DNA of 64,000 nt from Candidatus Latescibacterota bacterium (lineage in GTDB: Bacteria > JAAXHH01). The number at the start of each line of letters is the position of its first letter. The stretch's first letter is position 1. Where the stretch lies: contig JAJEHX010000005.1 in the NCBI GenBank assembly GCA_022823465.1, positions 1 to 64,000 on the forward strand. Direction: 5' to 3'. This document shows positions 1 to 64,000 of this stretch, in pieces. Under the pieces are notes generated by a model that saw only the letters and a list, made by a program, of their open reading frames with translations, had not been told where the DNA came from and ran no database searches. The position numbers and the translations under genes are program-made.

Positions 1-2
1 TG

Positions 3-1448
3 GTGGCGCTCCTGGACGAAGACCCGCGCCTCGTGAACGCGCTGCACTGGTACACCCAGCCGGTGCACCTGGCCGCCCGTCACGGACACGCCGAAGCGAC
101 GGAACTGCTGCTCGAGCGCGGCGCCGACCCGGGTCTCGTCATCTTCGATTCGACCTGGGCGAGTCTCCTCGCTGAAACGCGAGCGCGCGGTTTCAGCGAT
201 GTTGCAGCAGTCATTGAGCGCACAATGAAGGCGCGGTTCGGCTACGACCCCGCGTTTGGGAAGATCGCCACGCTGGTGAAAGAGGGCAGCGCCGACCGTG
301 TCGACACGGCGTTGAGAGACCAGCCCGAACTGGCTGACCGGTCCGACGAAGACGGAAACAACGGCCTTCACCTGGGCGTGCTGAACGGCCGGAAAGAAAT
401 GGTCGAACTGTTTCTTGAACGCGGCCTACCTATTGATTCGCGACGGGCGGACGGCAAGACGCCGCTGACGCTTTCCTTCGACACGGGTTTCGGACACGAA
501 CCCCCGGACCCGAAGCTGGGCATCACGGGATTTCTTCTCGATAGCGGGGCGCATTACGCCATCACGGCGGCCAGTTACCTGGGCGACTGGGACCGGGTGC
601 GGCAGGTGCTTTCCGAGGATGCCGGCAGTACGGTTCGCGATGCCGCGTTAAAGAGCCCCCTGGCCTACGCATCCCGGGCCGGCCACGAAAAAATCGCCGC
701 TCTGCTGCTCGAAACGGGAGCCGATGGCCATGCCGTGGACGAAGCGCTCTTCGAGGCCGTTTGGTATAAACATCCGGACGTCGTCGCCCTGTTGCTCGAG
801 CACGGAGCCAACCCGAACGTGGAGCTGGATTCCTGTGGATGCGCCGCGGGCACTGACGATCCTGCGATTCGTGATCTGCTGGTTCGTCACGGCGCGGTGT
901 ATCCGCCCTCATGGAGTTTACCGGAAGATGAACTTCGGAGACTGGTGGACAGCAAAGCGGCAAGAGCCCGCGATCCCTATCTCGTTGCGGAAGTGCTGGG
1001 GACGGAAGACGAAGAACTGATCGATACGCTTCTGGCCGATGATCCGGATGCGCCTGGCCGCCTGGAAGCACTGCAGTATCTGCCGGGATGGGGCGACGAC
1101 GGTTCGATCACGCGTAAACTCGTCGCTTCGGGTCTCGATCCGAACCGGCGTACCTTCGAGGGGCAGACTTATCTCCACGCCTGTGCCATGCACGGCTGGG
1201 AGGCGAACGCGCGGTCCTTCATCGATCACGGCGCGCAGGTGAACGTGCTGGACGAGAAAGACGGCCAGAGTCCCCTGGCGGTCGCGGCCAAAAACGGACA
1301 AATCGGCATGGTCCTGCTTCTGCTGAAACAAGGCGCAGATCCCGAACTGGCCGACTGGCCTTGGACCAGGCCGCTTTCGATCGCAGAGGAGAACGGTGAC
1401 ACGGCCATAACCGAGGCGTTTCGACGGCACGGACGCAGGGGATCTTGA
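3..1448 (+). CDS. Ankyrin-repeat protein, 5' end cut by window
   Basis: The visible 481 residues are almost entirely ankyrin repeats, with motifs such as HGHAEATELLLERGADP near the start, LHLGVLNGRKEMVELFLERG around residue 122 and AAKNGQIGMVLLLLKQGADP near the end. Ankyrin repeats are protein-binding scaffolds, so a partner-binding role is likely but the partner is unknown. The frame is open to the window edge; the GTG at position 3 is probably internal, because two of the three paralogues downstream begin with an N-terminal module (PDLRHLK..QAK) missing here. It is the first member of a four-gene ankyrin cluster. No signal peptide or catalytic domain is visible. Confidence 0.85.
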   Translation: MALLDEDPRLVNALHWYTQPVHLAARHGHAEATELLLERGADPGLVIFDSTWASLLAETRARGFSDVAAVIERTMKARFGYDPAFGKIATLVKEGSADRVDTALRDQPELADRSDEDGNNGLHLGVLNGRKEMVELFLERGLPIDSRRADGKTPLTLSFDTGFGHEPPDPKLGITGFLLDSGAHYAITAASYLGDWDRVRQVLSEDAGSTVRDAALKSPLAYASRAGHEKIAALLLETGADGHAVDEALFEAVWYKHPDVVALLLEHGANPNVELDSCGCAAGTDDPAIRDLLVRHGAVYPPSWSLPEDELRRLVDSKAARARDPYLVAEVLGTEDEELIDTLLADDPDAPGRLEALQYLPGWGDDGSITRKLVASGLDPNRRTFEGQTYLHACAMHGWEANARSFIDHGAQVNVLDEKDGQSPLAVAAKNGQIGMVLLLLKQGADPELADWPWTRPLSIAEENGDTAITEAFRRHGRRGS

Positions 1449-1482
1449 AACGCGTTCCTCAATCGCCGCCCTCCGATTACCC

Positions 1483-1511
1483 TTGACCGCCGGCTCCGCA
1501 TGCCTTACCAT
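1483..1511 (+). promoter_or_regulatory. Candidate sigma70 promoter for ankyrin gene at 1646
   Basis: TTGACC at 1483-1488 and TACCAT at 1506-1511 are separated by 17 bp. This would leave a leader of about 130 nt before the start codon at 1646. The -10 is imperfect. Confidence 0.4.
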
Positions 1512-1645
1512 TAAGTTCGGTGCGGGACAGGCCGCCTCCGGTCCGTGGACAGGGTAGAAGCCCACCTGTTGGTTCGCCATCATAAAGCTGTACTTCCTTC
1601 AGCCCGATCATACGGACGCCGGGCAGCCAGTCAAGGAGGTCAGCC

Positions 1646-2887
1646 ATGTCGGAATCCGCCGTAGTACAACTCCCCGATCAACCCGATCTGCGCCACCTGA
1701 AAGACCAGGCGAAAGACCTGGTGAGCACCGGTTCCTGCCCATCGCTCGCCGATGCGCTGTTCAACGTCGCGCGCCGATACGGTTTTCCCAGTTGGCCGAA
1801 GCTGAAGGCCTATGTCGAGTCCGTCGGATCCATGGGTGCGCTAGAACAGGCCATCCTCGAAGACCACGTCGGCCGGGTAAGGGACCTGCTGACCGAAGAT
1901 CCCGGTCTGATACACCGTGAGGGGCACTGGACCAGGCGGCGCCGGCACAATGGCTACCGCCCGCTAGCCTATGCCGCGTTTTTCGGAAAGTCGAAGGTCA
2001 TGGAAGTCCTGATCGCCGCCGGCGCGGATGTACACGAAGGGGGCGAAAGGGCATTGCGCGCCGCGGCGTACTTCGATAACAACCTGGACGCCGTCGAATT
2101 GCTGCTCAGCCACGGCGCCGATCCGAATGCGACGACGGTATCGCCTTCCGGCCGTTCCTACAGAGTGATAGACTATCCCTGCATGACCCTGGCGTCCGGG
2201 ATGTTGCGCCATCTCGTGTCCCATGGCGGCAGCCTGCTGCCGGAGAACGTGGGCATGATCCTGGCTACCAACGAGCGAAGGCCGCAAGACAAGGCCGATT
2301 GTCTTCGCGTCATGGCGGAAGCGGGGTTGGGCTTGCCGGACACGCCGCCCATGGCCCTGCACCTGCGGGATACCCGGCTCCTGGAAGCGCATCTGCGCAG
2401 GGATTCCCGGATGACGTCGCGACTGTTCTCGGAAAGGGACGTTTTTCCGTCTGGATTCGGTATAGAACCCCCTTCTCCATACGCCTATGTGACCCCATTG
2501 TCCGGCGGGGTAACCCTGCTTCACATGGCCGTCGAATTGTGTGACGTTGAAATGGCCCGGTGGCTCCTCGAACACGGCGCCGATGTCAATGCTCCCACGG
2601 GTACGGACCGGGACGGGTTCGGCGGCTGGACGCCTTTGTTTCATGCCATGGCCACGCTGCACGTGCCACGCCATTTCTCCGACATGGCGGAACTGCTCCT
2701 CGAACGTGGCGCCGATCCGGCGGCTAGGGCGTCCATCAGAAAGCCGGTCGCAGACGGCGGAGAGACGACCTGGAAAGACGTCACGGCTGCGGATTACGCC
2801 CGCCAGTTCGTTGAACCGGACCTTGTAAATCACGACGCCCTGCAGCGGGTTTCGCGGGCACTGGAGGCCATAGACCAATCCGATTGA
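1646..2887 (+). CDS. Ankyrin-repeat protein with N-terminal PDLRHLK module
   Basis: 413 residues. Residues about 12-60 form the module shared with the gene at 6876: PDLRHLKDQAKDL followed by ARRYGFPSWPKLKAYVE. Ankyrin repeats follow, for example YAAFFGKSKVMEVLIAAGAD and ELLLSHGADPNA, and again HMAVELCDVEMARWLLEHGA. The ATG at 1646 is supported by a strong AAGGAGG site ending about 7 nt upstream. No signal peptide, so probably cytoplasmic. It lies about 200 bp after one paralogue and about 100 bp before the next. The function is unknown beyond likely protein binding. The stop codon lies in a 13-bp duplication (2878-2903). Confidence 0.88.
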   Translation: MSESAVVQLPDQPDLRHLKDQAKDLVSTGSCPSLADALFNVARRYGFPSWPKLKAYVESVGSMGALEQAILEDHVGRVRDLLTEDPGLIHREGHWTRRRRHNGYRPLAYAAFFGKSKVMEVLIAAGADVHEGGERALRAAAYFDNNLDAVELLLSHGADPNATTVSPSGRSYRVIDYPCMTLASGMLRHLVSHGGSLLPENVGMILATNERRPQDKADCLRVMAEAGLGLPDTPPMALHLRDTRLLEAHLRRDSRMTSRLFSERDVFPSGFGIEPPSPYAYVTPLSGGVTLLHMAVELCDVEMARWLLEHGADVNAPTGTDRDGFGGWTPLFHAMATLHVPRHFSDMAELLLERGADPAARASIRKPVADGGETTWKDVTAADYARQFVEPDLVNHDALQRVSRALEAIDQSD

Positions 2888-2903
2888 CGGATCTGATTGA
2901 CGG
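2878..2903 (+). repeat. 13-bp tandem duplication over the ankyrin gene stop codon
   Basis: ATCCGATTGACGG (2878-2890) is followed directly by ATCTGATTGACGG (2891-2903), with one mismatch. The TGA stop at 2885-2887 lies in the first copy. One of many short tandem repeats at gene 3' ends in this window. Confidence 0.7.
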
Positions 2904-2988
2904 CAACGGCCAGATTCCTGTTTTAAGCTCACGAGATCAGCCGATCCGGTGACGATCAATACCGGACCGGCTGCGGGTTCATTTGCAT

Positions 2989-4818
2989 ATGACGGCTCCC
3001 CATCATTCTCCTTCCAGACTCTGGCCCTACCCGGTTGTTCAAGCTGAAATCGAACATGAAGCCCTGAACCTGTTCCAGGGGTATGGATCCGGCCTGGCCG
3101 GGGCCGTGGCGGATGTCCGCCGTTATGGATCCTCCAATGATCCTTCATCCTTCGATTTGAATGATGCCCGGGACGTGCTGGCAAGGAGCTACGGTTTTCC
3201 TGGCTGGGCACAGGTGGAACGATACTTCCAAACGGTAGAACACCTTTCTCGCAGTCCCAACGTGGAGTCGGCGTCCCCGGAACGGAATGACGCAGAGGGA
3301 CGGACCGGTGATTTCCTTCGTCTCGCCTGCCTGACCCAGGGTACCCAGGATCATCCATCGAGATGGGCCAGGGCAAGGAGCATGCTGGATGCCCATCCGG
3401 AACTCTCGCGGGTGAGTATATACGCTGCCGCCGTGGCCGGCGACGTTTCTGCCTTAGGCACTTTTCTGAAAGCAGAACCTGAGCTGGCGAAGACCCCGGG
3501 CGGACCTCATGGCTGGGAACCCCTGCTTTACGTGGCGTTCTCGCGTCTGGATCCTGGACCCCAGGGGCATACGGCCGTAGAGGTAACCCGGTTGTTGCTT
3601 GCCCATGGCGCCGACCCGAACGCGGGCTACCTATGGGCCGGGTTCCCCTGTCCCTACACCGTCCTTACCGGCGTATTCGGCGAAGGGGAAAACGGTCCCG
3701 CCAGATGTCCGCCACACCGGGATTGCTATGAGCTGGCCGGGATCCTGATCGAGGCCGGCGCCGATCCGAACGACGCGCAGACGCTCTACAACCGGATGTT
3801 CAGCCGCGACGACGGACACCTGCGGTTCCTGTTCGCGCGTGGACTGGGAAAGGAAGGGAACCGGCCCTGGCACCGGCTGCTGGGCGAGCAGTCCCGCGGC
3901 TGGGTGGCCAGTCCAGGCGACATGCTGGCCTATCAACTGCAGTGGGCCGCCCGATGGAACTACCCCGATCGGGTCCGGTTACTGATCGAAAACGGGGCCG
4001 ACGCAAACCGGCCATCCAACCGGCCCGCCGCACAGACGCCCTACGGGGAAGCCATCTTTCACGGGAACGAGGCCATTGCCGAGTACCTGGCGGCTTGCGG
4101 CGCGGAGACCTCTCCGCTGGACGACCTGGACCGGTTTGCGGGTGCGTGCATCAATGGAGACGTGGATCGTGCCCGCGCGTTGCTCGCACGCGATCCGTCA
4201 TTGATCGAAAAACCTGGAGAACGCGGCAAGGCGCTCATGGAGAACGCTGTAGGATCGGACAACCGGGACGCTGTCCGGCTGATGGCCGGATTGGGCTTCG
4301 ACGTGAACGCCTTCGGCATGCACGATGCGGCCCGCTACGGCCACCTGGAAATGATCAAGCTGCTGGTCGAACTTGGGGCCGACACAGCTTTGAAGGACTC
4401 GAGTCACGCCATCAGTGCCCTGGGCTACGCCAGCCACTACCAGCAGGACCACGTGATTGAGTATCTGGCTCAGTTTGCCGGAATCCACCGGGCCGTGCAG
4501 TCAGATTTGCTGGACCGCGTTGGGGAACTGCTGAAAGGTGACCCCGGCTGCGTCTGTGAACGGGACGACGCGGGGAACACGCCGCTGCACTGTCTCGACG
4601 TAGACAACCGGATGGAAGATACGGAGGAGATACTCCACCTGCTCGTTACGCACGGCGCCGCCGTCAATGCCAGGAACAAAGAAGGCCTGACGCCGCTCGA
4701 CCGGCTGGAGCGTCTTCCCGGTTTCAGTCGAAGAGACGATCTGACGGAACGGCTGCGCGGTTACGGGGCCGTGGAATCAGACGCCGCCGACGAGTCGAAG
4801 GACCACCCGGCGTCCTGA
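2989..4818 (+). CDS. Long ankyrin-repeat protein
   Basis: About 609 residues from the ATG at 2989; a TTG two codons upstream (2983) is a possible alternative and neither has a clear Shine-Dalgarno. The N-terminus carries a divergent form of the cluster's module (DARDVLARSYGFPGWAQVERY). Many ankyrin repeats follow, such as EVTRLLLAHGADPNAGY, LLIENGADANR, DAARYGHLEMIKLLVELGAD and a C-terminal LLVTHGAAVNARNKEGLTPL. Likely a cytoplasmic protein-binding scaffold. It is followed by a degenerate 20-22 bp repeat that starts before the stop codon, then by a convergent minus-strand unit. Confidence 0.85.
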   Translation: MTAPHHSPSRLWPYPVVQAEIEHEALNLFQGYGSGLAGAVADVRRYGSSNDPSSFDLNDARDVLARSYGFPGWAQVERYFQTVEHLSRSPNVESASPERNDAEGRTGDFLRLACLTQGTQDHPSRWARARSMLDAHPELSRVSIYAAAVAGDVSALGTFLKAEPELAKTPGGPHGWEPLLYVAFSRLDPGPQGHTAVEVTRLLLAHGADPNAGYLWAGFPCPYTVLTGVFGEGENGPARCPPHRDCYELAGILIEAGADPNDAQTLYNRMFSRDDGHLRFLFARGLGKEGNRPWHRLLGEQSRGWVASPGDMLAYQLQWAARWNYPDRVRLLIENGADANRPSNRPAAQTPYGEAIFHGNEAIAEYLAACGAETSPLDDLDRFAGACINGDVDRARALLARDPSLIEKPGERGKALMENAVGSDNRDAVRLMAGLGFDVNAFGMHDAARYGHLEMIKLLVELGADTALKDSSHAISALGYASHYQQDHVIEYLAQFAGIHRAVQSDLLDRVGELLKGDPGCVCERDDAGNTPLHCLDVDNRMEDTEEILHLLVTHGAAVNARNKEGLTPLDRLERLPGFSRRDDLTERLRGYGAVESDAADESKDHPAS

Positions 4819-4887
4819 TCCAGCGCCCGGTGTCATGGATCGGCCACTCGATGTCCTGAACCGGTCGCCTGGCGTCCACAACCGGCG
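4806..4887 (+). repeat. Degenerate 20-22 bp tandem repeat at a gene 3' end
   Basis: Four diverged units: CCCGGCGTCCTGATCCAGCG (4806-4825, holding the TGA stop at 4816), CCCGGTGTCATGGATCGGCC (4826-4845), one at 4846-4867, and CCTGGCGTCCACAACCGGCG (4868-4887). It fills the short gap between convergent genes. Confidence 0.5.
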
Positions 4888-4902
4888 CCAGGCGCGTCAG
4901 GA

Positions 4903-5229
4903 TCATTTTCCCCATTTCGAAACTATCAGCCCCGCCAGCAGACCGACGACGATCCCCGGGGGCACGATCTCCACGTAGGATCCCGTGGAAATCGCCGCGA
5001 GAAGAGAAAGGACGGCACCCACCGCGCCGCCGGCCAGCACGTTCTTGCCTGCCCCTTCGACTCTGCATGCGATAACGCCGACCAGCAGGCCCGTGACCAG
5101 GCCCTTCCCCGTTCCCCAAACGATAATCTCGGTCATCATGCCCCGGGCTTCGGGAATCAGGAACGCGGACAGCCCGTCGAGAAGCCCGAGCCCGCCGCCG
5201 GCGATCAGACCCAATGGTACGCGCTTCAT
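4903..5229 (-). CDS. Small integral membrane protein, glycine-rich
   Basis: 108 residues with about three hydrophobic stretches: residues 5-25 (LGLIAGGGLGLLDGLSAFLI), 40-55 (GKGLVTGLLVGVIA) and two adjoining segments between 65 and 103 (LAGGAVGAVLSLLAAIS, then VPPGIVVGLLAGLIVS). No family recognised. Its ATG overlaps the stop of the upstream VOC gene by 4 nt (5226-5229), suggesting translational coupling in an AraC-VOC-membrane protein unit. Function unknown. Confidence 0.65.
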   Translation of the reverse strand: MKRVPLGLIAGGGLGLLDGLSAFLIPEARGMMTEIIVWGTGKGLVTGLLVGVIACRVEGAGKNVLAGGAVGAVLSLLAAISTGSYVEIVPPGIVVGLLAGLIVSKWGK

Positions 5230-5651
5230 GATGACTGCTCCGGTGTATGCGTGTGACAGTTGAACATCCAGTTTACGCTGAATCTGTCCTTTATCATCCC
5301 GAAACGGGCGCCCCAGAACGTGTCCTGCAGCGGCATGGTCACCTCGCCACCGGCCGACATGGCGTTGTACGCCTGCTCCAGTTCATCCACGCTCGCGAAG
5401 TCGATCGACAACGAGATGTTGGTTTCCGAAGGGACCGTCTCAATGTGGTCGGAGCCCATGATCACGTTATCGCCGAATCGGATGGACATGTGCATAGCCT
5501 TACCCATCATGTGGTCGGGGACCTCCATGCCGATGTCCTGGTCCTTGCTGTAGTAACTGATGTTCTCGACCGTACCGCCCAGACAGCCCCGGTAGAACTC
5601 GAGGGCCTCCTCGCACTGGCCGTTGAACGCCAGATAGGGCACCAGTTTCAC
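5226..5651 (-). CDS. VOC-superfamily protein, PhnB-like
   Basis: 141 residues. The N-terminus, VPYLAFNGQCEEALEFYRGC, and the later MHMSIRFGDNVIMGSDH segment match PhnB-like members of the vicinal oxygen chelate fold, the 3-demethylubiquinone methyltransferase-like group. These small dimeric proteins bind unknown ligands and are often annotated glyoxalase-like; the reaction cannot be assigned. It lies 121 bp downstream of an AraC regulator on the same strand and overlaps the next gene by 4 nt, so the regulator may control this pair. A typical length for the family. Confidence 0.85.
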   Translation of the reverse strand: MKLVPYLAFNGQCEEALEFYRGCLGGTVENISYYSKDQDIGMEVPDHMMGKAMHMSIRFGDNVIMGSDHIETVPSETNISLSIDFASVDELEQAYNAMSAGGEVTMPLQDTFWGARFGMIKDRFSVNWMFNCHTHTPEQSS

Positions 5652-5772
5652 GATATGACCTCCTCGGGTTGCATGTTACCGGACCGGTAACGAATCTCTT
5701 CGTTATGAACCGCAGTCATAACCCAAGATACAATACAGCAGGTCCGAAAATTGTAAAAAAGCGACAACCTCC

Positions 5773-6579
5773 CTATATGTCCGCGAATTTCACGTTGTTT
5801 TTAACAAAGAAGGCCTTCGGCGTGAACCCGGTAAACGCCGTGAATTCCCTGATGAAATGAGCCTGGTCGAAATACCCGCATTCGTAGGCCAGTTGCGTCA
5901 ACGTCTTTCCCCGATGCCCATCCAGGTGATGGCAGATATTCAGGAACCGGCTGATGCGGGCAAAGGTCTTCGGCGTCGTGCCGACCGTGGACGCGAACTT
6001 CCTTTCCAGCTGCTTTCTGGAAAGACCGACGCGCCGGCCGACCTCTTCTATGGATAACTGCCCTCCGGCAGCCCGAATGAGCTTCACCGCTTCATCGAGG
6101 GCGGCATCGTCCTTGCGATGCGCCTCCAATCGATCCAGCAGGAACCTCTGCACGACACCGGCGGATTCCGCACCGTCCGGCGCCTCGCGGAGTTTCTCCA
6201 TCAATTCCTCATGATGCGCCGGCCAGAGCGTTTCGGCGCCTACCGTGTCGTCCAGAAAACTGTGCACGGGCTTGTCAAAGAAATGGTAGGCGCCCCATGG
6301 ATAGAAGCGGACCGACACGAAGCCGGTCCGGCCGTTGGATTCAATTTCTATATACTTGCGCATCTGGGAAACCGCGAAGCTCCGCGGCTGGACCATTCTT
6401 TTCCCGCCCGCTACGGTCGTGATCCACGGATCTCCGTAGTGAAAGACGATCTCCACGATTCCGCCCGGCACGATGAGCGATTTGGGCGCCTGGTCGTCCG
6501 CATGCTCGGATTCCATCATCCACACGAGTTGAACATAGGGCGTGAGTTCGGCGTGCGTTTCAAATTCGCGATATATCAT
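5773..6579 (-). CDS. AraC-family transcriptional regulator
   Basis: 268 residues from the ATG at 6579, chosen because the upstream in-frame extension to 6708 shows no conserved sequence. Residues 1-110 resemble the ligand-sensing N-terminal domain common in this group (TPYVQLVWMMES, LIVPGGIVEIVFHYGDP). The C-terminal third is the double helix-turn-helix: LSIEEVGRRVGLSRKQLERKF, then LTQLAYECGYFDQAHFIREF and GFTPKAF. It probably regulates the VOC/membrane protein pair downstream. The 296-bp gap towards the divergent ankyrin gene at 6876 may hold operators; none was recognised. Confidence 0.9.
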   Translation of the reverse strand: MIYREFETHAELTPYVQLVWMMESEHADDQAPKSLIVPGGIVEIVFHYGDPWITTVAGGKRMVQPRSFAVSQMRKYIEIESNGRTGFVSVRFYPWGAYHFFDKPVHSFLDDTVGAETLWPAHHEELMEKLREAPDGAESAGVVQRFLLDRLEAHRKDDAALDEAVKLIRAAGGQLSIEEVGRRVGLSRKQLERKFASTVGTTPKTFARISRFLNICHHLDGHRGKTLTQLAYECGYFDQAHFIREFTAFTGFTPKAFFVKNNVKFADI

Positions 6580-6692
6580 GACTGATGGGATAAGTAACCG
6601 GCTAAAGGCGATCCCGTCAAGCCGGAGCGCGAGCTCTGAAGCAACAATACGTCCAGAAGAAGCCTGGCCATCGTTGTGCCGGGCGCTTTCCC

Positions 6693-6722
6693 TTGACGGG
6701 CACCCCAAGACGCTTGTACATT
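6693..6722 (+). promoter_or_regulatory. Candidate promoter for ankyrin gene at 6876
   Basis: TTGACG (6693-6698) and TACATT (6717-6722), 18-bp spacer, lie in the divergent gap between the AraC gene and the ankyrin gene. Imperfect match. Confidence 0.4.
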
Positions 6723-6875
6723 ACAAACGACCGGCGTGTGCAGGACGCCGCCCGTCCGCGGAAAGAACACAAGTTCACCTGTATCGGTACCCATCTAACG
6801 TGGCAACCTTCTTCTTGCCCGTTCGGCGGACGCACGGGTGTTTCAGCGGTCTCGTGATCGCTTGAAGGAGGTCCC

Positions 6876-8396
6876 ATGCCGTCCCTGCCATCTCATCCCG
6901 ATTTACGCCATCTCAAGTTGCAGGCGAAGACGCTTTTGAAGTCCGCGCGGCGCGGCGAAGAGCAGGCCGTCGACAGAATCCGTTCGGCCGCCGGAGCGCG
7001 TCGCGAGCGCGTCGTGCTGTCGGACGCCTATCATGCCATCGCAAGGGAATACGGGTTCAGGTCCTGGTCCCATCTCAAGATCCACCTGGAAATCGCCTCC
7101 AAGAATCTGGAAGAAAAGCTGGCGACGTTTCTGTCATCGGCCTGGCTGTGGGGCGACCGTCAAAGAGCCGAAACCCTGCTCGCATCTGCTCCGGAACTCT
7201 CCAAAGGCAACATCTACGCAGCCTGCGCCGCCGGAGACGTGGATGCCGTTACACGCATCCTGGAGACTGATCCCGCCGCGGCCACGACGAAGGGCGGTCC
7301 GAAGGACTGGCCTCCGATCCTCTATGCGACGTGGTCCTGCTTCCTCGCGGAGCGCGCCGACGCCATGGTCCGCGTCCTGGAATTGCTGCTGCGACACGGC
7401 GCCGACCCCGACAGCTACTGGGTGAACGAGTCCGACTGGAAGGAGTCGGCGCTCTACGGATGCGTGGAAAACAACTGCGTGCCGGTGGCCCGGGTACTGG
7501 TGGACGCGGGCGCCAATCCCAACGACAACGAATCCCTTTACCACGCCTGCGAGAAGTTCAATCTCGAACTGCTCGACGTCGTAGCGGTGAATGGATTGGA
7601 CGCGGAGACGGTTTCCTACTGCATCAAGCATGTCATGGATATGAACTGGACGGAGGGGATCCTGTGGTTCCTCGGCCAGGGTGCAGATCCCAACGCCGTC
7701 CATCCCGCCGCCGACGAAACGTCCCTTCACTGGGCGGTAAAGAGAAACTGCTCGGCCGAAGTGATCGTCGCGCTGCTCGATGCTGAGGCGGATCCCAACG
7801 CCCGCACGTCCACCGGGAAGAGTACAGCACTGGGAATCATCGGATGGACCCCGCTCGACTTCGCCCTCCGGCTAGGCCGCGGGGAAATCGCGGCGCTCCT
7901 CCGGCGGCATGGCGCCGTGCCGTCCCCCCAGTCCGAATACGATCGATTCATAGTCGCCTGCGCCAATACGGACCTGGACATCGTTGAGAAGCTGAAAGGC
8001 CGTCGCCTGGCCGACCTGACCGACGATGACCGGACCCTGATCAGCCACGTCGCCCAGGTGGACAACTGGGCGGCGGTTCGTCTCATGGCGGAACTGGGCT
8101 GGCCGGTCGATGCCCGGGGATGGATGGAAGCCACGCCTCTCTACTGGGCCCTGTGCAAGGGTCATCCTGAAATGGTCGATTTCCTCCTTCGGCGGGGCGC
8201 CTCCACCGATCCCATTGGCGGATATTTCCAGCATCCGGTACACGCCGTCACTTACTGTCAGTGGAATCGAGACAGGGGAAACTATCCCGCCGCGCTCGAA
8301 TTGATCCTGGAACATGGCGTGGCGATTCCGGACGGGTTCTTCCCCTGCGGCAACACCGCCATGGACGCGGTGCTGTCGCGCTACGTCGAGGACTGA
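6876..8396 (+). CDS. Ankyrin-repeat protein with N-terminal PDLRHLK module
   Basis: 506 residues. Residues about 5-70 hold the module HPDLRHLKLQAKTLLKSARR...AREYGFRSWSHLK, close to that of the gene at 1646. Ankyrin repeats follow: VLELLLRHGADPDSYW, VLVDAGANPNDNESLY, WAVKRNCSAEVIVALLDAEA and HPEMVDFLLRRGAS. The ATG at 6876 has a textbook AAGGAGG at 6865-6871, 4 nt upstream. No secretion signal. Paralogy within the cluster suggests local gene duplication; the binding partner is unknown. Confidence 0.88.
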   Translation: MPSLPSHPDLRHLKLQAKTLLKSARRGEEQAVDRIRSAAGARRERVVLSDAYHAIAREYGFRSWSHLKIHLEIASKNLEEKLATFLSSAWLWGDRQRAETLLASAPELSKGNIYAACAAGDVDAVTRILETDPAAATTKGGPKDWPPILYATWSCFLAERADAMVRVLELLLRHGADPDSYWVNESDWKESALYGCVENNCVPVARVLVDAGANPNDNESLYHACEKFNLELLDVVAVNGLDAETVSYCIKHVMDMNWTEGILWFLGQGADPNAVHPAADETSLHWAVKRNCSAEVIVALLDAEADPNARTSTGKSTALGIIGWTPLDFALRLGRGEIAALLRRHGAVPSPQSEYDRFIVACANTDLDIVEKLKGRRLADLTDDDRTLISHVAQVDNWAAVRLMAELGWPVDARGWMEATPLYWALCKGHPEMVDFLLRRGASTDPIGGYFQHPVHAVTYCQWNRDRGNYPAALELILEHGVAIPDGFFPCGNTAMDAVLSRYVED

Positions 8397-8418
8397 GGCG
8401 GAACCGGTCGCGGCCAAC

Positions 8419-8447
8419 TTGACAAACGCCGGGCGGAACGGTATATA
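8419..8447 (+). promoter_or_regulatory. Strong sigma70 promoter for the YggX gene
   Basis: TTGACA (8419-8424), a 17-bp spacer and TATATA (8442-8447). The predicted start near 8454 gives a leader of about 80 nt before the ATG at 8536, which is preceded by GAGGAGG. Confidence 0.7.
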
Positions 8448-8535
8448 GCCTGTGCTGTAACGCACGAGATTCCGACCGGCGAACAGCACCGGCATATGAA
8501 CAGCGAAGAGCACGCCCGTTACGAGGAGGTCCGGC

Positions 8536-8811
8536 ATGGCCCGCATGGTCCACTGCGTCAAGCTCGACGAGGAACTGGAAGGACTGGACTTCGTTCCCTT
8601 TCCAAACGAGCTTGGTCAGCGTATCTATGACAACATATCCAAACAGGCCTGGCAGATGTGGATCAGCTATTCGGTCATGGTCATCAACGAGTACCGCCTG
8701 AATCTCGCCACGACGGAGGGCCAGGAGGTCTACGACCGGCACCTGGAGGAGTTCTTCTTCGGTGAAGGCGCCGAAATGCCGCCGGGATACCGGCCCCCTC
8801 AGTCCAAGTAA
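8536..8811 (+). CDS. yggX: Fe(2+)-trafficking / oxidative-damage protection protein (YggX)
   Basis: 91 residues, the normal family length. The conserved Cys is at position 7 (MVHCVKL), as in E. coli YggX, followed by LEGLDFVPFPNELGQRIYDNIS, the QAWQMWISYSVMVINEYRLN block and a C-terminal EEFFFGEGAE segment. In enterobacteria the protein protects Fe-S clusters and influences labile iron. A gene for a radical SAM (Fe-S) protein begins 33 nt downstream on the same strand, a fitting neighbour though possibly chance. A good promoter lies upstream. Confidence 0.93.
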   Translation: MARMVHCVKLDEELEGLDFVPFPNELGQRIYDNISKQAWQMWISYSVMVINEYRLNLATTEGQEVYDRHLEEFFFGEGAEMPPGYRPPQSK

Positions 8812-8844
8812 CCCCGGTCGTCATGGCAGCCGCGGGGTTTCAAG

Positions 8845-10344
8845 ATGAAACGCGACGATGACATCCTGCTCATTTCCTGCTATGAACTGGGCCATCAGCC
8901 CTTCAGCCTGGCTTCTCCCGCTGCCCGCCTGAAGTCCGACGGATTCGACGTCTCCGTCGTCGACGCCGCGATAGAACCCATTCCGGAGGATATCGTCCGG
9001 CGTGCCGGGTTCATCGGCATCTCGGTGCCCATGCATACGGCCATGCGGGTCGGGATGGACCTGTCGCGCCGCATCCGGAAGCTCAATCCCGGCGCCCATC
9101 TCTGTTTCTACGGACTCTACGCCACCCTGAACGCCGACTATCTCCTGTCCCATGGAGCCGACTCGGTGATCGGCGGCGAGTTTGAACAACCGCTCTGCGA
9201 CCTGGTAGACAGGCTATGCAGGGGCGGAACTTCCGAGGCGGCCGGAACCTCTGAGGCGGTCGGAACCTCTGCAACGGGCGGAACTACTGCAACGGGCGGA
9301 ACTACTACAACGGCCGTCGAAGCGGACTCCGGCCCGAATCTCTCCCGCCAGGCCTGGAAAATCCCGGACCGAAGCAGCTTGCCCGCTTTGAAGCGGTACG
9401 CCCAGCTGGACACGGGGGTGGAACTGCTTCCCGCCGGTTACACCGAAACCACGCGCGGTTGCCTGCATACCTGTCTGCATTGCCCGATCACGCCGGTGTA
9501 CAACGGCCGGTTCTTCGCCGTGCCCGCCGACGTGGTCCTTGCCGACGTGGACCAGCAGGTGCGCATAGGGGCGCGCCATATCACCTTCGGGGACCCGGAT
9601 TTCCTGAACGGTCCCACGCACGTTTTGCGCATCCTGCGAAGGATGAGCGACGCCCACCCCGGACTGACCTTCGATTTCACCACCAAGATCGAACACATCC
9701 TGCAGCATGCGTCCTTTTTCCCAGAAGCCAGGGACCTGGGCGGCCTCTTCGTCGTATCGGCCGTCGAATCGGTCAGCAACCTGGTGCTGAAGCGCCTCCG
9801 GAAAGGGCATGACCGGGACGATATCGTCCGGGCCCTCGCCGTTCTGCGGGACGCGGACCTGCCCATGCGGCCCTCGCTGGTGGCCTTCACGCCCTGGACA
9901 ACGCTGGACGACTACCTGGATCTGCTGGATTTCGTCGAGGTCCACGACCTGGTCGAGCACATTGATCCGGTACAGTATACCATCCGGCTGCTCGTACCGC
10001 CCGGGTCGGCCTTGCTGGACGAAGCGGATACCCGGTCATGGATAGGCGAGTTGGATGAAGACGGGTTCACCTACGCGTGGGATCATGACGATGCGCGCAT
10101 GGACCGCCTGCACCGGCGGGTTTCCCGTCTCGTGGAGGAGGCCGACGCATCGGGAGAACAAAGGGACAACCGGAGTCTGTTCCACCGGATCAGGCGCCTG
10201 GCGGCAGAAACGGCAGATGTGGAGGCGCCTGCAGAGCGGCCGATACAAGACCTTTCGCCTGAACGGCGGCGGGTCCCCAGGCTGACCGAGGCCTGGTTCT
10301 GCTGAGCGGAGCCCACGGCGAGCCGGAAAGGCTCGTTTATCTGA
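8845..10344 (+). CDS. CUAEP-tail radical SAM selenoprotein (UGA read as Sec)
   Basis: Residues 1-125 look like a B12-binding-type Rossmann domain without an evident cobalamin DxHxxG motif. Residues 127-156 are a repetitive linker. Then comes a radical SAM core with C206-x3-C210-x2-C213 (RGCLHTCLHCP) to bind a 4Fe-4S cluster, followed by HITFGDPDFLNGP and DFTTKIEHIL. Conventional translation stops at TGA 10303-10305 after TEAWFC. Reading that UGA as selenocysteine gives C486-U487-A-E-P plus ten residues to the TGA at 10342. C-U-A-E-P is the defining tail of the CUAEP/CCAEP-tail radical SAM (seleno)protein family, and a bacterial SECIS-like hairpin follows the UGA. Total 499 residues. The family's substrate is unknown. 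Confidence 0.85.
9223..9312 (+). repeat. In-frame 18-bp tandem repeat, five copies, in radical SAM gene
   Basis: Five consecutive 18-bp units, such as GGCGGAACTACTGCAACG (9277-9294), encode the hexapeptides GGTSEA, AGTSEA, VGTSAT, GGTTAT and GGTTTT (residues 127-156). They form a flexible linker between the N-terminal domain and the radical SAM core. The last two units differ from each other at one base, which suggests recent expansion. Confidence 0.95.
10303..10335 (+). promoter_or_regulatory. Candidate bacterial SECIS element after in-frame UGA
   Basis: TGA at 10303-10305, a 13-nt spacer, then a perfect 6-bp stem CGAGCC (10319-10324) / GGCTCG (10330-10335) closing the loop GGAAA. The apical loop starts 20 nt after the UGA and begins with GG. 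Both match the general bacterial SECIS description: loop roughly 16-37 nt from the UGA, with G in its first two positions. The short TTTAT after the stem also allows a weak terminator. Confidence 0.75.
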
Positions 10345-10375
10345 TCCGGAATTGCTTTAGTCTGGAAGAAAATAA

Positions 10376-11575
10376 TCAGGAAGCGTAACCGTCCTGGGCG
10401 GGGCCGCAGTGCTGCGGCCGGGACGGTGCCCGGTACTGCACGCGGTGATCGGGCGTTTCGATGCGGATGCCGCCCTGCTGCTCCGACGTGAGGCAATGGT
10501 CGAGGATGCCGCAGACGGTCAGCGTCCGTTCTACCGGGATCGGTGAAACGCCGGTATCGAACATCTCATCGATCCTCGAAACCAGGCAGGCTGAATAGGT
10601 GACCGGCGGGGTGGGCGGCAGGAAGAACTGGGTAGACTGGAGATCCGGTTCGTCCTTCAGACGGGCGGCGAAACAGTAATCGCCGATGGCGCCGTTGAGC
10701 ATGAGCAGCGTGGTTTTCAAACCGTCCACGTGTTCGATGAAGTAGGCGGCCGGCTCCTCGGCCAGACGGCGCAGTTCCCCCGTCCCCAACAGGTCCTGCG
10801 TACGGCCGTCTTCTTCGGGCAGCCCCTTTGGACTGTCGCAGCGGGACAGCGCGGATTCCAACAGTTCCTTCGAATAACGCCCCTCCTCGCCGGCTTCCCA
10901 GACCTCGTCACCCACGATCATCTGCACCGCCCTGACCCCCGTCTCCCCGCCCCTGCGCCGCTCTATCATGCACTGCATGGCCTCGAGGGCGTGGTAATCC
11001 ATGGCGTCCGAACCGCCGACGCCCACCATCAGCGCTTCCTCGATTTCACATTCCAGCGGGAGTTCCAGGTCGGGCAGCCGCCACGTGACCGGCAAACTCG
11101 ATCCGGCAAGCACAGGAAAGCCGAGCCGCTTCGAATCGGCCACCATTTCCAGCCCGTTCGCGAAGCTGTAGGACAGGTTCTTGTCGTTGTAGATCGGCAC
11201 GGAGCGGCCGTCCTGCTCGAACACCTCGACGCAGGCTTTGAACATCTCGTAACGCGGATACTGTTTCTGGCCTTTCTCGTTGTCGGGATAGTCGCCGTGC
11301 TCGCAGATGATGAGGATGCCGTCCACCGCAAGAGTATCTCCTCCGCATCGCAGCGCTTCGGCGATGGTGGGATAGACCTCGAAACCGAATTCCCGGGCAC
11401 GGTCGATGCTCTGGTCGCCTTCGGGCCGCTGGTCGACGTAGAGCGATACGACCTCCGCGTCTGGACGGTTCCAGCGGCCGGACCGCGGGTAGCCCACGAG
11501 GAACCGGTCCGCGAAATGCTGGGTGTGGGAGAGATAGGTGTAGATGGAACTGATGACGGCGAGCCGTTTGGGCAT
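10376..11575 (-). CDS. Uncharacterised protein, paralogue of upstream neighbour
   Basis: 399 residues from the ATG at 11575, which follows a GGAG site; an upstream extension to 11629 is not conserved in the paralogue. It shares with the next gene SHTQHFADRFLVGY, VVSLYVDQ, YPTIAEAL, VDGILIICEHGDYP, EKGQKQYPRYEMF, a PIYNDKNLS segment and AGSSLPVTWRLP. The N-terminus (KRLAVISSIYTYLSH) has the feel of a Rossmann beta-alpha unit, and the EHG step recalls the place of EKP in Gfo/Idh/MocA enzymes, but no nucleotide-binding glycine motif is evident. Four nucleotides separate it from the upstream paralogue, so the two are probably co-translated. Family not recognised. Confidence 0.75.
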   Translation of the reverse strand: MPKRLAVISSIYTYLSHTQHFADRFLVGYPRSGRWNRPDAEVVSLYVDQRPEGDQSIDRAREFGFEVYPTIAEALRCGGDTLAVDGILIICEHGDYPDNEKGQKQYPRYEMFKACVEVFEQDGRSVPIYNDKNLSYSFANGLEMVADSKRLGFPVLAGSSLPVTWRLPDLELPLECEIEEALMVGVGGSDAMDYHALEAMQCMIERRRGGETGVRAVQMIVGDEVWEAGEEGRYSKELLESALSRCDSPKGLPEEDGRTQDLLGTGELRRLAEEPAAYFIEHVDGLKTTLLMLNGAIGDYCFAARLKDEPDLQSTQFFLPPTPPVTYSACLVSRIDEMFDTGVSPIPVERTLTVCGILDHCLTSEQQGGIRIETPDHRVQYRAPSRPQHCGPAQDGYAS

Positions 11576-11579
11576 GGTT

Positions 11580-12773
11580 TCAATATCTCCAGAACGTGGA
11601 TTGCTCGGGCGCCGGATAGACGACGTCAAGGTGGGGCGTCTCGAGGCGCACCTGTCCCTCGTGCAGGCTGTCGACCCCTGCCGCGGTCAGACCGGTCGTC
11701 AGCAGGGTACGTTCGACCGGGTACGCGGCCTCGCCGGTGAGAAACATCTGTTCCACGTTGTTGACCTGCGGCGAGAAGAAGTTGGCCAGCGACGTGCGCG
11801 CGGGCGGCATGGGCAGATACATCTGCGTCGACAGCGGCTCGCTCTGCCCCGTCAGGCGCGCAGCGAAGTTGAAGTCCTCCACCAGCCCGTTGAAGAGGAT
11901 CATGGTGCATTTGAGGCCGTCGCGGTGCTCGTAGGTGTAGGCCACGGGGTCTTCCACCATCCGCTTCATCTCATTGATGGTGGGAAAGATGTTATTGAAC
12001 CCATCGCGGGAAGGCTTCAACGTGTGACTGCGGCACAGGGCCGCTTCGAACAGCTCCCGGGACCATTCGCCTTCGTGCCAGGCCTCCCAGAAGGCTTCGC
12101 CCCGGCGGGCGTGAAGCCAGGAGACACCCGCCTCGCCGCCGACGCGCCGTTCCACCATGCACTGCAGGGTCTCCAGGCCGTGGAAGTCGTAGCTGTCGAC
12201 CCCGCCGTAGCACACGCACACGGCCTCTTCCACCCCGGCGTGCAGCGGCATGTCGACGGAGGGCGTCCGCCAGGTGACCGGCAGGCTCGAACCCGCCATG
12301 AAGGCGAACCCCAGCCGCTGCGACGTGTCGTACATCTCTTTGGCCCAGTCCCAGTTCCATGACAGGTGCTTGTCGTTGAAAATGGGAGCGGAACGGCCAC
12401 TGGCCTCGTAGACCTCCACGATCTCGCGGAACAGTTCGTAGCGCGGATAGAGCCGCTGCCCTTTTTCGTTGGTCGGATACTCGCCGTGCTCGCCCACCAG
12501 GAGGACGCCGTCCACCTGCAGCGAATCCCCGCCCAGGGTGAGGGCGTCGGCGACCGTGGGGTATATCTTCATCCCGGGGAACCGTGCGGCCCGGTCCCTG
12601 CTGAGATCGTTCTCGCGCACCTGGTCCACGTACAGGGAAACCAGGTCCATGGGCGGGTGGTGGTGCCGTCCGGCCCAGCCGTACCCCTCCAGGAAGCGGT
12701 CCACGATATGCTGGGTGTGGGCGTAGGGGTGGTAGATGGTCGTGATCGCGGCGATCTTCGGTCGGTTGGGCAT
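11580..12773 (-). CDS. Uncharacterised protein, first of a tandem paralogous pair
   Basis: 397 residues. It begins RPKIAAITTIYHPYAHTQH and contains DRFLEGYGWAG, MDLVSLYVDQ, VDGVLLVGEHGEYPTNEKGQ, LYPRYELF, APIFNDKHLSWNW, AGSSLPVTWRTPS and LETLQCMVERRVGGEAGVSW. Conserved acidic, His and Arg residues lie in the same order as in the downstream paralogue, and similarity runs the whole length, so the pair arose by tandem duplication. No signal peptide or membrane segment. A divergent oxidoreductase-like fold is a guess from the motif layout. No function can be assigned. Confidence 0.75.
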   Translation of the reverse strand: MPNRPKIAAITTIYHPYAHTQHIVDRFLEGYGWAGRHHHPPMDLVSLYVDQVRENDLSRDRAARFPGMKIYPTVADALTLGGDSLQVDGVLLVGEHGEYPTNEKGQRLYPRYELFREIVEVYEASGRSAPIFNDKHLSWNWDWAKEMYDTSQRLGFAFMAGSSLPVTWRTPSVDMPLHAGVEEAVCVCYGGVDSYDFHGLETLQCMVERRVGGEAGVSWLHARRGEAFWEAWHEGEWSRELFEAALCRSHTLKPSRDGFNNIFPTINEMKRMVEDPVAYTYEHRDGLKCTMILFNGLVEDFNFAARLTGQSEPLSTQMYLPMPPARTSLANFFSPQVNNVEQMFLTGEAAYPVERTLLTTGLTAAGVDSLHEGQVRLETPHLDVVYPAPEQSTFWRY

Positions 12774-12835
12774 GGTATTGGAACGCTCCGGGTTCCTCTC
12801 TCTGTTGGCTGGCGCAAGCCGCGCGTTGACGCAAG

Positions 12836-13780
12836 CTAGACGCCCGCCCTGCCGCCGTCGTCTCCCGTCCTATCGTGCTTGATCACGGACATGGCCGACG
12901 CGATGATGGAACTGATATCGCTGAGATTGGAGGGGATGATCAGGCTGTTGCCCTGCTTGGCCAGGTTGCCGAAGGTCTCGATGTATTGCTCGGCCACCCG
13001 CAGCTGCACGGCCTCGTCTCCCCCGTCCGACTTTATGGCCCCGGCAATGGCCCGGACGCCCTCGGCCGTAGCGGTGGCGACCGTGAGAATCGCCTGGCCT
13101 TCGCCCTCGGCCTCGTTGATCTGCTGCTGTTTCTTGGCCTCGGATTCCTTGATGACCTTCTGCTTCTCGCCTTCGGCCTGGTTGATATTGGAATCCCGCA
13201 TGCCCTCTGAATTAAGGATCGCCGCGCGCTTCTCCCGTTCGGCCCGCATCTGTTTTTCCATGGCTTCCAGGACGTCTCGCGGCGGGGTAATGTTCTTGAT
13301 CTCGTACCGCAAAACCTTCACGCCCCAGGGATCGGAAGCCTTGTCCAGCTCGCTCACGACGGCGAAGTTGATGGCGGATCTTTCCTCGAAGGTCTTGTCC
13401 AGGTCGATCTTGCCTACCTCGCTTCTCAGTGTCGTCTGGGCCAGTTGGGTGATGGCCATTTCATAATCGGATATCCCGTAAGAGGCCCGCTCGGCGTCCA
13501 GCACCTGCAGGTAGAGCACGCCGTCCACCCCCACCTGTACATTGTCCCGCGTAATACAAAGTTGCTCCGGGATGTCTATCGACTGTTCCTTCAGCGTGTG
13601 CCGGTAGGCTACCCGGTCCACGAAGGGCATCAGGATGTAGAATCCGGCGTTCAGCGTCCGGCTGTATTTACCCAGCCTCTCGATCACGCGGGCTTCCTGC
13701 TGCGGCACCACGATGATCAGGTTTCTCAGGAATATGATCGCCGCTATCGCGACGACGATAGTGACCAGCAGACTCTCCAT
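12836..13780 (-). CDS. Stomatin-like SPFH/band 7 membrane protein
   Basis: 314 residues. One N-terminal membrane segment (residues 3-27, LLVTIVVAIAAIIFLRNLIIVV) is followed by the SPFH domain: PQQEARVIERLGKYSRTLNAG, then TLKEQSIDIPEQ, and ITRDNVQVGVDGVLYLQVLD. An Ala/Glu-rich coiled coil (about 175-235, AEGEKQKVIKESEAKKQQQI) and a C-terminal oligomerisation region complete it. Such proteins form oligomeric membrane platforms and support membrane-protease quality control. It sits 72 nt downstream of nfeD; NfeD-stomatin pairing is a classic operon. Confidence 0.93.
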   Translation of the reverse strand: MESLLVTIVVAIAAIIFLRNLIIVVPQQEARVIERLGKYSRTLNAGFYILMPFVDRVAYRHTLKEQSIDIPEQLCITRDNVQVGVDGVLYLQVLDAERASYGISDYEMAITQLAQTTLRSEVGKIDLDKTFEERSAINFAVVSELDKASDPWGVKVLRYEIKNITPPRDVLEAMEKQMRAEREKRAAILNSEGMRDSNINQAEGEKQKVIKESEAKKQQQINEAEGEGQAILTVATATAEGVRAIAGAIKSDGGDEAVQLRVAEQYIETFGNLAKQGNSLIIPSNLSDISSIIASAMSVIKHDRTGDDGGRAGV

Positions 13781-13852
13781 TACATGATTCCTTCCAGCGC
13801 GCAGCGGGATGGTTGAGGACCGGTATAGGCCCCGGCGCCATCCGGGTCACGT

Positions 13853-14284
13853 TCACGCGCCCCGTACCCAGAGTGAAACCCCTTCAACACGTTCGACTAC
13901 GCAGGCCTGTCCCCGTTCGATAGGCGATGCGCCCTTGTTCACGGCGTTCCAGCCCGTGCCCCGCACCTCGACCTTGCCCGTACCTTCGGCCGGGATATCC
14001 ACGAGGGCCGTTCCGGACTCGCCCTCCAGGGTGTTAATCTTCTCGGCGGGCTCATCGAGGTTCAGCTTATCGGAAAGTGCGCGGTGGAACAGGACGAGAG
14101 AGACGATGGACAAGACCGTAAACAGGAGAAACTGAACCCAGGTCGCGTCCACCAGGCCCGTCCAGGCCAGCACGCCGACCACAAGTGCGGCGACACCGAA
14201 GAACAACAGATAGAAGGCGCCCGGCGTGGCCATCTCGGCCAGACAGAGCAACACGCCGCCAATAATCCAGATCCACCAGGCCAT
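13853..14284 (-). CDS. NfeD-family membrane protein
   Basis: 143 residues. Two or three transmembrane helices occupy residues 3-70 (WWIWIIGGVLLCLAEMATPG, AALVVGVLAWTGL, FLLFTVLSIVSLVLFHRAL). They are followed by the soluble OB-fold C-terminus typical of NfeD: GESGTALVDIPAEGTGKVEV, then GTGWNAV and GQACVVERVEGVSLWV. This is the short NfeD form without the ClpP-like protease domain. NfeD partners stomatins, and the SPFH gene follows directly on the same strand. Confidence 0.92.
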   Translation of the reverse strand: MAWWIWIIGGVLLCLAEMATPGAFYLLFFGVAALVVGVLAWTGLVDATWVQFLLFTVLSIVSLVLFHRALSDKLNLDEPAEKINTLEGESGTALVDIPAEGTGKVEVRGTGWNAVNKGASPIERGQACVVERVEGVSLWVRGA

Positions 14285-14322
14285 CAGACTCCCCCGGTAT
14301 CAGGTAACTTGCCGTCAGATAT

Positions 14323-15690
14323 TCAAACTTCAAGCAGCAAAGCCGCGGGCACCTCGATCAGTGACTTTACTTTTCCCAGGAACTGCACGGCTTCCCGGCC
14401 GTCAATGATCCGGTGGTCGTAGCTTAGCGCCACGTACATCATGGGCCTGATCACGACCTCCCCGTCGACGGCTACGGGCCGGTCGTCGATTCGATGCAGC
14501 CCGAGTATGCCCACCTGCGGCGGGTTCAGGATGGGTGTGCTCAGCATCGAACCGAAAACCCCGCCGTTCGTTATCGTAAAGGTGCCGCCCCGCAGGTCCT
14601 CGAGGGACAGCTTGCCCTCTCCGGCCCTCGCGGCGTACTGGCGTATGCCGCTTTCGATCTCGGCGAATGACATCCGGTCCGCGTCCCGCAGGACCGGCAC
14701 CACGAGCCCGTCTTCGGCGCCCACCGCGATGCCGATATCGTAATAGTGCTTCCTGACGATCGAATCCCCGCGGATTTCAGCATTGAGTTCGGGAAAGTCC
14801 CTGAGCGCCCCGATCACGGCCTTAACGAAAAAGGACATGAATCCGAGCCGCACGCCGTGGCGTTCTTCGAAAGCCTCCCGGTTCCTGCGGCGGATCGTCA
14901 TCACCGTGCTCATGTCGATCTCGTTGAAGGTCGTCAGCATCGCCGCGGTCTGCTGGGCTTCCACGAGCCGACTGGCGATGGTGCGCCGCCGCCGGGACAT
15001 GGGTACGACTTCCTCCCGGTCGTCTCGAGGCGTTTCGGCGGGACCGGCGGTGTCTCCAGTCGCGCGCACGGTTTCCGGGGCACTTGGTTTCGGTTCGACG
15101 GCCTCCCGTACCGAATCATCGGATGCCCCGGCATCCGCGTCCTGACCCGCCTCGTCGGCAACAGCTTTTTCTTTTCTTTCCGTTACGGCCCGCTCCACGT
15201 CCTCCCGGCGTATTCTTCCACCCATCCCCGTCCCCTCCACACCGGAAAGGGATATACCGGCTTCGTCCGCCATGCGCCGCGCCACGGGCGTTATCCGGTC
15301 GTCCGGAACGGCCTCGGTCTGCTCCGCCGCGTCCGTATCAGCCGCATCGCCGGCATCTGCCGTTCCGGGCGCGTCCGGAACGGCCACCGACCCTTCGGCT
15401 TCATCCGCCGCATCAGTGGCCTCCGCGCCGGTATCCGTCGCCCCGGCGCCGGCGCTTTCGTCGAGTACCCCGAGCAAGTCGCCGATCCGGACGTCCTCGC
15501 CCGCCGCGCGTTCGATGCGGACCAGGACGCCGCTGTCATTGGCGTTTACCTCGAGCGTGACCTTCTCGGTTTCCAGTTCCAGGAGCGCTTCGCCCGCCGT
15601 AACCGCCTCGCCTTCCTTTTTGAACCATTGGACGACGGTTGCTTCCACGATGGATTCACCCAGTTGCGGCACGGTGATGTCCACGGCCAT
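14323..15690 (-). CDS. sucB: 2-oxoglutarate dehydrogenase E2, dihydrolipoyl succinyltransferase
   Basis: 455 residues. The N-terminal lipoyl domain (1-75) has its lipoylated lysine at K43 in [10 protein letters not shown] long Ala/Asp/Glu linker follows, then the peripheral-subunit-binding domain ([20 protein letters not shown]), a second linker, and the catalytic acyltransferase domain with [14 protein letters not shown] and the active-site [17 protein letters not shown]. It forms the core that transfers succinyl to CoA in the TCA cycle. It lies 134 nt downstream of the E1 gene on the same strand. The SucB identity rests on that neighbour and on the ETEKVTLEV lipoyl motif typical of SucB. 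Confidence 0.95.
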
Positions 15691-15824
15691 TTCACACTCC
15701 CGGGGTACTCATTAATCAGTTGACGCGACCAGTTGACGCGATTGCTTCAGTTACCGCGAAATCCGCGGTACAGACTTTTATCGAACGCCCGAATCGAACA
15801 AGATGCGTCGGGCGCCGCGATCTG

Positions 15825-18683
15825 TCAATTCATCTCGATGTTTCCCGACGCGCCCATGGCGAGGGCCATTTCAACCAGGTTATGCTGGTTCCGGTTGTGA
15901 ATGGCGGTGGAACCTTCAGAAGGACTCGCGCTAGGCGGTCGGGAAACGCGAAAAAGCGGATAGCGATCACCCAGGGCGGATTCCAGCACCTTGCGTATGT
16001 AGTCCCATGCGCCCATGTTCTCCGGTTCTTCCTGAAGCCAGACGACCTCCTCCAGGTTGGGATACCGGCCGATGATCTTTTCCACCTGGTCCACCGCCAC
16101 GGGATAGAGTTGTTCGATACGAACGACCGCGGCGTGCGTCGCGCTTTCCCATCGCTCGTCGTTCATCAGGTCGACATATACCTTTCCGCTGCAGAACACC
16201 AGTCTCCGAACCTTGTCGGGGTCGTCCAGCGCCCGTTCGTCGTCGATGATCGGCTCCCACTTGCCTTCCGTCAGTTCGCGGGCCGAAGAAGCCACGTCCG
16301 GATGCCGAAGCAGGCTCTTGGGCGTCATGATGATCAGCGGCAGCGGGTCGGATTCCAGCAGCCTCGACTGGCGCCGCAGCAGGTGGAAATACTGGGCCGC
16401 CGTGGTGCAGTTGGCGATGCGGATATTGAAATCGGCGCCGAAGGAGAGGAACCGTTCCATCAGTCCGCTGGAATGATCCGGCCCCTGTCCCTCGAAACCG
16501 TGGGGCAGCAGGATGGTCAGGGACGATGTCTGCCCCCACTTGGCGCGGCCGGAAACGAGGAATTCGTCGATGATGATCTGGGCGCCGTCCACGAAATCTC
16601 CGTACTGGGCCTCCCAGAGTACGAAACGTTCCGGCGCCTGGATGCTGTACCCGTATTCGAATCCCAGGGCGGCGTACTCGGTAAGCGGCGTGTTTCGCGT
16701 CTCGAAGGAGGCGTTCGCCTGCGGCAGCCGGCGCAGCGGCGTCCAGGCCAGGTCGGTCTCGTAGTCGTGCAACACGTTGTGCCGCTGGCTGAAAGTCCCC
16801 CGCTCCACGTCCTGGCCCGTCAGCCGGACCGGCACACCGTCCTCGATGATGGAGGCGAAGGCCAGGGTCTCCGCGTGGGCCCAGTCGATTTTCCGGGCGT
16901 CCACGTCGTCCAGTGCTCGCCGCCGGCGTTCGATCACCCGCTTCAGCCTGGGATGCAGGGTGAAGTTTTCCGGGAACGTCCAGAGCGCTTTATTCAGGTT
17001 CTTGAGGCGCCGCATGGATACGGAAGAGCGTGCGCGCTTCGCGGTGCCAGATCTCGGTGGCTTGTAGTAGGGCTCAGTGAGCACTTCTTCCGGTTTCAAT
17101 TCATCCAGCATCGACTGCATGCCCTTCATACGCCCGGCGACCATTTCCTCAGGCTTTCCCGCTTCGATCCTTCCCTCGGACACGAGCCGGTCGGCCCAGA
17201 GCTGTCTCACCGTGGGATGGGCCTGGATCCTGCGGTAAAGGCTGGGTTGGGTAAGCGAAGGGTCGTCCCCTTCGTTGTGTCCGTGCCGGCGGTACCCGAT
17301 CAGGTCGATCAGGAAATCCTTGCGGAACTTCACGCGGTAGGCGTAGGCGATCCGGGCGGCTTCCACGCAGGCCGCCGGGTCATCGGCGTTGACATGAATA
17401 ATGGGTATTTCGAATCCCCGTGCGATGTCGCTGGCGTACAGGGTACTGCGGGACTGTTCCGACGGCGTGGTGTATCCGAGTTGGTTGTTGGTGATGAGGT
17501 GTATCGTACCGCCCGTTCGAAAACCCGGGACGCGGTAAAGCGTGAAGGTCTCCGCCACGACGCCCTGGCCCGCGAAGGCCGCGTCGCCGTGGATCAGGAT
17601 GGGCAGGTTACGCTCGGGAAGCGGACGGACGTCCCCCGGCAGGTTGACGATCGTCCCCGCGGCGCGGGCCATGCCCTCCAGCACCGGATTGACCGCCTCC
17701 AGGTGGCTGGGGTTCGGCGCGAGGTGGATATGCAGGTCCACTTCCTCGCCCTGCTGGTCCAGGTATCTGCGCTGGGCGCCGCTGTGATACTTCACGTCGC
17801 CGGTCCAGCCCGTGTCGTTTCCCGTCTTGTTGACCCGCTGGACGGGGTCCCGGAATTCGGCCAGGATGTGTTCGTAGGGTTTGTGCAGGATGTGGCCCAG
17901 CACGTTGAGCCGGCCCCGATGGGCCATGCCGATCAGTATGTTGCAGGTGTTGTTCTCCGCGGCTTCGCCGATCACCTCGTCCAGGATGAGGATCATGGTG
18001 TCCAGGCCTTCAATGGAGAACCGGGTCTTGCCGGGAAAGGTCCGGTGCAGAAACTGTTCGAAGACCTCCACCTCCGTCAGGCGGTCCAGGATGGCCAGCG
18101 CGCTGTCGTTGTCCTCCGGGGGCCTGAACCGCCCCGTTTCAGCGGCCTCCTGCAGCCATTCCCGTTCTCCCGGGACCTCGATATGCATATAGTCGTAGCC
18201 GGTGGTGGACGAATAGACGCGCTTGAGTCTCCTGAGCGCCTCGGACGCGTTGCCGCACTGCCCGCCCACCGGACCGCCGATAAGGGAAGAAGGAAGCTGG
18301 CGCATCGTCTCTTCCGTCACGCCGTGGGCCTGCAGTTCCAGTTCAGTGAGCGGGTCGCCCAGCGAAGCGTCGTCTTCGGTCGCGAAAACGGAATAGGGGA
18401 AATACCTGGGATCGGCCAGGGGGTCCAGGTGGGCGCCGAGATGCCCGTATTCGCGGACGTTCTGGGCGAGATTGGCGATGAAGACGATCTGGTCGACGTC
18501 GGCCGGACAGGCGGGGATACCGGCAGACGATCCGCCGGAGGGCTCCCCATCGAGGGAAGGCACGTGCCGGGAGAAGAGTTCACGGGTCGCGGCGTCGACG
18601 GAATCGGGGTCTTCGAGATACTGCTCGTACAACGCGATTACGTAGCCAGCGTTCGGACCATGAAACTCGCGCAAGAGATCCAA
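15825..18683 (-). CDS. sucA: 2-oxoglutarate dehydrogenase E1 component
   Basis: 952 residues, slightly longer than E. coli SucA. Family landmarks in order: LLREFHGPNAGYV at the N-terminus, IGMAHRGRLNVLGHIL, TGDVKYHSGAQR, NPSHLEAVNPV, the ThDP-binding GDAAFAGQGVVAETF, YRRHGHNEGDDPSLTQP, RGTFSQRHNVLHDYE, and the C-terminal QAQ-like block FVLWEAQYGDFVDGAQIIID. It decarboxylates 2-oxoglutarate with thiamine diphosphate and passes succinyl to the E2 lipoyl arm. No E3 gene is in the window. The start at 18683 keeps the full conserved N-terminus. Confidence 0.97.
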   Translation of the reverse strand: MDLLREFHGPNAGYVIALYEQYLEDPDSVDAATRELFSRHVPSLDGEPSGGSSAGIPACPADVDQIVFIANLAQNVREYGHLGAHLDPLADPRYFPYSVFATEDDASLGDPLTELELQAHGVTEETMRQLPSSLIGGPVGGQCGNASEALRRLKRVYSSTTGYDYMHIEVPGEREWLQEAAETGRFRPPEDNDSALAILDRLTEVEVFEQFLHRTFPGKTRFSIEGLDTMILILDEVIGEAAENNTCNILIGMAHRGRLNVLGHILHKPYEHILAEFRDPVQRVNKTGNDTGWTGDVKYHSGAQRRYLDQQGEEVDLHIHLAPNPSHLEAVNPVLEGMARAAGTIVNLPGDVRPLPERNLPILIHGDAAFAGQGVVAETFTLYRVPGFRTGGTIHLITNNQLGYTTPSEQSRSTLYASDIARGFEIPIIHVNADDPAACVEAARIAYAYRVKFRKDFLIDLIGYRRHGHNEGDDPSLTQPSLYRRIQAHPTVRQLWADRLVSEGRIEAGKPEEMVAGRMKGMQSMLDELKPEEVLTEPYYKPPRSGTAKRARSSVSMRRLKNLNKALWTFPENFTLHPRLKRVIERRRRALDDVDARKIDWAHAETLAFASIIEDGVPVRLTGQDVERGTFSQRHNVLHDYETDLAWTPLRRLPQANASFETRNTPLTEYAALGFEYGYSIQAPERFVLWEAQYGDFVDGAQIIIDEFLVSGRAKWGQTSSLTILLPHGFEGQGPDHSSGLMERFLSFGADFNIRIANCTTAAQYFHLLRRQSRLLESDPLPLIIMTPKSLLRHPDVASSARELTEGKWEPIIDDERALDDPDKVRRLVFCSGKVYVDLMNDERWESATHAAVVRIEQLYPVAVDQVEKIIGRYPNLEEVVWLQEEPENMGAWDYIRKVLESALGDRYPLFRVSRPPSASPSEGSTAIHNRNQHNLVEMALAMGASGNIEMN

Positions 18684-18900
18684 GCGATATCCTCCGACTG
18701 GCGTCGATTTCGACGTGGCGGGATGCCCAGGATTGTGATACCTGATTCTGGTCGCGTCGCCTGCTGCGGCGCCTCCGGCTCGCGCCCATGCGGACCGCCT
18801 GTGAAGATATGCAGGGCCGCCCGGAAAGGCAAATGAATTGTGGGGCGGAGGGACGGGCGGGCGAAGCCCCTCGCGAAGGGCCGGAAACCCGAATAGTACC

Positions 18901-18929
18901 TTGACATTTGGCCTGTGTATACATTACTT
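18901..18929 (+). promoter_or_regulatory. Possible argG promoter in divergent sucA-argG gap
   Basis: A perfect TTGACA lies at 18901-18906, but the -10 candidates (TTACTT at 18924, or TACATT at 18920 with a short spacer) are poor. The rest of the 300-bp gap (18684-18983) shows no gene, no clear ARG box and no riboswitch. Confidence 0.35.
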
Positions 18930-18983
18930 CGGGGTTTTGGTCGCATTCCGTGCCAACCGGGTAATTCAGGGAGTTACGACATC

Positions 18984-20219
18984 ATGGATCTGAGCAGTCT
19001 GAAGGGCAGGACCGTCGGGGCGGCGGTATCGGGCGGCCTGGACAGTTGTACGGTCACGCGCTGGCTCGCCGATCACGACGTCGACGTGTTCTGCGTAACG
19101 GCCGACCTCGGCCAGCCGGATGAGGAACGCATCGACTATGTGGCGGAGCGCATGATGCGATGCGGCGCGAAGGAAGCCGTGATCGTGGACGCGAAGGAAC
19201 AACTGGCCCAGGCCGGCGTCGAGGTCATCCAGTGCCAGGCCATGTACGAGGGGAACTACTGGAACACGACCGGTATCGCCCGGCACGTCACCGTGCGGAC
19301 CCTGCTGCCCGAGCTCGAAAAGCGCGGCATCCAGGTACTGTCCCACGGCGCGACCGGCCGCGGGAACGACCAGGTAAGGTTTCAGCTCGTCGCCAACATG
19401 ATCGACCCGTCGGTCGAAGTCTACGCCCCCTGGCGCGACCAGGCTTTTTTAAACGATTTCCCCGGCCGCAAGGAAATGATCGACTTCTGCGAAGCCCGGC
19501 AGTTGCCGATACAGGCTTCCCACGAAAAACCCTATTCCACGGATGCCAATATCCTCGGACTGACCCACGAAGCCGGCCGTCTGGAGTCGCTCGAGACCCC
19601 GGCCGGTTTCATTACACCCGGCATGGGCGTCCATCCCCGGGAGGCGCCCGATACACCTGAGCTTTTTGTCGTTCGATTCGAACGGGGCGTTCCGGTCCGG
19701 ATAAACGAAGATCCGGTCACGCCGCTTTCGGCTATCGAAACGGCCAACCGGATCGGCGGCAGAAACGGCGTCGGGATCGGCATCCACACGGTGGAGAACC
19801 GGTTCGTGGGCATCAAGAGCCGGGGCGTCTACGAATCGCCGGCCATGACGCTCCTCGGACAGTGCTACGAATTCCTGCTGCAACTCATTCTCGACCGCCG
19901 GGCGCGGCGCACCTTCGACCAGACCTCGGCGGCCGTCGCGGAGCAGATCTACCAGGGCTACTGGTACGATCCGGCCACCCAGGCGCTCCGGGCTTCCGTG
20001 GACGTGTTCAACCGGCTCGCCACGGGGACCATCCGGGTCGAACTGTACAAGGGCCACGTGTCCTTCGTGTCGGCCGAGGACGTCCCCCACTCGCTCTATT
20101 CGGAGACGACGGCGTCCATGGAGGGCGTAGGCGATTTCGACCACAAGGATTCTGAGGGGTTCCTCGGCGTCCTGGGCGTCAGCGCGCGGGCGCTCAAATC
20201 ATCCAGCCAGACGCAATAG
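18984..20219 (+). CDS. argG: Argininosuccinate synthase
   Basis: 411 residues from the ATG at 18984, preceded by AGGGAG; in-frame sequence upstream is not conserved. The ATP-pyrophosphatase P-loop SGGLDS is at residues 16-21. Family blocks include CVTADLGQPDEERIDYVAER, EGNYWNTTGIARHV, SHGATGRGNDQVRF, APWRDQAFLNDFPGRKEMIDF and NRIGGRNGVGIGIHTVENRF. It condenses citrulline with aspartate in arginine synthesis. It resembles the EGNYWN-type branch. No other arginine genes are adjacent. The C-terminus (SSSQTQ) lies in a direct repeat that continues past the stop codon. Confidence 0.95.
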   Translation: MDLSSLKGRTVGAAVSGGLDSCTVTRWLADHDVDVFCVTADLGQPDEERIDYVAERMMRCGAKEAVIVDAKEQLAQAGVEVIQCQAMYEGNYWNTTGIARHVTVRTLLPELEKRGIQVLSHGATGRGNDQVRFQLVANMIDPSVEVYAPWRDQAFLNDFPGRKEMIDFCEARQLPIQASHEKPYSTDANILGLTHEAGRLESLETPAGFITPGMGVHPREAPDTPELFVVRFERGVPVRINEDPVTPLSAIETANRIGGRNGVGIGIHTVENRFVGIKSRGVYESPAMTLLGQCYEFLLQLILDRRARRTFDQTSAAVAEQIYQGYWYDPATQALRASVDVFNRLATGTIRVELYKGHVSFVSAEDVPHSLYSETTASMEGVGDFDHKDSEGFLGVLGVSARALKSSSQTQ

Positions 20220-20239
20220 GAATCATCCAGCCAGACGCA
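20197..20239 (+). repeat. Direct repeat spanning the argG stop codon
   Basis: AATCATCCAGCCAGACGCA occurs at 20197-20215 and again, identically, at 20221-20239 (24-bp period). The TAG stop at 20217-20219 lies between the copies, so the last codons of argG are duplicated into the 3' flank. Confidence 0.9.
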
Positions 20240-20273
20240 CAGGCCGCAAGTAAGACTACAGGAGATAATGTCC

Positions 20274-20696
20274 ATGCCAGTGGGAACGAATAATCGGATC
20301 ATTCCCGGCTGCGGTACGCATCACGTGGCCATACAGTCAAGGGACTGGAACGCATCGCTTCAGTTGTACCGGGACGTCCTCGGAATGACGTTCGTGGCGG
20401 AATTCGGACCCGAGGAGCGCAGGATCATGCTCCTGGACGCCGGAGACGGCAGTCACGTCGAGCTGTTCCAGCCCACAGGCGAGACCCCGTCGCCGGACGG
20501 CCCCTCGCCCAACGACCCGGTCACGCACATCGCACTGGCCACGACGGATACACGGACCGCGATCGAACACGTGCGGGCCCATGGATATGAAGTGACGGTC
20601 GAACCGAAAGACCTGAATCTCGGGGGACTGGACGTGACCATCGCCTTCTTCAAAGGCCCGAGCGGCGAAGTGGTCGAGTTCTTCCAGGTGCACTGA
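20274..20696 (+). CDS. VOC-family (glyoxalase-like) protein
   Basis: About 140 residues. The ATG at 20274 is preferred because AGGAG at 20260-20264 is 9 nt upstream; the ATG at 20268 would be only 3 nt away. The fold's beta-alpha-beta-beta-beta units are visible: HHVAIQSRDWNASLQLYRDV, then LGMTFVAEF, VELFQPTGE, and a second half starting VTHIALATTDTRTAIEHVRA and ending FKGPSGEVVEFFQV. Candidate metal ligands are the His in the HHVAI and VTHIAL strands and the Glu in the VELFQP and VEFFQV strands. Similar to lactoylglutathione lyase or dioxygenase-type VOC proteins; substrate unknown. Confidence 0.85.
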   Translation: MPVGTNNRIIPGCGTHHVAIQSRDWNASLQLYRDVLGMTFVAEFGPEERRIMLLDAGDGSHVELFQPTGETPSPDGPSPNDPVTHIALATTDTRTAIEHVRAHGYEVTVEPKDLNLGGLDVTIAFFKGPSGEVVEFFQVH

Positions 20697-20830
20697 TTCG
20701 ACCGCCGTGTCAATATCGGCACATTGGAACCGCCGCACTGGATCCGACACGTCAGAACCGAAGCGCCGGAACCGGCCCCATCCCGGTTCATGAATACCCA
20801 CAGGCTCCATCGCGAGCACGGTACCGTCTC

Positions 20831-22417
20831 ATGTATCGATTTCTCATTGCCCTGGTCCTGATCCCGGCGGCCATGAACCCGGTCGCCGCCCAGGACTACG
20901 ACGTTTCCGATCTCCGGACCCGCGCCGAGCTCTCCTATTTCGAGGAGACCACGCGGTACGAAGAGGTCATGTCGTTTCTTCGGGCCACCGTGCTCGCTTC
21001 CGACCGGCTGCACCTGACCGAATTCGGTTACACGGCCGAAGGCCGGAAACTGCCCCTGCTCGTCTATGGCGACGTCTGGGACGCGACCGCTGAGGAAGTC
21101 GGCCGGACCGGCAAGATCCGGGTATTCGTCCAGGCGAATATCCACGCGGGGGAGGTCTGCGGCAAGGAAGCCCTGCTCATGCTGGTCCGGGAACTGGCTT
21201 CCGGCGCGTATGCGGACTGGGCGGATTCGCTGGTCTTGCTCATGGCGCCCATCTACAACGCGGACGGCAACGAAAGGATCAGCCTGTACAACCGCCCGCG
21301 TCAACACGGCCCCGTGGGAGGCATGGGCCAGCGGCCCAACGCCCAGGGTTTCGACCTGAACCGCGACCACATGAAGCTGGATTCCCCCGAGGCGCGTTCC
21401 CTCGTGGGGCTCATGAACGAATACGATCCCCACGTCCTCATCGATCTTCACACGACCAACGGGACCGTGCACGGCTACCACCTGACCTACTCGCCGCCGC
21501 TCAACCCCAATACCGCCGGTCCGATCATCGAATTGTTGCGGGAGCGGTGGCTGCCCGAAGTGCGCGAAATCATCCGGGAGACCTACGGCTGGGCATTCTA
21601 CTACTACGGCAACGTGCCCAGGCCCGGATCGACCCGTGAACCGGGCTGGTATACCTTCGATCACAGGCCCCGGTTCAACAACAACTACGTGGGACTGCGA
21701 AACCGGATCGCCATCCTGAGCGAAGCCTATTCCTACGCGTCCTTCGAGGAACGCATCCTGGCCACCCTGGCCTTCGTGAAGGAAAACATCCACTACGCCC
21801 ACCGGCACGCGGCTTCGATTCGCCAGACCCTCGAAAACGTCGACATGGAAACGGTCGTGGGGCGGGAATTGGCCCTTCGTTCCGGGTTTGCCCGGTCGGC
21901 GGAGCCGGTCGACATCCTGCTGGGCGAAGTCGCGGAAGTGCGCAATCCGTACACCGGCGAGGTCATGTATCTCCGGGAGGACGCGACGATTCCGACTTCG
22001 ATGTACGAGTACGGGACATTCGCCGCGACTGAGACGGAGCGTGCGCCCCGGACTTATTTCGTCCCGCCCGACCTGGCCGCCGTGGTCGAACGGCTCGGCG
22101 CCCACGGCGTCTGGTTCGAGGAGCTCGCCAGCCCGCGCGAAATGGCGCTGGAGCGATTCAGGATAGATTCGACGCAGGTGGCTGAGCGGCCTTTCCAGGG
22201 AAGGCGCGAGCGGACCATTTCCGGTGCGTACGAGCCGGTGGTCCGGACGCTGGAGACCGGCACGCTGGTCGTGCCGGTCGATCAGCAACTGGGCAGGCTG
22301 GTGTTCTACCTGCTGGAACCCCGGTCCGACGACGGCCTGGTCGCATGGGCGCTGATGGACGACGTCCTCGAGGACGCGGATTACTATCCCATCCTGCGGG
22401 AACCCGCGGACCGGTAA
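20831..22417 (+). CDS. Secreted M14-family zinc carboxypeptidase
   Basis: 528 residues. A Sec signal peptide is visible (residues 1-20, FLIALVLIPAAMNPVAA, cleavage before QDY). The M14 zinc site is H105-x2-E108 (NIHAGEVCGKEA) with H207 in LIDLHTTNG, and the catalytic Glu is probably near residue 298 (ILSEAYSYASFEER). APIYNADGNERIS and GFDLNRDHMKLDSPEA are also typical. It probably trims peptides outside the cytoplasm. The C-terminal 150 residues are less conserved and may form a beta-rich accessory domain. The nucleoside hydrolase gene starts 31 nt downstream. Confidence 0.93.
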   Translation: MYRFLIALVLIPAAMNPVAAQDYDVSDLRTRAELSYFEETTRYEEVMSFLRATVLASDRLHLTEFGYTAEGRKLPLLVYGDVWDATAEEVGRTGKIRVFVQANIHAGEVCGKEALLMLVRELASGAYADWADSLVLLMAPIYNADGNERISLYNRPRQHGPVGGMGQRPNAQGFDLNRDHMKLDSPEARSLVGLMNEYDPHVLIDLHTTNGTVHGYHLTYSPPLNPNTAGPIIELLRERWLPEVREIIRETYGWAFYYYGNVPRPGSTREPGWYTFDHRPRFNNNYVGLRNRIAILSEAYSYASFEERILATLAFVKENIHYAHRHAASIRQTLENVDMETVVGRELALRSGFARSAEPVDILLGEVAEVRNPYTGEVMYLREDATIPTSMYEYGTFAATETERAPRTYFVPPDLAAVVERLGAHGVWFEELASPREMALERFRIDSTQVAERPFQGRRERTISGAYEPVVRTLETGTLVVPVDQQLGRLVFYLLEPRSDDGLVAWALMDDVLEDADYYPILREPADR

Positions 22418-22448
22418 CGGCCCGGAACCCATAGAGAACGGAGCCCGC

Positions 22449-23411
22449 ATGCCCGGACGCGTCATCCTGGACACCGATACGGGGGTCGACGACGCCCTGG
22501 CCATCCTGCTGGCCATGCGGTCTCCCGAACTGCGTATCGAAGCCATTACGGGAGTCTGCGGCAACACGCCCCTCGAACACTGCATGCGCAACATACACAT
22601 CACGTTGGACGTCCTCGATGCCGCGCCGCCGCCGGAAGTGGCAAGGGGGGAGGACCGGCCGCTCGTCCGCGAACTGGCCTTCGCCGGGGATATCCACGGT
22701 AACGACGGGCTGGGCGACGTGACGCGCCTTGAGGACGCGAAGGGAGCCCGCGTATACCCGGACCCGGTGCAGCGGGTGAGTCCCGTGCACGCCGTCGATC
22801 TGATCCTGGAACGCATAGAACGGTACCCGGATGAACTGATCCTGGTCGCCGTGGGCCCGCTCACCAATGTCGCGCGGGCCATTATGAGGGATGCGGATCG
22901 AATGCGCCGTCTCCGCGAAATCATCATCATGGGCGGCGCCTTCGAGACCGGGGGCAACGTGTCTCCGGTGGCGGAATTCAACATCCACGCCGATCCCCAT
23001 GCCGCGCAGATCGTCTGCGATGCCGGGATCCCCCTGGTCTTCGTTCCCCTCGATGCGACCAGGCAGGCGTTCTTGGACGCGAAAACCATCGACCGCTATG
23101 CCGGCAAGGGTGGCGCGAGGGCGGCTTTCGTGCGAGACTGCACCGCCCGCTACGTCGCGTTTCACCGGCGCAACCGGGGCGTCAACGGCTGCTTTCTCCA
23201 CGATCCCCTTGCCGTCGCCGTCGCCGTACGGGAAGACCTCGTTACGACGGTGCCGGCTCGGGTGGACGTGGAAATCGCCGGCGACCTCACCACGGGGATG
23301 ACGGTGGCCGACCTCCGTTCGCAGAGATGGGGCGAACCAAACGCCAGGGTGTGCACGGCGCTGGACGTTCAGGCATTCACCAGACTGTTCGAGGAAAGGG
23401 TGCTCGCATGA
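22449..23411 (+). CDS. Inosine/uridine-type nucleoside hydrolase
   Basis: 320 residues. The calcium-binding signature DTDTGVDDA is at residues 8-16. Family blocks include AITGVCGNTPLEHCMRNIH, ILVAVGPLTNVARAI, IIMGGAFETGGNVSPVAEFN and, near the C-terminus, HDPLAVAVAV. These enzymes split ribonucleosides into base and ribose; base preference cannot be read from the sequence. Its TGA overlaps the ATG of the next SDR gene (ATGA, 23408-23411), so the two are translationally coupled. Confidence 0.94.
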   Translation: MPGRVILDTDTGVDDALAILLAMRSPELRIEAITGVCGNTPLEHCMRNIHITLDVLDAAPPPEVARGEDRPLVRELAFAGDIHGNDGLGDVTRLEDAKGARVYPDPVQRVSPVHAVDLILERIERYPDELILVAVGPLTNVARAIMRDADRMRRLREIIIMGGAFETGGNVSPVAEFNIHADPHAAQIVCDAGIPLVFVPLDATRQAFLDAKTIDRYAGKGGARAAFVRDCTARYVAFHRRNRGVNGCFLHDPLAVAVAVREDLVTTVPARVDVEIAGDLTTGMTVADLRSQRWGEPNARVCTALDVQAFTRLFEERVLA

Positions 23412-24142
23412 TGCTAAAGGACCAGACGGCCATCGTCACCGGCGGCGGACAGGGTATCGGCCGGGCCATATGTGGAATCTTCGCCGAAGAAGGCGCTTCG
23501 GTCGTGGTCGTGGATATCGATGAATCCCGGGCCGAAGAGACGGCCCGTCAGTTGCGCCATGAAGGGCGTCCGGCAAAGGCGGTTCGGACCGACATCTCGT
23601 CTGGCGACGAGATAAAGGAACTCGTCGATGGGGTCCTTGAAGATTCCGGCCGCGTGGATATTCTTGTGAACAACGCGGGACTGGCCGTTTTCCGGTCGGT
23701 GGAACAGTGCACGGAAGAGGAATGGGACCGTGTGATGGCCGTGAACCTCAAGGGGCCTTTTCTGCTGGCGAAGGCCTTGCTGCCCACGATGAAAGCGCAG
23801 CGGGCCGGTACGGTCATCAACCTGGCCTCGGTGGCGGGGAAGACCGGCGGCGTGGTGTCCGGCGCGCCGTACTCGGTTTCCAAGGCCGGCATCGAGTGCT
23901 TGACCAAGTCGCTGGCCCGCGAGTTGGCGCCCTATGGCGTACGGGTCAACGCCATTGCGCCCGGGATCATAGATACCGCCCTGACCGCCCATCACGATCA
24001 ATCGTTTGTGGACGCGATCCCCCTGGGAGGCAAGGGCGAACCGCGGGACGTGGCCGAGGCGGCGCTGTTCCTGGCATCAGATCGATCGCGCCATATAACC
24101 GGCGAGATCCTGGACGTCAACGGCGGCCTGTTGATGGACTGA
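23408..24142 (+). CDS. Short-chain dehydrogenase/reductase (SDR)
   Basis: 244 residues from the ATG at 23408, which overlaps the preceding stop by 4 nt. The classical SDR pattern is complete: TGGGQGIGRAI nucleotide-binding motif near the N-terminus, an acidic residue after the second strand (VVVDID, favouring NAD), NNAG, active-site YSVSK, NAIAPGIIDT and a C-terminal GEILDVNGG. It is closest in feel to FabG-like 3-oxoacyl or sugar dehydrogenases. Coupling to the nucleoside hydrolase suggests a role in using the released ribose, which is inference. A 17-bp degenerate repeat begins at the stop codon. Confidence 0.93.
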   Translation: MMLKDQTAIVTGGGQGIGRAICGIFAEEGASVVVVDIDESRAEETARQLRHEGRPAKAVRTDISSGDEIKELVDGVLEDSGRVDILVNNAGLAVFRSVEQCTEEEWDRVMAVNLKGPFLLAKALLPTMKAQRAGTVINLASVAGKTGGVVSGAPYSVSKAGIECLTKSLARELAPYGVRVNAIAPGIIDTALTAHHDQSFVDAIPLGGKGEPRDVAEAALFLASDRSRHITGEILDVNGGLLMD

Positions 24143-24187
24143 CCGGCCCACCCGACTGACCTGCCCTATCTAATGACCTGCCACCCG
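24137..24187 (+). repeat. Degenerate 17-bp tandem repeat over the SDR stop codon
   Basis: Three units: GACTGACCGGCCCACCC (24137-24153, containing the TGA stop at 24140), GACTGACCTGCCCTATC (24154-24170) and TAATGACCTGCCACCCG (24171-24187). The remainder of the gap up to 24284 shows no other feature. Confidence 0.65.
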
Positions 24188-24284
24188 CCTGTCGCGCGTG
24201 GGGCGGACGCAGGCCAAGAGGCCGCGCGCGGGACGGACTACAGGTCGAGAGGTCAAGCGCAAGGACAGATACCACATACCAGCC

Positions 24285-24932
24285 ATGAACGCATCCGTTT
24301 CCAATTTCGCCGTGGATATCGTTGACCGGTACGCGGAGGACCCGGGCAAGGTTGCCTTGCAATGGCAAAAGACCGGCGGCGTGGCGTCGGACGTGACTTT
24401 CCTGGACTTGAAGATCCGTTCCGAGAAGGTCGCCCACGTGCTCTACCGCCACGGCGTGCGACCGGGCCACCGGGTATTCATCCTGCTTCCGCCGTGCATG
24501 GCCTGGTGGGAGTCCGTCCTGGGATCCATGCGGGCCGGCGCCGCGGCCGTGCTGGGCCAGGACGCGACCGATGCGCAGGTCCTGAAGGACCAGATCATCC
24601 GGTCCCGGTCATCGCTGGTGATCGCCCCCGATATACTGGCGGCCCTGATCGACCGTTTCCGGGACGACTGTACGCAGGTCGCCCACTGGTTGTCCGTTGG
24701 CTGGGAACGGGAGGGCTGGGTGGACTACGACCGCCGCGTCTCGCTCGCTCCGGCCGGATTCAAGGCGGTCGAGACCCGGGGAACAGATCCCTGTATGCTC
24801 GTGTACGACCAGGGTGCTTCGGCTGCCGAAACGACGCACTTCCACGGCGATGCGGATTTCGATCTCGACCAGCTCGACGCCTGGCGCGACGGGCTGGCAG
24901 TTGTGATGCAAGACGCGTCCGAACGCTCATGA
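24285..24932 (+). CDS. Truncated, degenerate AMP-binding (acyl-CoA synthetase N-terminal) protein
   Basis: 215 residues from the ATG at 24285. The sequence follows the first ~200 residues of acyl/acetyl-CoA synthetases: ALQWQKTGGVASDVTFLDLK, then KVAHVLYRHGVRPGHRVFI, LLPPCMAWWESVLGSMRAGA. It reaches the place of the ATP-binding P-loop (normally like YTSGTTGxPK), but here that reads MLVYDQGASAAETTHFHGD. It stops about 25 residues later, lacking the adenylation core and the mobile C-terminal domain. Its TGA overlaps the CoA-transferase ATG (24929-24932). It cannot be a working ligase; it may be a relic or a repurposed binding protein. Confidence 0.7.
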   Translation: MNASVSNFAVDIVDRYAEDPGKVALQWQKTGGVASDVTFLDLKIRSEKVAHVLYRHGVRPGHRVFILLPPCMAWWESVLGSMRAGAAAVLGQDATDAQVLKDQIIRSRSSLVIAPDILAALIDRFRDDCTQVAHWLSVGWEREGWVDYDRRVSLAPAGFKAVETRGTDPCMLVYDQGASAAETTHFHGDADFDLDQLDAWRDGLAVVMQDASERS

Positions 24933-26188
24933 TTCCCGCCCTTACCGACTACCTTGTGGTGGATCTCACCACGAACCTGCCCGGCCCCTACTGTTCCATG
25001 CTGCTTGCCGATCTCGGCGCCCAGGTGATCAAGGTGGAACCGCCCGGCGGCGATCCCCTGCGCGGCTTTCCCCCGGCCTTCGCCAGCGTGAACCGCGGCA
25101 AGCGGGATATCGTGATCGATCTGAAAAAGGGGGCGGGACGGGAGGTCATGGGCCGCCTGATCACACGGGCGGACGTCGTGCTGGAAGGATTCCGGCCCGG
25201 CGTGGCCGAGCGGCTCGGCGTGGATTACCCCTCGGCGAGACGTCTGAATCCCGCCATCGTGTACTGCGCGATATCGGGGTTCGGACAGGAGGGCCCCTAT
25301 CGGAACAGGTCCGGTCACGACATCAACTACCTCGCCATAGGCGGCCTGCTGGGACGCAGCGATCCGCCCGCGGTCCCTCCCGTGCTGATTTCGGACCTGT
25401 CCTCCGGTCTGTACGCCGCGCTTGCGGTCTCCGCCGCGCTGATGCACCGGACGGCCACCGGCAAGGGACGCTGCATCGACCTGTCCATGACCGACTGCAT
25501 CCTGTCCTGGATGGCCCTCGATATCGCCGCCGCGGCACACGCGGCACAGGCCCCTGGCTCGGCGCAGGACCCGGACGCGGCACAGAACCCGAACTCGGCA
25601 AAGGACCCGGGCTCGGCGCGAGACCCGAACTCGGCAAAGGACCCGGGCTCGGCGCGGGAACAGTTTCTCGGTAACATTCCCCACTACGGACTTTTCGAGA
25701 CTTCGGACGGGCGATATATCAGCCTCGGGATCGTTCATGAAGACCATTTCTGGACCCGCTTATGCGACGTCCTGGAACTGGACGACTGGCGGGACTGGCC
25801 GGCGGAAACACGCGCAGCCCGGCAGGCCGGGATACGGGAGAAACTCCGCACCGTTTTCGCCACGGCCACCTGCCGGGAATGGGACCGCCGCCTGCAGGAA
25901 GCCGACGTGCCCTGCGCGGCCATTTACAACCTTGACGAGTTGCCGGACGACCCTTATATACAGTATCGAAATCCGTTTTACAGTCTTGTCGCGTCCGACC
26001 GCTCGGAGAGCCGGCAGGTAAAGGCGCCCTTTCGGACGGACCCGCCCCACGCCGAGCCGCCTCTTCCGCCTCCGGTCAAGGGCGAACACGCGCGCATCGT
26101 GCTATCGGAATGCGGTTACGCGGATGACGAGATTGAAGCGTTGATTCAACAGGATGTCGTACACGCATACCGCCGCGGGAAGAAGTAA
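24929..26188 (+). CDS. Family III CoA-transferase (CaiB/BaiF type)
   Basis: 419 residues. The N-terminus is canonical: LVVDLTTNLPGPYCSMLLADLGA, QVIKVEPPGGDPLRG, NRGKRDIVIDLKK and VVLEGFRPGVAERLG, with the probable catalytic Asp in RSGHDINYLAIGG. These enzymes move CoA between carboxylic acids. Residues 209-244 are an inserted repetitive loop made of six hexapeptides, after which conserved sequence resumes (FLGNIPHYGLFETSDGRYIS). The start overlaps the truncated AMP-binding gene by 4 nt, which hints that the two once formed a CoA-activation module. Confidence 0.92.
   Translation: MIPALTDYLVVDLTTNLPGPYCSMLLADLGAQVIKVEPPGGDPLRGFPPAFASVNRGKRDIVIDLKKGAGREVMGRLITRADVVLEGFRPGVAERLGVDYPSARRLNPAIVYCAISGFGQEGPYRNRSGHDINYLAIGGLLGRSDPPAVPPVLISDLSSGLYAALAVSAALMHRTATGKGRCIDLSMTDCILSWMALDIAAAAHAAQAPGSAQDPDAAQNPNSAKDPGSARDPNSAKDPGSAREQFLGNIPHYGLFETSDGRYISLGIVHEDHFWTRLCDVLELDDWRDWPAETRAARQAGIREKLRTVFATATCREWDRRLQEADVPCAAIYNLDELPDDPYIQYRNPFYSLVASDRSESRQVKAPFRTDPPHAEPPLPPPVKGEHARIVLSECGYADDEIEALIQQDVVHAYRRGKK
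25553..25660 (+). repeat. In-frame 18-bp tandem repeat, six copies, in CoA-transferase gene
   Basis: Six 18-bp units encode PGSAQD, PDAAQN, PNSAKD, PGSARD, PNSAKD and PGSARE (residues 209-244). Units 3 and 5 are near-identical, as are 4 and 6, indicating that a 36-bp pair was duplicated. The insertion lies between conserved blocks of the enzyme. Confidence 0.95.
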
Positions 26189-26210
26189 TCGCATCCCCAA
26201 AGGAGATATC

Positions 26211-27779
26211 ATGAGTATCTTCGTGCGAAACTGGCGAGACCAGGCGCCTTACGTGGGCCACATCAGCGCACTGGTCTGGACGCTGTATCAATCCCATGAC
26301 AAGGATGAAACGTCTCCGCCCGACGTGAACCGCCTGCATGGGATCAACAGCTTCGTCAAGCATGGGTTACAGGGCCATCAGCACTCGGACCATCACCAGC
26401 ACGACAGCATCGAGCAGCTGTATTTCGTCCTTCGCGGCCGCGGCCAGCTGACCATCGGCGACGACAAGGTGGACGTTCGCGACGGTACCGCCGTCTACAT
26501 GCCCGTCAACGTGCCCCACCAGGCGTTCAACGACGGCGACGGCTGGATGGAGCACCTCATCGTCAGCTGCCCGTTGGACGAAATCCGTGAAGGCACGCCC
26601 GCGGTCCGCGACTGGCGCGACGTCCATCCCGTGGTGCTGGAAGGCGGTACCATATCCTGGCCCCTGCTGCTGCGCGAGGGGGAAGTCCCGGCCAGCGAAG
26701 GCGGCGTACTCCAGCGCGTGCACGGCGTGACCCGCTATGCCGTCCAGGGGCGGCAGGGCACTGCCTGGCAGCAGCTGGATGGGATCGAACTCGTCCATTA
26801 CGTGATCAGTGGTTACGGAACGATCGAGGATCTTGACGGAAACCATCAACTGGTCACGGAAGGATCCGCGGCCCACGTACTTCCAGGCGTTGCGCATCGA
26901 TTCGCCAACCAGGGCGAAGGCTGGTTCGAGTACGTCACCTTCGCGGTCGAAGTAGGTGAAGTCGAGATGCCGCAGGAATCCGACGAGGACGCGGAATCCG
27001 AAGAACCGGTCGGACAGTACGGTGTCGAGGAAGCCGCCGCGGCAGCCGTGGTGGCGGAGGTCGACTGGGATGACGCCGACGCGGTGGAAACCGAGGAAGA
27101 GATCGAGGAAGCGGAGACCGCCGATGCGGTCGAAGAAGACGAGGAAGCGGCAGAGGCCGAAGGGGAAGCGTTTGAAGAAGAAGTGGCCGACGCTGACGAG
27201 GTCGAAGAGGAACTAGAAGAAGCACAGGAAGAGGCAGGAGTCAGTGACGAAGATGTGGATGACGGCGAGGATGAAGAAGAGGACGGTGAATCCGACGCCG
27301 GGGAGGAAGCTGAGGACGGTGACGGGGAAGTAGAGGCCGAAGAAGATACCAGCGAGGACGAGGTGGATTCAGAGGACGACCTCGCCGATGATGAAGCTGG
27401 TGACGATGGGGAAGAAGATGAGGAAGGTGATGATGAAGAGGATGGCGAAGCCGCCGCCGATGAAATCGAAGATGACGATGAGATTGAAGAAGACGTAGCT
27501 GACGACGAAACGGATGACGACGAAGAGGGTGACGACGAAGCGGATGATGACGAAGACGATTACCAGGATGCCGATGATTCCGAAGCGGATGAGTCGGATG
27601 AGGAGGAAGTAGAGCCTGCGGAAGAAGGCGCCGCGGAAGACGATTCATCCGGGGACGACGACGATATCGACCTGGAAGACGACGACGCGGACTTCGATAT
27701 CGATGACGATGATGAACCCGCCGTGGAGGACGAGACAGGGGAGTACGACGACGATGCCCCTGATGCGGACAGACGGTAA
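26211..27779 (+). CDS. Bicupin protein with ~270-residue polyacidic tail
   Basis: 522 residues from the ATG at 26211 (AAAGGAGA site upstream). Cupin 1 (about 40-120) has metal-ligand spacing in GHQHSDHHQHDSIEQLYFVL and a second motif PVNVPHQAFN. Cupin 2 (about 180-245) has HYVISGYGTIE and LPGVAHRFANQ. From about residue 252 to the end the protein is a disordered tail, mostly Asp and Glu with Ala, Gly and Ser, no Lys, and Arg only as the last two residues. The cupin part resembles sugar-binding or dioxygenase-like bicupins; the tail is not a normal part of that family. The acidic frame is genuine because it continues an intact cupin with no break. Confidence 0.88.
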   Translation: MSIFVRNWRDQAPYVGHISALVWTLYQSHDKDETSPPDVNRLHGINSFVKHGLQGHQHSDHHQHDSIEQLYFVLRGRGQLTIGDDKVDVRDGTAVYMPVNVPHQAFNDGDGWMEHLIVSCPLDEIREGTPAVRDWRDVHPVVLEGGTISWPLLLREGEVPASEGGVLQRVHGVTRYAVQGRQGTAWQQLDGIELVHYVISGYGTIEDLDGNHQLVTEGSAAHVLPGVAHRFANQGEGWFEYVTFAVEVGEVEMPQESDEDAESEEPVGQYGVEEAAAAAVVAEVDWDDADAVETEEEIEEAETADAVEEDEEAAEAEGEAFEEEVADADEVEEELEEAQEEAGVSDEDVDDGEDEEEDGESDAGEEAEDGDGEVEAEEDTSEDEVDSEDDLADDEAGDDGEEDEEGDDEEDGEAAADEIEDDDEIEEDVADDETDDDEEGDDEADDDEDDYQDADDSEADESDEEEVEPAEEGAAEDDSSGDDDDIDLEDDDADFDIDDDDEPAVEDETGEYDDDAPDADRR

Positions 27780-27791
27780 ACGAAAGCGTAC

Positions 27792-28694
27792 GTGAACAAC
27801 CTACCCGCCCGACCGTTCGGGCGAACCGGCATGCGTCCGGCGGCGCTGGCCATGGGAGCCGCCTTTCTGCACGAAAGCCCCGAGGCGGTCGAAGCGATCC
27901 GGACCGCCCTGTCGCTGGGTATTAACTATTTCGATACCTACCCGGGCCACCACGAGGAAAAATGGGGTGAGGCGCTGTCCGGCGTGCCCCGGTCCTCCTA
28001 CTACCTCCAGGCCAAGATCGGCACCCATCCCGAACGCAGGAAGGACTTCTCCGGGGAGGGCGCCAGGTGGAGCCTGGACCGCAGCCTTCGATCCCTGAAG
28101 ACCGACTATCTGGACTCCGTGCTTGTACACGATCCGACCGGCATGGACGAATTATTGCGCGAAGGCGCGGTTTTCGACGTGCTGCGCGAAATGAAATCGC
28201 AGGGCGTGGTCAGAAACATCGGACTCGGCGCGCGGTCGCATGACTGGCACGTCCGGCTGATCGACGAAGGCATTTGCGACGTGTCTCTGACTTTCCTGGA
28301 CTACACCCTGGTCAACCAGTCGGCCGCCGCCACGATCTTTCCGGCGGCCAGAAGGCAGAAAACCGGGATTATCCTCGCCAGCGTGCAGGGCATGGGTCTC
28401 CTCACCGGAGAGGAACCCGATCCCGAACGAGAGCGGGGGATGCATCCCGGGGCCGAGCCGCGCGCGCACCGGATCTGGACCTGGTGCCGCGAAAACGCCG
28501 TCAACATCCGCCACCTGGCTATTCAGTTCTGCCTGGCGGCGCCCGTGGACAGCGTAGTCATGTTCGGTCCGGCCAGTATCCAGCACGTGCACGATGCCTA
28601 CGAGGCCGCGACAGATACCATTCCATCCGAGTTGTGGGAGAAGCTCGGGCAAGAGTTCGGCATCCGGCCCGGCATGGACGCCGGTCAGTCGTAA
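27792..28694 (+). CDS. Aldo/keto reductase-family protein, altered active site
   Basis: 300 residues from a GTG start 12 nt after the bicupin stop. The AKR barrel is clear: FGRTGMRPAALAMGAAF, NYFDTYPGHHEEKWGEAL, RWSLDRSLRSLKTDYLDSVLVHDP, GVVRNIGLGARSHDW and RHLAIQFCLAAPVDSVVMFG. D48, the Lys of LQAKIG and the His of LVHDP match the catalytic tetrad. The Tyr expected five residues after the Asp is replaced by His53, although a Tyr is present at D+2. Activity is therefore uncertain. It lies in the + strand run of accessory enzymes. Confidence 0.88.
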   Translation: MNNLPARPFGRTGMRPAALAMGAAFLHESPEAVEAIRTALSLGINYFDTYPGHHEEKWGEALSGVPRSSYYLQAKIGTHPERRKDFSGEGARWSLDRSLRSLKTDYLDSVLVHDPTGMDELLREGAVFDVLREMKSQGVVRNIGLGARSHDWHVRLIDEGICDVSLTFLDYTLVNQSAAATIFPAARRQKTGIILASVQGMGLLTGEEPDPERERGMHPGAEPRAHRIWTWCRENAVNIRHLAIQFCLAAPVDSVVMFGPASIQHVHDAYEAATDTIPSELWEKLGQEFGIRPGMDAGQS

Positions 28695-28806
28695 TGCCAT
28701 TTTAGCCAGTTGTATATCTGTTTGAATACCCTTATACGCCATACGCCAGGCGGTATTGCGCAACTCGTCAAGTCCTGAAACCAGCCATCCACGGAACCCG
28801 GTCCAC

Positions 28807-29568
28807 ATGTCCTCCCTGAACTTTTCGCCCCGCGTGCCTGTCATCGACGCCAATGTGTGCGTGGGCAATCACCATACCGGTCCGTCGCCCTGCCAGAGCC
28901 CCGCGCAACTGCTTGAAGAAATGGACTTCCACGGCGTCCGGCGCGCCGTGATCTACCATGCCCAGGGTGAACAGATCAGTCCCACGGACGGCAATATGTA
29001 CCTGGAAGACTGGCTCGACGAGGATGGAAGGCTCATCCCCCAGTGGACCGTAGCGCCCGTGGACACCTCCATGACGCAGATCGCGGAACTGCACGGCCAG
29101 GGGAGGGTCACGTCCGCTCGTCTCCACGACTGCCAGTCCGCCGGACTTCCCTTTCTTCCCTGGGGTTATGACGATCTGCTGTCCTTTCTCACGGAAGCCG
29201 GGATTCCGCTGTGGATCCCGTTGATGGAGGTGGATGTGCGGGACCTGGTCACGACGTTGAAAGCCTATCCGGATCTGCACACGGTGCTCGTCGGCGCCCA
29301 CTATACCCACGCGCTGGTCGTCCGCGGCCTGCTGGAAGCGAGTCCCCGTGCCGTGCTGGAACTCAGCCGCTACGAACCTATCGGCGAAGTGGAGGCCCTC
29401 GTGGACCGGTTCGGCGCGGACCGTTTCATATACGGCTCGTGGTATCCGCGGTACGCCATGGGCCCGATCCTGTTCTACCTGCATCACACGCGCATGAGCG
29501 AGGAGGAACTCGCGCAGATCTGCGCCGGAAACACCGAGCGGCTGCTTGGGCTCACGGAGGGAACATGA
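28807..29568 (+). CDS. Amidohydrolase-like protein lacking metal ligands
   Basis: 253 residues from the ATG at 28807 (a TTG at 28756 is less likely). The layout follows the Amidohydro_2 barrel: VIDANVCVGNHH, then LLEEMDFHGVRRAVIYHA, GIPLWIPLMEV, TVLVGAHYTHA, RFGADRFIYGSWYP and CAGNTERLLGL. The N-terminal HxH metal motif reads NVC, the later GSD motif reads GSW, and the middle His is missing. It is therefore probably non-catalytic. It overlaps the next gene, an intact paralogue, by 4 nt, suggesting a heteromeric pair. Confidence 0.8.
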   Translation: MSSLNFSPRVPVIDANVCVGNHHTGPSPCQSPAQLLEEMDFHGVRRAVIYHAQGEQISPTDGNMYLEDWLDEDGRLIPQWTVAPVDTSMTQIAELHGQGRVTSARLHDCQSAGLPFLPWGYDDLLSFLTEAGIPLWIPLMEVDVRDLVTTLKAYPDLHTVLVGAHYTHALVVRGLLEASPRAVLELSRYEPIGEVEALVDRFGADRFIYGSWYPRYAMGPILFYLHHTRMSEEELAQICAGNTERLLGLTEGT

Positions 29569-30314
29569 TCGATGGCACGAGGGTGATCGACTACCACGGA
29601 CACGTGGGCAGGTGGGAACGGTACGGCATGGTCGACGACCCGGAACTCCTCCTCGGGGCCATGGATGCCGTCGGCATCGATATCGCGTGCCTCTTCCACA
29701 TATTCCATCCGGACGGCACGACGGGCAACGATCTCACCGCGCGATTCGTCGCCCGGAACCCGGACCGCTTCGTGGGTTTCGCCTATGTCTCCCCCACCAT
29801 GCCCGAACGCATGGTGCCCGAACTGGAACGGGCGATCGACAAGCTGGGATTTCCGGCTATCAAGCTCTACCCACCCTATACCCCCTGGCCCTTCAACGAA
29901 GAACCCTGGCATCCGATCTACGAATTCGCCCAGGACCGGGGCCTGGCCATCATCTTCCACACGGATCATTTCATCAACAGCCGGCCCCGTTATTTCGAAG
30001 ACCTTGCGCCGGCCTACCCGCGGGTGAACTTCGTTTCCGCCCACTGCGGCAACGTGCCCGAAGCGCGTGCCGAAGCCATCGCGGCGGCACAGAAGTACCC
30101 GAACGTCTACCTGGAAACCTGCTCGACCTACCGGACGCCCGGCGTGATCGAAGAACTGGTGGAAAAGGGCGGGGCCGACCGCGTGCTGTACGGATCGGAC
30201 ATGCCCCTGATGGATCCGCGGCCGCAGATCGGAAAGATCATCACGGCCCGGATCTCCGACGAAGCGAAACGCATGGCGCTGGGCGAGAACGCGGCCCGGC
30301 TGCTGGGCATATGA
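29565..30314 (+). CDS. Metal-dependent amidohydrolase (Amidohydro_2)
   Basis: 249 residues from the ATG at 29565, overlapping the upstream stop (ATGA). It keeps the metal-binding residues that its neighbour lacks: H11-x-H13 (VIDYHGHVGRW), His in LAIIFHTDHF, His in FVSAHCGNVPEA and the Asp of VLYGSDMPLMDPR. AIKLYPPYTPWPFNEEP is typical of the decarboxylase/lactonase branch. The substrate is unknown. An 18-bp repeat follows the stop. Confidence 0.92.
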   Translation: MIDGTRVIDYHGHVGRWERYGMVDDPELLLGAMDAVGIDIACLFHIFHPDGTTGNDLTARFVARNPDRFVGFAYVSPTMPERMVPELERAIDKLGFPAIKLYPPYTPWPFNEEPWHPIYEFAQDRGLAIIFHTDHFINSRPRYFEDLAPAYPRVNFVSAHCGNVPEARAEAIAAAQKYPNVYLETCSTYRTPGVIEELVEKGGADRVLYGSDMPLMDPRPQIGKIITARISDEAKRMALGENAARLLGI

Positions 30315-30322
30315 GATAGACT

Positions 30323-30358
30323 GTGTAGCCTTTCAAGCCCGTGTGACCTTTCGATCCT
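30323..30358 (+). repeat. Two-copy 18-bp degenerate repeat after amidohydrolase gene
   Basis: GTGTAGCCTTTCAAGCCC (30323-30340) is followed by GTGTGACCTTTCGATCCT (30341-30358), 13 of 18 positions identical. Eight nucleotides separate it from the preceding stop codon. Confidence 0.5.
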
Positions 30359-30387
30359 GACTGACCACCCCGACCCTGGAGGTTTGC

Positions 30388-31380
30388 GTGATTCTCGGTC
30401 AAGCTGAACTGCACAACGTACACGAACTATTGGACGACCCTGCCGGAGCGGGGAGCATCTGCTGCCGCGTGCCGAACGACCTGCGCGTGACACTCAACGA
30501 GTCTGCGAAGAACAATGCGATCCAGGCGACCGGGTGTGAAATCCGGTTCAACCTGGAGGGTTCGCGGGCGGTCATCACGCTCCAGAGCCCGGAAGGACCG
30601 GCGCTCGCGGAAGTGTACCAGGGCGATTTCTTCAGCGCCCTGCATATCGTAAACGAAACACCGACGCGTATCGAGGTGGCCCGTCCGGAATCCGAGACGG
30701 TCATGCGCCAGGCCACCCCTTCCGACGCCCGGTTCGATACCGGCCTTACCCGCGTGGTCCTTCCCTGGCGCCCCTCGGTCCGGGTGATCTCCATTGAGGG
30801 CGAGACGTCGCTGCCGGGACCGGACCAGACCCCGAACACGCGTTACCTGGCCTATGGATCGTCCATTACCCACGGCAGCACGGCCGTCCGGCCCACGGGC
30901 ACGTACCCGGCCCGGGTCGCCGAACTCCTGGGCACCGATCTCTTCAACCTGGGATTCGGCGGGGGCGCCCACATGGAGGCGGGCATGGCGGACTACATCG
31001 CGGGCCGCACCGATTGGGATTTCGCCTCACTCGAAATGGGCATCAACGTCGTGCAGTCCTTCGAGGTAGACGAATTTCACCGGCGCGTGGAGTACTTCGT
31101 AACGACCATTGCCGACGCCCACCCCGATGAATGGATCTTCTGCATTGACATATTCCCGTGCCTCTATGATTTTATGGGCGTCGAAAAATGCGACACCTTC
31201 CGGTCCATCGTCGCGGACCGGGTGCGGCAGTTGAACCGGCCGAAGCTCGTGCACGTGCCGGGCGACGCCATGCTCACGTCCAACCTGGGACTGACGACGG
31301 ACCTGGTACATCCCGCGCCCGCCGGTTTCGAGGAGATGGCGAGGAACCTGGCGGAGATCATCCGCGCGCGCAGAACGTAG
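30388..31380 (+). CDS. SGNH/GDSL-type hydrolase with N-terminal accessory domain
   Basis: 330 residues from a GTG start at 30388, preceded by a GGAGG site. Residues 1-145 form a beta-rich domain of the kind found before carbohydrate-esterase SGNH domains. Catalytic blocks follow: Ser in RYLAYGSSITHGS (block I, GSS for GDS), the block II Gly in NLGFGGGAHME, a block III-like LEMGINVV, and the block V Asp/His pair in DLVHPAPAG. No signal peptide, so probably cytoplasmic. An ester or acetyl-sugar substrate is plausible. Its stop codon lies in a 17-bp duplication. Confidence 0.88.
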   Translation: MILGQAELHNVHELLDDPAGAGSICCRVPNDLRVTLNESAKNNAIQATGCEIRFNLEGSRAVITLQSPEGPALAEVYQGDFFSALHIVNETPTRIEVARPESETVMRQATPSDARFDTGLTRVVLPWRPSVRVISIEGETSLPGPDQTPNTRYLAYGSSITHGSTAVRPTGTYPARVAELLGTDLFNLGFGGGAHMEAGMADYIAGRTDWDFASLEMGINVVQSFEVDEFHRRVEYFVTTIADAHPDEWIFCIDIFPCLYDFMGVEKCDTFRSIVADRVRQLNRPKLVHVPGDAMLTSNLGLTTDLVHPAPAGFEEMARNLAEIIRARRT

Positions 31381-31489
31381 ACAGTCAGGAAGCGTAGATA
31401 GTCAGTTATCGTTTTCCGATAAGTTGCTAGTCCAATCAGTCATTGTTCCAATATCCAGGCATTGTACCAACATGCATTGTGCCAACATC
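31376..31489 (+). repeat. Short tandem duplications between SGNH and Gfo/Idh genes
   Basis: CGTAGACAGTCAGGAAG (31376-31392, including the TAG stop) is followed by CGTAGATAGTCAGTTAT (31393-31409). Further on, CATTGTACCAACATG (31460-31474) is followed by CATTGTGCCAACATC (31475-31489), with a more diverged copy at 31441. Nearly the whole intergenic stretch is short duplications. Confidence 0.7.
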
Positions 31490-31512
31490 GAGATGCAGAA
31501 AAGGGGTTATTC

Positions 31513-32544
31513 ATGGAAACCATTCGAGTAGGCGTGGTCGGCGCCGGCGCCAATACCGTGACCATGCACATACCGAAGCTTCAGGCCATTAAGGGCGTGA
31601 AGATCGTCAGCGTATGCAACCGCAGCCGGGCGTCCTCGGAGCGCGTGGCGAAGCAGTTCGGCATCCCGACCGTCTACGAAGCCTGGACCGACCTGATCGA
31701 GGCGGAGGACACGGACGCCATCGTCGTCGGTACCTGGCCCTATCTCCACTGCGCCACGACCCTTGCCGCCCTGGCGTCCGGGAAGCACATCCTGTGCGAA
31801 GCGCGCATGGCCATGAACCTGGAAGAAGCGCAGCTCATGCACGACGCCGCCCAGAGCAATCCGGACCTCGTGGCCCAGATCGTGCCGTCTCCCATGACGC
31901 TGTGGGCGGACAAGACCATTCAGCGCCTGATTTCGGAAGGGTACGTAGGCGACATACTCAGTGTGGAAGTCCGCTCCTCCGGCAGCGAGTTCATCGATCG
32001 CGACGGTCCCATGCACTGGCGGCAGAACGTCGACTACAGCGGCATGAACGTCATGACCATGGGCATCTGGTACGAAGCGATGCGGCGCTGGGTAGGGGAT
32101 CCGCTCTCCGTTTTCGCCCAGGGCAAGACCTTCACGAAGATGCGCCGTGACGCGGAGACGGGCGTAATGCGCGCCGTCAGGGTGCCGGAGCATATAGACG
32201 TCGTGATGGACCTGATCTGCGGCGCCTCGGGATACCTGAAGATATCTACCGTCCAGGGACTCGCCGGTGAAAACGATGCCACGATCTACGGCAGCGAGGG
32301 CACGATCCGCATGGGCGATGGAAAACTGTACGGAGCGCGACGCGGGGACGACGCCCTGGGCGAGATTGAAATCCGGCCCGAGGACCACGGGGAATGGCGG
32401 GTGGAGGAGGAATTCGTCAATGCCATCAGCGGCCTGGAAAAGGTGTCCCACACGCCCTTCGACGTCGGCCTCAAGTACATGGAATTCACCGAGGCGGTGA
32501 ATCGCAGCATGGCGGAGGAGAAGGCCATAGCGCTGCCGCTGTAG
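31513..32544 (+). CDS. Gfo/Idh/MocA-family oxidoreductase
   Basis: 343 residues from the ATG at 31513, with AAGGGG upstream. The N-terminal Rossmann domain carries VGVVGAGANTVTMHIP and VSVCNRSRASSERVAKQFG. The usual EKP step appears as GKHILCEARMAMN, so the conserved Lys is absent. The C-terminal domain has SVEVRSSGSEFIDRDGPMHW, and TIYGSEGTIRM near the end. Members oxidise or epimerise sugars and cyclitols with NAD(P). The missing EKP Lys makes the reaction uncertain. It closes the long + strand run. Confidence 0.9.
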   Translation: METIRVGVVGAGANTVTMHIPKLQAIKGVKIVSVCNRSRASSERVAKQFGIPTVYEAWTDLIEAEDTDAIVVGTWPYLHCATTLAALASGKHILCEARMAMNLEEAQLMHDAAQSNPDLVAQIVPSPMTLWADKTIQRLISEGYVGDILSVEVRSSGSEFIDRDGPMHWRQNVDYSGMNVMTMGIWYEAMRRWVGDPLSVFAQGKTFTKMRRDAETGVMRAVRVPEHIDVVMDLICGASGYLKISTVQGLAGENDATIYGSEGTIRMGDGKLYGARRGDDALGEIEIRPEDHGEWRVEEEFVNAISGLEKVSHTPFDVGLKYMEFTEAVNRSMAEEKAIALPL

Positions 32545-32612
32545 GAGCGCAGGAACCCGGGAATCCGCGTTCTTGCGGAAACCAGCGTTCTTCCGGGAAC
32601 CCCGCGCTCTGA
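32545..32612 (+). repeat. Tandem and inverted repeat between convergent genes
   Basis: Three degenerate 17-18 bp units (GGAATCCGCGTTCTTGC at 32560, GGAAACCAGCGTTCTTCC at 32577, GGGAACCCCGCGCTCTGA at 32595) are enclosed by GAGCGC (32545-32550) and its complement GCGCTC (32604-32609). An inner hairpin TCCGC/GCGGA (32564-32579) is present. It may act as a bidirectional terminator, but no T-tract follows. Confidence 0.5.
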
Positions 32613-32670
32613 TGAACTGGCGCCTGAGGGCGGAAGCCCGATCTGCTGGTTACTCTTCGGGAAGACGAGA

Positions 32671-33252
32671 TTACGAAGGGGCGACGCGGTCCACGTAGGC
32701 CAGTAGCGCGTCGATCATGTCTCGCGGAGCCGATTCGTTTACGACGGTGAAATCCGCCATGGCGATGGGACCGCCCTTCTCGATGTTCTCGATCTCCGCG
32801 TGATCCCGTTTGCGCGCCTCGTCCGCCGTGAGGGGGCGCATCCGGAACTGCGGGTCTTTCCGGGCGTCGTGTACCCGGTTTTCCAGGCGGCTGTACCGGG
32901 TCTTCGGCGAGGAGACGACGGCCACCACGTGGATGCGCTCGCCGTAGGCTTCCTTCAGGATCTTCTGCTCAGACCAGGAATACATGCCGTCGATCACGAC
33001 GTGACCCTGTTTCAGTCCTTCCTCGATGGCGGGAAGCGAAAGCAGGGCGAAGGCGCCCATGCCATGGTCGCGCCGTAACTGCTCCCGCATTTGCTTCTCG
33101 TTCGCCGGATTGATTTCCCTGCCTTCATCCCTGAGCCGGTCGATGGTCACCTGTCCGAAGCGGATGTGGCGCCATCCCCGGTCGACCAGGCATTCCGCGG
33201 CCGTGGACTTGCCCGATCCGGTCATGCCTACGATGGCGACGATGAGGTGCAT
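32671..33252 (-). CDS. P-loop nucleotide kinase-like protein (dephospho-CoA-kinase-like)
   Basis: 193 residues. Walker A is AIVGMTGSGKST at the N-terminus. Then RHIRFGQVTIDRLRDEGRE, EQLRRDHGMGAFALL, VVIDGMYSWSEQKIL (Walker B-like), VVAVVSSPKTRYSRLENR and the lid-like RPLTADEARKRDHAEIENI. The layout matches archaeal/actinobacterial dephospho-CoA kinase-like or adenylate-kinase-like NMP kinases that act on small substrates. The family is commonly annotated only as AAA family ATPase; the substrate is not evident. A good promoter is positioned upstream on the minus strand. Confidence 0.82.
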   Translation of the reverse strand: MHLIVAIVGMTGSGKSTAAECLVDRGWRHIRFGQVTIDRLRDEGREINPANEKQMREQLRRDHGMGAFALLSLPAIEEGLKQGHVVIDGMYSWSEQKILKEAYGERIHVVAVVSSPKTRYSRLENRVHDARKDPQFRMRPLTADEARKRDHAEIENIEKGGPIAMADFTVVNESAPRDMIDALLAYVDRVAPS

Positions 33253-33342
33253 TTCAGGTCCGGACCGTGGAATAAGTGGATGCTGAACCGGCTGTTTACG
33301 GGAGCGAACCCGGCGACGCGGTCATTGACGGAAACAGGGCCG

Positions 33343-33371
33343 AATATACTGATCCGGCGCCGCCCTGTCAA
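33343..33371 (-). promoter_or_regulatory. Sigma70 promoter for the kinase-like gene
   Basis: On the minus strand, TTGACA (complement of 33366-33371), a 17-bp spacer and TATATT (complement of 33343-33348). Transcription would start about 85 nt before the ATG at 33252. The same divergent gap probably holds the permease promoter (TTGACG at 33399 is a candidate -35). Confidence 0.65.
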
Positions 33372-33489
33372 AGGGGATGTACGCAGGGTATATAGTCCTT
33401 GACGATCACACCGCTTCCAGTTTGTATAAGGTTTCTTCCCTTTTCAATGATACGCAATCCGTAGTTCATGACGGCAACGGAGGATCGGC

Positions 33490-34890
33490 ATGGCTGAACA
33501 AGCACAGGAACGCGCCGGAAGTCGTTTTCAGCTCGAGACCGAACTCGCCCGCGATCTGGGCCTGGTCGCGGCCACGACGATCATCGTCGGCGGCATCATC
33601 GGATCCGGTATTTTCGGCGCGCCCGCCGGCATTGCGGCCGTGCTGGGTTCCCCCGAACTCTTCCTGCTGGTCTGGGTGATCGGCGGGCTGCTCTGCTTTT
33701 CGGGCGCCCTGTGTTTCGCCGAGCTGGGCGCCATGATGCCCCGCACGGGCGGCATCATCGTATACCTTCGCGAATCCTACCCGCCCTTTGTGTCCTTTCT
33801 CTACGGATGGACGGAAACCGCCGTGATCTGCCCCGGCGCGCTGGCCGCCGTCGCCATGATATTCTCGACCTACCTGGGTTACTTCATACCCGGTCTGTCC
33901 CTGGAGAACGTACTCTTCGAGCTGGGTCCCATTCTGGTCTCGACACAGCACCTGGCCATATTCGCCGTGCTGGGCCTGCTGGGCGCGGTGAACTACATGG
34001 GCGTACGGTTCGGAGGCCTGATCTCCAACCTGTCCACCTTCGCCAAGGTCGCGGCCCTGCTGGGCCTGGTCATCCTGGCCGTGATCGTGGGCGGGTCGGC
34101 GGAACATTTCACCCAGGCGTCGGCGGCCGAGCGGGAGATGAATCTCTTCGGCGCGCTGGGTTTCGCCATGGTGGGCATCCTGTTCTCCTACAACGGCTGG
34201 TACAACACGAACAACGTCGCCGGCGAGGTAAAAGATCCCAGGCGGGTGCTGCCTCTGGCCATCATCATCGGCCTGAGCCTGTGCATGCTGGTCTACCTGG
34301 CGGTGAACTGGGCCTACCTCTACGTCATGGACATCGATGAAATCGCGGCATCCGAACGGATCGCGGCCGAAGTGGCGGAGCGACTGATCGGACCGGTCGG
34401 CGGTTCGCTGACCGCGCTGGCGGTCATGGTGGCGACCTTCGGGACACTCAACGCCAACATCATCTACATGCCGCGCATCGCCTACGGCATGGCCCGGGAA
34501 CGCCTGTTCTTCAGCTGGTTCTCCCGTGTGCATCCCAGGTTCCGCACGCCGTCGCGCACGATCGCGACCCTGACGATCTGGGGCATGGCCTGGAGTCTTG
34601 TCGGCAACTTCATGGAAATCGTGCTGGCCGTGATGTACGTGCTCTTCGTGTTCTACGTGTTGAGCGTAATCTCCGTGTTCATCCTGCGCCGCAAGTATCC
34701 CGACGAGCCCCGGCCGTTCAAGGTGTGGGGCTACCCGGTCACGCCGCTATTCTTCATCGTCGTTTCCATGGGTTATATCGTATCGACAGTCTTATTCAGT
34801 TTCAGCGAAGCGCTCCCTGGTATTATCGTCCTGCTTCTCGGGGTGCCGGTTTACCTGGTATGGTTCCGGAAACAGGTGGTCAACGAATAG
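33490..34890 (+). CDS. APC-superfamily amino acid permease
   Basis: 466 residues with about 12 hydrophobic segments. The first helix contains the unwound substrate-binding motif GGIIGSGIFGAPAGI, and a later block NGWYNTNNVAGEVKDPRR matches LAT/APC transporters. TLNANIIYMPRIAYGMARE and RTPSRTIATLTIWG are also family hallmarks. It probably imports or exchanges an amino acid across the inner membrane; specificity cannot be read. The ATG at 33490 follows an ACGGAGG site. A ThDP enzyme gene starts 31 nt downstream. Confidence 0.94.
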   Translation: MAEQAQERAGSRFQLETELARDLGLVAATTIIVGGIIGSGIFGAPAGIAAVLGSPELFLLVWVIGGLLCFSGALCFAELGAMMPRTGGIIVYLRESYPPFVSFLYGWTETAVICPGALAAVAMIFSTYLGYFIPGLSLENVLFELGPILVSTQHLAIFAVLGLLGAVNYMGVRFGGLISNLSTFAKVAALLGLVILAVIVGGSAEHFTQASAAEREMNLFGALGFAMVGILFSYNGWYNTNNVAGEVKDPRRVLPLAIIIGLSLCMLVYLAVNWAYLYVMDIDEIAASERIAAEVAERLIGPVGGSLTALAVMVATFGTLNANIIYMPRIAYGMARERLFFSWFSRVHPRFRTPSRTIATLTIWGMAWSLVGNFMEIVLAVMYVLFVFYVLSVISVFILRRKYPDEPRPFKVWGYPVTPLFFIVVSMGYIVSTVLFSFSEALPGIIVLLLGVPVYLVWFRKQVVNE

Positions 34891-34921
34891 GTTGCAGAAT
34901 CAAGAAGTAGAGGAGTTTCAG

Positions 34922-36499
34922 ATGTCCAGAATGAACGGTGGCGAGGCCCTTGTCCGGTCGCTGCATGCGCATGGTGTGGAGGTCGTTTTCGGGCTGCCGG
35001 GCGCCGGCCAGTACGAAGCCATCGACGCGATCTACCAACAGGAGGGCATGCGGTATATCACGACCCGAAACGAACAGGCCATCAGCTACATGGCGGACGG
35101 GTATGCCCGCGTGAGCGGTAAGCCGGGCGTGGGCATCGCGGTCGAAGGTCCCGGGTTTTTCAACACCACGGCCGGCCTGGCCACCGCCTTCGCACAGTCG
35201 TCCCCCGTACTGCTGATTACGGGAGACCATCACGGCGTTACCGTACCCGGCAGGCCCAGGCACGACAGCCTGAACGACTACGGAGCCTACTCGAAATGGG
35301 CGGCCCGGGCCAATTCTCCGGCGGAAATCCCCGGCCTGGTCCGTGAAGCGTTCCGGCAGCTAAACACGCCCCGGAAGCGCCCGGTCATCCTGGAGGTAGG
35401 GCCCGACGTCTTCCGGGCCGAGGAAGAGGTCCGCCTGGTGGAAGCGGAGTCCTTTTCGCCCGTGGCGGGCGACGCCGGTCAACTGGAGCATGCGGCCAGG
35501 TTGCTCGCCGAGGCGAAGCGGCCGCTGGTCTGGGTCGGCGCCGGGGCGTCGGAAGGCGCGCCGCTGGTCAGAAAAATCGCCGAACACCTGGGCAGCCCCG
35601 TCGTCAGCAGCCGCAGCGGCAAGGGCATCCTGCCGGCCCGCCACCCCCTTTCGCTGGGGATGTTCGAGGCGCGGTTCAAGCCGCTGAAGGACCGCGTGGA
35701 CGAATGCGACGTAATCCTGGCCGTGGGTACGGCGACCGACATGAGCGGACGGCTTGCGACGCAGACGGTCATCCGGATCGACGACGACCCCGACGAAATC
35801 GGCCTGGACGGCGCCCACACCCTTGGCATTGCGGGCGATGCCGCGCTGAGCCTCGACGTTTTGCACAACCGCCTGACCGGCCTGTCCGATCCACAACCCA
35901 ACGTAACCGAGGACATCCAGGCGATCAATACCCACCGGTTCGGGCCCGCGGAGCAACTCCAGCCCCAGGGCGCCTTCATGGACGCACTGCGGACGGCCAT
36001 CCCGGACGAAGGCATCCTCGTGGGCGGCATGAACCAGATGGGATATTACAGCAGGAACTACTACCACTGTCAGTCTCCCCGGGGATACCAGACCTCCTCA
36101 CACCACGGCACGCTCGGGAGCGTGTTTCCCGTCGGCATCGGTCTCCAGATCGGACGGCCCGACCGTCCGGTCGTGGTGGTCTCTGGAGACGGAGGCATCC
36201 TCTACAACCTCCAGGAACTCGCCACGGCCATGAAGTACGGCGTAAACCTGGTGACCGTCGTGTTCAACGACAACGCCTACGGCAACGTGTGGCGGGCCCA
36301 GGTGGAGGAATTCGACGGCCACGTCATCGGCACAGAGCTCCACAATCCCGATTTCGTCAAGCTGGCCGAAGCCTATGGCGCAAGGGGAGTGCTGGCCGAG
36401 GACGCCGACCAGTTGCAGGCGGCCGTCGGCGAAGCGGTCGCAGCGGACACCCCGACGGTGATCGAAGTGCCGGTCGAGCCCTGGGAGAGAAGGTACTAG
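34922..36499 (+). CDS. Thiamine-diphosphate enzyme, acetolactate-synthase-like
   Basis: 525 residues from the ATG at 34922 (AGAGGAG upstream; a TTG at 34892 is less likely). The three ThDP-enzyme domains are visible: an N-terminal Pyr domain with the catalytic Glu in TTRNEQAISYMADGYAR, a central domain with RPLVWVGAGASEGAPLVRK, and a C-terminal PP domain with the cofactor motif GDGGILYNLQELATA...NDNAYGN. Benzoylformate decarboxylase, sulfopyruvate decarboxylase and acetolactate synthase share this plan; no small regulatory subunit is adjacent, so a catabolic 2-keto acid enzyme is as likely as IlvB. It follows an amino acid permease, which hints at amino-acid-derived keto acids. Confidence 0.9.
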   Translation: MSRMNGGEALVRSLHAHGVEVVFGLPGAGQYEAIDAIYQQEGMRYITTRNEQAISYMADGYARVSGKPGVGIAVEGPGFFNTTAGLATAFAQSSPVLLITGDHHGVTVPGRPRHDSLNDYGAYSKWAARANSPAEIPGLVREAFRQLNTPRKRPVILEVGPDVFRAEEEVRLVEAESFSPVAGDAGQLEHAARLLAEAKRPLVWVGAGASEGAPLVRKIAEHLGSPVVSSRSGKGILPARHPLSLGMFEARFKPLKDRVDECDVILAVGTATDMSGRLATQTVIRIDDDPDEIGLDGAHTLGIAGDAALSLDVLHNRLTGLSDPQPNVTEDIQAINTHRFGPAEQLQPQGAFMDALRTAIPDEGILVGGMNQMGYYSRNYYHCQSPRGYQTSSHHGTLGSVFPVGIGLQIGRPDRPVVVVSGDGGILYNLQELATAMKYGVNLVTVVFNDNAYGNVWRAQVEEFDGHVIGTELHNPDFVKLAEAYGARGVLAEDADQLQAAVGEAVAADTPTVIEVPVEPWERRY

Positions 36500-36529
36500 A
36501 GGAACGGTAGAGCACGGCTTTCAGCCACT

Positions 36530-37372
36530 TCACGCGGGACACTTCCACTTCAGGTCGGACCCGGCGTCTCGCAGGACGCGCACGCCCTCGTCCCAGAACT
36601 GATCGATGTTGCCTACCCCGTGGGAGTCGTCCCCGGGCACCACGGCGATACCCATTTTCACGGCCTGATCGAGTACCGGGCCGGAGACGTAGGGCTCGGG
36701 CTGGCCTTTTTTCAGCGCGGCCAGGTTGAAGTCCATGATCGATCCGAGGTCCCGGATCGCTTCCAGGTTGCGCACGACCCGGTCCCACACGAAGGGCTTG
36801 AGCAGGCGCGTCCGGTAATCGGGATCGAAGATCCGGACCAGGTCGAAGTGGCCGATCACCTCGGGTGAAAGCGTCTCGATCATTTCATACTGGCGGTCGA
36901 AGTAGGCGCAGTACAACTCGTCTACGCCCCCGGCCGCTTCCGCCGCTTCCCTGTACCATTCCGGCGATCCATCAATCAACTCGTCATCGATCTGGTGCAC
37001 CGAGCCCACAATGTAGTCGGGCTTGAACTCTTTCCTTACCGCGGGCACCCAGCGCTCGTATCCACTGTACGCCTCCGTTTCGAAGGCCACCAGGATCCTG
37101 ATCTCCGAAGCATACTTGTCCCGGAGCCGCCGGCAGGTCGACATGTAGTTGGCGAAACGGGCCTGTTGATCGGCCGCGTTCAACCCGGCGGCCAACTCGT
37201 CAGGGTAGCTCAACTCGTCCCGCTCCGGCGGCATGTGTTCGGTGATGCCTACCCAGGCGTATCCGTGGGCAATGTAGGCCCGGATGATGTCCTCCAGCGT
37301 GTCCTCCGCATGGTCGCAGAACTGTCCGCTGTGTCCGCCGTGGACAGAGACGCGCTTCGGGGATGTCGCCAT
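36530..37372 (-). CDS. PHP-domain phosphoesterase, histidinol-phosphatase-like
   Basis: 280 residues from the ATG at 37372, preceded by AAAGGTTGAGG; the in-frame extension upstream runs through a tandem repeat and is not coding. Metal-site motifs are SVHGGHSGQFCDHAEDTL, GYAWVGITEH, LVAFETEAYSGYE, YIVGSVHQID, VIGHFDLVRIF and a C-terminal VPGDDSHGVGNI. This is the HisK/HisJ type of histidinol phosphatase in the PHP superfamily. No other his genes are nearby, so the substrate could be another phosphate ester. Confidence 0.9.
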   Translation of the reverse strand: MATSPKRVSVHGGHSGQFCDHAEDTLEDIIRAYIAHGYAWVGITEHMPPERDELSYPDELAAGLNAADQQARFANYMSTCRRLRDKYASEIRILVAFETEAYSGYERWVPAVRKEFKPDYIVGSVHQIDDELIDGSPEWYREAAEAAGGVDELYCAYFDRQYEMIETLSPEVIGHFDLVRIFDPDYRTRLLKPFVWDRVVRNLEAIRDLGSIMDFNLAALKKGQPEPYVSGPVLDQAVKMGIAVVPGDDSHGVGNIDQFWDEGVRVLRDAGSDLKWKCPA

Positions 37373-37388
37373 CCTCAACCTTTCTTCG

Positions 37389-37452
37389 AATGTAATGACT
37401 GTCGGTAGTAACGATTGTCGATTGTAACTATTGCCGAATGTAACTATTGTCG
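37389..37452 (-). repeat. 16-bp tandem repeat, four copies, between two enzymes
   Basis: On the + strand the units are AATGTAATGACTGTCG (37389), GTAGTAACGATTGTCG (37405), ATTGTAACTATTGCCG (37421) and AATGTAACTATTGTCG (37437), each exactly 16 bp. The array lies between the stop of the isomerase-like gene and the ribosome binding site of the PHP gene, so it is transcribed if the two form an operon. Confidence 0.9.
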
Positions 37453-37460
37453 GCGCCGGG

Positions 37461-38315
37461 CTATGTGATCCCTGCCGCGTCCCATGCCCGATGCATCGCC
37501 TCAGACGTTTCCCGCAGGGCATCCTGTGGGGACAGAGTGTTCACCCGCGCGCTGAAGGGTTCCGCCGTGACCGGCCCGTCGTAGCCGATGGCGTCCAGCA
37601 CGCCGAGAAAACGGGCTATGTCGAGGACGCCGGTTTCGCCGGGCAGGCAGCGCCTGTTGTCTATCTGCTCGTCGACCGGAATGCCGGCCGGCGCGTCGTT
37701 GACGTGCACGTTGACGATGTCGTCGTTGCTCAGTTTCGCGAGGTCTTCCCAGGTGCCGCGGGACGTGTACCAGTGCCACAGATCCAGCAAGAGCCCCACG
37801 TTAGGGCCCAGGTCTCGGCAGAGCGCGAGCATGCCTTCCATGGTGTAAATGAACTCATACTTCCTGCCCAGGCGCAGTGTCTTGGGACCTATGAACTCCA
37901 GGCCGAACAGGCACCCATGTTCCCCGAGGACCTCCGCCACGGGCTTCAGCCGCTCGACGTGAAAGGCGTAGTTTTCGTCGAAAGCCCGTTCGTCCGACCA
38001 GGGCATCACCACGGTGGTCGTCCGCAGGGCGCCGATATCCCGTGCCAGGGCGGCGCAGGTCCGCACCGAAGCCCGTCCTTCCGTCCATTTCTGTCTGGCG
38101 CCGTGCCATTCGATCGGCAACCCCCAGTTACCGGGACGCTGTCCGGACCGCTCAAAAAGGCCTTTGACCTCCTCGGGCGACGTCCGCCGGACCATATCGG
38201 CGACGTCGGGCAGATGGAGATCGACACCGTCGAAGCCGTGTTGCGCGGCCATTTCCAGTGCCCCGGACAGCGACGCGTGAATGCCGATCATGCCGGGATT
38301 GAGGTTTTTAAACAT
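37461..38315 (-). CDS. Sugar phosphate isomerase/epimerase-like TIM-barrel protein
   Basis: 284 residues of the xylose-isomerase-like TIM-barrel superfamily (AP_endonuc_2 fold). Visible motifs are MIGIHASLSGALEMAAQHGF, DGVDLHLPDV, LFGLEFIGPKTLRLG, VGLLLDLWHWYTSRG, IVNVHVNDAPAG and the C-terminal GYDGPVTAEPFS. Glu, Asp, His and Glu in these strands fit the metal site of inosose dehydratases and sugar epimerases. The precise reaction is unknown. It lies 88 bp upstream of the PHP gene on the same strand. Confidence 0.9.
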   Translation of the reverse strand: MFKNLNPGMIGIHASLSGALEMAAQHGFDGVDLHLPDVADMVRRTSPEEVKGLFERSGQRPGNWGLPIEWHGARQKWTEGRASVRTCAALARDIGALRTTTVVMPWSDERAFDENYAFHVERLKPVAEVLGEHGCLFGLEFIGPKTLRLGRKYEFIYTMEGMLALCRDLGPNVGLLLDLWHWYTSRGTWEDLAKLSNDDIVNVHVNDAPAGIPVDEQIDNRRCLPGETGVLDIARFLGVLDAIGYDGPVTAEPFSARVNTLSPQDALRETSEAMHRAWDAAGIT

Positions 38316-38318
38316 AAT

Positions 38319-40685
38319 CTAGCTTAAAGCCTGCACTGGATTGCGCCGGATAACTTTGATTAGCTGGTAATTAATCGATATGGCAGCCACAATGATGTTT
38401 ATTACCCCGCCGACAAGAAACGGCACAGCCTTAATCTCAATCCGATACGCATAGCTCTGTAACCAGTTTTCCATGGCGATATAGACAAATGGCCAGCTAA
38501 TCAAGTTCGCCACTAAAATCAACAAAAGAATATCCTGAGTAAGCAACCTGTAAACAGTCGTCACCGAAGCGCCTAATACCTTTCGTATAGCGATTTCTTT
38601 CGTCCGTTGCTCTAGTACGAAGGAAGACAGGCCAAATAAGCCAAGACAAGAGATGAATATCGTTAAAACAGAAAACAGACTAAAATACCAACTGATTGCG
38701 TTTTCAACTTTATAGAGTCTATCGAAATCATCATTTAAGAAAGTATATCTGAAAGGCCATCCGGGTGAGATTTCTCCCCACTTCTCTTGAAGAAAACCGA
38801 TGGTATCCAGCATCTGGCCAGGATTAACTCGTATCGCAATATGATCGCCGTCCCCCATATCAATCGCAAGGGGCAGTATCGGTCTATGCAAAGACGTTAC
38901 ATGGAAGTCATCGACTACGCCGATTATAGTATACCAGGTATCCCAAAATCTGATCTGTTTCCCCAAGGCCTCCTCTGGTGACAGGAATCCTAAACGGTCT
39001 ACCGCTATGGCATTTACTATAGTAGCCCCGTCCACATCGGTTGATACGCTTTTTGAAAATGTACGCCCTGCAAGAAAAGGAATGTCCAGTGTCTTAAAAA
39101 AGTCAAAATCAACCGAAATAGTCAGCATTTCTCGCGAATCTACCGGACCAGTACCGTCTAACTGAATCTGCTTTTTTTCAAAGTCTCCTCTGCCTGGCTG
39201 ACGACCTGGCATACTCCAAGATCTGGTCACACCTAAGACGTTCGGATGTTTCAGATATTCATCTTTTAACCTGTCATATCTTTGATTCATGTTCTGATTA
39301 CCTATCAGGGGCAGCACCAAAACCTGTTCTTTGTCAAATCCCAGGTTTTTGTCCTGAACGTACGACAGCTGAGAATAAATGATATAAGTCCCTATGACAA
39401 TAGACACAGAAATTGTAAACTGTGTGACCACCAGGCTTTTTCTTAATAGAGCCCGGCGGTCTTCACGATTTGTTTTTCCTTTAATTACATCTACGGGATT
39501 GAAGGAGGACAGGTACAAGGCGGGATAAGCCGATGCGATAAGACCGGTAGTTAAAATAATGACCATCGGCAATAGGAAATGGAGTTCATCTGTAACATCC
39601 CAAACGCCATCAAGCATTTCTATATCGACCATAGCAAACAGAAGTACGAGTGCCATAGAACATAGCAACGCTATCGTAGAAAGCAGGATGGACTCAGTCA
39701 AAAACTGGTAGAAAAGCTGGAAACGATTTGCTCCTATCGCCTTTCGAATTCCTAATTCCTTGAACCGTGTTATGGAACGTGCCGTAGCAAGATTTACGTA
39801 GTTTATGTAGGCAATCAAGATAACAAAAACGCCTATTATACACAGAACATAGATATATCTGATATCAGTTGTGGATTCCGCCTCATTTTCCAAGTTGGAA
39901 TGGAGGTAAATATCCGGGAGGCGTTGAAGATGCAACGAAACTCTCTGGCCATTTTCCAATAGTTGGTCGCCAATTTGGATTTCGATAAAATCCGGGAACT
40001 TCTCAACCAAGTCTTCCAGAACATGGTTCTCTGATAACAGGAGATAGGTATAATACGAGTTGTCGAACCAGTGACTTAAGAAATCCGCCTTGTAAGCTTC
40101 TTTCAAAGTCGACATTGATATAAAAAAGTCAGCGGTGAAATGGGAGTTAGGGGGTTGGTTTTTTATGATCCCTGTAATCTGAGCGTCGAAATCTTCTGTT
40201 GTGATTATCCGTCCCAATGGATTTTCATCACCGAAATACTTTTGAGCAGTTCTTTCATTAATAACCATCGAAAAAGGACGTTGAAGAGCTGTTTGGGGAT
40301 CGCCTTGTATGAAATCAAATGAGAAAACATCAAATATCGTATTATCAGACCAATAGACACGGTCCTCATAGAAGATCTGATCTGCGTACTGCATAAGCCA
40401 CACTGCCCCGGGAGGCCGCAAACGGACGAAATTCTGTACTTCCGGAAACACTTTAGTTAAAGCTGGACCAAACGCAGGGGCTGTCTTGGCATCAGTATCT
40501 CCTACCAAACGATAGATTCTATCCGCGTGTTTATGATGTTGATCGTAGCTGAGTTCTTTTTGGACGTATAGAAAAATCAGTATGCTGCAAGTCATGCCCA
40601 AACCCAACCCGAGAACATTTATAACAGCGTATGTCTTGTTTTTTTGTATGTTCCGAAATGCAGTTACTATGTGATTTTTAAACAT
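38319..40685 (-). CDS. FtsX/MacB-type ABC transporter permease, AT-rich
   Basis: 788 residues from the ATG at 40685; a GTG at 40700 would start inside the hairpin that follows tyrS. It has two FtsX halves: N-terminal TM helix INVLGLGLGMTCSILIFLYV, a MacB-type periplasmic domain (about 40-270), three TM helices with the FtsX motif FKELGIRKAIGANRFQL, then a second periplasmic domain and three C-terminal helices with RTKEIAIRKVLGASVTTVYR. Such large duplicated permeases are abundant in Bacteroidota and usually act with a separate LolD-like ATPase; none is adjacent. Base composition (about 40% G+C by eye) and the lack of a Shine-Dalgarno differ sharply from every neighbour. Confidence 0.93.
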   Translation of the reverse strand: MFKNHIVTAFRNIQKNKTYAVINVLGLGLGMTCSILIFLYVQKELSYDQHHKHADRIYRLVGDTDAKTAPAFGPALTKVFPEVQNFVRLRPPGAVWLMQYADQIFYEDRVYWSDNTIFDVFSFDFIQGDPQTALQRPFSMVINERTAQKYFGDENPLGRIITTEDFDAQITGIIKNQPPNSHFTADFFISMSTLKEAYKADFLSHWFDNSYYTYLLLSENHVLEDLVEKFPDFIEIQIGDQLLENGQRVSLHLQRLPDIYLHSNLENEAESTTDIRYIYVLCIIGVFVILIAYINYVNLATARSITRFKELGIRKAIGANRFQLFYQFLTESILLSTIALLCSMALVLLFAMVDIEMLDGVWDVTDELHFLLPMVIILTTGLIASAYPALYLSSFNPVDVIKGKTNREDRRALLRKSLVVTQFTISVSIVIGTYIIYSQLSYVQDKNLGFDKEQVLVLPLIGNQNMNQRYDRLKDEYLKHPNVLGVTRSWSMPGRQPGRGDFEKKQIQLDGTGPVDSREMLTISVDFDFFKTLDIPFLAGRTFSKSVSTDVDGATIVNAIAVDRLGFLSPEEALGKQIRFWDTWYTIIGVVDDFHVTSLHRPILPLAIDMGDGDHIAIRVNPGQMLDTIGFLQEKWGEISPGWPFRYTFLNDDFDRLYKVENAISWYFSLFSVLTIFISCLGLFGLSSFVLEQRTKEIAIRKVLGASVTTVYRLLTQDILLLILVANLISWPFVYIAMENWLQSYAYRIEIKAVPFLVGGVINIIVAAISINYQLIKVIRRNPVQALS

Positions 40686-40688
40686 AAG

Positions 40689-40708
40689 AAAAACCCGCAC
40701 GAGGCGGG
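40689..40708 (-). terminator. Rho-independent terminator after tyrS
   Basis: On the minus strand, stem CCCGC (complement of 40704-40708), loop CTCGT, stem GCGGG (complement of 40694-40698), then TTTTT (40689-40693). It lies about 70 nt beyond the tyrS stop and immediately before the permease start codon. Confidence 0.7.
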
Positions 40709-40776
40709 GATGGGTGGAAAGATTAAAGAAACAGTCGAACGTATTGACTGATGTTCGCGGCTGACCGCGTCAGGCC

Positions 40777-42009
40777 TCATCCGGTCTTTACACGCTGAAA
40801 CCGCTTCTTGCCGGCTCTCAGCAGCAGGACGCCTTCGTCGTCGAGATCGCCGGTGTCGAGTACCCGTTCGATGGCGGACACTTTTTCGCCGTTGACCGAG
40901 GCCCCGCCCTGCTGGATCAGCCTGCGCACTTCGCTCTTGCTCTTGCCCAGTTCGGCTTCCAGGAACAGATCGACGACGTTGATGCCGGCTTGCAGGCGTT
41001 CCTGGCCGATTTCCAGGGTGGGAACGTCATCGCCCCCCACATCCGCACCGGCAAATACCCGCCTGGCACCGCGCTCCGCCTGCACCGCGGCCTCCTCGCC
41101 GTGGGAGATCTTCGTCGCCTCAAAGGCGAGGACCGACTTGGCGTGGCGTATCTTCTCGCCCTCGAGCGCACCGAGTTCGCGGACCTGGTCCATGGGCAGG
41201 AAGGTGAAACGGGCGAGCAGACCTTCCACGTCCCGGTCGTCCACGTTGATCCAGTACTGGTAGAAGTCGTAGGGCGAAGTCATCTCGGGATCGAGCCAGA
41301 CGGCGCCGTCGGCCGTCTTCCCCATCTTCTTGCCGTCGGACCGGGTCAGCAGGGGCGTGGTGACCGCCTGGGCCGCCGCGCGTTCCTTGCGCCGGATCAG
41401 GTCGACGCCCGCCACGATATTGCCCCACTGATCGTCCCCGCCGAACTGCATTGTGCAGCCGTACTCGCGGAAGAGCATGAGGAAGTCATAGGCCTGGAGG
41501 ATCTGGTAGTTGAATTCCAGGAAGGTCAGGCCCGTTTCCATGCGGACCCTGTAGGCTTCGGCCGTCAGCATGCGGTTCACGCTGAAGTGCTCTCCGATTT
41601 CCCGCAGAAACGTGATATAGTTCAGTTCACGCAGCCAGTCCGCGTTATTTACCATCAACGCTTTGCCGCCGTCGAAATCGAGGTGGCTGCTCAGTTGCCG
41701 TTTTATCCGGGTGATGTTCTGATCGATGGCGTCCGTGGTCAACTGGGGACGGAGGGCGTCCTTGCCGCTCGGATCGGGGATCATCGCCGTGCCGCCGCCC
41801 ACCAGGGCGATGGGCCGGTGGCCGCCGCGCTGCACGTGGGCCAGCATCATGATCTGCACGAGGTTGCCGATGTGCAGGCTGCGTCCCGTCGGATCGAAAC
41901 CGATGTAGCAGGTGACGGTTTCCTCGTCGAACGCCTGGGCCACGGCCTCTTCGCTGGTGACCTGGGAAACGAATCCCCGTTCTTTCAATACCTCGAATGC
42001 GCTGGACAT
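40777..42009 (-). CDS. tyrS: Tyrosyl-tRNA synthetase
   Basis: 410 residues. The class I signature HIGN is at residues 46-49 (GFDPTGRSLHIGNLVQ). The tyrosine-binding region includes FLEFNYQILQAYDF and QFGGDDQWGNIVAGVDLIRR, the KMSKS loop appears as SDGKKMGKTADG, and a C-terminal S4 RNA-binding domain is present (SKSEVRRLIQQGGASVNGEK). It charges tRNA-Tyr. It lies 16 nt downstream of a Gfo/Idh gene, an odd pairing, and is followed by a terminator. No T-box was seen upstream. Confidence 0.97.
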   Translation of the reverse strand: MSSAFEVLKERGFVSQVTSEEAVAQAFDEETVTCYIGFDPTGRSLHIGNLVQIMMLAHVQRGGHRPIALVGGGTAMIPDPSGKDALRPQLTTDAIDQNITRIKRQLSSHLDFDGGKALMVNNADWLRELNYITFLREIGEHFSVNRMLTAEAYRVRMETGLTFLEFNYQILQAYDFLMLFREYGCTMQFGGDDQWGNIVAGVDLIRRKERAAAQAVTTPLLTRSDGKKMGKTADGAVWLDPEMTSPYDFYQYWINVDDRDVEGLLARFTFLPMDQVRELGALEGEKIRHAKSVLAFEATKISHGEEAAVQAERGARRVFAGADVGGDDVPTLEIGQERLQAGINVVDLFLEAELGKSKSEVRRLIQQGGASVNGEKVSAIERVLDTGDLDDEGVLLLRAGKKRFQRVKTG

Positions 42010-42025
42010 GCTGGAGCGTTCCGGA

Positions 42026-43000
42026 TTACAGGGAAATGGACTGGCCGGTCCGGGATGATTCGTAGATGGCGAGGATCAGCGCGAGGGACTTCTTCGCTTC
42101 CTCGCCCGTTATGCGGGGCGTGCCGCCGTGGCGGACCAGGCCGATCATGTCCTCGATCACGTTCGCCGGGCCGTCGTAGGGGAATGGATCCTCCATGGAT
42201 TCGTCCGGTATGTGCCAGGTGGCCATCCTGTTTCCCGCGGTAATGACCAGTCCCCGGGTGCCGTGCAGTTCCACCCCGGCCGGGATGGTGACCGGACACG
42301 TCGTCGTACCGAGTATGGTGCCCACGGCCCCGCTCTTGAAGCGGATCATGGCCATGCCGAGATCTTCCGACTCGATGTCATGGTTGAACACGCCGATCTG
42401 GCCCTGGACGCTGTCGACCGCGCCCATGTACCAGATCAGCAGATCGATCTGGTGCACCGACTGGTTGATGAGCGACCCGCCGCCGTCGAGTTTCCACGTG
42501 CCGTGCCATCCCTTGTAATAGGCGTCGTTGCGGAACCACTTCAGTCTTACCTCGCCCAGGATCATCCTGCCGAGCCGGCCTTCGTCCACGGCCTGCTTGA
42601 CGCGGACGTTGTCGGCCATGTACCGCGCCTCGAAATCGATGGACAGGATCACGCCGGCTTCGCGGCAGGCTTCGACCATTCGGTCCGCCCGGTCCAGCGT
42701 CACGTCGATCGGCTTGGTCGTGATCACGTGCTTGCCGGCCCGCGCCGCTTCCAGGGCGAAGTCTGCGTGGGTGCCGCTCGGGGTCATGACGTTGATGACG
42801 TCGATGTCGTCGCGGTCCAGCAGACGCCGGTAGTCCTCGTACCAGTCGACGCCGTAATCCGATGCCGCCTTCCGTCCGCGCTCCTCATCGAGTTCGGCCA
42901 CCGCCACGAGCCTGGCGCCATCCGTCTCGTGAATGCAACGGGCGCGCACGTTGCCCATACCAAGCCCTATCACGCCGAACCCGACGGAATCGGTGCTCAA
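42026..43000 (-). CDS. Gfo/Idh/MocA-family oxidoreductase
   Basis: 324 residues from a TTG at 43000 preceded by GAGGAG. The Rossmann motif is FGVIGLGMGNVRARCIHET and the conserved EKP is seen as KHVITTKPIDVTL. The C-terminal domain has RLKWFRNDAYYKGWHGTWKL and the catalytic-region DGGGSLINQSVHQIDLLIWYM, where the His of QSVHQID is typical. It is an NAD(P)-dependent sugar or cyclitol dehydrogenase, more complete than the paralogue at 31513. It precedes tyrS by 16 nt, so the two are likely co-transcribed. Confidence 0.93.
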   Translation of the reverse strand: MSTDSVGFGVIGLGMGNVRARCIHETDGARLVAVAELDEERGRKAASDYGVDWYEDYRRLLDRDDIDVINVMTPSGTHADFALEAARAGKHVITTKPIDVTLDRADRMVEACREAGVILSIDFEARYMADNVRVKQAVDEGRLGRMILGEVRLKWFRNDAYYKGWHGTWKLDGGGSLINQSVHQIDLLIWYMGAVDSVQGQIGVFNHDIESEDLGMAMIRFKSGAVGTILGTTTCPVTIPAGVELHGTRGLVITAGNRMATWHIPDESMEDPFPYDGPANVIEDMIGLVRHGGTPRITGEEAKKSLALILAIYESSRTGQSISL

Positions 43001-43088
43001 GTTGTTCTCCTCTTCATGTGGCTGGAATCTTCAGGATCGATCCGGCCAGGACCTTCTCCAGCCGGAACGACGTGCGGTACAACGCCAC

Positions 43089-43436
43089 TCATTCTTCGAA
43101 CCGGCCCGAACCTACGGTCAGGAATTCACCCGCCAGCAACTCGCGCAGGATCTCCACTTTGTTTCCCGTGCGCCGGTGCAGGTCCTCCAGGACCTCCTCC
43201 CCGGCAAGCTCGTCGACACAGCCGACGTGCTCCACGTATTCTGCCACGAGATCCTCGTTCCATTCTCCATCGGTACTGGCGGTTACGTAGACCGAAAAGG
43301 TTTTGATCGGCATGGGATACTCATCCGGAATCATCACCTGTACGTCACGAATCACTTCATTCACCCGAATCGACTGTACGCTCTTTTCCTTCAGTTCGCG
43401 AATCATATCGTTGAGATCGGTGAATGTAAGCTTCAT
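43089..43436 (-). CDS. Small protein of unknown function
   Basis: 115 residues from the ATG at 43436, chosen because AAGGAG lies about 7 nt upstream. The sequence begins KLTFTDLNDMIRELKEKSVQ and contains SIRVNEVIRDVQVMIPDE, KTFSVYVTASTDGEWNEDLV, and a helical C-terminal half. It looks like a compact alpha/beta cytoplasmic protein, without membrane segments or known motifs. It is separated from the Gfo/Idh gene by 88 bp. A minus-strand promoter candidate lies upstream. Confidence 0.75.
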   Translation of the reverse strand: MKLTFTDLNDMIRELKEKSVQSIRVNEVIRDVQVMIPDEYPMPIKTFSVYVTASTDGEWNEDLVAEYVEHVGCVDELAGEEVLEDLHRRTGNKVEILRELLAGEFLTVGSGRFEE

Positions 43437-43580
43437 GGAAAGGCTCCTTTCCGGCCACGGGCCGTATACCTGCAAATCGGTATGACAGCGCAAGAAGGAA
43501 GGACGCAACGCAGACAGCCCTGCTCAACGTGTTGCGGCCCGAAACTATGACAAGTCTTTTCGTGGCGTTTGTCTGCAATA

Positions 43581-43609
43581 AGGCTACGGTGAGTACGGGG
43601 GGATGTCAA
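43581..43609 (-). promoter_or_regulatory. Candidate promoter for the 115-residue protein gene
   Basis: On the minus strand, TTGACA (complement of 43604-43609), a 17-bp spacer and TAGCCT (complement of 43581-43586). The rest of the 331-bp gap 43437-43767 shows no gene. Confidence 0.45.
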
Positions 43610-43767
43610 GCGGTTTTTAGGAGGAGCGAATGGGGGTTTCAGCCCTCAGATCGCTACCGGACACGAGGAATGTCCGACCTGAATGTCGAACTGCCGGCAA
43701 TCTCGCGATGTGACGGAAACGCGGTCGTAATCCTGTAGCTGACGCCAAAGCCGGCCGGACTATAAAA

Positions 43768-44154
43768 TCAGGATTTTTCGATAAGAATCCGCAACTGTTC
43801 GGATTGCCGTAAGAGGATGGATTCAACAGTATCGAAGCGCCGATCCATGGCGTCGAGGCGCCGGTCCATCCCATCGAAGCGTTCGTCCATGGCGTCGAGG
43901 CGCCGGTCTATTCCGTCGAAGCGTTCGTCCATGGTCTCGAAGCGCCGGTCCATGGCGTTGAACCGCTGGTCTACGCCGTCGAAGCGCCAGTCCATGGCGT
44001 CGAGCCGCCGGTCCATCCCATCGAATCTTCCGGCAATCTCAATACCGAATTCATCGAATCGCTTATCTATACTCTGCTTGATGCTGTTGATCATAGTCGT
44101 CAGATACTGATTAAGTTCCCTGCGAGTTACGGGGCTGTCGTCCAGAATATGCAT
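43768..44154 (-). CDS. Heptad-repeat coiled-coil protein
   Basis: 128 residues. Residues 1-35 read as an N-terminal segment with SPVTRRELNQYLTTMINSI. From about residue 37 to 115 the sequence is a regular seven-residue repeat of the form [MV]DxRFDx/[MV]DRRLDA (for example FDGMDRRLDAMDWRFDG), giving about 11 heptads and a long parallel coiled coil with Met/Val and Phe/Leu at core positions. At DNA level this is a 21-bp tandem repeat. The tail (SEQLRILIEKS) is a short helix. Similar proteins occur as tails or adaptors in phages and plasmids; the function here is unknown. Confidence 0.8.
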   Translation of the reverse strand: MHILDDSPVTRRELNQYLTTMINSIKQSIDKRFDEFGIEIAGRFDGMDRRLDAMDWRFDGVDQRFNAMDRRFETMDERFDGIDRRLDAMDERFDGMDRRLDAMDRRFDTVESILLRQSEQLRILIEKS

Positions 44155-44236
44155 TTCCTTCTCCGGTCAGGTGCGCGGTGGAGTAGAGTCGGTATACTCT
44201 TTCAGTCGCGGTACCGTCCCCAATCTCGTTCTAAAT

Positions 44237-44400
44237 TTACTTTTTTTGGAAAACCGCGTCGACCAGTACCTGCAGACACGCAAGGAGATCGGGTATGCAC
44301 TGGATCTCGTCGAAGATTGCCCCGCCGCCTGGTCCGGCAGGAAACCTCTTGGGTCAGGCTCCGCGAATTCCTGCTGGTCCGGCGCTTCAGTTTTACAAAT
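44237..44400 (-). pseudogene. Relic of a DUF4143-type AAA ATPase
   Basis: On the minus strand one frame reads EAPDQQEFAEPDPRGFL and, after an apparent one-base loss, another reads GPGGGAIFDEIQCIPDLLA and then CLQVLVDAVFQKK before TAA (44237-44239). Joined, they match the Walker B region of AAA_14/DUF4143 proteins (typically ..PD.REFA..DPRGFL...AI.DEIQ..P.LL.YLQ..VD). A further frame change just upstream (FVKL then EAPD) fits decay. The P-loop and the DUF4143 domain are missing. The remainder of 44155-44655 holds only AT-rich sequence and a promoter. Confidence 0.75.
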
Positions 44401-44516
44401 TGCAAGTAGTACTTTCAATTTTACACACATGAAAGCCATTGTAATCCCGTAAATACCTCGATCTGAACACCTTGAACAGAGTTTGCACAAGTCCGCCGGG
44501 ATGATACCGGACCCGC

Positions 44517-44545
44517 TTGACAATAGTTTCTCTTCGTTCTAACTT
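44517..44545 (+). promoter_or_regulatory. Candidate promoter for the GNAT gene
   Basis: TTGACA (44517-44522), a 17-bp spacer and TAACTT (44540-44545). It gives a leader of about 100 nt before the ATG at 44656. Confidence 0.5.
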
Positions 44546-44655
44546 TTGTATATCGACTGTATATTGACGAATACCGGATCAGGCACATAATCGATCGCCC
44601 GCCTGCCGGCTGTTTTCGGCGATGCGAGGGGCGCAATAGCAGAAGGAAGTCCTAT

Positions 44656-45243
44656 ATGCTGGAAGAAATCCTGGCCCAGGAATATCCGAAGACTGAGACG
44701 CTGAAGGACGGCACCAAGGTTACGATCCGCCCGCTCGAAGCGAATGACGTGGAAGCGTTGTATGCCTTTTTTCAATCGATTCCGCGCAAGGACCGGACCT
44801 TCCTGAAGGACGATATCCGCGACAAAAGCATCATTGAGGGATGGTGCAGCAACATCGACTGGGACATCGTCATCCCCATCGTGGCGATCGTGGAAGACGA
44901 AATAGTCGCCGAAGTATCGCTCCACCGCGAGCGGCGCGGTTGGAAAAGCCACATAGGCAAGCTTCGCCTCGTCGTCCACCCCGAATTCCGCCGCCAGGGC
45001 CTGGCCGTCGAAATGATCAACGAATTGATCTCCGTCGCGCTCCATACCGGGTCCATCGAGCAACTCAATGCCGAGTGCATGGTGGACGTCCAGCGCGGTG
45101 CGATCCTCCTGCTCCAGCTGGTCGGTTTCGTGCAGCGGGCCATCCTGCCCGACCAGGTCCGCGACATAGAGGGCAGCCTGCACGATCTCGCCCTGCTGTC
45201 CTACACTCTGCGGGACCAGGAAGACTTCCCGGCGCTGGATTAG
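44656..45243 (+). CDS. GNAT-family N-acetyltransferase
   Basis: 195 residues. The acetyl-CoA-binding motif A is LRLVVHPEFRRQGLAVEMINEL (V-x-P-x-x-R-x-x-G pattern). An N-terminal strand-helix unit (VTIRPLEANDVEALYAFFQS) and a C-terminal motif B region (GFVQRAILPDQV) complete the fold. It transfers acetyl groups from acetyl-CoA; the acceptor cannot be inferred. The start follows an AGAAGGAAG site. It stands alone between the ATPase relic and a repeat-filled spacer. Confidence 0.88.
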   Translation: MLEEILAQEYPKTETLKDGTKVTIRPLEANDVEALYAFFQSIPRKDRTFLKDDIRDKSIIEGWCSNIDWDIVIPIVAIVEDEIVAEVSLHRERRGWKSHIGKLRLVVHPEFRRQGLAVEMINELISVALHTGSIEQLNAECMVDVQRGAILLLQLVGFVQRAILPDQVRDIEGSLHDLALLSYTLRDQEDFPALD

Positions 45244-45247
45244 CGCC

Positions 45248-45391
45248 GCGGCCGAACAGAACTTTATTTGCGGTCGAACAGAACTGTATTCGCGGCCGAA
45301 TCGAATCAGCGGCCGACCCGGATTCGGTACCGGATCCGACGGGAGACCGGACTCGACGCGAGACCGGACTCGACGCGAGACCGGACATCGG
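45248..45391 (+). repeat. Two adjoining tandem arrays (22 bp and 17 bp) in a gene-end spacer
   Basis: Units of 22 bp starting GCGGCCGAACAGAAC lie at 45248, 45270 and, diverged, 45292 and 45309. Then GAGACCGGACTCGACGC occurs at 45343-45359 and 45360-45376 exactly, and partly at 45377. The arrays fill most of the 192 bp between the convergent GNAT and ABC permease genes. Confidence 0.9.
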
Positions 45392-45435
45392 AAACAGAAA
45401 CCGGCCGTACCTCCATTTGCTGGATATCCGGCAAC

Positions 45436-46245
45436 CTACCCCTTCACCGCGCCGATCGTAATACTCCGCACGAAGTAGGGCTGAAATACCAGGAACACGA
45501 TGATCATGGGCAGGGCTGAAACCGCGGCCCCGGCCATGAGCAGGCCGTAATCGGTGTAGAACTGGTTCTGCAGCGAATTGAGCCCGATCTGCAGCGTCAT
45601 CATCGAACTCCGGTTGATCACGATCAGCGGCCACAGAAAATCGTTCCACACCCCCATGAAGGTGAAGATGCCGAGGACCGCCATCCCGGGCTTCGCCAGC
45701 GGCAGGATCACCCGCTGAAACACCCCCCACTCGCCGCATCCATCCATCCGCGCGGCCTCGATGAGTTCCGTGGGCAGCGTCTGCAGGAACTGTTTCATCA
45801 GGAAAATGGAGAAGGGCATGATCAACGCCGGCACGATCAGCGCCTTGTAGGTATTGATCCAGTCCAGTTTGACGATCAGCGCGTAGAGCGGAATGATGGT
45901 CAGTTGGCTCGGGATGAACATGAGGCTGATCACCGTCCAGAATATGGTCAGCCGGCCGGGAAAGACCTTCTTGGCCAGGGTGTACCCGGCGAGTGTGCCG
46001 AGGAGCACGTTGGAAAGGGTCACCGTACCCGTCACGACGAGAGAATTGGACATCCAGGTGAGGATCTCGGAGCCGTTGAACAGACGGGCAAAGTTGATCC
46101 AGGACGCCGGCGAGGGCACCAGGCTCGGCGGGAAGGCGAGGACCACCGAAGGGGTCTGGAACGCGGTGGTGACGATCCAGTACAGCGGCATCAGCGTCAA
46201 CGCGGCGAAGAGTACGAGCAGGATATGGGAAACGTAACGGAACAT
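45436..46245 (-). CDS. Carbohydrate ABC transporter permease (MalG/CUT1 type)
   Basis: 269 residues from the ATG at 46245; an in-frame ATG at 46296 overlapping the upstream gene is a less likely start. Six hydrophobic segments are evident, beginning HILLVLFAALTLMPLYWIVT. The EAA loop that contacts the ATPase is ELIEAARMDGCGEWGVFQRV followed by ILPLAKPG. It pairs with the permease gene just upstream and with the lipoprotein binding protein. Substrate unknown; the gene order is that of CUT1 oligosaccharide importers. Confidence 0.94.
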   Translation of the reverse strand: MFRYVSHILLVLFAALTLMPLYWIVTTAFQTPSVVLAFPPSLVPSPASWINFARLFNGSEILTWMSNSLVVTGTVTLSNVLLGTLAGYTLAKKVFPGRLTIFWTVISLMFIPSQLTIIPLYALIVKLDWINTYKALIVPALIMPFSIFLMKQFLQTLPTELIEAARMDGCGEWGVFQRVILPLAKPGMAVLGIFTFMGVWNDFLWPLIVINRSSMMTLQIGLNSLQNQFYTDYGLLMAGAAVSALPMIIVFLVFQPYFVRSITIGAVKG

Positions 46246-46268
46246 GGTCGTCCGGTCCGGGATTCGTA

Positions 46269-47153
46269 TCAGTATTCCACGTCGCTGGCCAGCCACTTGT
46301 ACTGCACCACGGCGATGCCGGCCAGGCTCAGGGACAGCAGGGTCGCCTCCGCGGCGGCCTTGCCGAAATCAAAGTATTCGAAGGCGTCCGTATAGATCAG
46401 GTAGACCAGGGTGGTCGTCGCGTAGTCCGGTCCGCCTCCCGTCATCATAAGCACCTGGGTAAACACCTGGAAGGATGCGATAGTGCTGGTGACGAGCAGG
46501 TAGAGCAGCGTCGGGCGCAGCAGCGGCAGGGTGATCTTCCAGTATTGGCGCCAGGGTCCGGCCCCGTCCAGCCGCGCCGCCTCGTAATAGCTGGAGGGAA
46601 TGCCGCCCATGGCGGCGGTCAGGAGCACGATGGCGGCGCCGTGCCCTCCCATGATCGCCATGAACATGAGAGAGGGCAGGGCCATCTGGGGGTCGCTGGT
46701 CCACATGAAGGGGCCTGCGCCCACGAAGGACAGCGCATAGTTGAGCAGGCCCCGGGCCGGATTGAAGAGCCAGAGCCAGACGAGAGAGAGAATCGCCCCG
46801 GAAGTCACCACGGGGAGGTAGAAGGCCGATTTGAAGATGGCCTGGGCCCACGCGTACTTGAGTCCGAAGATGACATAGGCCAGGAACAGGGAGATCAGCA
46901 GGCTGGCGGGCACCACGCCGCAGGTGTACAGGGTGGTGATCCCCAGCGCCTTCCAGAACAGGTCGTCCGAAAGGGCGTAGGCGTAGTTTTCCAGACCGGT
47001 CCAGACCGGCTGCCCGCCGGGAAAGTAATCGGCGAAACCCAGGAGGATGGTCGCGGCCATGGGCAGCATGTTGAAGACCGCGAAAAGCAGAAGGGGAAGC
47101 AGGAGGAACAGGTAAGCCCAGCGTTCCTTCAGGATCTTTCGGTAGAGGCTCAA
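46269..47153 (-). CDS. Carbohydrate ABC transporter permease (MalF/CUT1 type)
   Basis: 294 residues with about six membrane helices, beginning AYLFLLLPLLLFAVFNMLPM, then FYLPVVTSGAILSLVWLWLF. The EAA loop is YYEAARLDGAGPWRQYWKITL followed by PLLRPTL. It overlaps the upstream binding-protein gene by 4 nt (47150-47153) and precedes the MalG-type gene by 23 nt, so the three are one transcription unit. It forms the inner-membrane channel with its partner. Confidence 0.94.
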   Translation of the reverse strand: MSLYRKILKERWAYLFLLLPLLLFAVFNMLPMAATILLGFADYFPGGQPVWTGLENYAYALSDDLFWKALGITTLYTCGVVPASLLISLFLAYVIFGLKYAWAQAIFKSAFYLPVVTSGAILSLVWLWLFNPARGLLNYALSFVGAGPFMWTSDPQMALPSLMFMAIMGGHGAAIVLLTAAMGGIPSSYYEAARLDGAGPWRQYWKITLPLLRPTLLYLLVTSTIASFQVFTQVLMMTGGGPDYATTTLVYLIYTDAFEYFDFGKAAAEATLLSLSLAGIAVVQYKWLASDVEY

Positions 47154-48586
47154 GAGGACGGCCCCGGATCCCGGGACACCGCACCGGCGCGGAGACGGCG
47201 TTCGATGTCTCTGCGAATGAACCGGTTGCCCCGCCTGGCCAGGTCGTCAAGCGCCTTCCTGGGCGTGGCTTGCCGGGACATGGCGGACTGGAACGCGCTC
47301 AGCGTCATGCCCACGAGCGGTATGCCGTACCCCTGTATGGCGTCCTTCGTGCCGTATCGCGCCACGCGCAAGACGTACTGCTGAAAGGGATCGTCGTCCC
47401 AGACGTCCAGGGCGGAATACCTTGTTGGCAGGGTCGACAGCGCGTAGGCTGCTTCCCGTTCGTGCGGGGTATTGGTCAGGAATTTCGCCAGGGCGATGGC
47501 GAGGTCCCTTTTTTCTGGGTCTTCCTGCCTGAACACGCACGGTGAATCGGCCACGACAAAGGCGCCGGGGTCAAGCCCCGGAAGAGACGGGTACATCATC
47601 GGATAGAGCTCGATGACGCCTTCTTTAATTACTCCGGTCGCCAGGGCGCGCTCGTGGCCGAGCCTCGTGCCGTGATGGGCCTGGCGCATCGCGAGCCGGC
47701 CCGCGTTCCACAGATCCGACACGTCGTTGTTGCGCAGCCCGGCGGAGCCCGCCGGCACCACGCGGTGCACGTGTTCCAGATCCACCAGGAACTGCAGGGC
47801 GCGTACGCCCGCCTCGCTGTTGATGACCAGGCTGTCCCCGCTATCGTTGAACTGCCGGGCGCCGTGCCCCCAGAAGAAGGGCATCTGGTCCTGCTGCGGC
47901 GAGTTGCGTTGGAAGGGCATGGCAAAGCCGAATACGTCGACCTCGCCGTCGCCGTCGCGGTCGAAAGTCGTCGCCCGGGCGGCCGCGAGGAACTGATCGA
48001 AGGTCCAGAGCCGGTCGCCCTCGCTCGGCAGCAGATGTGTGGCGCCCCGCTCGCGGAAAACCTCGAGATTCGCCATCATGTAGCGATTCCCGCCGATGAA
48101 GGGCAGAAAGTAGTGTTTGCCCTCGTATTCGCTGAATCCGTAGAAGGGTCCGAAATCCCTGATGTCCTCCTCTTCGAGATGGTCGTCGAAGGCTTCCAGG
48201 AGCCCGAACCGGGCGTATTTCAATGCGATGCCCGAGGTGCTGATCAAGACGTCGGGCGGACGTCCGGAAGCCACGGCGATGTCGATCTTCTGAAAACCGT
48301 TGGTCCAGTCGAGCGTCTCGATGTCGATGTGGATCTTGCGGTCCGGATACAGCGCCTTGAAATCGCGGGCGACCTTGTTGTACCAGTCCTTGACGGTATA
48401 CTGCGCCCGGCGTGGATCATCCAGCGCGACGCCGTCCAGTTCGTGGCCGGTTATGCCAGTCCAGAAATCCTGGGTCCAGAGCGTAAGCCGGATCTCGTCT
48501 TCGTCCGGCGGAGCGTCCACCGCACAGGCGCACAGTCCCAGCAGGATGGATCCGATCACGAGAGTTTTGCCCATTGCGCAATCCAT
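47150..48586 (-). CDS. Sugar ABC transporter substrate-binding lipoprotein
   Basis: 478 residues. The N-terminus has a lipoprotein signal (TLVIGSILLGLCACA), with lipidation likely at one of two closely spaced Cys. An ATG at 48574 (MGKTLVIG) is an alternative start. The mature part shows type I sugar-binding features: EIRLTLWTQDFW, IDIETLDWTNGFQKIDIAVA, GRPPDVLIS and AFVVADSPCVFRQ. It delivers sugar to the two permeases encoded downstream. No ATP-binding subunit is encoded nearby, so a shared MsmX/UgpC-type ATPase elsewhere is expected. Confidence 0.9.
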   Translation of the reverse strand: MDCAMGKTLVIGSILLGLCACAVDAPPDEDEIRLTLWTQDFWTGITGHELDGVALDDPRRAQYTVKDWYNKVARDFKALYPDRKIHIDIETLDWTNGFQKIDIAVASGRPPDVLISTSGIALKYARFGLLEAFDDHLEEEDIRDFGPFYGFSEYEGKHYFLPFIGGNRYMMANLEVFRERGATHLLPSEGDRLWTFDQFLAAARATTFDRDGDGEVDVFGFAMPFQRNSPQQDQMPFFWGHGARQFNDSGDSLVINSEAGVRALQFLVDLEHVHRVVPAGSAGLRNNDVSDLWNAGRLAMRQAHHGTRLGHERALATGVIKEGVIELYPMMYPSLPGLDPGAFVVADSPCVFRQEDPEKRDLAIALAKFLTNTPHEREAAYALSTLPTRYSALDVWDDDPFQQYVLRVARYGTKDAIQGYGIPLVGMTLSAFQSAMSRQATPRKALDDLARRGNRFIRRDIERRLRAGAVSRDPGPSS

Positions 48587-48587
48587 T

Positions 48588-49406
48588 TCAGAACAGACTC
48601 AGTTGGCGGTCGAAATCGGGGGTAACGGTATCCAGGCCGAGCAGCCGTTTCATCCGGTTGCAGTCGGCGGGGGAATGGCCGGAATAGTAGTTGTTGAAAA
48701 ACCCGAACAGCGTGTCGACCCGGGGGAGAATATCCCGCTTGATCCGTTCGGCCCACTTGATGAGCTCCTGGGTGCGGTCGACGACGGATTCCCTGAAGTG
48801 GTTGATGCGCGGGTCTTCCGTGTCGCCCATCCAGCGGATGTAGGTGAAGTCCGTGGTGATCTCGGGCACGATCGGCATGATCCTGGGATGATCCTGAATG
48901 GTCCAGGCTACGCCGTGCGTGCGAAGGAGCTCGAAAACTTCCGGCTTGATCCAGGACGCGTGGCGGAATTCGATGGCGAAGCGGAAGTCACTGGCAGGCA
49001 ACAGTTTCAGGAATGTCTCCACGCGGGACCAGGTCCCTGTGTTACACTGAAATCCGGGAGGGAGCTGAACGAGCAGGCAGCCGAGCCGGTCGCCCAGCAG
49101 GGCCATGCTGGCCAGGAACGGGACAAGTAGTTCCTCCGCTTCCATCAAGCCTCGTTCGTGGGTGATTTTACCGGGGACTTTGGCCGTAAACCGGAACGTA
49201 TCGGGGGTACGGTCGCGCCAGGCGGTCACCACTTCCGGCTTTGGGATGAAATGGAAGGTGCTGTCTATTTCGAGGGCGTCGAAAACCCGGGCGTAGTACC
49301 GCAGGAGCTCTTTCCGGTCGGCGTCGGGGGTGTAGAAGGGGCCCGACCAGTCCTTGTAGGTCCATCCCATCGTGCCGATACGCAGTGAACCGGGCGCCAC
49401 CGTCAT
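48588..49406 (-). CDS. DUF72 (YecE-like) TIM-barrel protein
   Basis: 272 residues. Hallmarks of DUF72 are RIGTMGWTYKDWSGPFYTPD, YYARVFDALEIDSTFHFIPK, FRFTAKVPGKITHE, LVQLPPGF, RFAIEFRHASWI and FFNNYYSGHSPADC. The family has a TIM-barrel fold without an assigned activity. It lies between the dehydrogenase E2 gene (46 bp upstream) and the ABC binding protein (1 nt downstream) on the same strand, so it may be co-transcribed with either. Confidence 0.93.
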   Translation of the reverse strand: MTVAPGSLRIGTMGWTYKDWSGPFYTPDADRKELLRYYARVFDALEIDSTFHFIPKPEVVTAWRDRTPDTFRFTAKVPGKITHERGLMEAEELLVPFLASMALLGDRLGCLLVQLPPGFQCNTGTWSRVETFLKLLPASDFRFAIEFRHASWIKPEVFELLRTHGVAWTIQDHPRIMPIVPEITTDFTYIRWMGDTEDPRINHFRESVVDRTQELIKWAERIKRDILPRVDTLFGFFNNYYSGHSPADCNRMKRLLGLDTVTPDFDRQLSLF

Positions 49407-49452
49407 TTCCGATCCTCGCGGGCCGAGCGGGCCGCCGGATCCGCCGGCCGGG

Positions 49453-50748
49453 TCAGACCCCGACCCGGCTGGTATCGAAAGACTCCAGGCCGCGCGTGAT
49501 GTCTCTAATGAATCGGGCGGCGTTCAGGCCGTCGATAAACCGGTGATCGAAGGAAAGGCTCATGAACATCATGGAACGGATGGCCAGGGAGTCATCCGCC
49601 TGCACGACAACCTGCTTCTTGACGCTTCCCGTGGCGATGATGCCCGCCTCGGGCTGGTTGATGATCGGCGTGCCGAACAGCGTGTCCCACATGCCGGGAT
49701 TCGTCAGTGTGAAGGTACTGCCCTTCAGGTCGTCCGGGGACAACTTGCGGTCATGGGCCCGCTTGGCCAGGTCGTGGGCGGCTCCGGCGATCTCAGCAAA
49801 ATCCATCTCGTCCGCGTGACGGATCACCGGCACGACGACGCCCTTTTCGAGTCCGACCGCCAGCCCCATGTTCACGTGCTTCCACTGCAGGACCCGGTCA
49901 CCGTCCATGGTGGCGTTCAGCATGGGGTTCGCCTGCAGGGCGTCGACGATGGCGGTGATGAAGAAGGGGGTCAGCGTCAGCTTGATGCCGGTCTTCTGCT
50001 GGAACCGCTCCCTGGCCTCGTCCCTGAACCGGACGACGTGGGTCATGTCGACTTCCGACACGGAGGTTACGTGGGGGGACACCTCCTTGCTGAGGACCAT
50101 GTGCCTGGCAATGGCCTTGCGGAGGGTGTCCATGGTTACGACGCGGGCTTCCTCGGTGCCGGCCGGCCGGGAAACCGACACATACTCGGAATCGTCTTCC
50201 TGCTCCGCGGCCGGTTCGGGAATCCGGGATGCGCGCCGCTCCAGGTAAGTAAGCAGATCGTCCCGGGTTACCCGGCCGCCCTTCCCGGTTCCTTCCAGGG
50301 CTTCGAGCGTAGCCATGTCGATACGTTCTTCCCGGGCGATGCGCAGGACCAGGGGCGAGTAAAACCGCTCTGAACGCCTTCGCTTCAACGGGCCTCCGTC
50401 GCCGCCGTCCGCGGCGGCCGGGGTCAACTCGTCGGCTTCGATCGTCTCAGGTTCCTCCCCGGCACGCTCCGGCTGCCCTTCCGCCTCGGTCCCCGTCGAT
50501 TCGGCGTCCTCCTCGTCTCCCGTATCGATGACGCCGATGACCTCTCCGATGGCCACAGTAGTCCCCTCGGCCACGCGTATCTCGCTCAGCACGCCGCCGG
50601 CGATGGCGGGTATGTCCGTGTCGATTTTGTCGGTGGTGATTTCCACCACGGACTCGTCCCGCTCGATGGGGTCGCCGACCTGCTTCAACCAGCGGATGAC
50701 TGTGCCTTCCTCGACGCTCTCGCCGAGCCTGGGCATAACGATGTTCAC
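49453..50748 (-). CDS. 2-oxo acid dehydrogenase E2 (dihydrolipoyl acyltransferase)
   Basis: 431 residues. The N-terminal lipoyl domain has its modified lysine at K41 (EITTDKIDTDIP). An acidic linker follows, then the subunit-binding domain (SPLVLRIAREERIDMATLEA), a second linker, and the acyltransferase domain with MDTLRKAIARHM and the catalytic SFDHRFIDGLNAARFI. It takes acyl groups from the E1 encoded by the two upstream genes. Pyruvate or branched-chain 2-oxo acids are both possible. E3 is not encoded here. Confidence 0.95.
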   Translation of the reverse strand: MNIVMPRLGESVEEGTVIRWLKQVGDPIERDESVVEITTDKIDTDIPAIAGGVLSEIRVAEGTTVAIGEVIGVIDTGDEEDAESTGTEAEGQPERAGEEPETIEADELTPAAADGGDGGPLKRRRSERFYSPLVLRIAREERIDMATLEALEGTGKGGRVTRDDLLTYLERRASRIPEPAAEQEDDSEYVSVSRPAGTEEARVVTMDTLRKAIARHMVLSKEVSPHVTSVSEVDMTHVVRFRDEARERFQQKTGIKLTLTPFFITAIVDALQANPMLNATMDGDRVLQWKHVNMGLAVGLEKGVVVPVIRHADEMDFAEIAGAAHDLAKRAHDRKLSPDDLKGSTFTLTNPGMWDTLFGTPIINQPEAGIIATGSVKKQVVVQADDSLAIRSMMFMSLSFDHRFIDGLNAARFIRDITRGLESFDTSRVGV

Positions 50749-50786
50749 GTGCGGTATCCTCTTTGTGCTAAGCGATCGACAGACGA

Positions 50787-51767
50787 TCAGTAGGCCAGGA
50801 GTTCCCGAAGGGCGCCGGTGACCTTTTCCGTGTTCGGCAGGAAGTATTCCTCCAGCGGCGGACTGAAAGGTACGGGCGTGTCGATGGCGGCCAGCCGGCG
50901 GACGGGCGCGTCGAGATGCTCGAAAGCTTCATCGGCCACCACCGCGGCGATTTCACCGCCGAAACCTCCGGTCAGCGTATCTTCGTGTACGACCAGAAGC
51001 CGGTTCGTCTTCCGGACGGATTCGAGAATAGCCTGCTTGTCATAGGGCAGCAGGGACCTCAGGTCCAGCACCTCCGTCTCGACGCCCTCGCCGGCCAGGG
51101 TCTCGGCGGCGTCCAGGCTGTGGAAGACCATCTTTCCATAGGTGACGATCGTCGCGTCGCTGCCTTCCCGCCGGATCGCCGCCTCGCCGATGGGCACGGT
51201 ATAGTCCTCTACCGGGATCTCTTCCCTGATCCGCGGAAACCGGTACAGGCCCTTGTGTTCAAAAAACAACACCGGGTTGTTGTCCCGGATGGAGGACTTG
51301 AGGAGCCCTTTCGCGTCGTAGGTCGTAGCCGGCGCCACGACCTTGAGGCCGGGCACCTTGCAGAACCACGCCTCCGGGTTCTGCGAGTGGAACGGACCGG
51401 CGTTTCCGATGGCCCCGGAGGGGCATCTTACCACGAGGGGCACGGCGGCGCCCCAGCGGTAGTGGGTCTTGGCCGCGTTGTTGACCAGTTGATTGAATCC
51501 GCAGGTGATGAAGTCGGCGAACTGCATTTCAGTCACGGGCCGCATGCCCATCAGCGCCGCGCCCATGGCCGCGCCGATGATCACGGATTCCGCCACGGGC
51601 GCGTCGATTATCCGGTCCTCTCCAAAATCGTCCAGGAATCCCTTCGTGATTTTGAACGCTCCGCCGTAGACGCCGATGTCCTCGCCGAGACAGAATACGC
51701 TTTCATCCCGTTCCATCTCTTCTCGGAGTCCCGCCGATATGGCTTCCAGGTAGGTTACGGGGGGCAT
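50787..51767 (-). CDS. 2-oxo acid dehydrogenase E1 subunit beta
   Basis: 326 residues from the ATG at 51767; sequence upstream is the E1-alpha gene in another frame. Conserved blocks are TYLEAISAGLREEMERDESV, FCLGEDIGVYGGAFKITKG, RIIDAPVAESVIIGAAMGAA, EMQFADFITCGFNQLVNNAA, CPSGAIGNAGPFHSQNPEAW and VLDLRSLLPYDKQAI. It builds the alpha2-beta2 E1 heterotetramer with the product of the gene at 51790. Its ATG lies 22 bp after the alpha stop. Confidence 0.95.
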   Translation of the reverse strand: MPPVTYLEAISAGLREEMERDESVFCLGEDIGVYGGAFKITKGFLDDFGEDRIIDAPVAESVIIGAAMGAALMGMRPVTEMQFADFITCGFNQLVNNAAKTHYRWGAAVPLVVRCPSGAIGNAGPFHSQNPEAWFCKVPGLKVVAPATTYDAKGLLKSSIRDNNPVLFFEHKGLYRFPRIREEIPVEDYTVPIGEAAIRREGSDATIVTYGKMVFHSLDAAETLAGEGVETEVLDLRSLLPYDKQAILESVRKTNRLLVVHEDTLTGGFGGEIAAVVADEAFEHLDAPVRRLAAIDTPVPFSPPLEEYFLPNTEKVTGALRELLAY

Positions 51768-51789
51768 GGGTCGGTTCCGGTTGGGGACG

Positions 51790-52815
51790 TCAGTCCGCGT
51801 AGACGCCTTCGAGCGCTTCTTCGGGCTCGGGCAGGGGACTCTGTTCCGCGTAGTCGACCGCGTCGTCCACGATGCCCTTGACTTCTTCCTTGATTGCGTC
51901 GATTTCGTCGCGGGTGAAGTACTTCCGTTCCAGCAGCAGGTTTTCACACTTTACTACCGGATCGTTGTTCCACCCGTCCTCCATGATCTCTTTCGGGACG
52001 TAAAAGGCGTCGTCGTGCTGGGCGTGGCCCAGCAACCGGGTGCAACGCGCTTCGATGAGCGTGGGGCCGCCGCCTTCCCGGGCGAGATCCACGGCCGCCC
52101 GCGTCGCCTTGTACACGGCGCGCACGTCCGTGCCGTCGATCAGCGAGCCCGCGATGCCGTAGCCCTGCGCCCGGTCCACGATGTTGTCGCAGGCGTACTC
52201 GTACCGGGTGGGCGTGGAGTAGGCGAACTTGTTGTTCTCCACGATCAGCACCATGGGCAGCCTGTGCACGGCCGCGAAGTTGAGCCCTTCGTGAAAATCG
52301 CCGATGCTCGAACCGCCCTCGCCGATGTAGGTGATGGAGACCGCTCCGTCACCGCGGATCTTGCTGGCCAGGGCCACGCCCGCGGCCACGGGGATGTTCG
52401 CGCCGAGGTGGCTGATCATGCCGACGATATGGTGGTCCCAGTTCCCGCAGTGCATGTTGCCGTCCTTGCCGGCGGTCGGCCCGTTGGCCCGGCCGAGGTA
52501 CTGGCACATCATGTCGCGCGCGGTGTGCCCCCGGAGGAAGTGGGCGCCGATCACCCGGTGCATGGGGACGAGGATGTCCGCGTCGCCCAGGGCGTACGCG
52601 CTTCCGGCGGCGATGGCCTCGTGGCCCGCGCCCGCGTAGGCGGCCCCTGCCAGGCGGCCCTGCCGGAACAGCCGATACACGCGCTCTTCGAATTCCCGCT
52701 GAAGGCGCATGGTATGATAGAGGATTCGGTAGTCGGCCCGTCCGAGGCCGAGATCGTCGAGGTCGGACTCGTTAAGGTCGGGGTCTGACAGGGCGGGGGC
52801 GGTTTCAACGTTCAT
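51790..52815 (-). CDS. 2-oxo acid dehydrogenase E1 subunit alpha
   Basis: 341 residues. The thiamine-diphosphate motif is GEGGSSIGDFHEGLNFAAVH followed by ENNKFAYS. Other family blocks include LGHAQHDD, HTMRLQREFEERVYRLFRQG, AGAGHEAIAAGSAYAL, DILVPMHRVIGAHFLRG and GKDGNMHCGNWDHHIVG. It binds ThDP and decarboxylates the 2-oxo acid with the beta subunit. The lipB gene ends 33 bp upstream on the same strand. Confidence 0.95.
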   Translation of the reverse strand: MNVETAPALSDPDLNESDLDDLGLGRADYRILYHTMRLQREFEERVYRLFRQGRLAGAAYAGAGHEAIAAGSAYALGDADILVPMHRVIGAHFLRGHTARDMMCQYLGRANGPTAGKDGNMHCGNWDHHIVGMISHLGANIPVAAGVALASKIRGDGAVSITYIGEGGSSIGDFHEGLNFAAVHRLPMVLIVENNKFAYSTPTRYEYACDNIVDRAQGYGIAGSLIDGTDVRAVYKATRAAVDLAREGGGPTLIEARCTRLLGHAQHDDAFYVPKEIMEDGWNNDPVVKCENLLLERKYFTRDEIDAIKEEVKGIVDDAVDYAEQSPLPEPEEALEGVYAD

Positions 52816-52848
52816 GGCGCCTCCTGGGTGCGGTGTGGCATGATGGTG

Positions 52849-53538
52849 TCATATGCTCTGTTCCAGTTCGGACAGCGTCATCTCCTCGAAGGACATATCG
52901 AAAACGCCTCCCAGGTGACGGAGAAGGCCTGTCTCCACTTCTTCCATGGATACCTTCCGGTCCTGGATCCTTTCAAGCGAAGTGACCTCGCGGTCGGCGA
53001 TGCCGCAAGGGACGATGCCTTCATACAGGGTGAGGTCGGGATGCACGTTCAGGGAAAACCCGTGCATGGCGATCCACCGGCTGACCCTTATGCCCAGCGC
53101 GGCGATCTTCCTGTTTTCCACCCAGACCCCGGTAATCCCTTCCAGACGGCGGGCCGTGACGCCGAAATCGCCCAGAAGCCCGATAATCACCGCTTCAAGA
53201 TCGCGGAGGTACCGGTAGACGTCCTGGTACCACGCCGCGATATCGAAGATGGTATAGCCCACCAACTGGCCGGGACCGTGGCAGGTGATGTCTCCCCCGC
53301 GGTCCGTTTCGTAGACCTGGATGCCGCGGGCCCTGAGCGTTTCTTCCCCGTAGAGCAGGTGATCTTCCGCTCTCAGCCGACGGCCGATCGTGTACGTGGG
53401 GGGATGTTCCAGAAGCAGGAGCACATTGTCGATCAGGCCGGAACGACGCGCCGCAAGCAAGGTCCGCTGAAGAGACAGCGCCACGCCGTATTCCATCGTG
53501 CCGGTCCGCTTGGCCCGGACAACCCAGCAAGGCAGCAC
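52849..53538 (-). CDS. lipB: Octanoyltransferase (lipoyl synthesis)
   Basis: 229 residues. LipB signatures are LLLEHPPTYTIGRR, the RGGDITCHGPGQLVGYTIFD block, RKIAALGIRVSRWIAMHGFS (with the catalytic Lys) and the acyl-accepting Cys in IVPCGI. It moves octanoyl from acyl carrier protein to the lipoyl-domain lysine. It heads a lipB-E1alpha-E1beta-E2 run, so the lipoate-attachment step is made with the complex that needs it. A lipoyl synthase gene (lipA) is not in the window. Confidence 0.95.
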   Translation of the reverse strand: MLPCWVVRAKRTGTMEYGVALSLQRTLLAARRSGLIDNVLLLLEHPPTYTIGRRLRAEDHLLYGEETLRARGIQVYETDRGGDITCHGPGQLVGYTIFDIAAWYQDVYRYLRDLEAVIIGLLGDFGVTARRLEGITGVWVENRKIAALGIRVSRWIAMHGFSLNVHPDLTLYEGIVPCGIADREVTSLERIQDRKVSMEEVETGLLRHLGGVFDMSFEEMTLSELEQSI

Positions 53539-53593
53539 CCGCCCTCCTCATCCACGGCGACCTCGTATATACGCAGGCCTCATACCCCGGAGA

Positions 53594-53622
53594 AATAATG
53601 GTTCGAGGGGCCGTGGTGTCAA
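53594..53622 (-). promoter_or_regulatory. Candidate promoter of the lipB-dehydrogenase operon
   Basis: On the minus strand, TTGACA (complement of 53617-53622), a 17-bp spacer and ATTATT (complement of 53594-53599). The -35 overlaps the stop codon of the nitrilase gene. The distance to the lipB ATG is about 55 nt. Confidence 0.5.
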
Positions 53623-54461
53623 GGACTTTCTCCCTCGACGATGGGGCCGTAGAACTCTACCCGGCGGTCTTCCAGGCGATCGAGTTCATAGGCCTTGGCC
53701 ACGTTTACGATGTGCTTTTCGCGGGCGCCTGCAAGGTCCACGTCGGCATAAATGATCTCCTCGCGGGACCGGTCTCCTTCCGCCAGCGTGCGACCGGTGT
53801 AGTCGACGATCTTGCTCTGGCCGATGAAGTTGGTTCCTCTTTCCCGGCCGACGCGGTTCACGGCGATATAGTTCACGCGGTTTTCGAAGGCGCGGGTGTT
53901 GATCACGAATTCCGTATTGCAGTCGGCGCCCACCGGCCAGTTGGTGGGCAGGGCGATCAGTTCAGCGTCATGAAGCATCATCACGCGCGCGCTTTCCGGA
54001 AACGCCGCGTCGTAGCAGATATTCAGCCCGATCTGACCTACTTCGGAATCGTAGACGCGAAAGGGGCGGTCGCCTGGGGACAGGAAGCGGTCGATCCCGA
54101 GATAGGGGAGGTGGATCTTTCGGTAGTGCCCGACCAGTCCGTTGGGGGCGATGAAGGCCGCGGAATTGTATATACTTGACCCATCCGCCTCCAGCAAGCC
54201 CACGATGACGTGGATGTCAAGCTCCCGGCACTGGCGTTCGATACGCTCGGTGAAGGGGCCGGGAACGGGCTGTGCGCACGCCCGGGCTTCGTCCAGGTCG
54301 AAGAAACAGTAGCCGGTCAGCGCGCACTCGGGAAACACGGCCAGGTCCGCCCCTTCCCGTGAGGCCGTCTGCATGGCGTCGAATACCCTGACCAGATTCT
54401 GTTCGGTCTCGGCGAGCTTCAGGTCCATCTGCACGCCGGCGACCCGTATGGTGTCTCGCAT
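53619..54461 (-). CDS. Carbon-nitrogen hydrolase (nitrilase superfamily)
   Basis: 280 residues. The Glu-Lys-Cys triad is visible: Glu in AVFPECALTGYCFFD, Lys in GHYRKIHLPYLGI and Cys in GLNICYDAAFPESAR. The N-terminus (IRVAGVQMDLKLAETEQNL) and ALPTNWP near the middle are also typical. It hydrolyses an amide, nitrile or carbamoyl bond in a small molecule, and it resembles omega-amidase/N-carbamoyl-type branches more than true nitrilases. It follows the xylose-isomerase-like gene by 33 nt; a 23-24 bp duplication lies between them. Confidence 0.93.
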   Translation of the reverse strand: MRDTIRVAGVQMDLKLAETEQNLVRVFDAMQTASREGADLAVFPECALTGYCFFDLDEARACAQPVPGPFTERIERQCRELDIHVIVGLLEADGSSIYNSAAFIAPNGLVGHYRKIHLPYLGIDRFLSPGDRPFRVYDSEVGQIGLNICYDAAFPESARVMMLHDAELIALPTNWPVGADCNTEFVINTRAFENRVNYIAVNRVGRERGTNFIGQSKIVDYTGRTLAEGDRSREEIIYADVDLAGAREKHIVNVAKAYELDRLEDRRVEFYGPIVEGESP

Positions 54462-54468
54462 GTATCCC

Positions 54469-54515
54469 CTTCTGCCCTTTCGATACGCCGGCTTCTACCC
54501 TTTTCGATACGCCGG
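54469..54515 (-). repeat. 23-24 bp tandem duplication over a stop codon
   Basis: On the + strand, 54469-54491 (starting CTTCTGCCCTTTCG) is repeated at 54492-54515 (starting CTTCTACCCTTTTCG); both end GATACGCCGG. The second copy contains the stop (54495-54497) and last codons of the xylose-isomerase-like gene, the first lies in its 3' flank. Confidence 0.85.
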
Positions 54516-55643
54516 CATGGCGCTCAGTCCGGTCGAGGAAGGATGGAAAAGCCGGGTCAGGTGGGCCTCGATGACGCCCCGGTTGAGGTCGGGGCGTTCC
54601 ATGCAGGCGACGACAAGATCGTGGTCTACCTGTTCGGTCATTTCGGCGATCGCCTTCATGCGGTCGATGGAATTGACCAGGGCCTGCCGGATGGGGATGC
54701 GCTCCGGGAAGATGTCGATACCCATGTAACCCCGGTAGCCGTACATCTTCAGCGCGTACATGCCGGCGAAGATCTGCTCCGGCGAAACGATGCCGACCTG
54801 CAGGTCCTGGTCGTAATTGCCCAGGGGCTGACTGTTCCAGTGCGTGTGGGCCAGCCTGCCCTGCCGGAGGATACGGCTCAGGGCGTAGGGGAAATCCTCG
54901 AACCCCATGAGGACGTGGCCGAGCTCGGGATTCAGGCCCACGATGGCGTGGCCTGCTTCTATAAGCGCCCGGTTCTCGGGTGCCTGGAGCCGTTCGTCCA
55001 CGTTCTGGGCCATGAGTATGCCGTCCGTGGTGTTCCGGTAGATGTTGTTGCCCCGGGGTTCGTATGGCTTCGGCTCGATGGCCGTGCGAATCCCGGGAAC
55101 GGCGTCCAGCGCCTCCGCCAGGCCCGATTCGAAGAGGTCCCACATGGCGTAGAAATCGGTCCCGAAATTCAGTTCATAGCCGTCGCCGCCGGGCCAGACG
55201 ACCATGAAGTCCGTGTCCAGCTCCCGGTTCATCCGCAGCGTCTCGATCACCCGGTCGATGGCGGCGCGGCGCGCCTCGGGCACGGGGGACGACAGGGAGC
55301 CGAACTCGAACTGGGCGTCCCAGAAGAGGTTGGGGATCACCGTGATCAGCCGCACGCCCGTGTCCTTCTCCAGTTGCTGATAGAGATGGGCGTTGTCCTC
55401 GTTGATCTCGTTGGGATAGTGGGCCTCGATTCCGCACAGGCCGTATTCCGCCATTTCGCCGGCTATGGCCAGTCGTTCCTCGATGGAATAGGGCTCCATG
55501 TAGGCTTCGTGAAACCGGATCTGTGAAGGCGAGAAGAACCAGACGCCGGCGGAGATCTTCAGTTCGAGTGGAAAGCGCTTGAGATGACGCACAAGGTCAT
55601 CGCCACTGCGCACCGTTGCCTGATCCCGCAGATCTGCGAACAT
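54495..55643 (-). CDS. Xylose-isomerase-like TIM-barrel protein
   Basis: 382 residues. Several blocks resemble class I xylose isomerases: FSPSQIRFHEAYMEPYSIEE, the metal-site AIEPKPYEPRGNNIYRNTT (compare EPKPNEPRGD in XylA), GLNPELGHVLMGFEDF, THWNSQPLGNYDQDLQVG and YGYRGYMGIDIFPER. The WxGxxG step (VVWPGGDGYELNF) is also kept. Length matches XylA, but similarity is too distant to name D-xylose as substrate. It has a perfect consensus promoter and a GGAG site before the ATG at 55643. Confidence 0.85.
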   Translation of the reverse strand: MFADLRDQATVRSGDDLVRHLKRFPLELKISAGVWFFSPSQIRFHEAYMEPYSIEERLAIAGEMAEYGLCGIEAHYPNEINEDNAHLYQQLEKDTGVRLITVIPNLFWDAQFEFGSLSSPVPEARRAAIDRVIETLRMNRELDTDFMVVWPGGDGYELNFGTDFYAMWDLFESGLAEALDAVPGIRTAIEPKPYEPRGNNIYRNTTDGILMAQNVDERLQAPENRALIEAGHAIVGLNPELGHVLMGFEDFPYALSRILRQGRLAHTHWNSQPLGNYDQDLQVGIVSPEQIFAGMYALKMYGYRGYMGIDIFPERIPIRQALVNSIDRMKAIAEMTEQVDHDLVVACMERPDLNRGVIEAHLTRLFHPSSTGLSAMPAYRKG

Positions 55644-55713
55644 AGCCGTCTCCTGAAATGACGCAATTGTGATTTGGATGATTTGAGACCCGGAATGGTA
55701 GGTTTCTGATCAG

Positions 55714-55742
55714 ATTATAGGTGGAAACCAGGGGGCTGTCAA
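55714..55742 (-). promoter_or_regulatory. Perfect consensus sigma70 promoter of the isomerase-like gene
   Basis: On the minus strand, TTGACA (complement of 55737-55742), 17 bp, TATAAT (complement of 55714-55719). The predicted leader is about 65 nt to the ATG at 55643. It is divergent from the promoter at 55769. Confidence 0.85.
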
Positions 55743-55768
55743 CAGGTATATCCCGGTCAAAAGAGCGC

Positions 55769-55798
55769 TTGACACCCTGCGCGAAAACCCGGTATTTT
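55769..55798 (+). promoter_or_regulatory. Sigma70 promoter of the UDP-glucuronate-decarboxylase-like gene
   Basis: TTGACA (55769-55774), 18-bp spacer, TATTTT (55793-55798). The leader would be about 20 nt to the ATG at 55827. Its -35 element lies 27 bp from that of the divergent isomerase-like gene. Confidence 0.7.
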
Positions 55799-55826
55799 TA
55801 ACTTTTATCCTGCTTGATTTTGCGAT

Positions 55827-56792
55827 ATGAATTGCCCACGAAAGGAACAGTTCTTGCGCGTTGTCGTAACCGGTGGTGCGGGTTTCCTGGGGTCCCATCT
55901 CTGCGACCGCCTGCTGGCGGACGGACACCAGGTCGTCGCCGTCGACAACCTGATCACCGGCCGGACCGTCAACATCGCCCACAACCTGGACCGCGAAGGA
56001 TTCACCTATCTCCGGCGGGACGTGTCGGAATACCTGGAAATCGAAGGCGACGTGGATTTCATCATGCATTTCGCCAGTCCCGCGAGCCCCGTCGACTTCG
56101 AACGCGTGCCGATCCAGATCCTGAAAGTGGGCGCCCTGGGCACCCATAACGCCCTCGGACTGGCAAAGGCCAAGGGGGCGGGATTCTTCCTGGCGTCCAC
56201 GTCGGAAGTCTACGGCGACCCCCTGGTCAACCCGCAGCCGGAAAGCTACTGGGGAAACGTCAATCCCATCGGAATCAGGGGCGTCTACGACGAGGCGAAA
56301 CGCTTCGCGGAAGCCCTGACCATGGCCTATCACAGAAAACACGGCGTGGACACGCGGATCGTGCGGATTTTCAACACCTACGGTCCGAGGATGAGACCCG
56401 CGGACGGCCGCGTCGCGCCTTCCTTCATCACCAAGGCGCTCAGAGGCGAACCGCTGACGATCTTCGGCGAGGGACGGCAGACCCGCAGTTTCTGCTACTG
56501 CGAGGATCTTGTCGAAGGCATTGTGCGGCTCATGCATTCCGGCGAGCACGACCCGGTAAACATCGGCAACGAAAACGAGATCACCATTCTCGAACTCGCC
56601 CGCACCGTCATCCGGCTGTGCGACTCCGACAGCGAAGTCGTCTTCAGGCCGCTTCCACAGGACGATCCCCAGCTTCGACGGCCCGACACGACAAGGGCGC
56701 GCGAAATACTGGACTGGGAAGCCGGGATCTCCCTCGAAGAAGGCATGAAGAAGACCATCGCGTATTTCAAAACTCACGGCGCGGAAAGTTGA
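55827..56792 (+). CDS. NAD-dependent sugar-nucleotide SDR, UDP-glucuronate-decarboxylase-like
   Basis: 321 residues. The Rossmann motif is [19 protein letters not shown] near the N-terminus, followed by [40 protein letters not shown], the catalytic [10 protein letters not shown] (YxxxK) and [31 protein letters not shown] and the RRPD-type end are typical of UDP-glucuronic acid decarboxylase (UXS), which makes UDP-xylose for surface polysaccharide. The divergent xylose-isomerase-like gene may be a coincidental neighbour. Confidence 0.92.
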
Positions 56793-56823
56793 GCCCGGCG
56801 GCACATGGAAAGGATCCCTGCCG

Positions 56824-57861
<1,038 letters not shown>

Positions 57862-57889
57862 TCACCCGTTTCACGGCAGAGCAACCAAC

Positions 57890-58873
57890 ATGGCCGAAGT
57901 CCCGCGATTCCTGGATCCGGGGACCCTTTCCCGCCTTTCCACCATGGAAATGCGCGCGCGGATCGTGGTCGAAGGATTCGTTGCCGGCCTCCACAAGAGC
58001 CCGTACCGGGGGTTCGGCGTGGAATTCGTGGAGTACAGGCAGTATACGCCGGGCGACGACATCCGGCGCGTGGACTGGAAGGCCGTGGGCCGCTCGGACC
58101 GTTACTACGTCAAGGAGTACGAGGACGAAACCAACCTGCAATGCCTGTTGCTGCTCGACCGCAGCGCGTCCATGGGATACGGCAGCCGGCCTTCCGGGCG
58201 GTCCGGACTGTCCAGGCGGGCCAGGCGTTCAGGGCAGTCCGAGCGGCCCGGGCCATCCGGACCGGCCAATCTGGCCGGCGGATTGGACAAGCTCGAATAC
58301 GGCTCGTATCTGGCGGCTTCCCTGGCGTATCTGATCATGCGCCAGGGCGACGGCGTGGGGCTCGTTACCTTCGACCGGGTAGTCCACGACTATCTTCCAC
58401 CCAGTTCGAAGCGTACCCATCTGTACGCAATAAACTCCACGCTCGAAGGGTTGAGCGCCTCCGAAGGAACCGATATCGGCAGACCCCTGCATGAGATCGC
58501 CGAATCGATCCCCAGACGGGGACTGGTCATTCTGATCTCCGATCTGATCGACGACGTAGAACAGATGATGAACGCCCTGATGCACTTTCGCTTCAAGGGA
58601 CACGAAGTGCTGGTGTTTCACATCGTCGACCGGGAAGAACTCACCTTCCCCTTTACCGAGACGGCGCGGTTCGACGACCCCGAGACCGGCCAGCGGGTCA
58701 CGGTCTCGCCTTCGGCCATTCGCGACGAATACCTGAAGGCCGTACGGGACTTCATGGAATCGATCAGGACGGGATGCGCGAAAATCCAGGTCGACTATGA
58801 GCGCATGGAAACCGAAAGGCCATTGGATTTCGCACTGTTCTCCTATCTGAGCAGGCGCATGGTGAAACGATAA
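57890..58873 (+). CDS. DUF58 protein with repetitive loop insertion
   Basis: 327 residues, somewhat longer than usual. The DUF58 signature is GFGVEFVEYRQYTPGDDIRRVDWK at about residues 43-65. The VWA-like half has a MIDAS motif LLLLDRSASMGYG, interrupted right afterwards by a low-complexity insertion (residues about 102-131, built of tripeptides such as SGR, SGL, SRR), then resumes KLEYGSYLAASLAYLIMRQG. It is the usual partner of MoxR. No membrane segment is evident. Confidence 0.93.
   Translation: MAEVPRFLDPGTLSRLSTMEMRARIVVEGFVAGLHKSPYRGFGVEFVEYRQYTPGDDIRRVDWKAVGRSDRYYVKEYEDETNLQCLLLLDRSASMGYGSRPSGRSGLSRRARRSGQSERPGPSGPANLAGGLDKLEYGSYLAASLAYLIMRQGDGVGLVTFDRVVHDYLPPSSKRTHLYAINSTLEGLSASEGTDIGRPLHEIAESIPRRGLVILISDLIDDVEQMMNALMHFRFKGHEVLVFHIVDREELTFPFTETARFDDPETGQRVTVSPSAIRDEYLKAVRDFMESIRTGCAKIQVDYERMETERPLDFALFSYLSRRMVKR
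58193..58282 (+). repeat. In-frame 9-bp tandem repeat in the DUF58 gene
   Basis: About ten 9-bp units (for example TCCGGGCGG, TCCGGACTG, TCCAGGCGG, GCCAGGCGT) encode tripeptides SGR, SGL, SRR, ARR, SGQ, SER, PGP, SGP, ANL and AGG. The array falls in the loop just after the MIDAS motif, giving a basic, flexible insertion. Confidence 0.8.
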
Positions 58874-58898
58874 GCCTGCCGGCACGACGGGTTAAGTC

Positions 58899-60971
58899 AT
58901 GGATCTGGCCTTCCTGAACGCCACGTTTCTGTTCGGCGCCCTGGGCGCGGCGGTTCCCCTGATCCTGCACCTGGTCAGAAGACAGCGGGCCGGAGTCCAG
59001 GTCTTCAGCATGGTCCGGTTCCTCATGGCGTCCCAGCGCGCCGTGGTCCGCCAGCAGAAGCTGCGGCGCCTTCTGCTCCTGCTGCTGCGCATGGCGGCCT
59101 GTGCGCTCCTTGCCGTGATCTTCGCACGGCCCTTCATCCGGGATCAGGGAGAAAGCCTCTTCGCGGGCACCCAGCCGGAAGCCGTGGCGATATTGATCGA
59201 CACGTCCTACAGCATGGGTTACGGGAACCGGCTCGCTCTGGCCAGGCGCCGGGCCGCCGAAGTCCTGGACGGGCTGCGGACCGGCGACCAGGTCGCCCTG
59301 CTGACCTTCGCCGCCCAGGCCCGGGTCGTACGGGAGCTCGGCCCCGACCATTCCGTTCTGCCCGCCCTGCTCGATACCCAGGTCGAGTCGACGTTTGAAG
59401 GAACGGACTACGTCGAAGCGCTCCGGGCGGCCGACGATCAGTTGAGCGGGGCCGACTTCGACAAGCGCACTCTCTACCTGGTGTCCGATTTTCAGCAGTC
59501 CGGCTGGAATCCTCGATCGGCCGGGTGGAAGCTCAGTCCAGGTGTCCAGCTCAGGATGATCGACGTCTGGGAGGAGCAGGACGGCAACACGGCCGTTACT
59601 GGTGTGGAAATACCCGCCGCGCTAAGCGGGGACGATCGGACCCTCGACGTGGTCGTACGAATTCGGAACTATGGCCAGACACCCTTTCAGGACGATCTCA
59701 CGCTCCAGGTCAACGGCGGCGCGGCCGCTACGCGCCGGGTCGATATTCCCCCGCGGACCGGTCACGTGGAGACCTTCAGGCAGTCCTTCGAAGCAGACAT
59801 GAACACGGGCGTCGTGCTATTCGGGGAAGATCGGCTGCCGGTGGACAATCGATTTTATTTCACCGTGAACGCGCCCTCTCCGGTCCGCGTGCTATGCGTG
59901 GAGGAACGTATCCGTCCGGACCGCCCGTCCAAGGCCGCCTACTACCTGTCCCAGGCGTTGTCGCTGCGCCGGGACCCGCCCGTTTCCGTCGACGTGCGAT
60001 CCGCGAGCGCGCTGTCCTCGATCGATCCCGCGGGATACGACGTGGTGGTTTCAGCCAACCTGTCCGCCCTGCCGCGGGCCGCAAAGGACAGGCTGACCGA
60101 GTACGTGCGATCCGGCGGCAGTCTCATTATCGGCTTGAGTCCCGCCGTTTCTTCGGATATATTTCATACGTCCTTCGGCGAACTGCTGCCCGGACGCATC
60201 GAGTCTGTTTCCTCCCCGGACGCGCCGAGGGACCGGTACCGGCTGCTGACCGACGTAAACTACCAGCACCCGGTTTTCCGGCCCTTTTCCGGCCCCCGCC
60301 ACGGGGATTTCGGCACGGTGCGGTTCTACGGGACCGCCAGGCTCGATCCCGACTCCTCGGCGTCGGTCCCGGGCCGGTTCGATGACGGCAGCGCGGCGTT
60401 GGCGGAGAAGCCCCTGGGAAACGGTCGGACGCTCCTGTTTCTGTCCACTTTCGATCTTTCCTGGAACGATTTTCCCATTCGAGAGGTATTCGTTCCGTTC
60501 CTTTACGAATGTATCGACTACCTGGCTTCCCGCGGTTCGATGTACGAGCGTGCGGCGCGCGCCTATCGTCTGACCGGGGAGGTAGTCAGGCTTCCCGTTG
60601 AGGCCCGGCAGGTGATACTTCCATCCGGTGAGCGCGTCCCGGTGGAACAGTCCCGGACGGGAACGAAGCTCTTCACGCGAACGCGGCAACCCGGACTGTA
60701 CCGGGTTCAAACGGAAGGAAGCCCGCGGACCTTCGCGGTCAATCTCGACACCGGGGAATCCGACTTCGCCAGGCTGGACCCGGAGGCCTTCGCGTCTGCC
60801 GTGGTCAATCCCGTGGCGAGGAGCCCCGAATCGCGGGAAACGGAATCGCTGGCGCTGCATGCCAGGGACACCGAAGTGGAACGCCGCCAGCGGCTCTGGT
60901 GGTTTCTCGGGTTCACGCTCATCGCCCTGGTCCTCGGGGAAACCTTACTGGCGAATCGAACGCACAGGTGA
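58899..60971 (+). CDS. BatA-type membrane protein with VWA domain
   Basis: 690 residues. The BatA N-terminal domain is seen in LFGALGAAVPLILHLVRRQR, followed by a second TM segment (LLLLLLRMAACALLAVIFA). The VWA domain has a MIDAS ILIDTSYSMGYGNRLALARR, and the C-terminus has a final TM helix (LWWFLGFTLIALVLGETLLA). The central part (about 260-640) resembles glutamine-amidotransferase-like and Ig-like regions of such proteins. It is the expected membrane partner of MoxR and DUF58. The next gene's ATG is 3 nt after its stop. Confidence 0.92.
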   Translation: MDLAFLNATFLFGALGAAVPLILHLVRRQRAGVQVFSMVRFLMASQRAVVRQQKLRRLLLLLLRMAACALLAVIFARPFIRDQGESLFAGTQPEAVAILIDTSYSMGYGNRLALARRRAAEVLDGLRTGDQVALLTFAAQARVVRELGPDHSVLPALLDTQVESTFEGTDYVEALRAADDQLSGADFDKRTLYLVSDFQQSGWNPRSAGWKLSPGVQLRMIDVWEEQDGNTAVTGVEIPAALSGDDRTLDVVVRIRNYGQTPFQDDLTLQVNGGAAATRRVDIPPRTGHVETFRQSFEADMNTGVVLFGEDRLPVDNRFYFTVNAPSPVRVLCVEERIRPDRPSKAAYYLSQALSLRRDPPVSVDVRSASALSSIDPAGYDVVVSANLSALPRAAKDRLTEYVRSGGSLIIGLSPAVSSDIFHTSFGELLPGRIESVSSPDAPRDRYRLLTDVNYQHPVFRPFSGPRHGDFGTVRFYGTARLDPDSSASVPGRFDDGSAALAEKPLGNGRTLLFLSTFDLSWNDFPIREVFVPFLYECIDYLASRGSMYERAARAYRLTGEVVRLPVEARQVILPSGERVPVEQSRTGTKLFTRTRQPGLYRVQTEGSPRTFAVNLDTGESDFARLDPEAFASAVVNPVARSPESRETESLALHARDTEVERRQRLWWFLGFTLIALVLGETLLANRTHR

Positions 60972-60974
60972 TCC

Positions 60975-63900
60975 ATGGTATCCGATAGATCCACGCTGCA
61001 CACCTATCTGCGCAAGGTCCTTCACCGCTGGCGTCTCATGCTGGTCCTCCGCGGCATTTCCGTACTTGCCGTCGCCGGGGTGATCCTGCTCTTCCTGTGC
61101 ATATCGGCGGTTCAGCTCTTCGATCCGGGCAGATCGGCCGGAATCCTCCTCCTGGCCGCCTCCCTGGCCATCCTTGGATATCTCGCCTTCAGGTATCTCC
61201 TCGTACCGCTTCGCCGGACGCCCACGGACCTGCAGGTCGCACGATACATCGAAGAACGGCATCCGGAACTGAACGACGCCTTCGTCAGCGCCGTGGAATA
61301 CGGCGACGCGCGGCTCAGGGGTCCGCAGCAGGCGCTTCTGGACCAGCTCCTGGAGCACGTCGCCGAATACTCCGAACAGATCGATTTCAAAAAGGTCGTG
61401 GATCGCAGGCGGCACCTTCGCCTGCACGCGGCCGCGGGCGCCGCCGCGCTCCTGCTCTTCGTCCTGCTCCTCCTGGACCCCGGCTATTTCGGCCGCTCCG
61501 CCCTGCGCCTGGTGTCCTGGGACTTCACCGCACCGGCAGGTCCCGGCGGGATCACGGTAGAACCCGGCGACACGCGGGTCAGGCGCGGTGAAAGCCAGAC
61601 CATTACCGCCAGGCTGGGCAGCGGCCTGTCTCCGGACCCGAGCCTGTTCGTCCGGTTCGGACAGGAAGGAGACTGGTCGGTCCTGGACCTGTACGTGACG
61701 GATGACGAGCGTACCTTCTCGGGCAGCATCCCCGGAATCAGCGAGGACGGGCGTTACTATGTCGCCGTGGCCGAGGCCCGGTCGCGGGAGTTTCGCATTA
61801 CCGCCTTCGATCCCCCCTATGTCGAGCGCATAGACGTCAGGTACGACTTCCCCGCGTATACGGGTCTTGTCGCGAAGATCGAGGAAGACCGGGGAGATAT
61901 CACGGCGCCCGTAGCCACGCGGGTTACCCTGACGGTCACCGCCAGCAAAGCCGTCAAATCGGCCGAGCTGCGCTTCAGCAACAGCCGTTCGATGCCACTC
62001 GAGGCCGCGGGGACGGGCCTGGAGGGATCCTTTGTGGTGCGGGAGGACCTGTCCTATGTCATCCATCTGGTGGACTCGGACGACGCCGAAAACGACGATC
62101 CGGTGGAATATTACGTCCGGGCGCTGCCGGACCGGGCGCCCAGGGTGGCCATCCTCGAACCGACGAGAGACACGCGGGTTTCCCCCGTTGACGAAGTCGC
62201 GATCCGCGCCGAGGCCGTGGACGATTTCGGCCTTTCGTCCTTTTCCCTCAACTACGCGGTGAACGGCGGGGAGGAACAGGTCGTGGACCTGGGCGCGCAG
62301 CAGGACGCATCCAGCCGCACGGTCTGGGAAGGGGAACACGTCGTCTACCTCGAAAACCTGTCGGTCCAGCCGGGCGATTTCGTCGCCTACTACGCGGCGG
62401 CGGGTGATCGCAGGGGGGAAGCCGGAACGGCCGCGACCGATATTTACTTTATCGAGGTGAAGCCCTTTGATGAAACCTACCGGCAGGGCGAGGGCGGTGG
62501 GGGCGGCGGAGGTGGCGGAGAAGGCAACGATGTGATGCAGACGAGACAGCTCTCCCGCAAGCAGAAGGAGATCATCTCGGCCACGTGGCGGGTAAAGAGG
62601 ACCCTTGCGGGAAATCCGGAGACCGCGGTCGAAGAAGACCTCGAGGCGATTGCCGCGGTGCAGGACGATCTGCGCGGCCAGGCGGACGAGGCCCTTTCCT
62701 TCATGCGATTCCTGGTCGGATTCTCCCAGGAAGCCATGAAAATGGTCGAAACGCTGGAACTGGCCCTCGGACCGATGGCGGACGCATCCCACGCACTGCG
62801 CTCCGGGTCGATCGACGAGGCCCTGGTACACGAGCGTACGGCGCTCACATACCTGACGAGGCTCGACGCCCAGATGCGGGACTATACGGTGAACAGGGGC
62901 CGCGGGATGGCTGGCCGTGCGCCGCTGGATCTGACCGACACCTCCGAACTCGAGTTGGAGGACGAAAGGAACAGGTACGAGCGTCCCGATCAGCCGGCCA
63001 TGGAACGTCAGCGAGAGCGGAGCATGGACGAGAACCATCAACGCATCCGCGACCTGTCCAGACGCCAGCAGCGGTTGAACGACCGCATGCGGCAACTGGC
63101 GGAATCGGAGGCGGAAGAACAGCAGGAAGCCGAGCGCCGCAGGGAACTGGACCGCCTCACCAGGTCGCAGCGGGAGCTCAGGCAGGAGACGGAAGAGATC
63201 GCCCGGTCGCTCTCCGGTTCCGGGACCGGCCCACGGGCAAGTAATCCGCGCTCGGGCTCGGCCGGTTCCTCGCTGGACCAGGCGGAACGGAAACTGCGTG
63301 AGAGTTCCGAGGCCATGGGCGAAACGGTCGAACAGTTGCGGCGCGACCGCCTCGAGCAAGCCGCGGAGGGCGGTTCCCAGGCCGCCCGGCGGTTGACCGA
63401 CGCGTCACGGCAGTTGCAGCGGGCACAGGGCGCGTCGCTGGAGCGCCTGGCGCGCGAAGCCGTGCGCCAGGCGGACCAGCTGGCTGCCCGGCAGGACCAA
63501 CTCGCGCGGAACGTCGGCGAATTGAAGGTTGAGCAGGATGGCGGGTTCGAGGGGATAAGGAACCGGCTGGACGCGATCGAAACACGGCGCGGCGGGTTGG
63601 ATGAAGCAGTGAAAGCGCAGCGCCTGGACCGCTTCGTACGCGAACGGTTGAGGAGCGTGGAAGTGGCAAAGGAAGAGATACGGACCGATCTGGAACGCCT
63701 GGGGCAGGATCTGGATTTCCTGGCCCGGCAATCGTCCCGGGAACAGCCCGAGACGGCGGAAGCGGCGGACAGAGCCCTCGACATGATCAGTGAGGACCGG
63801 CTGAATGAGCGGATCGAAGGTTCAAAGCGGCTGTTGAGACGGGACACCCTGGATCAGTCGGCCCGTGCGGAGGAAGAAATCTCCACCGCGCTGGACCGGT

Positions 63901-64000
63901 TGGCGGAACAGGTCCGCGCAGCCCGGGACAGGCTGATCACCCGGGACATGGACCACCTTGCGCAGACGCAGGAACGCACGCGGGACGCCATGACCGAATG
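60975..64000 (+). CDS. DUF4175-type large membrane protein, 3' end outside window
   Basis: At least 1008 residues, open to the window edge. The ATG at 60975 lies 3 nt after the VWA gene's stop. Two N-terminal TM helices (about 22-48 and 55-78) and a third near 140-160 (HAAAGAAALLLFVLLLL) precede an extracytoplasmic beta-rich region (about 170-490). A glycine-rich linker around residues 504-513 (EGGGGGGGGGEG-like) leads into a long charged coiled-coil region (from about 520) rich in Glu, Arg and Gln. This matches DUF4175 proteins that accompany MoxR/VWA operons. Very long antisense frames cover it but are not coding. Confidence 0.88.
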   Translation, partial: MVSDRSTLHTYLRKVLHRWRLMLVLRGISVLAVAGVILLFLCISAVQLFDPGRSAGILLLAASLAILGYLAFRYLLVPLRRTPTDLQVARYIEERHPELNDAFVSAVEYGDARLRGPQQALLDQLLEHVAEYSEQIDFKKVVDRRRHLRLHAAAGAAALLLFVLLLLDPGYFGRSALRLVSWDFTAPAGPGGITVEPGDTRVRRGESQTITARLGSGLSPDPSLFVRFGQEGDWSVLDLYVTDDERTFSGSIPGISEDGRYYVAVAEARSREFRITAFDPPYVERIDVRYDFPAYTGLVAKIEEDRGDITAPVATRVTLTVTASKAVKSAELRFSNSRSMPLEAAGTGLEGSFVVREDLSYVIHLVDSDDAENDDPVEYYVRALPDRAPRVAILEPTRDTRVSPVDEVAIRAEAVDDFGLSSFSLNYAVNGGEEQVVDLGAQQDASSRTVWEGEHVVYLENLSVQPGDFVAYYAAAGDRRGEAGTAATDIYFIEVKPFDETYRQGEGGGGGGGGGEGNDVMQTRQLSRKQKEIISATWRVKRTLAGNPETAVEEDLEAIAAVQDDLRGQADEALSFMRFLVGFSQEAMKMVETLELALGPMADASHALRSGSIDEALVHERTALTYLTRLDAQMRDYTVNRGRGMAGRAPLDLTDTSELELEDERNRYERPDQPAMERQRERSMDENHQRIRDLSRRQQRLNDRMRQLAESEAEEQQEAERRRELDRLTRSQRELRQETEEIARSLSGSGTGPRASNPRSGSAGSSLDQAERKLRESSEAMGETVEQLRRDRLEQAAEGGSQAARRLTDASRQLQRAQGASLERLAREAVRQADQLAARQDQLARNVGELKVEQDGGFEGIRNRLDAIETRRGGLDEAVKAQRLDRFVRERLRSVEVAKEEIRTDLERLGQDLDFLARQSSREQPETAEAADRALDMISEDRLNERIEGSKRLLRRDTLDQSARAEEEISTALDRLAEQVRAARDRLITRDMDHLAQTQERTRDAMTE

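What the first reader, a model, noticed from the sequence alone, without database searches (positions are those of the whole stretch)
8845..10344. Radical SAM selenoprotein with C-U-A-E-P tail
The frame reaches a cysteine codon, then TGA, then GCG GAG CCC (Ala-Glu-Pro), exactly the C-U-A-E-P signature that defines the CUAEP/CCAEP-tail radical SAM (seleno)protein family, and stays open for nine more codons to a second TGA. Ordinary gene calling would cut the last 13 residues, including the selenocysteine at position 487. The family has a known motif but no known substrate, so an intact member with a plausible redox pair (C486/U487) at its C-terminus is the best candidate here for undescribed chemistry.
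Basis: partly seen in the sequence, partly recalled or inferred. Interest (0 to 1): 0.92.

Follow-up and report, generated by a model that had tools for sequence, protein, structure and literature searches.

The report
Selenium-tailed radical enzyme with ligase partner
An uncultured bacterium makes a radical enzyme whose last few residues carry selenium; it is a sister of the enzyme that builds an arsenic antibiotic, and its gene nearly always occurs with a gene for a peptide-forming ligase, so the two probably make an undescribed small amino-acid product together.

Summary
Frame 8845-10341 reads 499 residues through TGA 10303-10305 into WFC-U-AEP and ends at a second stop. The protein scores 685 bits against NCBIfam NF040546 (cut-off 500). 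All 13 CUAEP genomes of its phylum keep exactly one in-frame TGA; 53 homologues elsewhere have Cys there; a covarying hairpin follows the TGA at a fixed distance in 28 loci.

The sister family is ArsL, the arsinothricin radical SAM enzyme, whose tail also has a vicinal Cys pair. CUAEP travels with an L-amino acid ligase: adjacent in Nitrospirota, Actinomycetota and Chloroflexota, elsewhere in the genome here and in Poribacteria. A sister species that lost CUAEP cleanly has a broken ligase gene. Fe-S helper genes are frequent neighbours; arsenic genes are not.

Best reading: it makes an unusual amino acid, probably by ArsL-like 3-amino-3-carboxypropyl transfer to an acceptor held by C486/U487, and the ligase turns it into a dipeptide. 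Identity and partnership are well supported; chemistry is inferred. The family is already named; I found no description of the ligase link.

The parts
8845..10344 (+). CUAEP-tail radical SAM selenoprotein gene (499 aa plus stop)
   Evidence: NF040546 684.9 bits; PF02310 39.4 bits at residues 9-120 and PF04055 44.6 bits at 201-341
9460..9483 (+). radical SAM cluster motif CLHTCLHC (C206, C210, C213), invariant in 49 homologues and shared with ArsL
   Evidence: translation; invariant columns
10300..10305 (+). vicinal pair C486 (TGC) and U487 (TGA = Sec)
   Evidence: position 487 is TGA in 26 loci, Cys in 53
10306..10341 (+). tail AEPTASRKGSFI, lost if TGA is read as stop
   Evidence: identical in 7 relatives
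10317..10337 (+). SECIS-like hairpin GGCGAGCC-GGAAA-GGCTCGTT; apical loop 10325-10329, loop G at 10326 invariant in 28 UGA loci
8536..8811 (+). YggX (PF04362, Fe(2+) trafficking / oxidative damage protection), 33 bases upstream of CUAEP; also upstream of CUAEP in all relatives read and in a deltaproteobacterial MAG (L047)
9225..9313 (+). 18-base tandem repeat coding a disordered linker (residues about 128-157), not part of the mechanism
   Evidence: pLDDT below 50 at residues 129-159

Best explanation
8845-10344 is a genuine selenoprotein gene: SelB inserts Sec at codon 487, directed by the hairpin that follows the UGA (shown by comparison, not by experiment). The enzyme has an N-terminal B12-binding-like Rossmann domain, a radical SAM barrel with a single CX3CX2C cluster motif, and a flexible linker to an almost invariant tail PRLTEAWFCUAEPT. 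It is the sister family of ArsL. [quoted passage not shown] The tail pair C486/U487 would fold into the active site and hold or activate the acceptor atom (inferred). The amino acid is then joined to a second amino acid by a dedicated ATP-grasp L-amino acid ligase (LAL), encoded in trans in this genome (G000:C49:72780-74111) and next to CUAEP in many other phyla (partnership shown by gene order, co-occurrence and one parallel loss; reaction inferred). The acceptor is unknown and there is no genomic sign that it is arsenic. My confidence by step: selenoprotein and family 0.97; same pathway as the LAL 0.85; product is an amino acid 0.65; ACP transfer with the tail binding the acceptor 0.4. The figure below is for the whole chain.
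For: Sec: SelA/B/C/D in the genome; UGA loci lie in genomes with SelB in 22 of 24 cases against 8 of 26 for Cys loci, Fisher p = 1e-5; hairpin on one fixed axis in 28 UGA loci, 82% of cells paired against 31-47% when slid, 24 double changes against 9.7 shuffled; stem score UGA against Cys loci p = 7e-8. ArsL kinship: NF040542 is the second family at 315 bits, the next is 33 bits, and the relation is reciprocal, with ArsL proteins scoring 312-336 bits on NF040546 and at most 61 on anything else; the aligned tails put RCC in register with FCU. Ligase: directly adjacent or overlapping in Nitrospirota, Actinomycetota, Chloroflexota and a planctomycete, PF13535 + PF18603; strong orthologue in own genome and most of the phylum and in 22 of 23 further CUAEP genomes; G063 has neither gene; G058 lacks CUAEP at a syntenic site with 92-95% identical flanking proteins and its ligase lacks an internal stretch, changes frame and has lost the C-terminal domain. 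ArsL clusters of Priestia, Alicyclobacillus, Klebsiella and Pantoea plasmids also encode an ATP-grasp ligase. The closest solved ligase is BL00235 (3vot, 230 bits), a Met-Gly/Met-Met ligase (PMC6920838); methionine is itself an ACP compound. ArsL forming AST-OH in E. coli, with ACP transfer proposed by its authors: PMC8552651.
Against: No biochemistry. ACP transfer by ArsL is itself inferred from its product. ArsL-type arsenic neighbours (ArsR, aquaporin, ArsN1, GTPase) are absent from 81 CUAEP loci; only two weak methyltransferase matches. LipA/MiaB-type helper genes (Nfu, YgfZ) near CUAEP could point to other chemistry. The tail has only moderate predicted confidence (pLDDT about 70 for residues 481-490) and no coordinates were available to see whether it reaches the cluster. 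G057 has CUAEP without the ligase and G064 the ligase without CUAEP (MAGs estimated 87% and 85% complete).
Confidence: 0.4

Rival explanations
1. Canonical 5'-deoxyadenosyl (or cobalamin-assisted methyl) radical chemistry on an amino acid or other small substrate, with the C486-U487 tail as a redox pair that supplies electrons or hydrogen. The ligase still uses the product.
For: Fold matches AprD4, OxsB, TsrM, MgmA; PF02310 B12-binding hit; weak hits to B12 rSAM families. Sec next to Cys is typical of redox selenoproteins (own knowledge).
Against: No DxHxxG cobalamin motif in residues 1-125 (sequence). ArsL is far closer than any B12 enzyme (315 against at most 33 bits) and works in E. coli without other biosynthesis genes (PMC8552651).
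Confidence: 0.27
2. Sulfur or selenium insertion of the LipA/MiaB kind, consuming a cluster that Nfu, YgfZ or YggX help to restore, with the tail ligating a second cluster or carrying the chalcogen.
For: Nfu-type gene near CUAEP in 31 of 81 loci, YggX in 10, YgfZ adjacent in the planctomycete, where the order is YgfZ-CUAEP-Nfu-LAL. YgfZ is needed by MiaB/RimO and NfuA/IscU make LipA catalytic (PMC10002905).
Against: Invariant Cys are only C206, C210, C213, C486 and C/U487: no conserved Cys triad for an auxiliary cluster. The same helpers can serve any labile Fe-S enzyme, and much of the Nfu signal comes from related Actinomycetota and Chloroflexota.
Confidence: 0.13
3. A true arsinothricin-type enzyme: the acceptor is As(III), bound by C486/U487, and the ligase makes an arsinothricin dipeptide.
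For: Sister of ArsL with a comparable vicinal tail pair; ArsL clusters also have a ligase. Thiol and selenol pairs bind As(III) tightly (own knowledge).
Against: Score 315 is below the ArsL cut-off of 450; arsenic genes found in the five ArsL loci are missing from 81 CUAEP loci; near-universal presence in a sparse phylum (13 of 16) looks more like core metabolism than a resistance cluster.
Confidence: 0.12
4. The TGA is an ordinary stop and the AEP tail is chance or relic.
For: None beyond the fact that TGA is also the final stop here.
Against: Exact tail conservation, UGA/Cys interchange, hairpin covariation, SelA-D.
Confidence: 0.01

Closest known systems
NCBIfam NF040546, CUAEP/CCAEP-tail radical SAM (seleno)protein
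   Same: Full-length match at 684.9 bits over a 500 cut-off, with the defining tail
   Different: Nothing essential; this copy has an extra repeat-coded linker
ArsL (NF040542), arsinothricin biosynthesis radical SAM protein
   Same: Same domain order, single CX3CX2C motif, C-terminal tail with a vicinal Cys pair, L-amino acid ligase nearby in several clusters
   Different: 32-37% identical; longer linker before the tail (about 70 aa); CUAEP not RCCLKC; Sec in place of the second Cys; no ars genes nearby
L-amino acid ligases (BL00235, BacD), the partner
   Same: PF13535 plus PF18603; best solved relative 3vot at 230 bits
   Different: Forms its own conserved group (A6, 37-78% identical to the first member across phyla); generic plasmid ligases reach at most 92 bits by tblastn
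LipA/MiaB/RimO sulfur-inserting radical SAM enzymes
   Same: MiaB appears among fold matches; Fe-S helper genes nearby
   Different: No auxiliary-cluster cysteine triad

Membership tests
NF040546 CUAEP/CCAEP-tail rSAM (seleno)protein | score above curated cut-off of 500 | tested here: met
   684.9 bits
NF040546 CUAEP/CCAEP-tail rSAM (seleno)protein | C-terminal C-[U/C]-A-E-P | tested here: met
NF040546 CUAEP/CCAEP-tail rSAM (seleno)protein | Sec machinery in the genome for the U form | tested here: met
   SelA, SelB, SelD over cut-off, tRNA-Sec
NF040546 CUAEP/CCAEP-tail rSAM (seleno)protein | Sec actually present in the protein | not testable with these tools
   needs mass spectrometry or 75Se
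ArsL (NF040542) | score above curated cut-off of 450 | tested here: not met
   315.5 bits
ArsL (NF040542) | RCCLKC tail | tested here: not met
   WFCUAEPT; the Cys pair aligns but not the motif
ArsL (NF040542) | arsenic gene neighbourhood | tested here: not met
   window neighbours and 81 loci
ArsL (NF040542) | ACP transfer to As(III) | not testable with these tools
   -
Cobalamin-dependent rSAM methylases | B12-binding domain with DxHxxG | tested here: inconclusive
   PF02310 39.4 bits but no DxHxxG in residues 1-125; some B12 rSAM enzymes lack the motif too (own knowledge)
LipA/MiaB-type sulfur insertion | second set of Cys for an auxiliary cluster | tested here: not met
   invariant Cys list
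Bacterial SECIS | hairpin shortly after UGA with a conserved loop G | tested here: met
   fixed axis, covariation, invariant G in column 24; the structure was taken from these sequences, so the counts lean towards it

The most novel reading that the evidence does not exclude
A widespread, undescribed two-enzyme pathway of uncultured bacteria in which a selenocysteine in a mobile tail holds a metalloid, chalcogen or other acceptor for C-X bond formation by a radical SAM enzyme, and a dedicated L-amino acid ligase converts the new amino acid into a dipeptide metabolite. That would be a catalytic role for Sec as an acceptor-holding ligand rather than a redox residue.
Probability: 0.25. Interest if true: 0.88.

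Novelty: new member of a known kind. Interest (0 to 1): 0.62.

Why it matters
The family has had a name but no substrate. Linking it to a specific ligase (gene order, co-occurrence, one parallel loss) and to ArsL turns 'unknown radical SAM selenoprotein' into a testable pathway: co-express two genes and look for a new amino acid and its dipeptide. If the tail holds the acceptor, Sec would have a role other than redox chemistry, and natural Cys/Sec pairs of enzymes would let it be measured. It also shows a concrete annotation error: the tail, including the probable functional residue, is cut off in public records such as T. roseum WP_012643191.1.

Tried and rejected
Stop-codon artefact: rejected. 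Arsenic cluster: rejected as a neighbourhood feature, kept as a minor rival for the acceptor. DUF169 (PF02596) as the general partner: adjacent in Nitrospirota and Poribacteria and within 2-3 kb in a few Actinomycetota (L057, L060), but absent from the own genome and 14 of the 15 other genomes of the phylum. Sequence search against solved structures finds no close relative. No coordinates of the AlphaFold model were given out, so tail-to-cluster distance could not be measured. Literature: no open paper names CUAEP or RCCLKC; arsinothricin together with ATP-grasp finds none. A tandem ligase-CUAEP profile (A8) was built to test co-occurrence in a larger phylum, but my last genome search went to SelB in Poribacteria instead (76 of 85 over cut-off), so that wider test was not run.

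Full report
Observation. C486 is TGC at 10300-10302, U487 is TGA at 10303-10305, AEP and nine more codons follow, and a second TGA at 10342-10344 ends the frame. The product is 499 residues. NCBIfam NF040546 matches residues 7-494 at 684.9 bits, far above its cut-off of 500. Pfam finds a B12-binding-like domain and a radical SAM domain. The window is the first 64 kb of a contig in an unnamed 3.86-Mb draft genome estimated 98% complete.

Is the TGA read as Sec? Every test available says yes. The genome holds SelA (492 bits), SelB (350), SelD (254), all over curated cut-offs, and tRNA-Sec (70.6 bits, anticodon tca) 0.2 kb downstream of selB. Among 79 loci with a readable tail, 26 have TGA and 53 have TGC or TGT at that one position, and all continue into [A/S]EP. 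The ratio is not a prevalence estimate, because one search pattern was built from the tail. Genomes with the UGA form have SelB over cut-off in 22 of 24 cases, those with Cys in 8 of 26 (Fisher p = 1e-5; related genomes are not independent, and the two exceptions are draft assemblies). In the own phylum 13 of 16 genomes carry the gene over cut-off, each with exactly one internal TGA.

SECIS. A hairpin follows the UGA at a fixed distance: GGCGAGCC-GGAAA-GGCTCGTT here, GACGAACC-GGCAA-GGTTCGTT in a related genus, GGGGCA-GTT-TGCCCC in Poribacteria, AGGACC-AGTTG-GGTCCT in a planctomycete. All but one of 28 UGA loci place the best stem on the same axis (the exception, L088, has a mismatch in it). 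In the ungapped alignment 82% of cells pair against 31-47% when slid, with 24 double changes against 9.7 in shuffles, and the loop G of column 24 is invariant. Cys loci lack it (stem score p = 7e-8). Codons after the UGA vary less at silent positions than the body of the gene in seven relatives (3 of 12 against 198 of 335 variable, p = 0.03). Caution: the structure was read off these sequences, and relatedness inflates shuffle tests.

What it is related to. The second-best family is ArsL at 315 bits and the third is 33 bits. The relation is reciprocal: two ArsL proteins from plasmids score 653-671 on their own model and 312-336 on NF040546, with nothing else above 61. Aligned together, the two families share the core motif CX3CX2C, D250, D252, the SRLY-like R381-L382 and G387-S388 stretch, the W412 region, and a terminal vicinal pair: FC[U/C] in CUAEP, RCC in ArsL. 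CUAEP has about 70 more residues of linker before the tail. The alignment of such short tails over a long gap is a suggestion, not proof of homology of the pair. In 49 CUAEP proteins the only invariant cysteines are C206, C210, C213, C486 and position 487.

The partner. In Nitrospirota an ATP-grasp gene follows CUAEP; in Actinomycetota and Chloroflexota it precedes it, often overlapping by a few bases; in a planctomycete it lies one gene away. It is an L-amino acid ligase (PF13535 and LAL_C2 PF18603), closest among solved structures to BL00235, which makes Met-Gly and Met-Met (PMC6920838). In the window's own genome the ligase is not adjacent, but a strong orthologue lies at C49:72780-74111 (390 plus 94 bits; domains), followed by an M32 carboxypeptidase, as in all six loci read in the phylum. 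It is also present in 22 of 23 further CUAEP genomes where it is not adjacent or had not been checked. In the phylum the two genes go together: 12 genomes have both; G063 has neither; G058 lacks CUAEP. At the G058 site yggX and the downstream genes are 92-95% identical at the protein level and the CUAEP gene is simply missing. Its ligase gene retains residues 1-63 in one frame and about 115-330 in another, without the C-terminal domain, in a nine-contig assembly. G057 (CUAEP only) and G064 (ligase only) are among the less complete assemblies. ArsL clusters on Priestia, Alicyclobacillus, Klebsiella and Pantoea plasmids also have an ATP-grasp gene of this fold class, 22-26% identical to the CUAEP-associated ones.

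Other neighbours. Fe-S or iron genes recur: Nfu-type in 31 of 81 loci, YggX in 10 (including the window, 33 bases upstream, and a deltaproteobacterial MAG), YgfZ adjacent in the planctomycete, whose order is YgfZ-CUAEP-Nfu-ligase. DUF169 is adjacent in Nitrospirota and Poribacteria but absent here. Marker genes of the ArsL clusters (ArsR, aquaporin, ArsN1, GTPase) do not match any of 81 CUAEP loci, apart from two weak methyltransferase hits, while they are present in the ArsL loci.

Mechanism. Shown: family, Sec coding, ligase linkage. From literature: ArsL alone suffices for AST-OH formation from arsenite in E. coli, and its authors propose ACP transfer (PMC8552651). Inferred: CUAEP uses SAM in the same way, the tail pair holds the acceptor, and the product is an amino acid that the ligase joins to another. 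A methionine-like first substrate would fit both the ACP origin and the BL00235 resemblance. The acceptor stays open. Rivals are redox use of the tail in canonical radical chemistry and sulfur insertion with cluster repair, the latter drawing on the Nfu/YgfZ neighbours (PMC10002905) but lacking a second cysteine set. The AlphaFold model is confident (mean pLDDT 88.9, tail about 70); its best solved matches are AprD4, OxsB, TsrM, MgmA and MiaB, which does not decide between the rivals.

Verdict. The finding is right and its family already named, so the protein is a new member of a known kind. The pathway link to the ligase, the loss in step, the hairpin and the ArsL comparison go beyond it and make the family's open question testable.

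Noticed in passing
G058 (L133 8214-9141; L138 5108-6641): Sister species that lost CUAEP cleanly also has a broken ligase gene beside an intact M32 carboxypeptidase gene: an apparent loss of the pathway in step.
   Followed up: yes
L129 8757-13670 (own genome C49): Ligase followed by M32 carboxypeptidase; in several genomes (L129, L133, L134) then a DUF6785/DUF6784 membrane protein. Possible dipeptide turnover or transport genes.
   Followed up: partly
CUAEP loci L024, L034, L039-L085: Nfu-type Fe-S carrier gene close to CUAEP in 31 of 81 loci; YgfZ adjacent in L034.
   Followed up: partly
L016-L022, L026-L038, L057, L060: DUF169 (PF02596) gene next to or near CUAEP in Nitrospirota, Poribacteria and a few Actinomycetota; function unknown.
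   Followed up: partly
L039, L042, L043, L071, L076, L083, L085 and others: Cysteine-rich protein of about 260 aa (weak DUF3109 match) directly downstream of CUAEP in 12 actinobacterial loci, sometimes overlapping.
   Followed up: no
L141-L153 (Poribacteria): A 318-aa protein without any Pfam match sits directly before the ligase in 11 Poribacteria loci.
   Followed up: partly
window 10376-11629 and 11580-12773, minus strand: Two paralogous proteins of about 400 aa without Pfam or NCBIfam match, conserved beside CUAEP in the genus and also kept where CUAEP is lost.
   Followed up: partly
window 9225-9313: 18-base tandem repeat inside the coding frame, giving a disordered TSEA/TTAT linker.
   Followed up: partly
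window 3-8396: Four large ankyrin-repeat proteins in a row upstream of YggX-CUAEP.
   Followed up: no
G000:C51:53377-56632: A SelA-like (182 bits, below cut-off) and a SelD-like (101 bits, below cut-off) gene lie close together, apart from the true selA and selD.
   Followed up: no
G000:C46:3107-4033: SelD lies in a 786-codon open frame, so it may be a fusion protein.
   Followed up: no
L115 7387-7458 (T. roseum plasmid NC_011961.1): RefSeq CDS WP_012643191.1 stops at the Sec codon although the DNA reads on into AEP and the hairpin is present.
   Followed up: yes

Follow-up and report, generated by a model that had tools for sequence, protein, structure and literature searches.

Selenocysteine is delivered at UGA codons in bacteria by SelB, which, with GTP and Sec-tRNA, binds a hairpin (reviewed in PMC13188914). 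The model of this bacterial SECIS (bSECIS) element describes an apical loop of 3-9 nt on a stem of 4-16 bp, with a G in loop position 1 or 2, a loop that lies 16-37 nt from the UGA, and an energy of at most -7.5 kcal/mol (PMC13188914). Among protein families, NCBIfam already names the selenoprotein family NF040546 (rSAM_CUAEP), the "CUAEP/CCAEP-tail radical SAM (seleno)protein"; our literature search found no paper naming CUAEP or CCAEP. The nearest other named family is ArsL (NF040542) of arsinothricin biosynthesis, for which transfer of a 3-amino-3-carboxypropyl group to arsenite has been proposed (PMC8552651). It is well supported that the hairpin described here obeys the known bSECIS model and belongs to a gene of an already named selenoprotein family.

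The DNA analyzed, referred to as the window, is a 64,000-nucleotide part of one contig (C1) of a 3.86-Mb draft genome of a Candidatus Latescibacterota bacterium. A reading frame that opens at 8845 on the forward strand runs for 486 codons to a UGA at 10303-10305 and, when that codon is read through, continues to 10344. The features of this gene are as follows.

8845 to 10344, forward strand: predicted complete selenoprotein frame, 499 residues with UGA487 as Sec, with matches to NF040546, PF02310 and PF04055
8869 to 9204, forward strand: B12-binding domain, residues 9-120 (PF02310, 39.4 bits)
9460 to 9483, forward strand: CxxxCxxC of the radical-SAM [4Fe-4S] cluster (C206, C210 and C213), invariant in 37 homologues
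10303 to 10305, forward strand: in-frame UGA, codon 487, very probably read as selenocysteine, with an aligned Cys in the Cys homologues
10306 to 10341, forward strand: coding tail after Sec, AEPTASRKGSFI, with 4 variable sites in 11 congeneric genomes, all synonymous
10342 to 10344, forward strand: the true stop, TGA in this genome as in five congeners; five others have TAA

The read-through product, ordered as B12-binding domain, radical-SAM domain and CUAEP tail, scores 684.9 bits against NF040546 (cut-off 500) and covers positions 1-465 of the 468 in the profile, a full-length match that includes the tail. The only difference from the family that we found is an insertion, derived from an 18-bp repeat, in the interdomain linker. 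The match to ArsL scores 315.5 bits over residues 7-432 and ends before the tail; membership in ArsL was rejected, as this score is under the cut-off of 450. The C-terminal motif WFC[U/C]AEP is present as EAWFCUAEPT, in which a TGC codon at 10300-10302 stands directly 5' of the TGA, and C486, C/U487, E489 and P490 are invariant across the 37 homologues. Standard annotation would end the gene 13 codons early, and this invariant part of the protein would be lost. An AlphaFold model (37 homologues) has a mean pLDDT of 89, with about 65-76 in the tail, and is similar to cobalamin/radical-SAM enzymes, among them AprD4, OxsB and TsrM. The tandem copies of the 18-bp repeat occupy window positions 9225-9313, in the linker that joins the B12 domain to the radical-SAM domain; the length of this linker is variable among congeners, and the model is disordered at residues 132-159.

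Coding conservation continues past the UGA and ends at the second stop, after which 33 nt vary at every position in the 11 congeneric genomes. The genome also encodes the means to decode the codon, as selA, selB, selC and selD are all present. SelA scores 491.8 bits and SelD 254 bits; SelB scores 350 bits and has a C-terminal SelB-wing_3 domain; and selC, the tRNA-Sec with anticodon UCA (tca), adjoins selB on contig C31.

Directly 3' of the in-frame UGA is a stem-loop with the following parts.

10306 to 10318, forward strand: spacer from the UGA to the 6-bp helix, GCGGAGCCCACGG, 13 nt, coding for AEPT and part of A
10317 to 10337, forward strand: predicted SECIS hairpin with 8 bp, of which the basal two are G-U, and the core helix at 10319-10324/10330-10335
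10325 to 10329, forward strand: apical loop GGAAA, its first two positions G, as in bSECIS elements of the SelB-contact type

The first-pass annotation of this DNA had drawn attention to a SECIS-like hairpin after the UGA, and the structure is where it was placed, at 10319-10335, starting 13 nt downstream. It was described as a perfect 6-bp G+C stem. The six pairs and the GGAAA loop stand; the composition does not, as the arms CGAGCC (10319-10324) and GGCTCG (10330-10335) form five G-C pairs and one A-U pair, and further G-U pairs (10318-10336 and 10317-10337) extend the stem to 8 bp. The loop was said to start with GG 20 nt from the UGA. The gap between the UGA and the loop is 19 nt, so the GG is indeed at nt 20-21 and the correction is small; the spacing lies within the 16-37 nt of the model, as had been claimed. 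The hairpin energy is -12.7 kcal/mol. That the hairpin would be part of the coding sequence is borne out by the tail, whose variation within the genus is only synonymous. In its location 3' of the UGA and inside the coding region, and in its spacing, stem and energy, the element shows no departure from the bSECIS consensus (PMC13188914); its sequence is particular to it, as bSECIS sequences usually are.

Taken by itself, one such hairpin is suggestive, at about the 1% level. Of the 1649 TGA triplets in the window, 16 are followed by an equally stable hairpin whose loop begins with G at a permitted distance, as are 2 of the 72 TGAs that terminate ORFs of at least 150 aa. Synonymous recodings of the tail peptide were equally stable by chance in 96 of 20,000 cases. 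A 61-nt stretch folded alone gave a z of -1.12, which is not exceptional for its composition, and single-sequence folding, not significant alone, was kept out of the evidence. A search of the whole window with Rfam at gathering thresholds returned no match, and no match to a bSECIS family. The case for the hairpin becomes decisive because of the comparative evidence.

Full-family matches were found in 13 of the 16 genomes of the class, each with exactly one in-frame TGA, and scanning 84,980 species genomes added 80 loci. Readable tails came from 37 loci with UGA and 53 with Cys; some of the UGA loci are one gene fetched by two routes, and our counts are therefore based on distinct tails. The UGA genes belong to the lineage of the window, to Poribacteria (whose tails include ITEAWFC variants) and to one Planctomycetota MAG, and the Cys genes to Nitrospirota, Actinomycetota and Chloroflexota, plus single MAGs from further phyla. 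At least three phylum-level lineages are represented among the 26 distinct UGA tails, which align without gaps and have 82.7% of their cells paired in the 6-bp helix. Compensatory changes in homologues, which the first-pass annotation had named as a check, are abundant: changes on both sides that keep the pair occur at five of the six pairs, in 24 cells (shuffle mean 9.9, with 0 of 500 shuffles as high), although covariation is partly inherited within clades and these cells are thus not independent events. The covariation score is 0.475 for the Sec tails, against 0.232 for shuffles, none of 500 being as high, and no more than 0.139 in slid versions of the helix. The shuffles ignore relatedness; the contrast between Sec and Cys tails and the slid controls are independent of that. 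RNAalifold independently recovered a 4-bp core from the Sec tails and no consensus structure from the aligned Cys tails, of which the 36 distinct ones are paired at chance level (42.6% vs 40.7% shuffled).

Of the 26 distinct Sec tails, 25 have an in-register 4-bp core whose loop opens with two Gs, whereas only 2 of 51 distinct Cys tails have it. Among the homologues examined we found no CUAEP tail that lacks the hairpin, a finding that would have counted against the SECIS reading; the one irregular case is locus L135, whose core contains a single G-G mismatch. The hairpins of Poribacteria are shorter, and for some of them the local fold is weak, at -4 to -5 kcal/mol. Occurring in the same register in at least three phylum-level lineages and absent in Cys homologues, this is one of the cleaner comparative cases of a bacterial SECIS.

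Agreement with the model, compensatory change and restriction to Sec homologues together leave us almost certain that the hairpin is a bacterial SECIS and that Sec is inserted at UGA 10303-10305 of this CUAEP-tail B12/radical-SAM gene. SelB-GTP carrying Sec-tRNA(Sec) with anticodon UCA would bind the hairpin through its C-terminal winged-helix domain, contact the G that opens the loop, and deliver Sec to the ribosome at the UGA. The ribosome would then read through the hairpin, add AEPTASRKGSFI, and stop at 10342. Because translation would pass through the hairpin, the same 36 nt would act both as an RNA signal and as a conserved C-terminal tail. We strongly infer SelB binding and Sec insertion at UGA codon 487 here.

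Other explanations of the UGA and its hairpin fare poorly. The UGA at 10303 could be an ordinary stop, in which case WFC would be the C-terminus and the hairpin would have arisen by chance in G+C-rich DNA. The modest z-score of the local fold and the hairpins of similar stability after about 1% of window TGA triplets (16/1649) are in line with such a chance. Protein sequence is nevertheless conserved after the UGA, where CUAEP aligns with CCAEP and the tail varies within the genus at synonymous sites only; the helix is kept by compensatory changes in Sec homologues only; and the genome has the full Sec machinery. We consider an ordinary stop very improbable. A role for the hairpin in ending transcription of the gene, as an intrinsic terminator, is even harder to credit. 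The hairpin is G+C-rich and is followed by UUUA, as a terminator might be, but it sits within conserved coding sequence, no terminator-like site was called in 10200-10500, and congeners and other phyla have UUCAUC, AAUACA and similar sequences, with no U run, 3' of the hairpin.

The stem might also be a mere by-product of the amino-acid and codon constraint on the tail, whose peptide is conserved within each clade. Pairing is kept, however, even though the peptides differ between clades (TASRKGSF, TTNRQGSF, TEGQFGLL, TKDQLGPL and TEGQFAPI), and at columns 20/30, for example, G-C gives way to A-U through a Ser-to-Asn change together with GGC-to-GGT. In Cys homologues that share the motif the in-register stem is missing, and only 0.5% of synonymous recodings are equally stable, all of which makes a by-product highly implausible. 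The frame is open through the UGA, as it would also be if a code change or suppressor let the codon be read as another amino acid, with the hairpin irrelevant. This we judge to have next to no likelihood, as the stop codon at 10342 is itself UGA (five congeners have TAA there), the alignment has Cys throughout opposite the in-frame UGA, and the genome encodes tRNA-Sec (anticodon UCA) along with SelA, SelB and SelD.

The enzyme family is widespread in uncultured bacteria. The distribution of Sec and Cys on the protein tree needs three changes; a single origin of the Sec/Cys state may still apply on this tree, as no strongly supported branches are against it. The CUAEP gene is absent from 3 of the 16 class genomes (G008, G013 and G014). 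Two of these, G008 and G013, keep SelB above its cut-off, so loss or absence of the gene does not depend on the Sec trait, and the SelB kept in G008 suggests that other Sec genes are found there. In the genome of the window itself, a UGSC-family frame with an in-frame TGA (locus L141, G000:C38:45647-46072, reverse strand) is a candidate second selenoprotein. Like the CUAEP gene, it has a bSECIS-like hairpin after the UGA, with the loop G 19 nt downstream; the protein is unrelated and scores 107.7 bits, short of the 125 that the curated UGSC model (NF041046) requires. The Fdh-alpha of the same genome was considered as a further Sec case and rejected, as it has no in-frame UGA.

The Cys-Sec pair probably works at or near the active site. 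It is tempting to speculate that the C-terminal pair of this family of ArsL relatives is a catalytic or ligand element, for cobalt, an Fe-S cluster or a metalloid substrate, in an undescribed formation of C-heteroatom bonds, and that Sec then took the place of Cys repeatedly in different bacterial phyla, with its SECIS evolving in that tail, but we regard this as an unlikely guess. As the Sec sits in the invariant tail, a biochemist should express the enzyme with a Sec system.

The gene neighborhood was surveyed across clades, and no partner is common to all. In the lineage of the window, the conserved neighbor is the following gene.

8536 to 8811, forward strand: YggX-family Fe(2+)-trafficking/oxidative damage protection protein, 34 bp upstream of the selenoprotein gene

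Elsewhere, DUF169 is a neighbor in Nitrospirota and Poribacteria, an ATP-grasp protein resembling L-amino-acid ligases is a neighbor in Nitrospirota, Actinomycetota and Chloroflexota, and NifU and GcvT-like neighbors occur at single loci. Many CCAEP loci adjoin an ATP-grasp gene with an L-amino-acid ligase C-terminal domain (for example, L062:1888-3159). The ATP-grasp and DUF169 neighbors of these other clades hint at an amino-acid or peptide-like product, and they are not shared by the lineage of the window. No ars genes were recognized among the neighbor genes examined. Two similar-looking tandem genes on the reverse strand, at 10376-11629 and 11580-12773, converge on the selenoprotein gene; they have no Pfam or NCBIfam match and are conserved in congeners. 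Upstream there are two related ORFs on the forward strand, at 2983-4818 and 6876-8393, the second of which encodes an ankyrin-repeat protein.

Follow-up and report, generated by a model that had tools for sequence, protein, structure and literature searches.

A bicupin of a Candidatus Latescibacterota lineage carries a long polyanionic tail with conserved ends

The stretch of DNA analyzed (64,000 nucleotides of a Candidatus Latescibacterota contig, referred to here as the window) contains a gene for a bicupin with a long acidic C-terminal tail (Table 1). Its ATG lies 22 bases past the CoA-transferase III gene, and the aldo/keto reductase gene begins 12 bases past its stop codon. The order of the genes was identical at the four genus loci that were compared (L006, L008, L057 and L058), and in G001, which belongs to a second genus of the family, the order on the upstream side was the same, bar one gene without a match. 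Promoter and terminator scans gave hits that were no more frequent than in shuffled sequences, and none of the profiled neighbors of the bicupin was named as a ureide enzyme. The neighborhood also includes an SDR gene and two amidohydrolase genes. The CoA-transferase gene contains a repeated stretch, PNSAKDPGSARDPNSAKDPGSARE, at window positions 25545-25670. Its matches in four genus relatives span 1158-1170 bases for 419-423 query residues, so these relatives seem to be about 30 residues short; the missing residues are perhaps those of the repeated stretch.

Table 1. Position and basis of each feature at the bicupin locus (window coordinates)
Feature	Position	Strand	Basis
Upstream neighbor, CoA-transferase family III	24917..26188 (start approximate)	+	Profile match; same place in 4 genus loci compared
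Shine-Dalgarno-like AAAGGAG	26199..26205	+	Read in sequence; 5 bases upstream of bicupin ATG
Whole open reading frame	26211..27779	+	522 aa plus stop; open frame read in sequence
Cupin 1 (ligands H62, H64, E68 and H103), aa about 47-121	26349..26573	+	Pfam; model strands; residue alignment
Cupin 2, aa about 165-248, with E193 and H229 kept	26703..26954	+	Alignment, model strands; positions matched to cupin 1 by eye
Polyanionic tail, aa 251-522	26961..27776	+	Composition; predicted disorder
Conserved tail start, aa 271-300, holds VDWDDADAVETEEEI	27021..27110	+	84% mean pairwise identity, 11 genomes
Acidic, hypervariable middle with in-frame repeats, aa 301-475	27111..27635	+	Alignment, tandem-array scan
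Conserved tail end, aa 476-522, holds IDLEDDDADFDIDDDDE, last residues DRR	27636..27776	+	76% mean pairwise identity, 11 genomes
Downstream neighbor, aldo/keto reductase	27792..28694	+	Profile match; compared across 4 genus loci

The N-terminal half of the protein belongs to the cupin superfamily: Pfam Cupin_2 matched it over two stretches with 70.4 bits, against a cut-off of 27.2 bits. An AlphaFold model of the core alone (250 aa, 15 aligned relatives) had a pLDDT of 87.9 and strands enough for two barrels. The four ligand residues of cupin 1 were invariant in 15 aligned rows, and their counterparts in cupin 2, matched by eye, are Q187, L189, E193 and H229. Two His ligands are thus gone from cupin 2, which probably no longer holds a metal; the bicupin would have a single metal site, with metal binding and catalysis both predicted for cupin 1. 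An earlier note on this DNA had described two well-formed cupins, which is correct for the second barrel as a fold in the model but not for its two usual His ligands. A one-cupin relative was also seen in G001 (G001:C21:29745-30125, L026), where a 152-aa open frame is 35% identical to cupin 1.

The closest solved folds to the modeled core were 1sef, YlbA (1rc6), 1sfn and 4e2q, the Arabidopsis ureidoglycine aminohydrolase (Z 24.6-25.9, rmsd 2.3-2.5, with 218-227 residues aligned at 11-14% identity), and the next in the structure search were oxalate decarboxylase, AerE and BacB. The label of a ‘sugar-type’ bicupin, used in the same note, is not borne out by these neighbors. Assignment as an (S)-ureidoglycine aminohydrolase was also considered, and the protein was not filed as such because NCBIfam TIGR03214 gave 22 bits against an equivalog cut-off of 200 bits. 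The modeled core therefore resembles the DUF861/ureidoglycine aminohydrolase-type bicupins by fold and fails their sequence cut-off, and since many bicupin families reach similar fold scores, no reaction can be chosen.

The tail makes up 272 of the 522 residues (52%) and contains 82 Glu and 76 Asp (158 acidic residues), no Lys and only two Arg, which are the final two residues; its net charge is -156. It had been claimed from the sequence that more than half of the protein is an Asp/Glu-rich tail devoid of Lys and of internal Arg, and both counts agree with this. The most acidic 60-aa stretch of the tail has a net charge of -43, compared with -18 for the next most acidic stop-to-stop frame in the window. 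In a look for a halophile-type proteome, made within the window, eleven proteins had a pI of 4.9-5.9 and a net charge per residue of -0.02 to -0.07. The acid-codon pattern GAN3-N3-GAN3 matched five times in the window, always in the tail (0.03 expected from shuffles), and a longer, mixed acid-codon pattern matched two genes in the whole 3.86 Mb genome, those of the bicupin and TatC. When the whole tail was searched against its own genome (E up to 10), it matched only itself.

Runs of at least seven Asp/Glu codons occur at five places in the genome, none of which is in the bicupin tail; the frames concerned, named by eye, are helix-turn-helix/peptidase-like, methylase-like, TatC and IF-2, and the fifth run may fall in an unused frame. 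The tails might avoid long acidic runs, which would spare the ribosome (PMC9718836). In 9 of 12 tails the longest acidic run ranked in the lowest tenth of the shuffled sequences, but G006, with a run of 12, and G008, with a run of 7, are at odds with this. Among the codons of the tail (window 26961-27635), the first base is G at 85% of positions. In the full-length AlphaFold model (mean pLDDT 45.7) the blocks of the tail scored 24-44 and are predicted to be disordered, and neither end of the tail was docked on the core.

The bicupin was found in all 14 family genomes and all 16 phylum genomes searched (the G014 match being more distant), and at E 1e-25 it was absent from the other 368 of the 384 genomes searched. 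Seven named relatives, with cores 89-95% identical, come from metagenome-assembled genomes labeled Latescibacterota or Gemmatimonadetes. The tail is in frame in 12 of 12 genus genomes and reaches its stop codon in 11, the frame of G012 running into the contig end. The length of the tail, whose variation the earlier note had asked about, is 222-323 aa across the genus, with an Asp/Glu content of 51-58%. A frameshift or sequencing error that falsely opens the acidic frame, which had been raised as a possible falsifier, is ruled out by the same frame being open in all 12 genomes.

Homologs that end after cupin 2 had been suggested as a further objection to the tail. Such homologs exist, although none lies inside the lineage: in G013 (same family, core 60% identical) and G015 (same order, core 53% identical) the stop codon comes right past the last strand of cupin 2, with no acidic frame found behind it in either, and the G014 bicupin is 248 aa long, has no tail and keeps the H-x-H pattern in both cupins (by eye). 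Because a stop after cupin 2 occurs only outside the lineage, the tail is derived rather than an artefact, and because all 12 genus genomes carry it and three other genera stop after cupin 2, it is a lineage-specific addition. In G001 (genus g2, same family) the acidic tail has at least 92 aa with a 111-base repeat and runs into the contig end. The distribution suggests that the tail was gained on the line to g1 and g2, or cleanly lost elsewhere, with g2 and each of the three tail-less genera represented by one genome. The contigs of G012 and G001 (L020 and L024) break off inside acidic repeats, as though assembly had failed on them.

Within the genus, the tail divides into three parts by conservation. 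All 11 genomes with complete tails have a disordered linker of variable length and poor conservation, followed by a conserved terminus. Among these 11, mean pairwise identity was 93% in the core, 65% for aa 251-270, 84% for aa 271-300, 42% for aa 301-475 (over its alignable part, 44 columns only) and 76% for aa 476-522. Differences at codon positions 1/2/3 were 0.047/0.029/0.259 in the core, 0.045/0.077/0.304 in the tail start, 0.197/0.346/0.600 in the middle and 0.122/0.088/0.274 in the tail end; these are not clean synonymous rates, as a third-position change in an acidic codon can swap Asp and Glu. The ratio of position-1/2 to position-3 differences was 0.39 in the tail end, 0.45 in the middle and 0.15 in the core, so the contrast between end and middle is moderate. 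Judged by these ratios, the tail end is under less constraint than the core and is moderately constrained. The conservation of its final codons may be due to the start signal of the aldo/keto reductase gene, which begins 12 bases further on.

The start segment was found at the bicupin gene in 10 of 16 genomes, i.e. in all genus members of that set; an additional weak match in G012 (E 0.55) lies at a site that on inspection shows neither the tail nor the neighboring genes. Of the 14 family genomes, 11 have the end segment, once in each and always in the bicupin gene. The middle, by contrast with both ends, changes length in frame. The period of the tandem arrays in 13 tails was divisible by three in 43 of 43 cases, which is partly a product of the GAN codon make-up. 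Five pairs of relatives were compared for single-base changes in their acidic codons: 53 exchanged Asp and Glu, 41 were at position 2 (to Ala, Val or Gly) and only 8 at position 1 (to Lys or Gln); exchanges of Asp with Asn, His or Tyr numbered zero. Charge alone leaves unaccounted for both the absence of Asp-Asn exchange beside exchange with Gly, Ala and Val and the low rate of change at position 1. The genus tails compared contain 0-2 Lys each.

The preferred explanation, tentative and not one that we would call probable, is that the tail is a polyanionic tether that presents conserved docking ends to a putative partner in trans. In its favor are the inheritance of the tail across the genus, the conservation of both ends beside a drifting middle, their occurrence at this gene, the near absence of Lys and the predicted disorder. 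Against it count the moderate constraint on the tail end, the share of the GAN codons in the repeat periods, the possible influence of the next gene's start signal on the last codons, and the undocked ends of the full-length model. A bicupin of cytosolic appearance would have acquired, in one lineage, an architecture of core, linker and tip: after the folded bicupin come the conserved start segment, a linker that is long, polyanionic and disordered, and a conserved C-terminal peptide that is acidic and weakly hydrophobic. The linker would be conserved for charge and flexibility rather than for sequence. As a charged, extended tether it would keep the enzyme soluble and hold both conserved segments out, and these could dock to a cationic protein or assembly.

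The tail might instead act as a generic brush that supplies only negative charge and hydration, with no specific docking, for solubility, the spacing of oligomers or the loose buffering of Mg, Ca or the catalytic metal near cupin 1. This account, which takes in the solubility role proposed in the earlier note, is the less likely one, although serious: the middle drifts in sequence and length while its charge and composition stay, and Asp and Glu swap freely (the 53 single-base changes above). However, conservation is much higher in the start and the end than in the middle, a difference that a need for charge alone would not call for, although the end is only moderately constrained. No special solubility stress is evident either, since the pI of the neighboring proteins (4.9-5.9) indicates mild acidity only. 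A store or sensor of calcium or other cations that folds upon binding them would suit a tail in which 158 of 272 residues are acidic, but it seems improbable. The EF-hand/dockerin-type loop pattern D-x-[DN]-x-[DNSG]-G was found once in 12 tails, compared with 3.1 in shuffles; the repeats-in-toxin-like GGxGxD was also found once in 12 tails, compared with 0.085 in shuffles. The test comprised these two patterns only, the EF-hand/dockerin type being represented by one loose pattern. Canonical calcium loops are not enriched, though the binding of Ca2+ or other cations that had been proposed for the tail may occur loosely.

In length and charge the tail is like the D/E repeats and acidic tails described in the accessible parts of PMC10250230 and PMC5606850, which would suit a nucleic-acid mimic or decoy, or an autoinhibitor of a nucleic-acid-binding surface. 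We regard this as very improbable, as the acidic tip of Hfq acts on a basic core (PMC5606850, in the part available), but the core here is a cupin with a net charge of -17 and no basic nucleic-acid-binding domain. That charge also makes the mimicry suggested earlier unlikely in the form of a tail acting on its own core. The specific case of an acid-tailed, autoinhibited nucleic-acid binder was rejected, since it requires a basic core and this one has a pI of 5.3 and a cupin fold. The least probable of these alternatives is that the tail is unselected, i.e. read-through or repeat expansion that followed the loss of the old stop codon. Its fast-evolving middle does consist of tandem repeats that keep the frame, and relatives from other genera stop at that place; however, there are no stops inside the tail in any of the 12 genomes, Lys is nearly absent, both ends are conserved, and G013 and G015 have no acidic frame past their stops. 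An acidic transcriptional activation domain was also considered, for which the available part of PMC10550315 gives the rule of a 39-aa tile with a net charge of at most -9 and at least seven Trp, Phe, Tyr and Leu; it was rejected, as the 12 tails have at most four Trp, Phe, Tyr, Leu or Met in any 39-aa stretch.

A long acidic C-terminal tail is also present on TatC (G000:C31, L080:3877-5142, - strand), where it includes the conserved segment YWPDDDEFIYDYD. All 16 phylum genomes have a tail of 117-203 aa behind the TatC domain, with 48-76 Asp and Glu in g1, g2 and g4 and only 28-30 in g3 and g5. The end motif of the bicupin was searched for on TatC and not found, and the sequences revealed no shared motif. 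It is conceivable, but a long shot, that the phylum uses long polyanionic tails with conserved acidic-aromatic segments, as on the bicupin and TatC, as an addressing code; if so, at least one cationic partner still undescribed in bacteria would read it.

The acidic disordered tail on a cupin is a genuine and unusual fusion. Acidic disordered tails have been studied mostly on nucleic-acid-binding proteins. This one arose in a single bacterial family, on a small bicupin of metabolic type, and tail-less relatives serve as natural controls. It therefore offers a clean case for asking whether evolution retains the charge of a polyanionic tail, its length or its short docking ends. A literature search, scant on subscription papers, returned no report of a cupin with such an acidic tail or C-terminal extension, and the word ‘cupin’ does not occur in the main text of PMC12993501, on sponge-associated Latescibacterota, as far as that text was available.

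Among known systems, the DUF861/(S)-ureidoglycine aminohydrolase bicupins have the same two-barrel core fold and a similar size. The chains of 1sef, 1rc6, 1sfn and 4e2q have 242-258 residues and no tail, whereas the present bicupin has a tail and a cupin 2 that lacks two His. BacB, the bicupin of bacilysin biosynthesis (3h7j, 3h7y and 3h9a), is a short bicupin of like fold (Z 22.3-22.8) and a weak sequence match (phmmer E 0.0063); its solved chains, unlike the present protein, have no acidic tail, and its gene neighborhood probably differs. The seed storage bicupins of plants (11S and 7S) likewise have two cupins (Z 21.9-22.6), but are storage proteins and are longer. The 11S globulins have acidic hypervariable insertions rather than a C-terminal tail with a conserved tip.

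In bacteria, Hfq combines a folded core, a disordered linker and an acidic tip, as described in the accessible part of PMC5606850; that tip acts in cis on a basic Sm core, whereas the bicupin core is acidic and its tail exceeds half of the protein. Long acidic disordered D/E repeats occur in eukaryotic DNA-binding proteins of the HMGB1 type, according to the part of PMC10250230 available. The bicupin tail differs in being interspersed with Ala, Val and Gly and in standing on a cupin with no DNA-binding domain. SSB and FtsZ have a variable disordered linker and a conserved terminal docking peptide. Their layout is like that of the bicupin, although no sequence relation is claimed and the bicupin linker is far more acidic. 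By analogy, the combination of a core, a variable linker and a conserved end is the pattern of tethered docking proteins.
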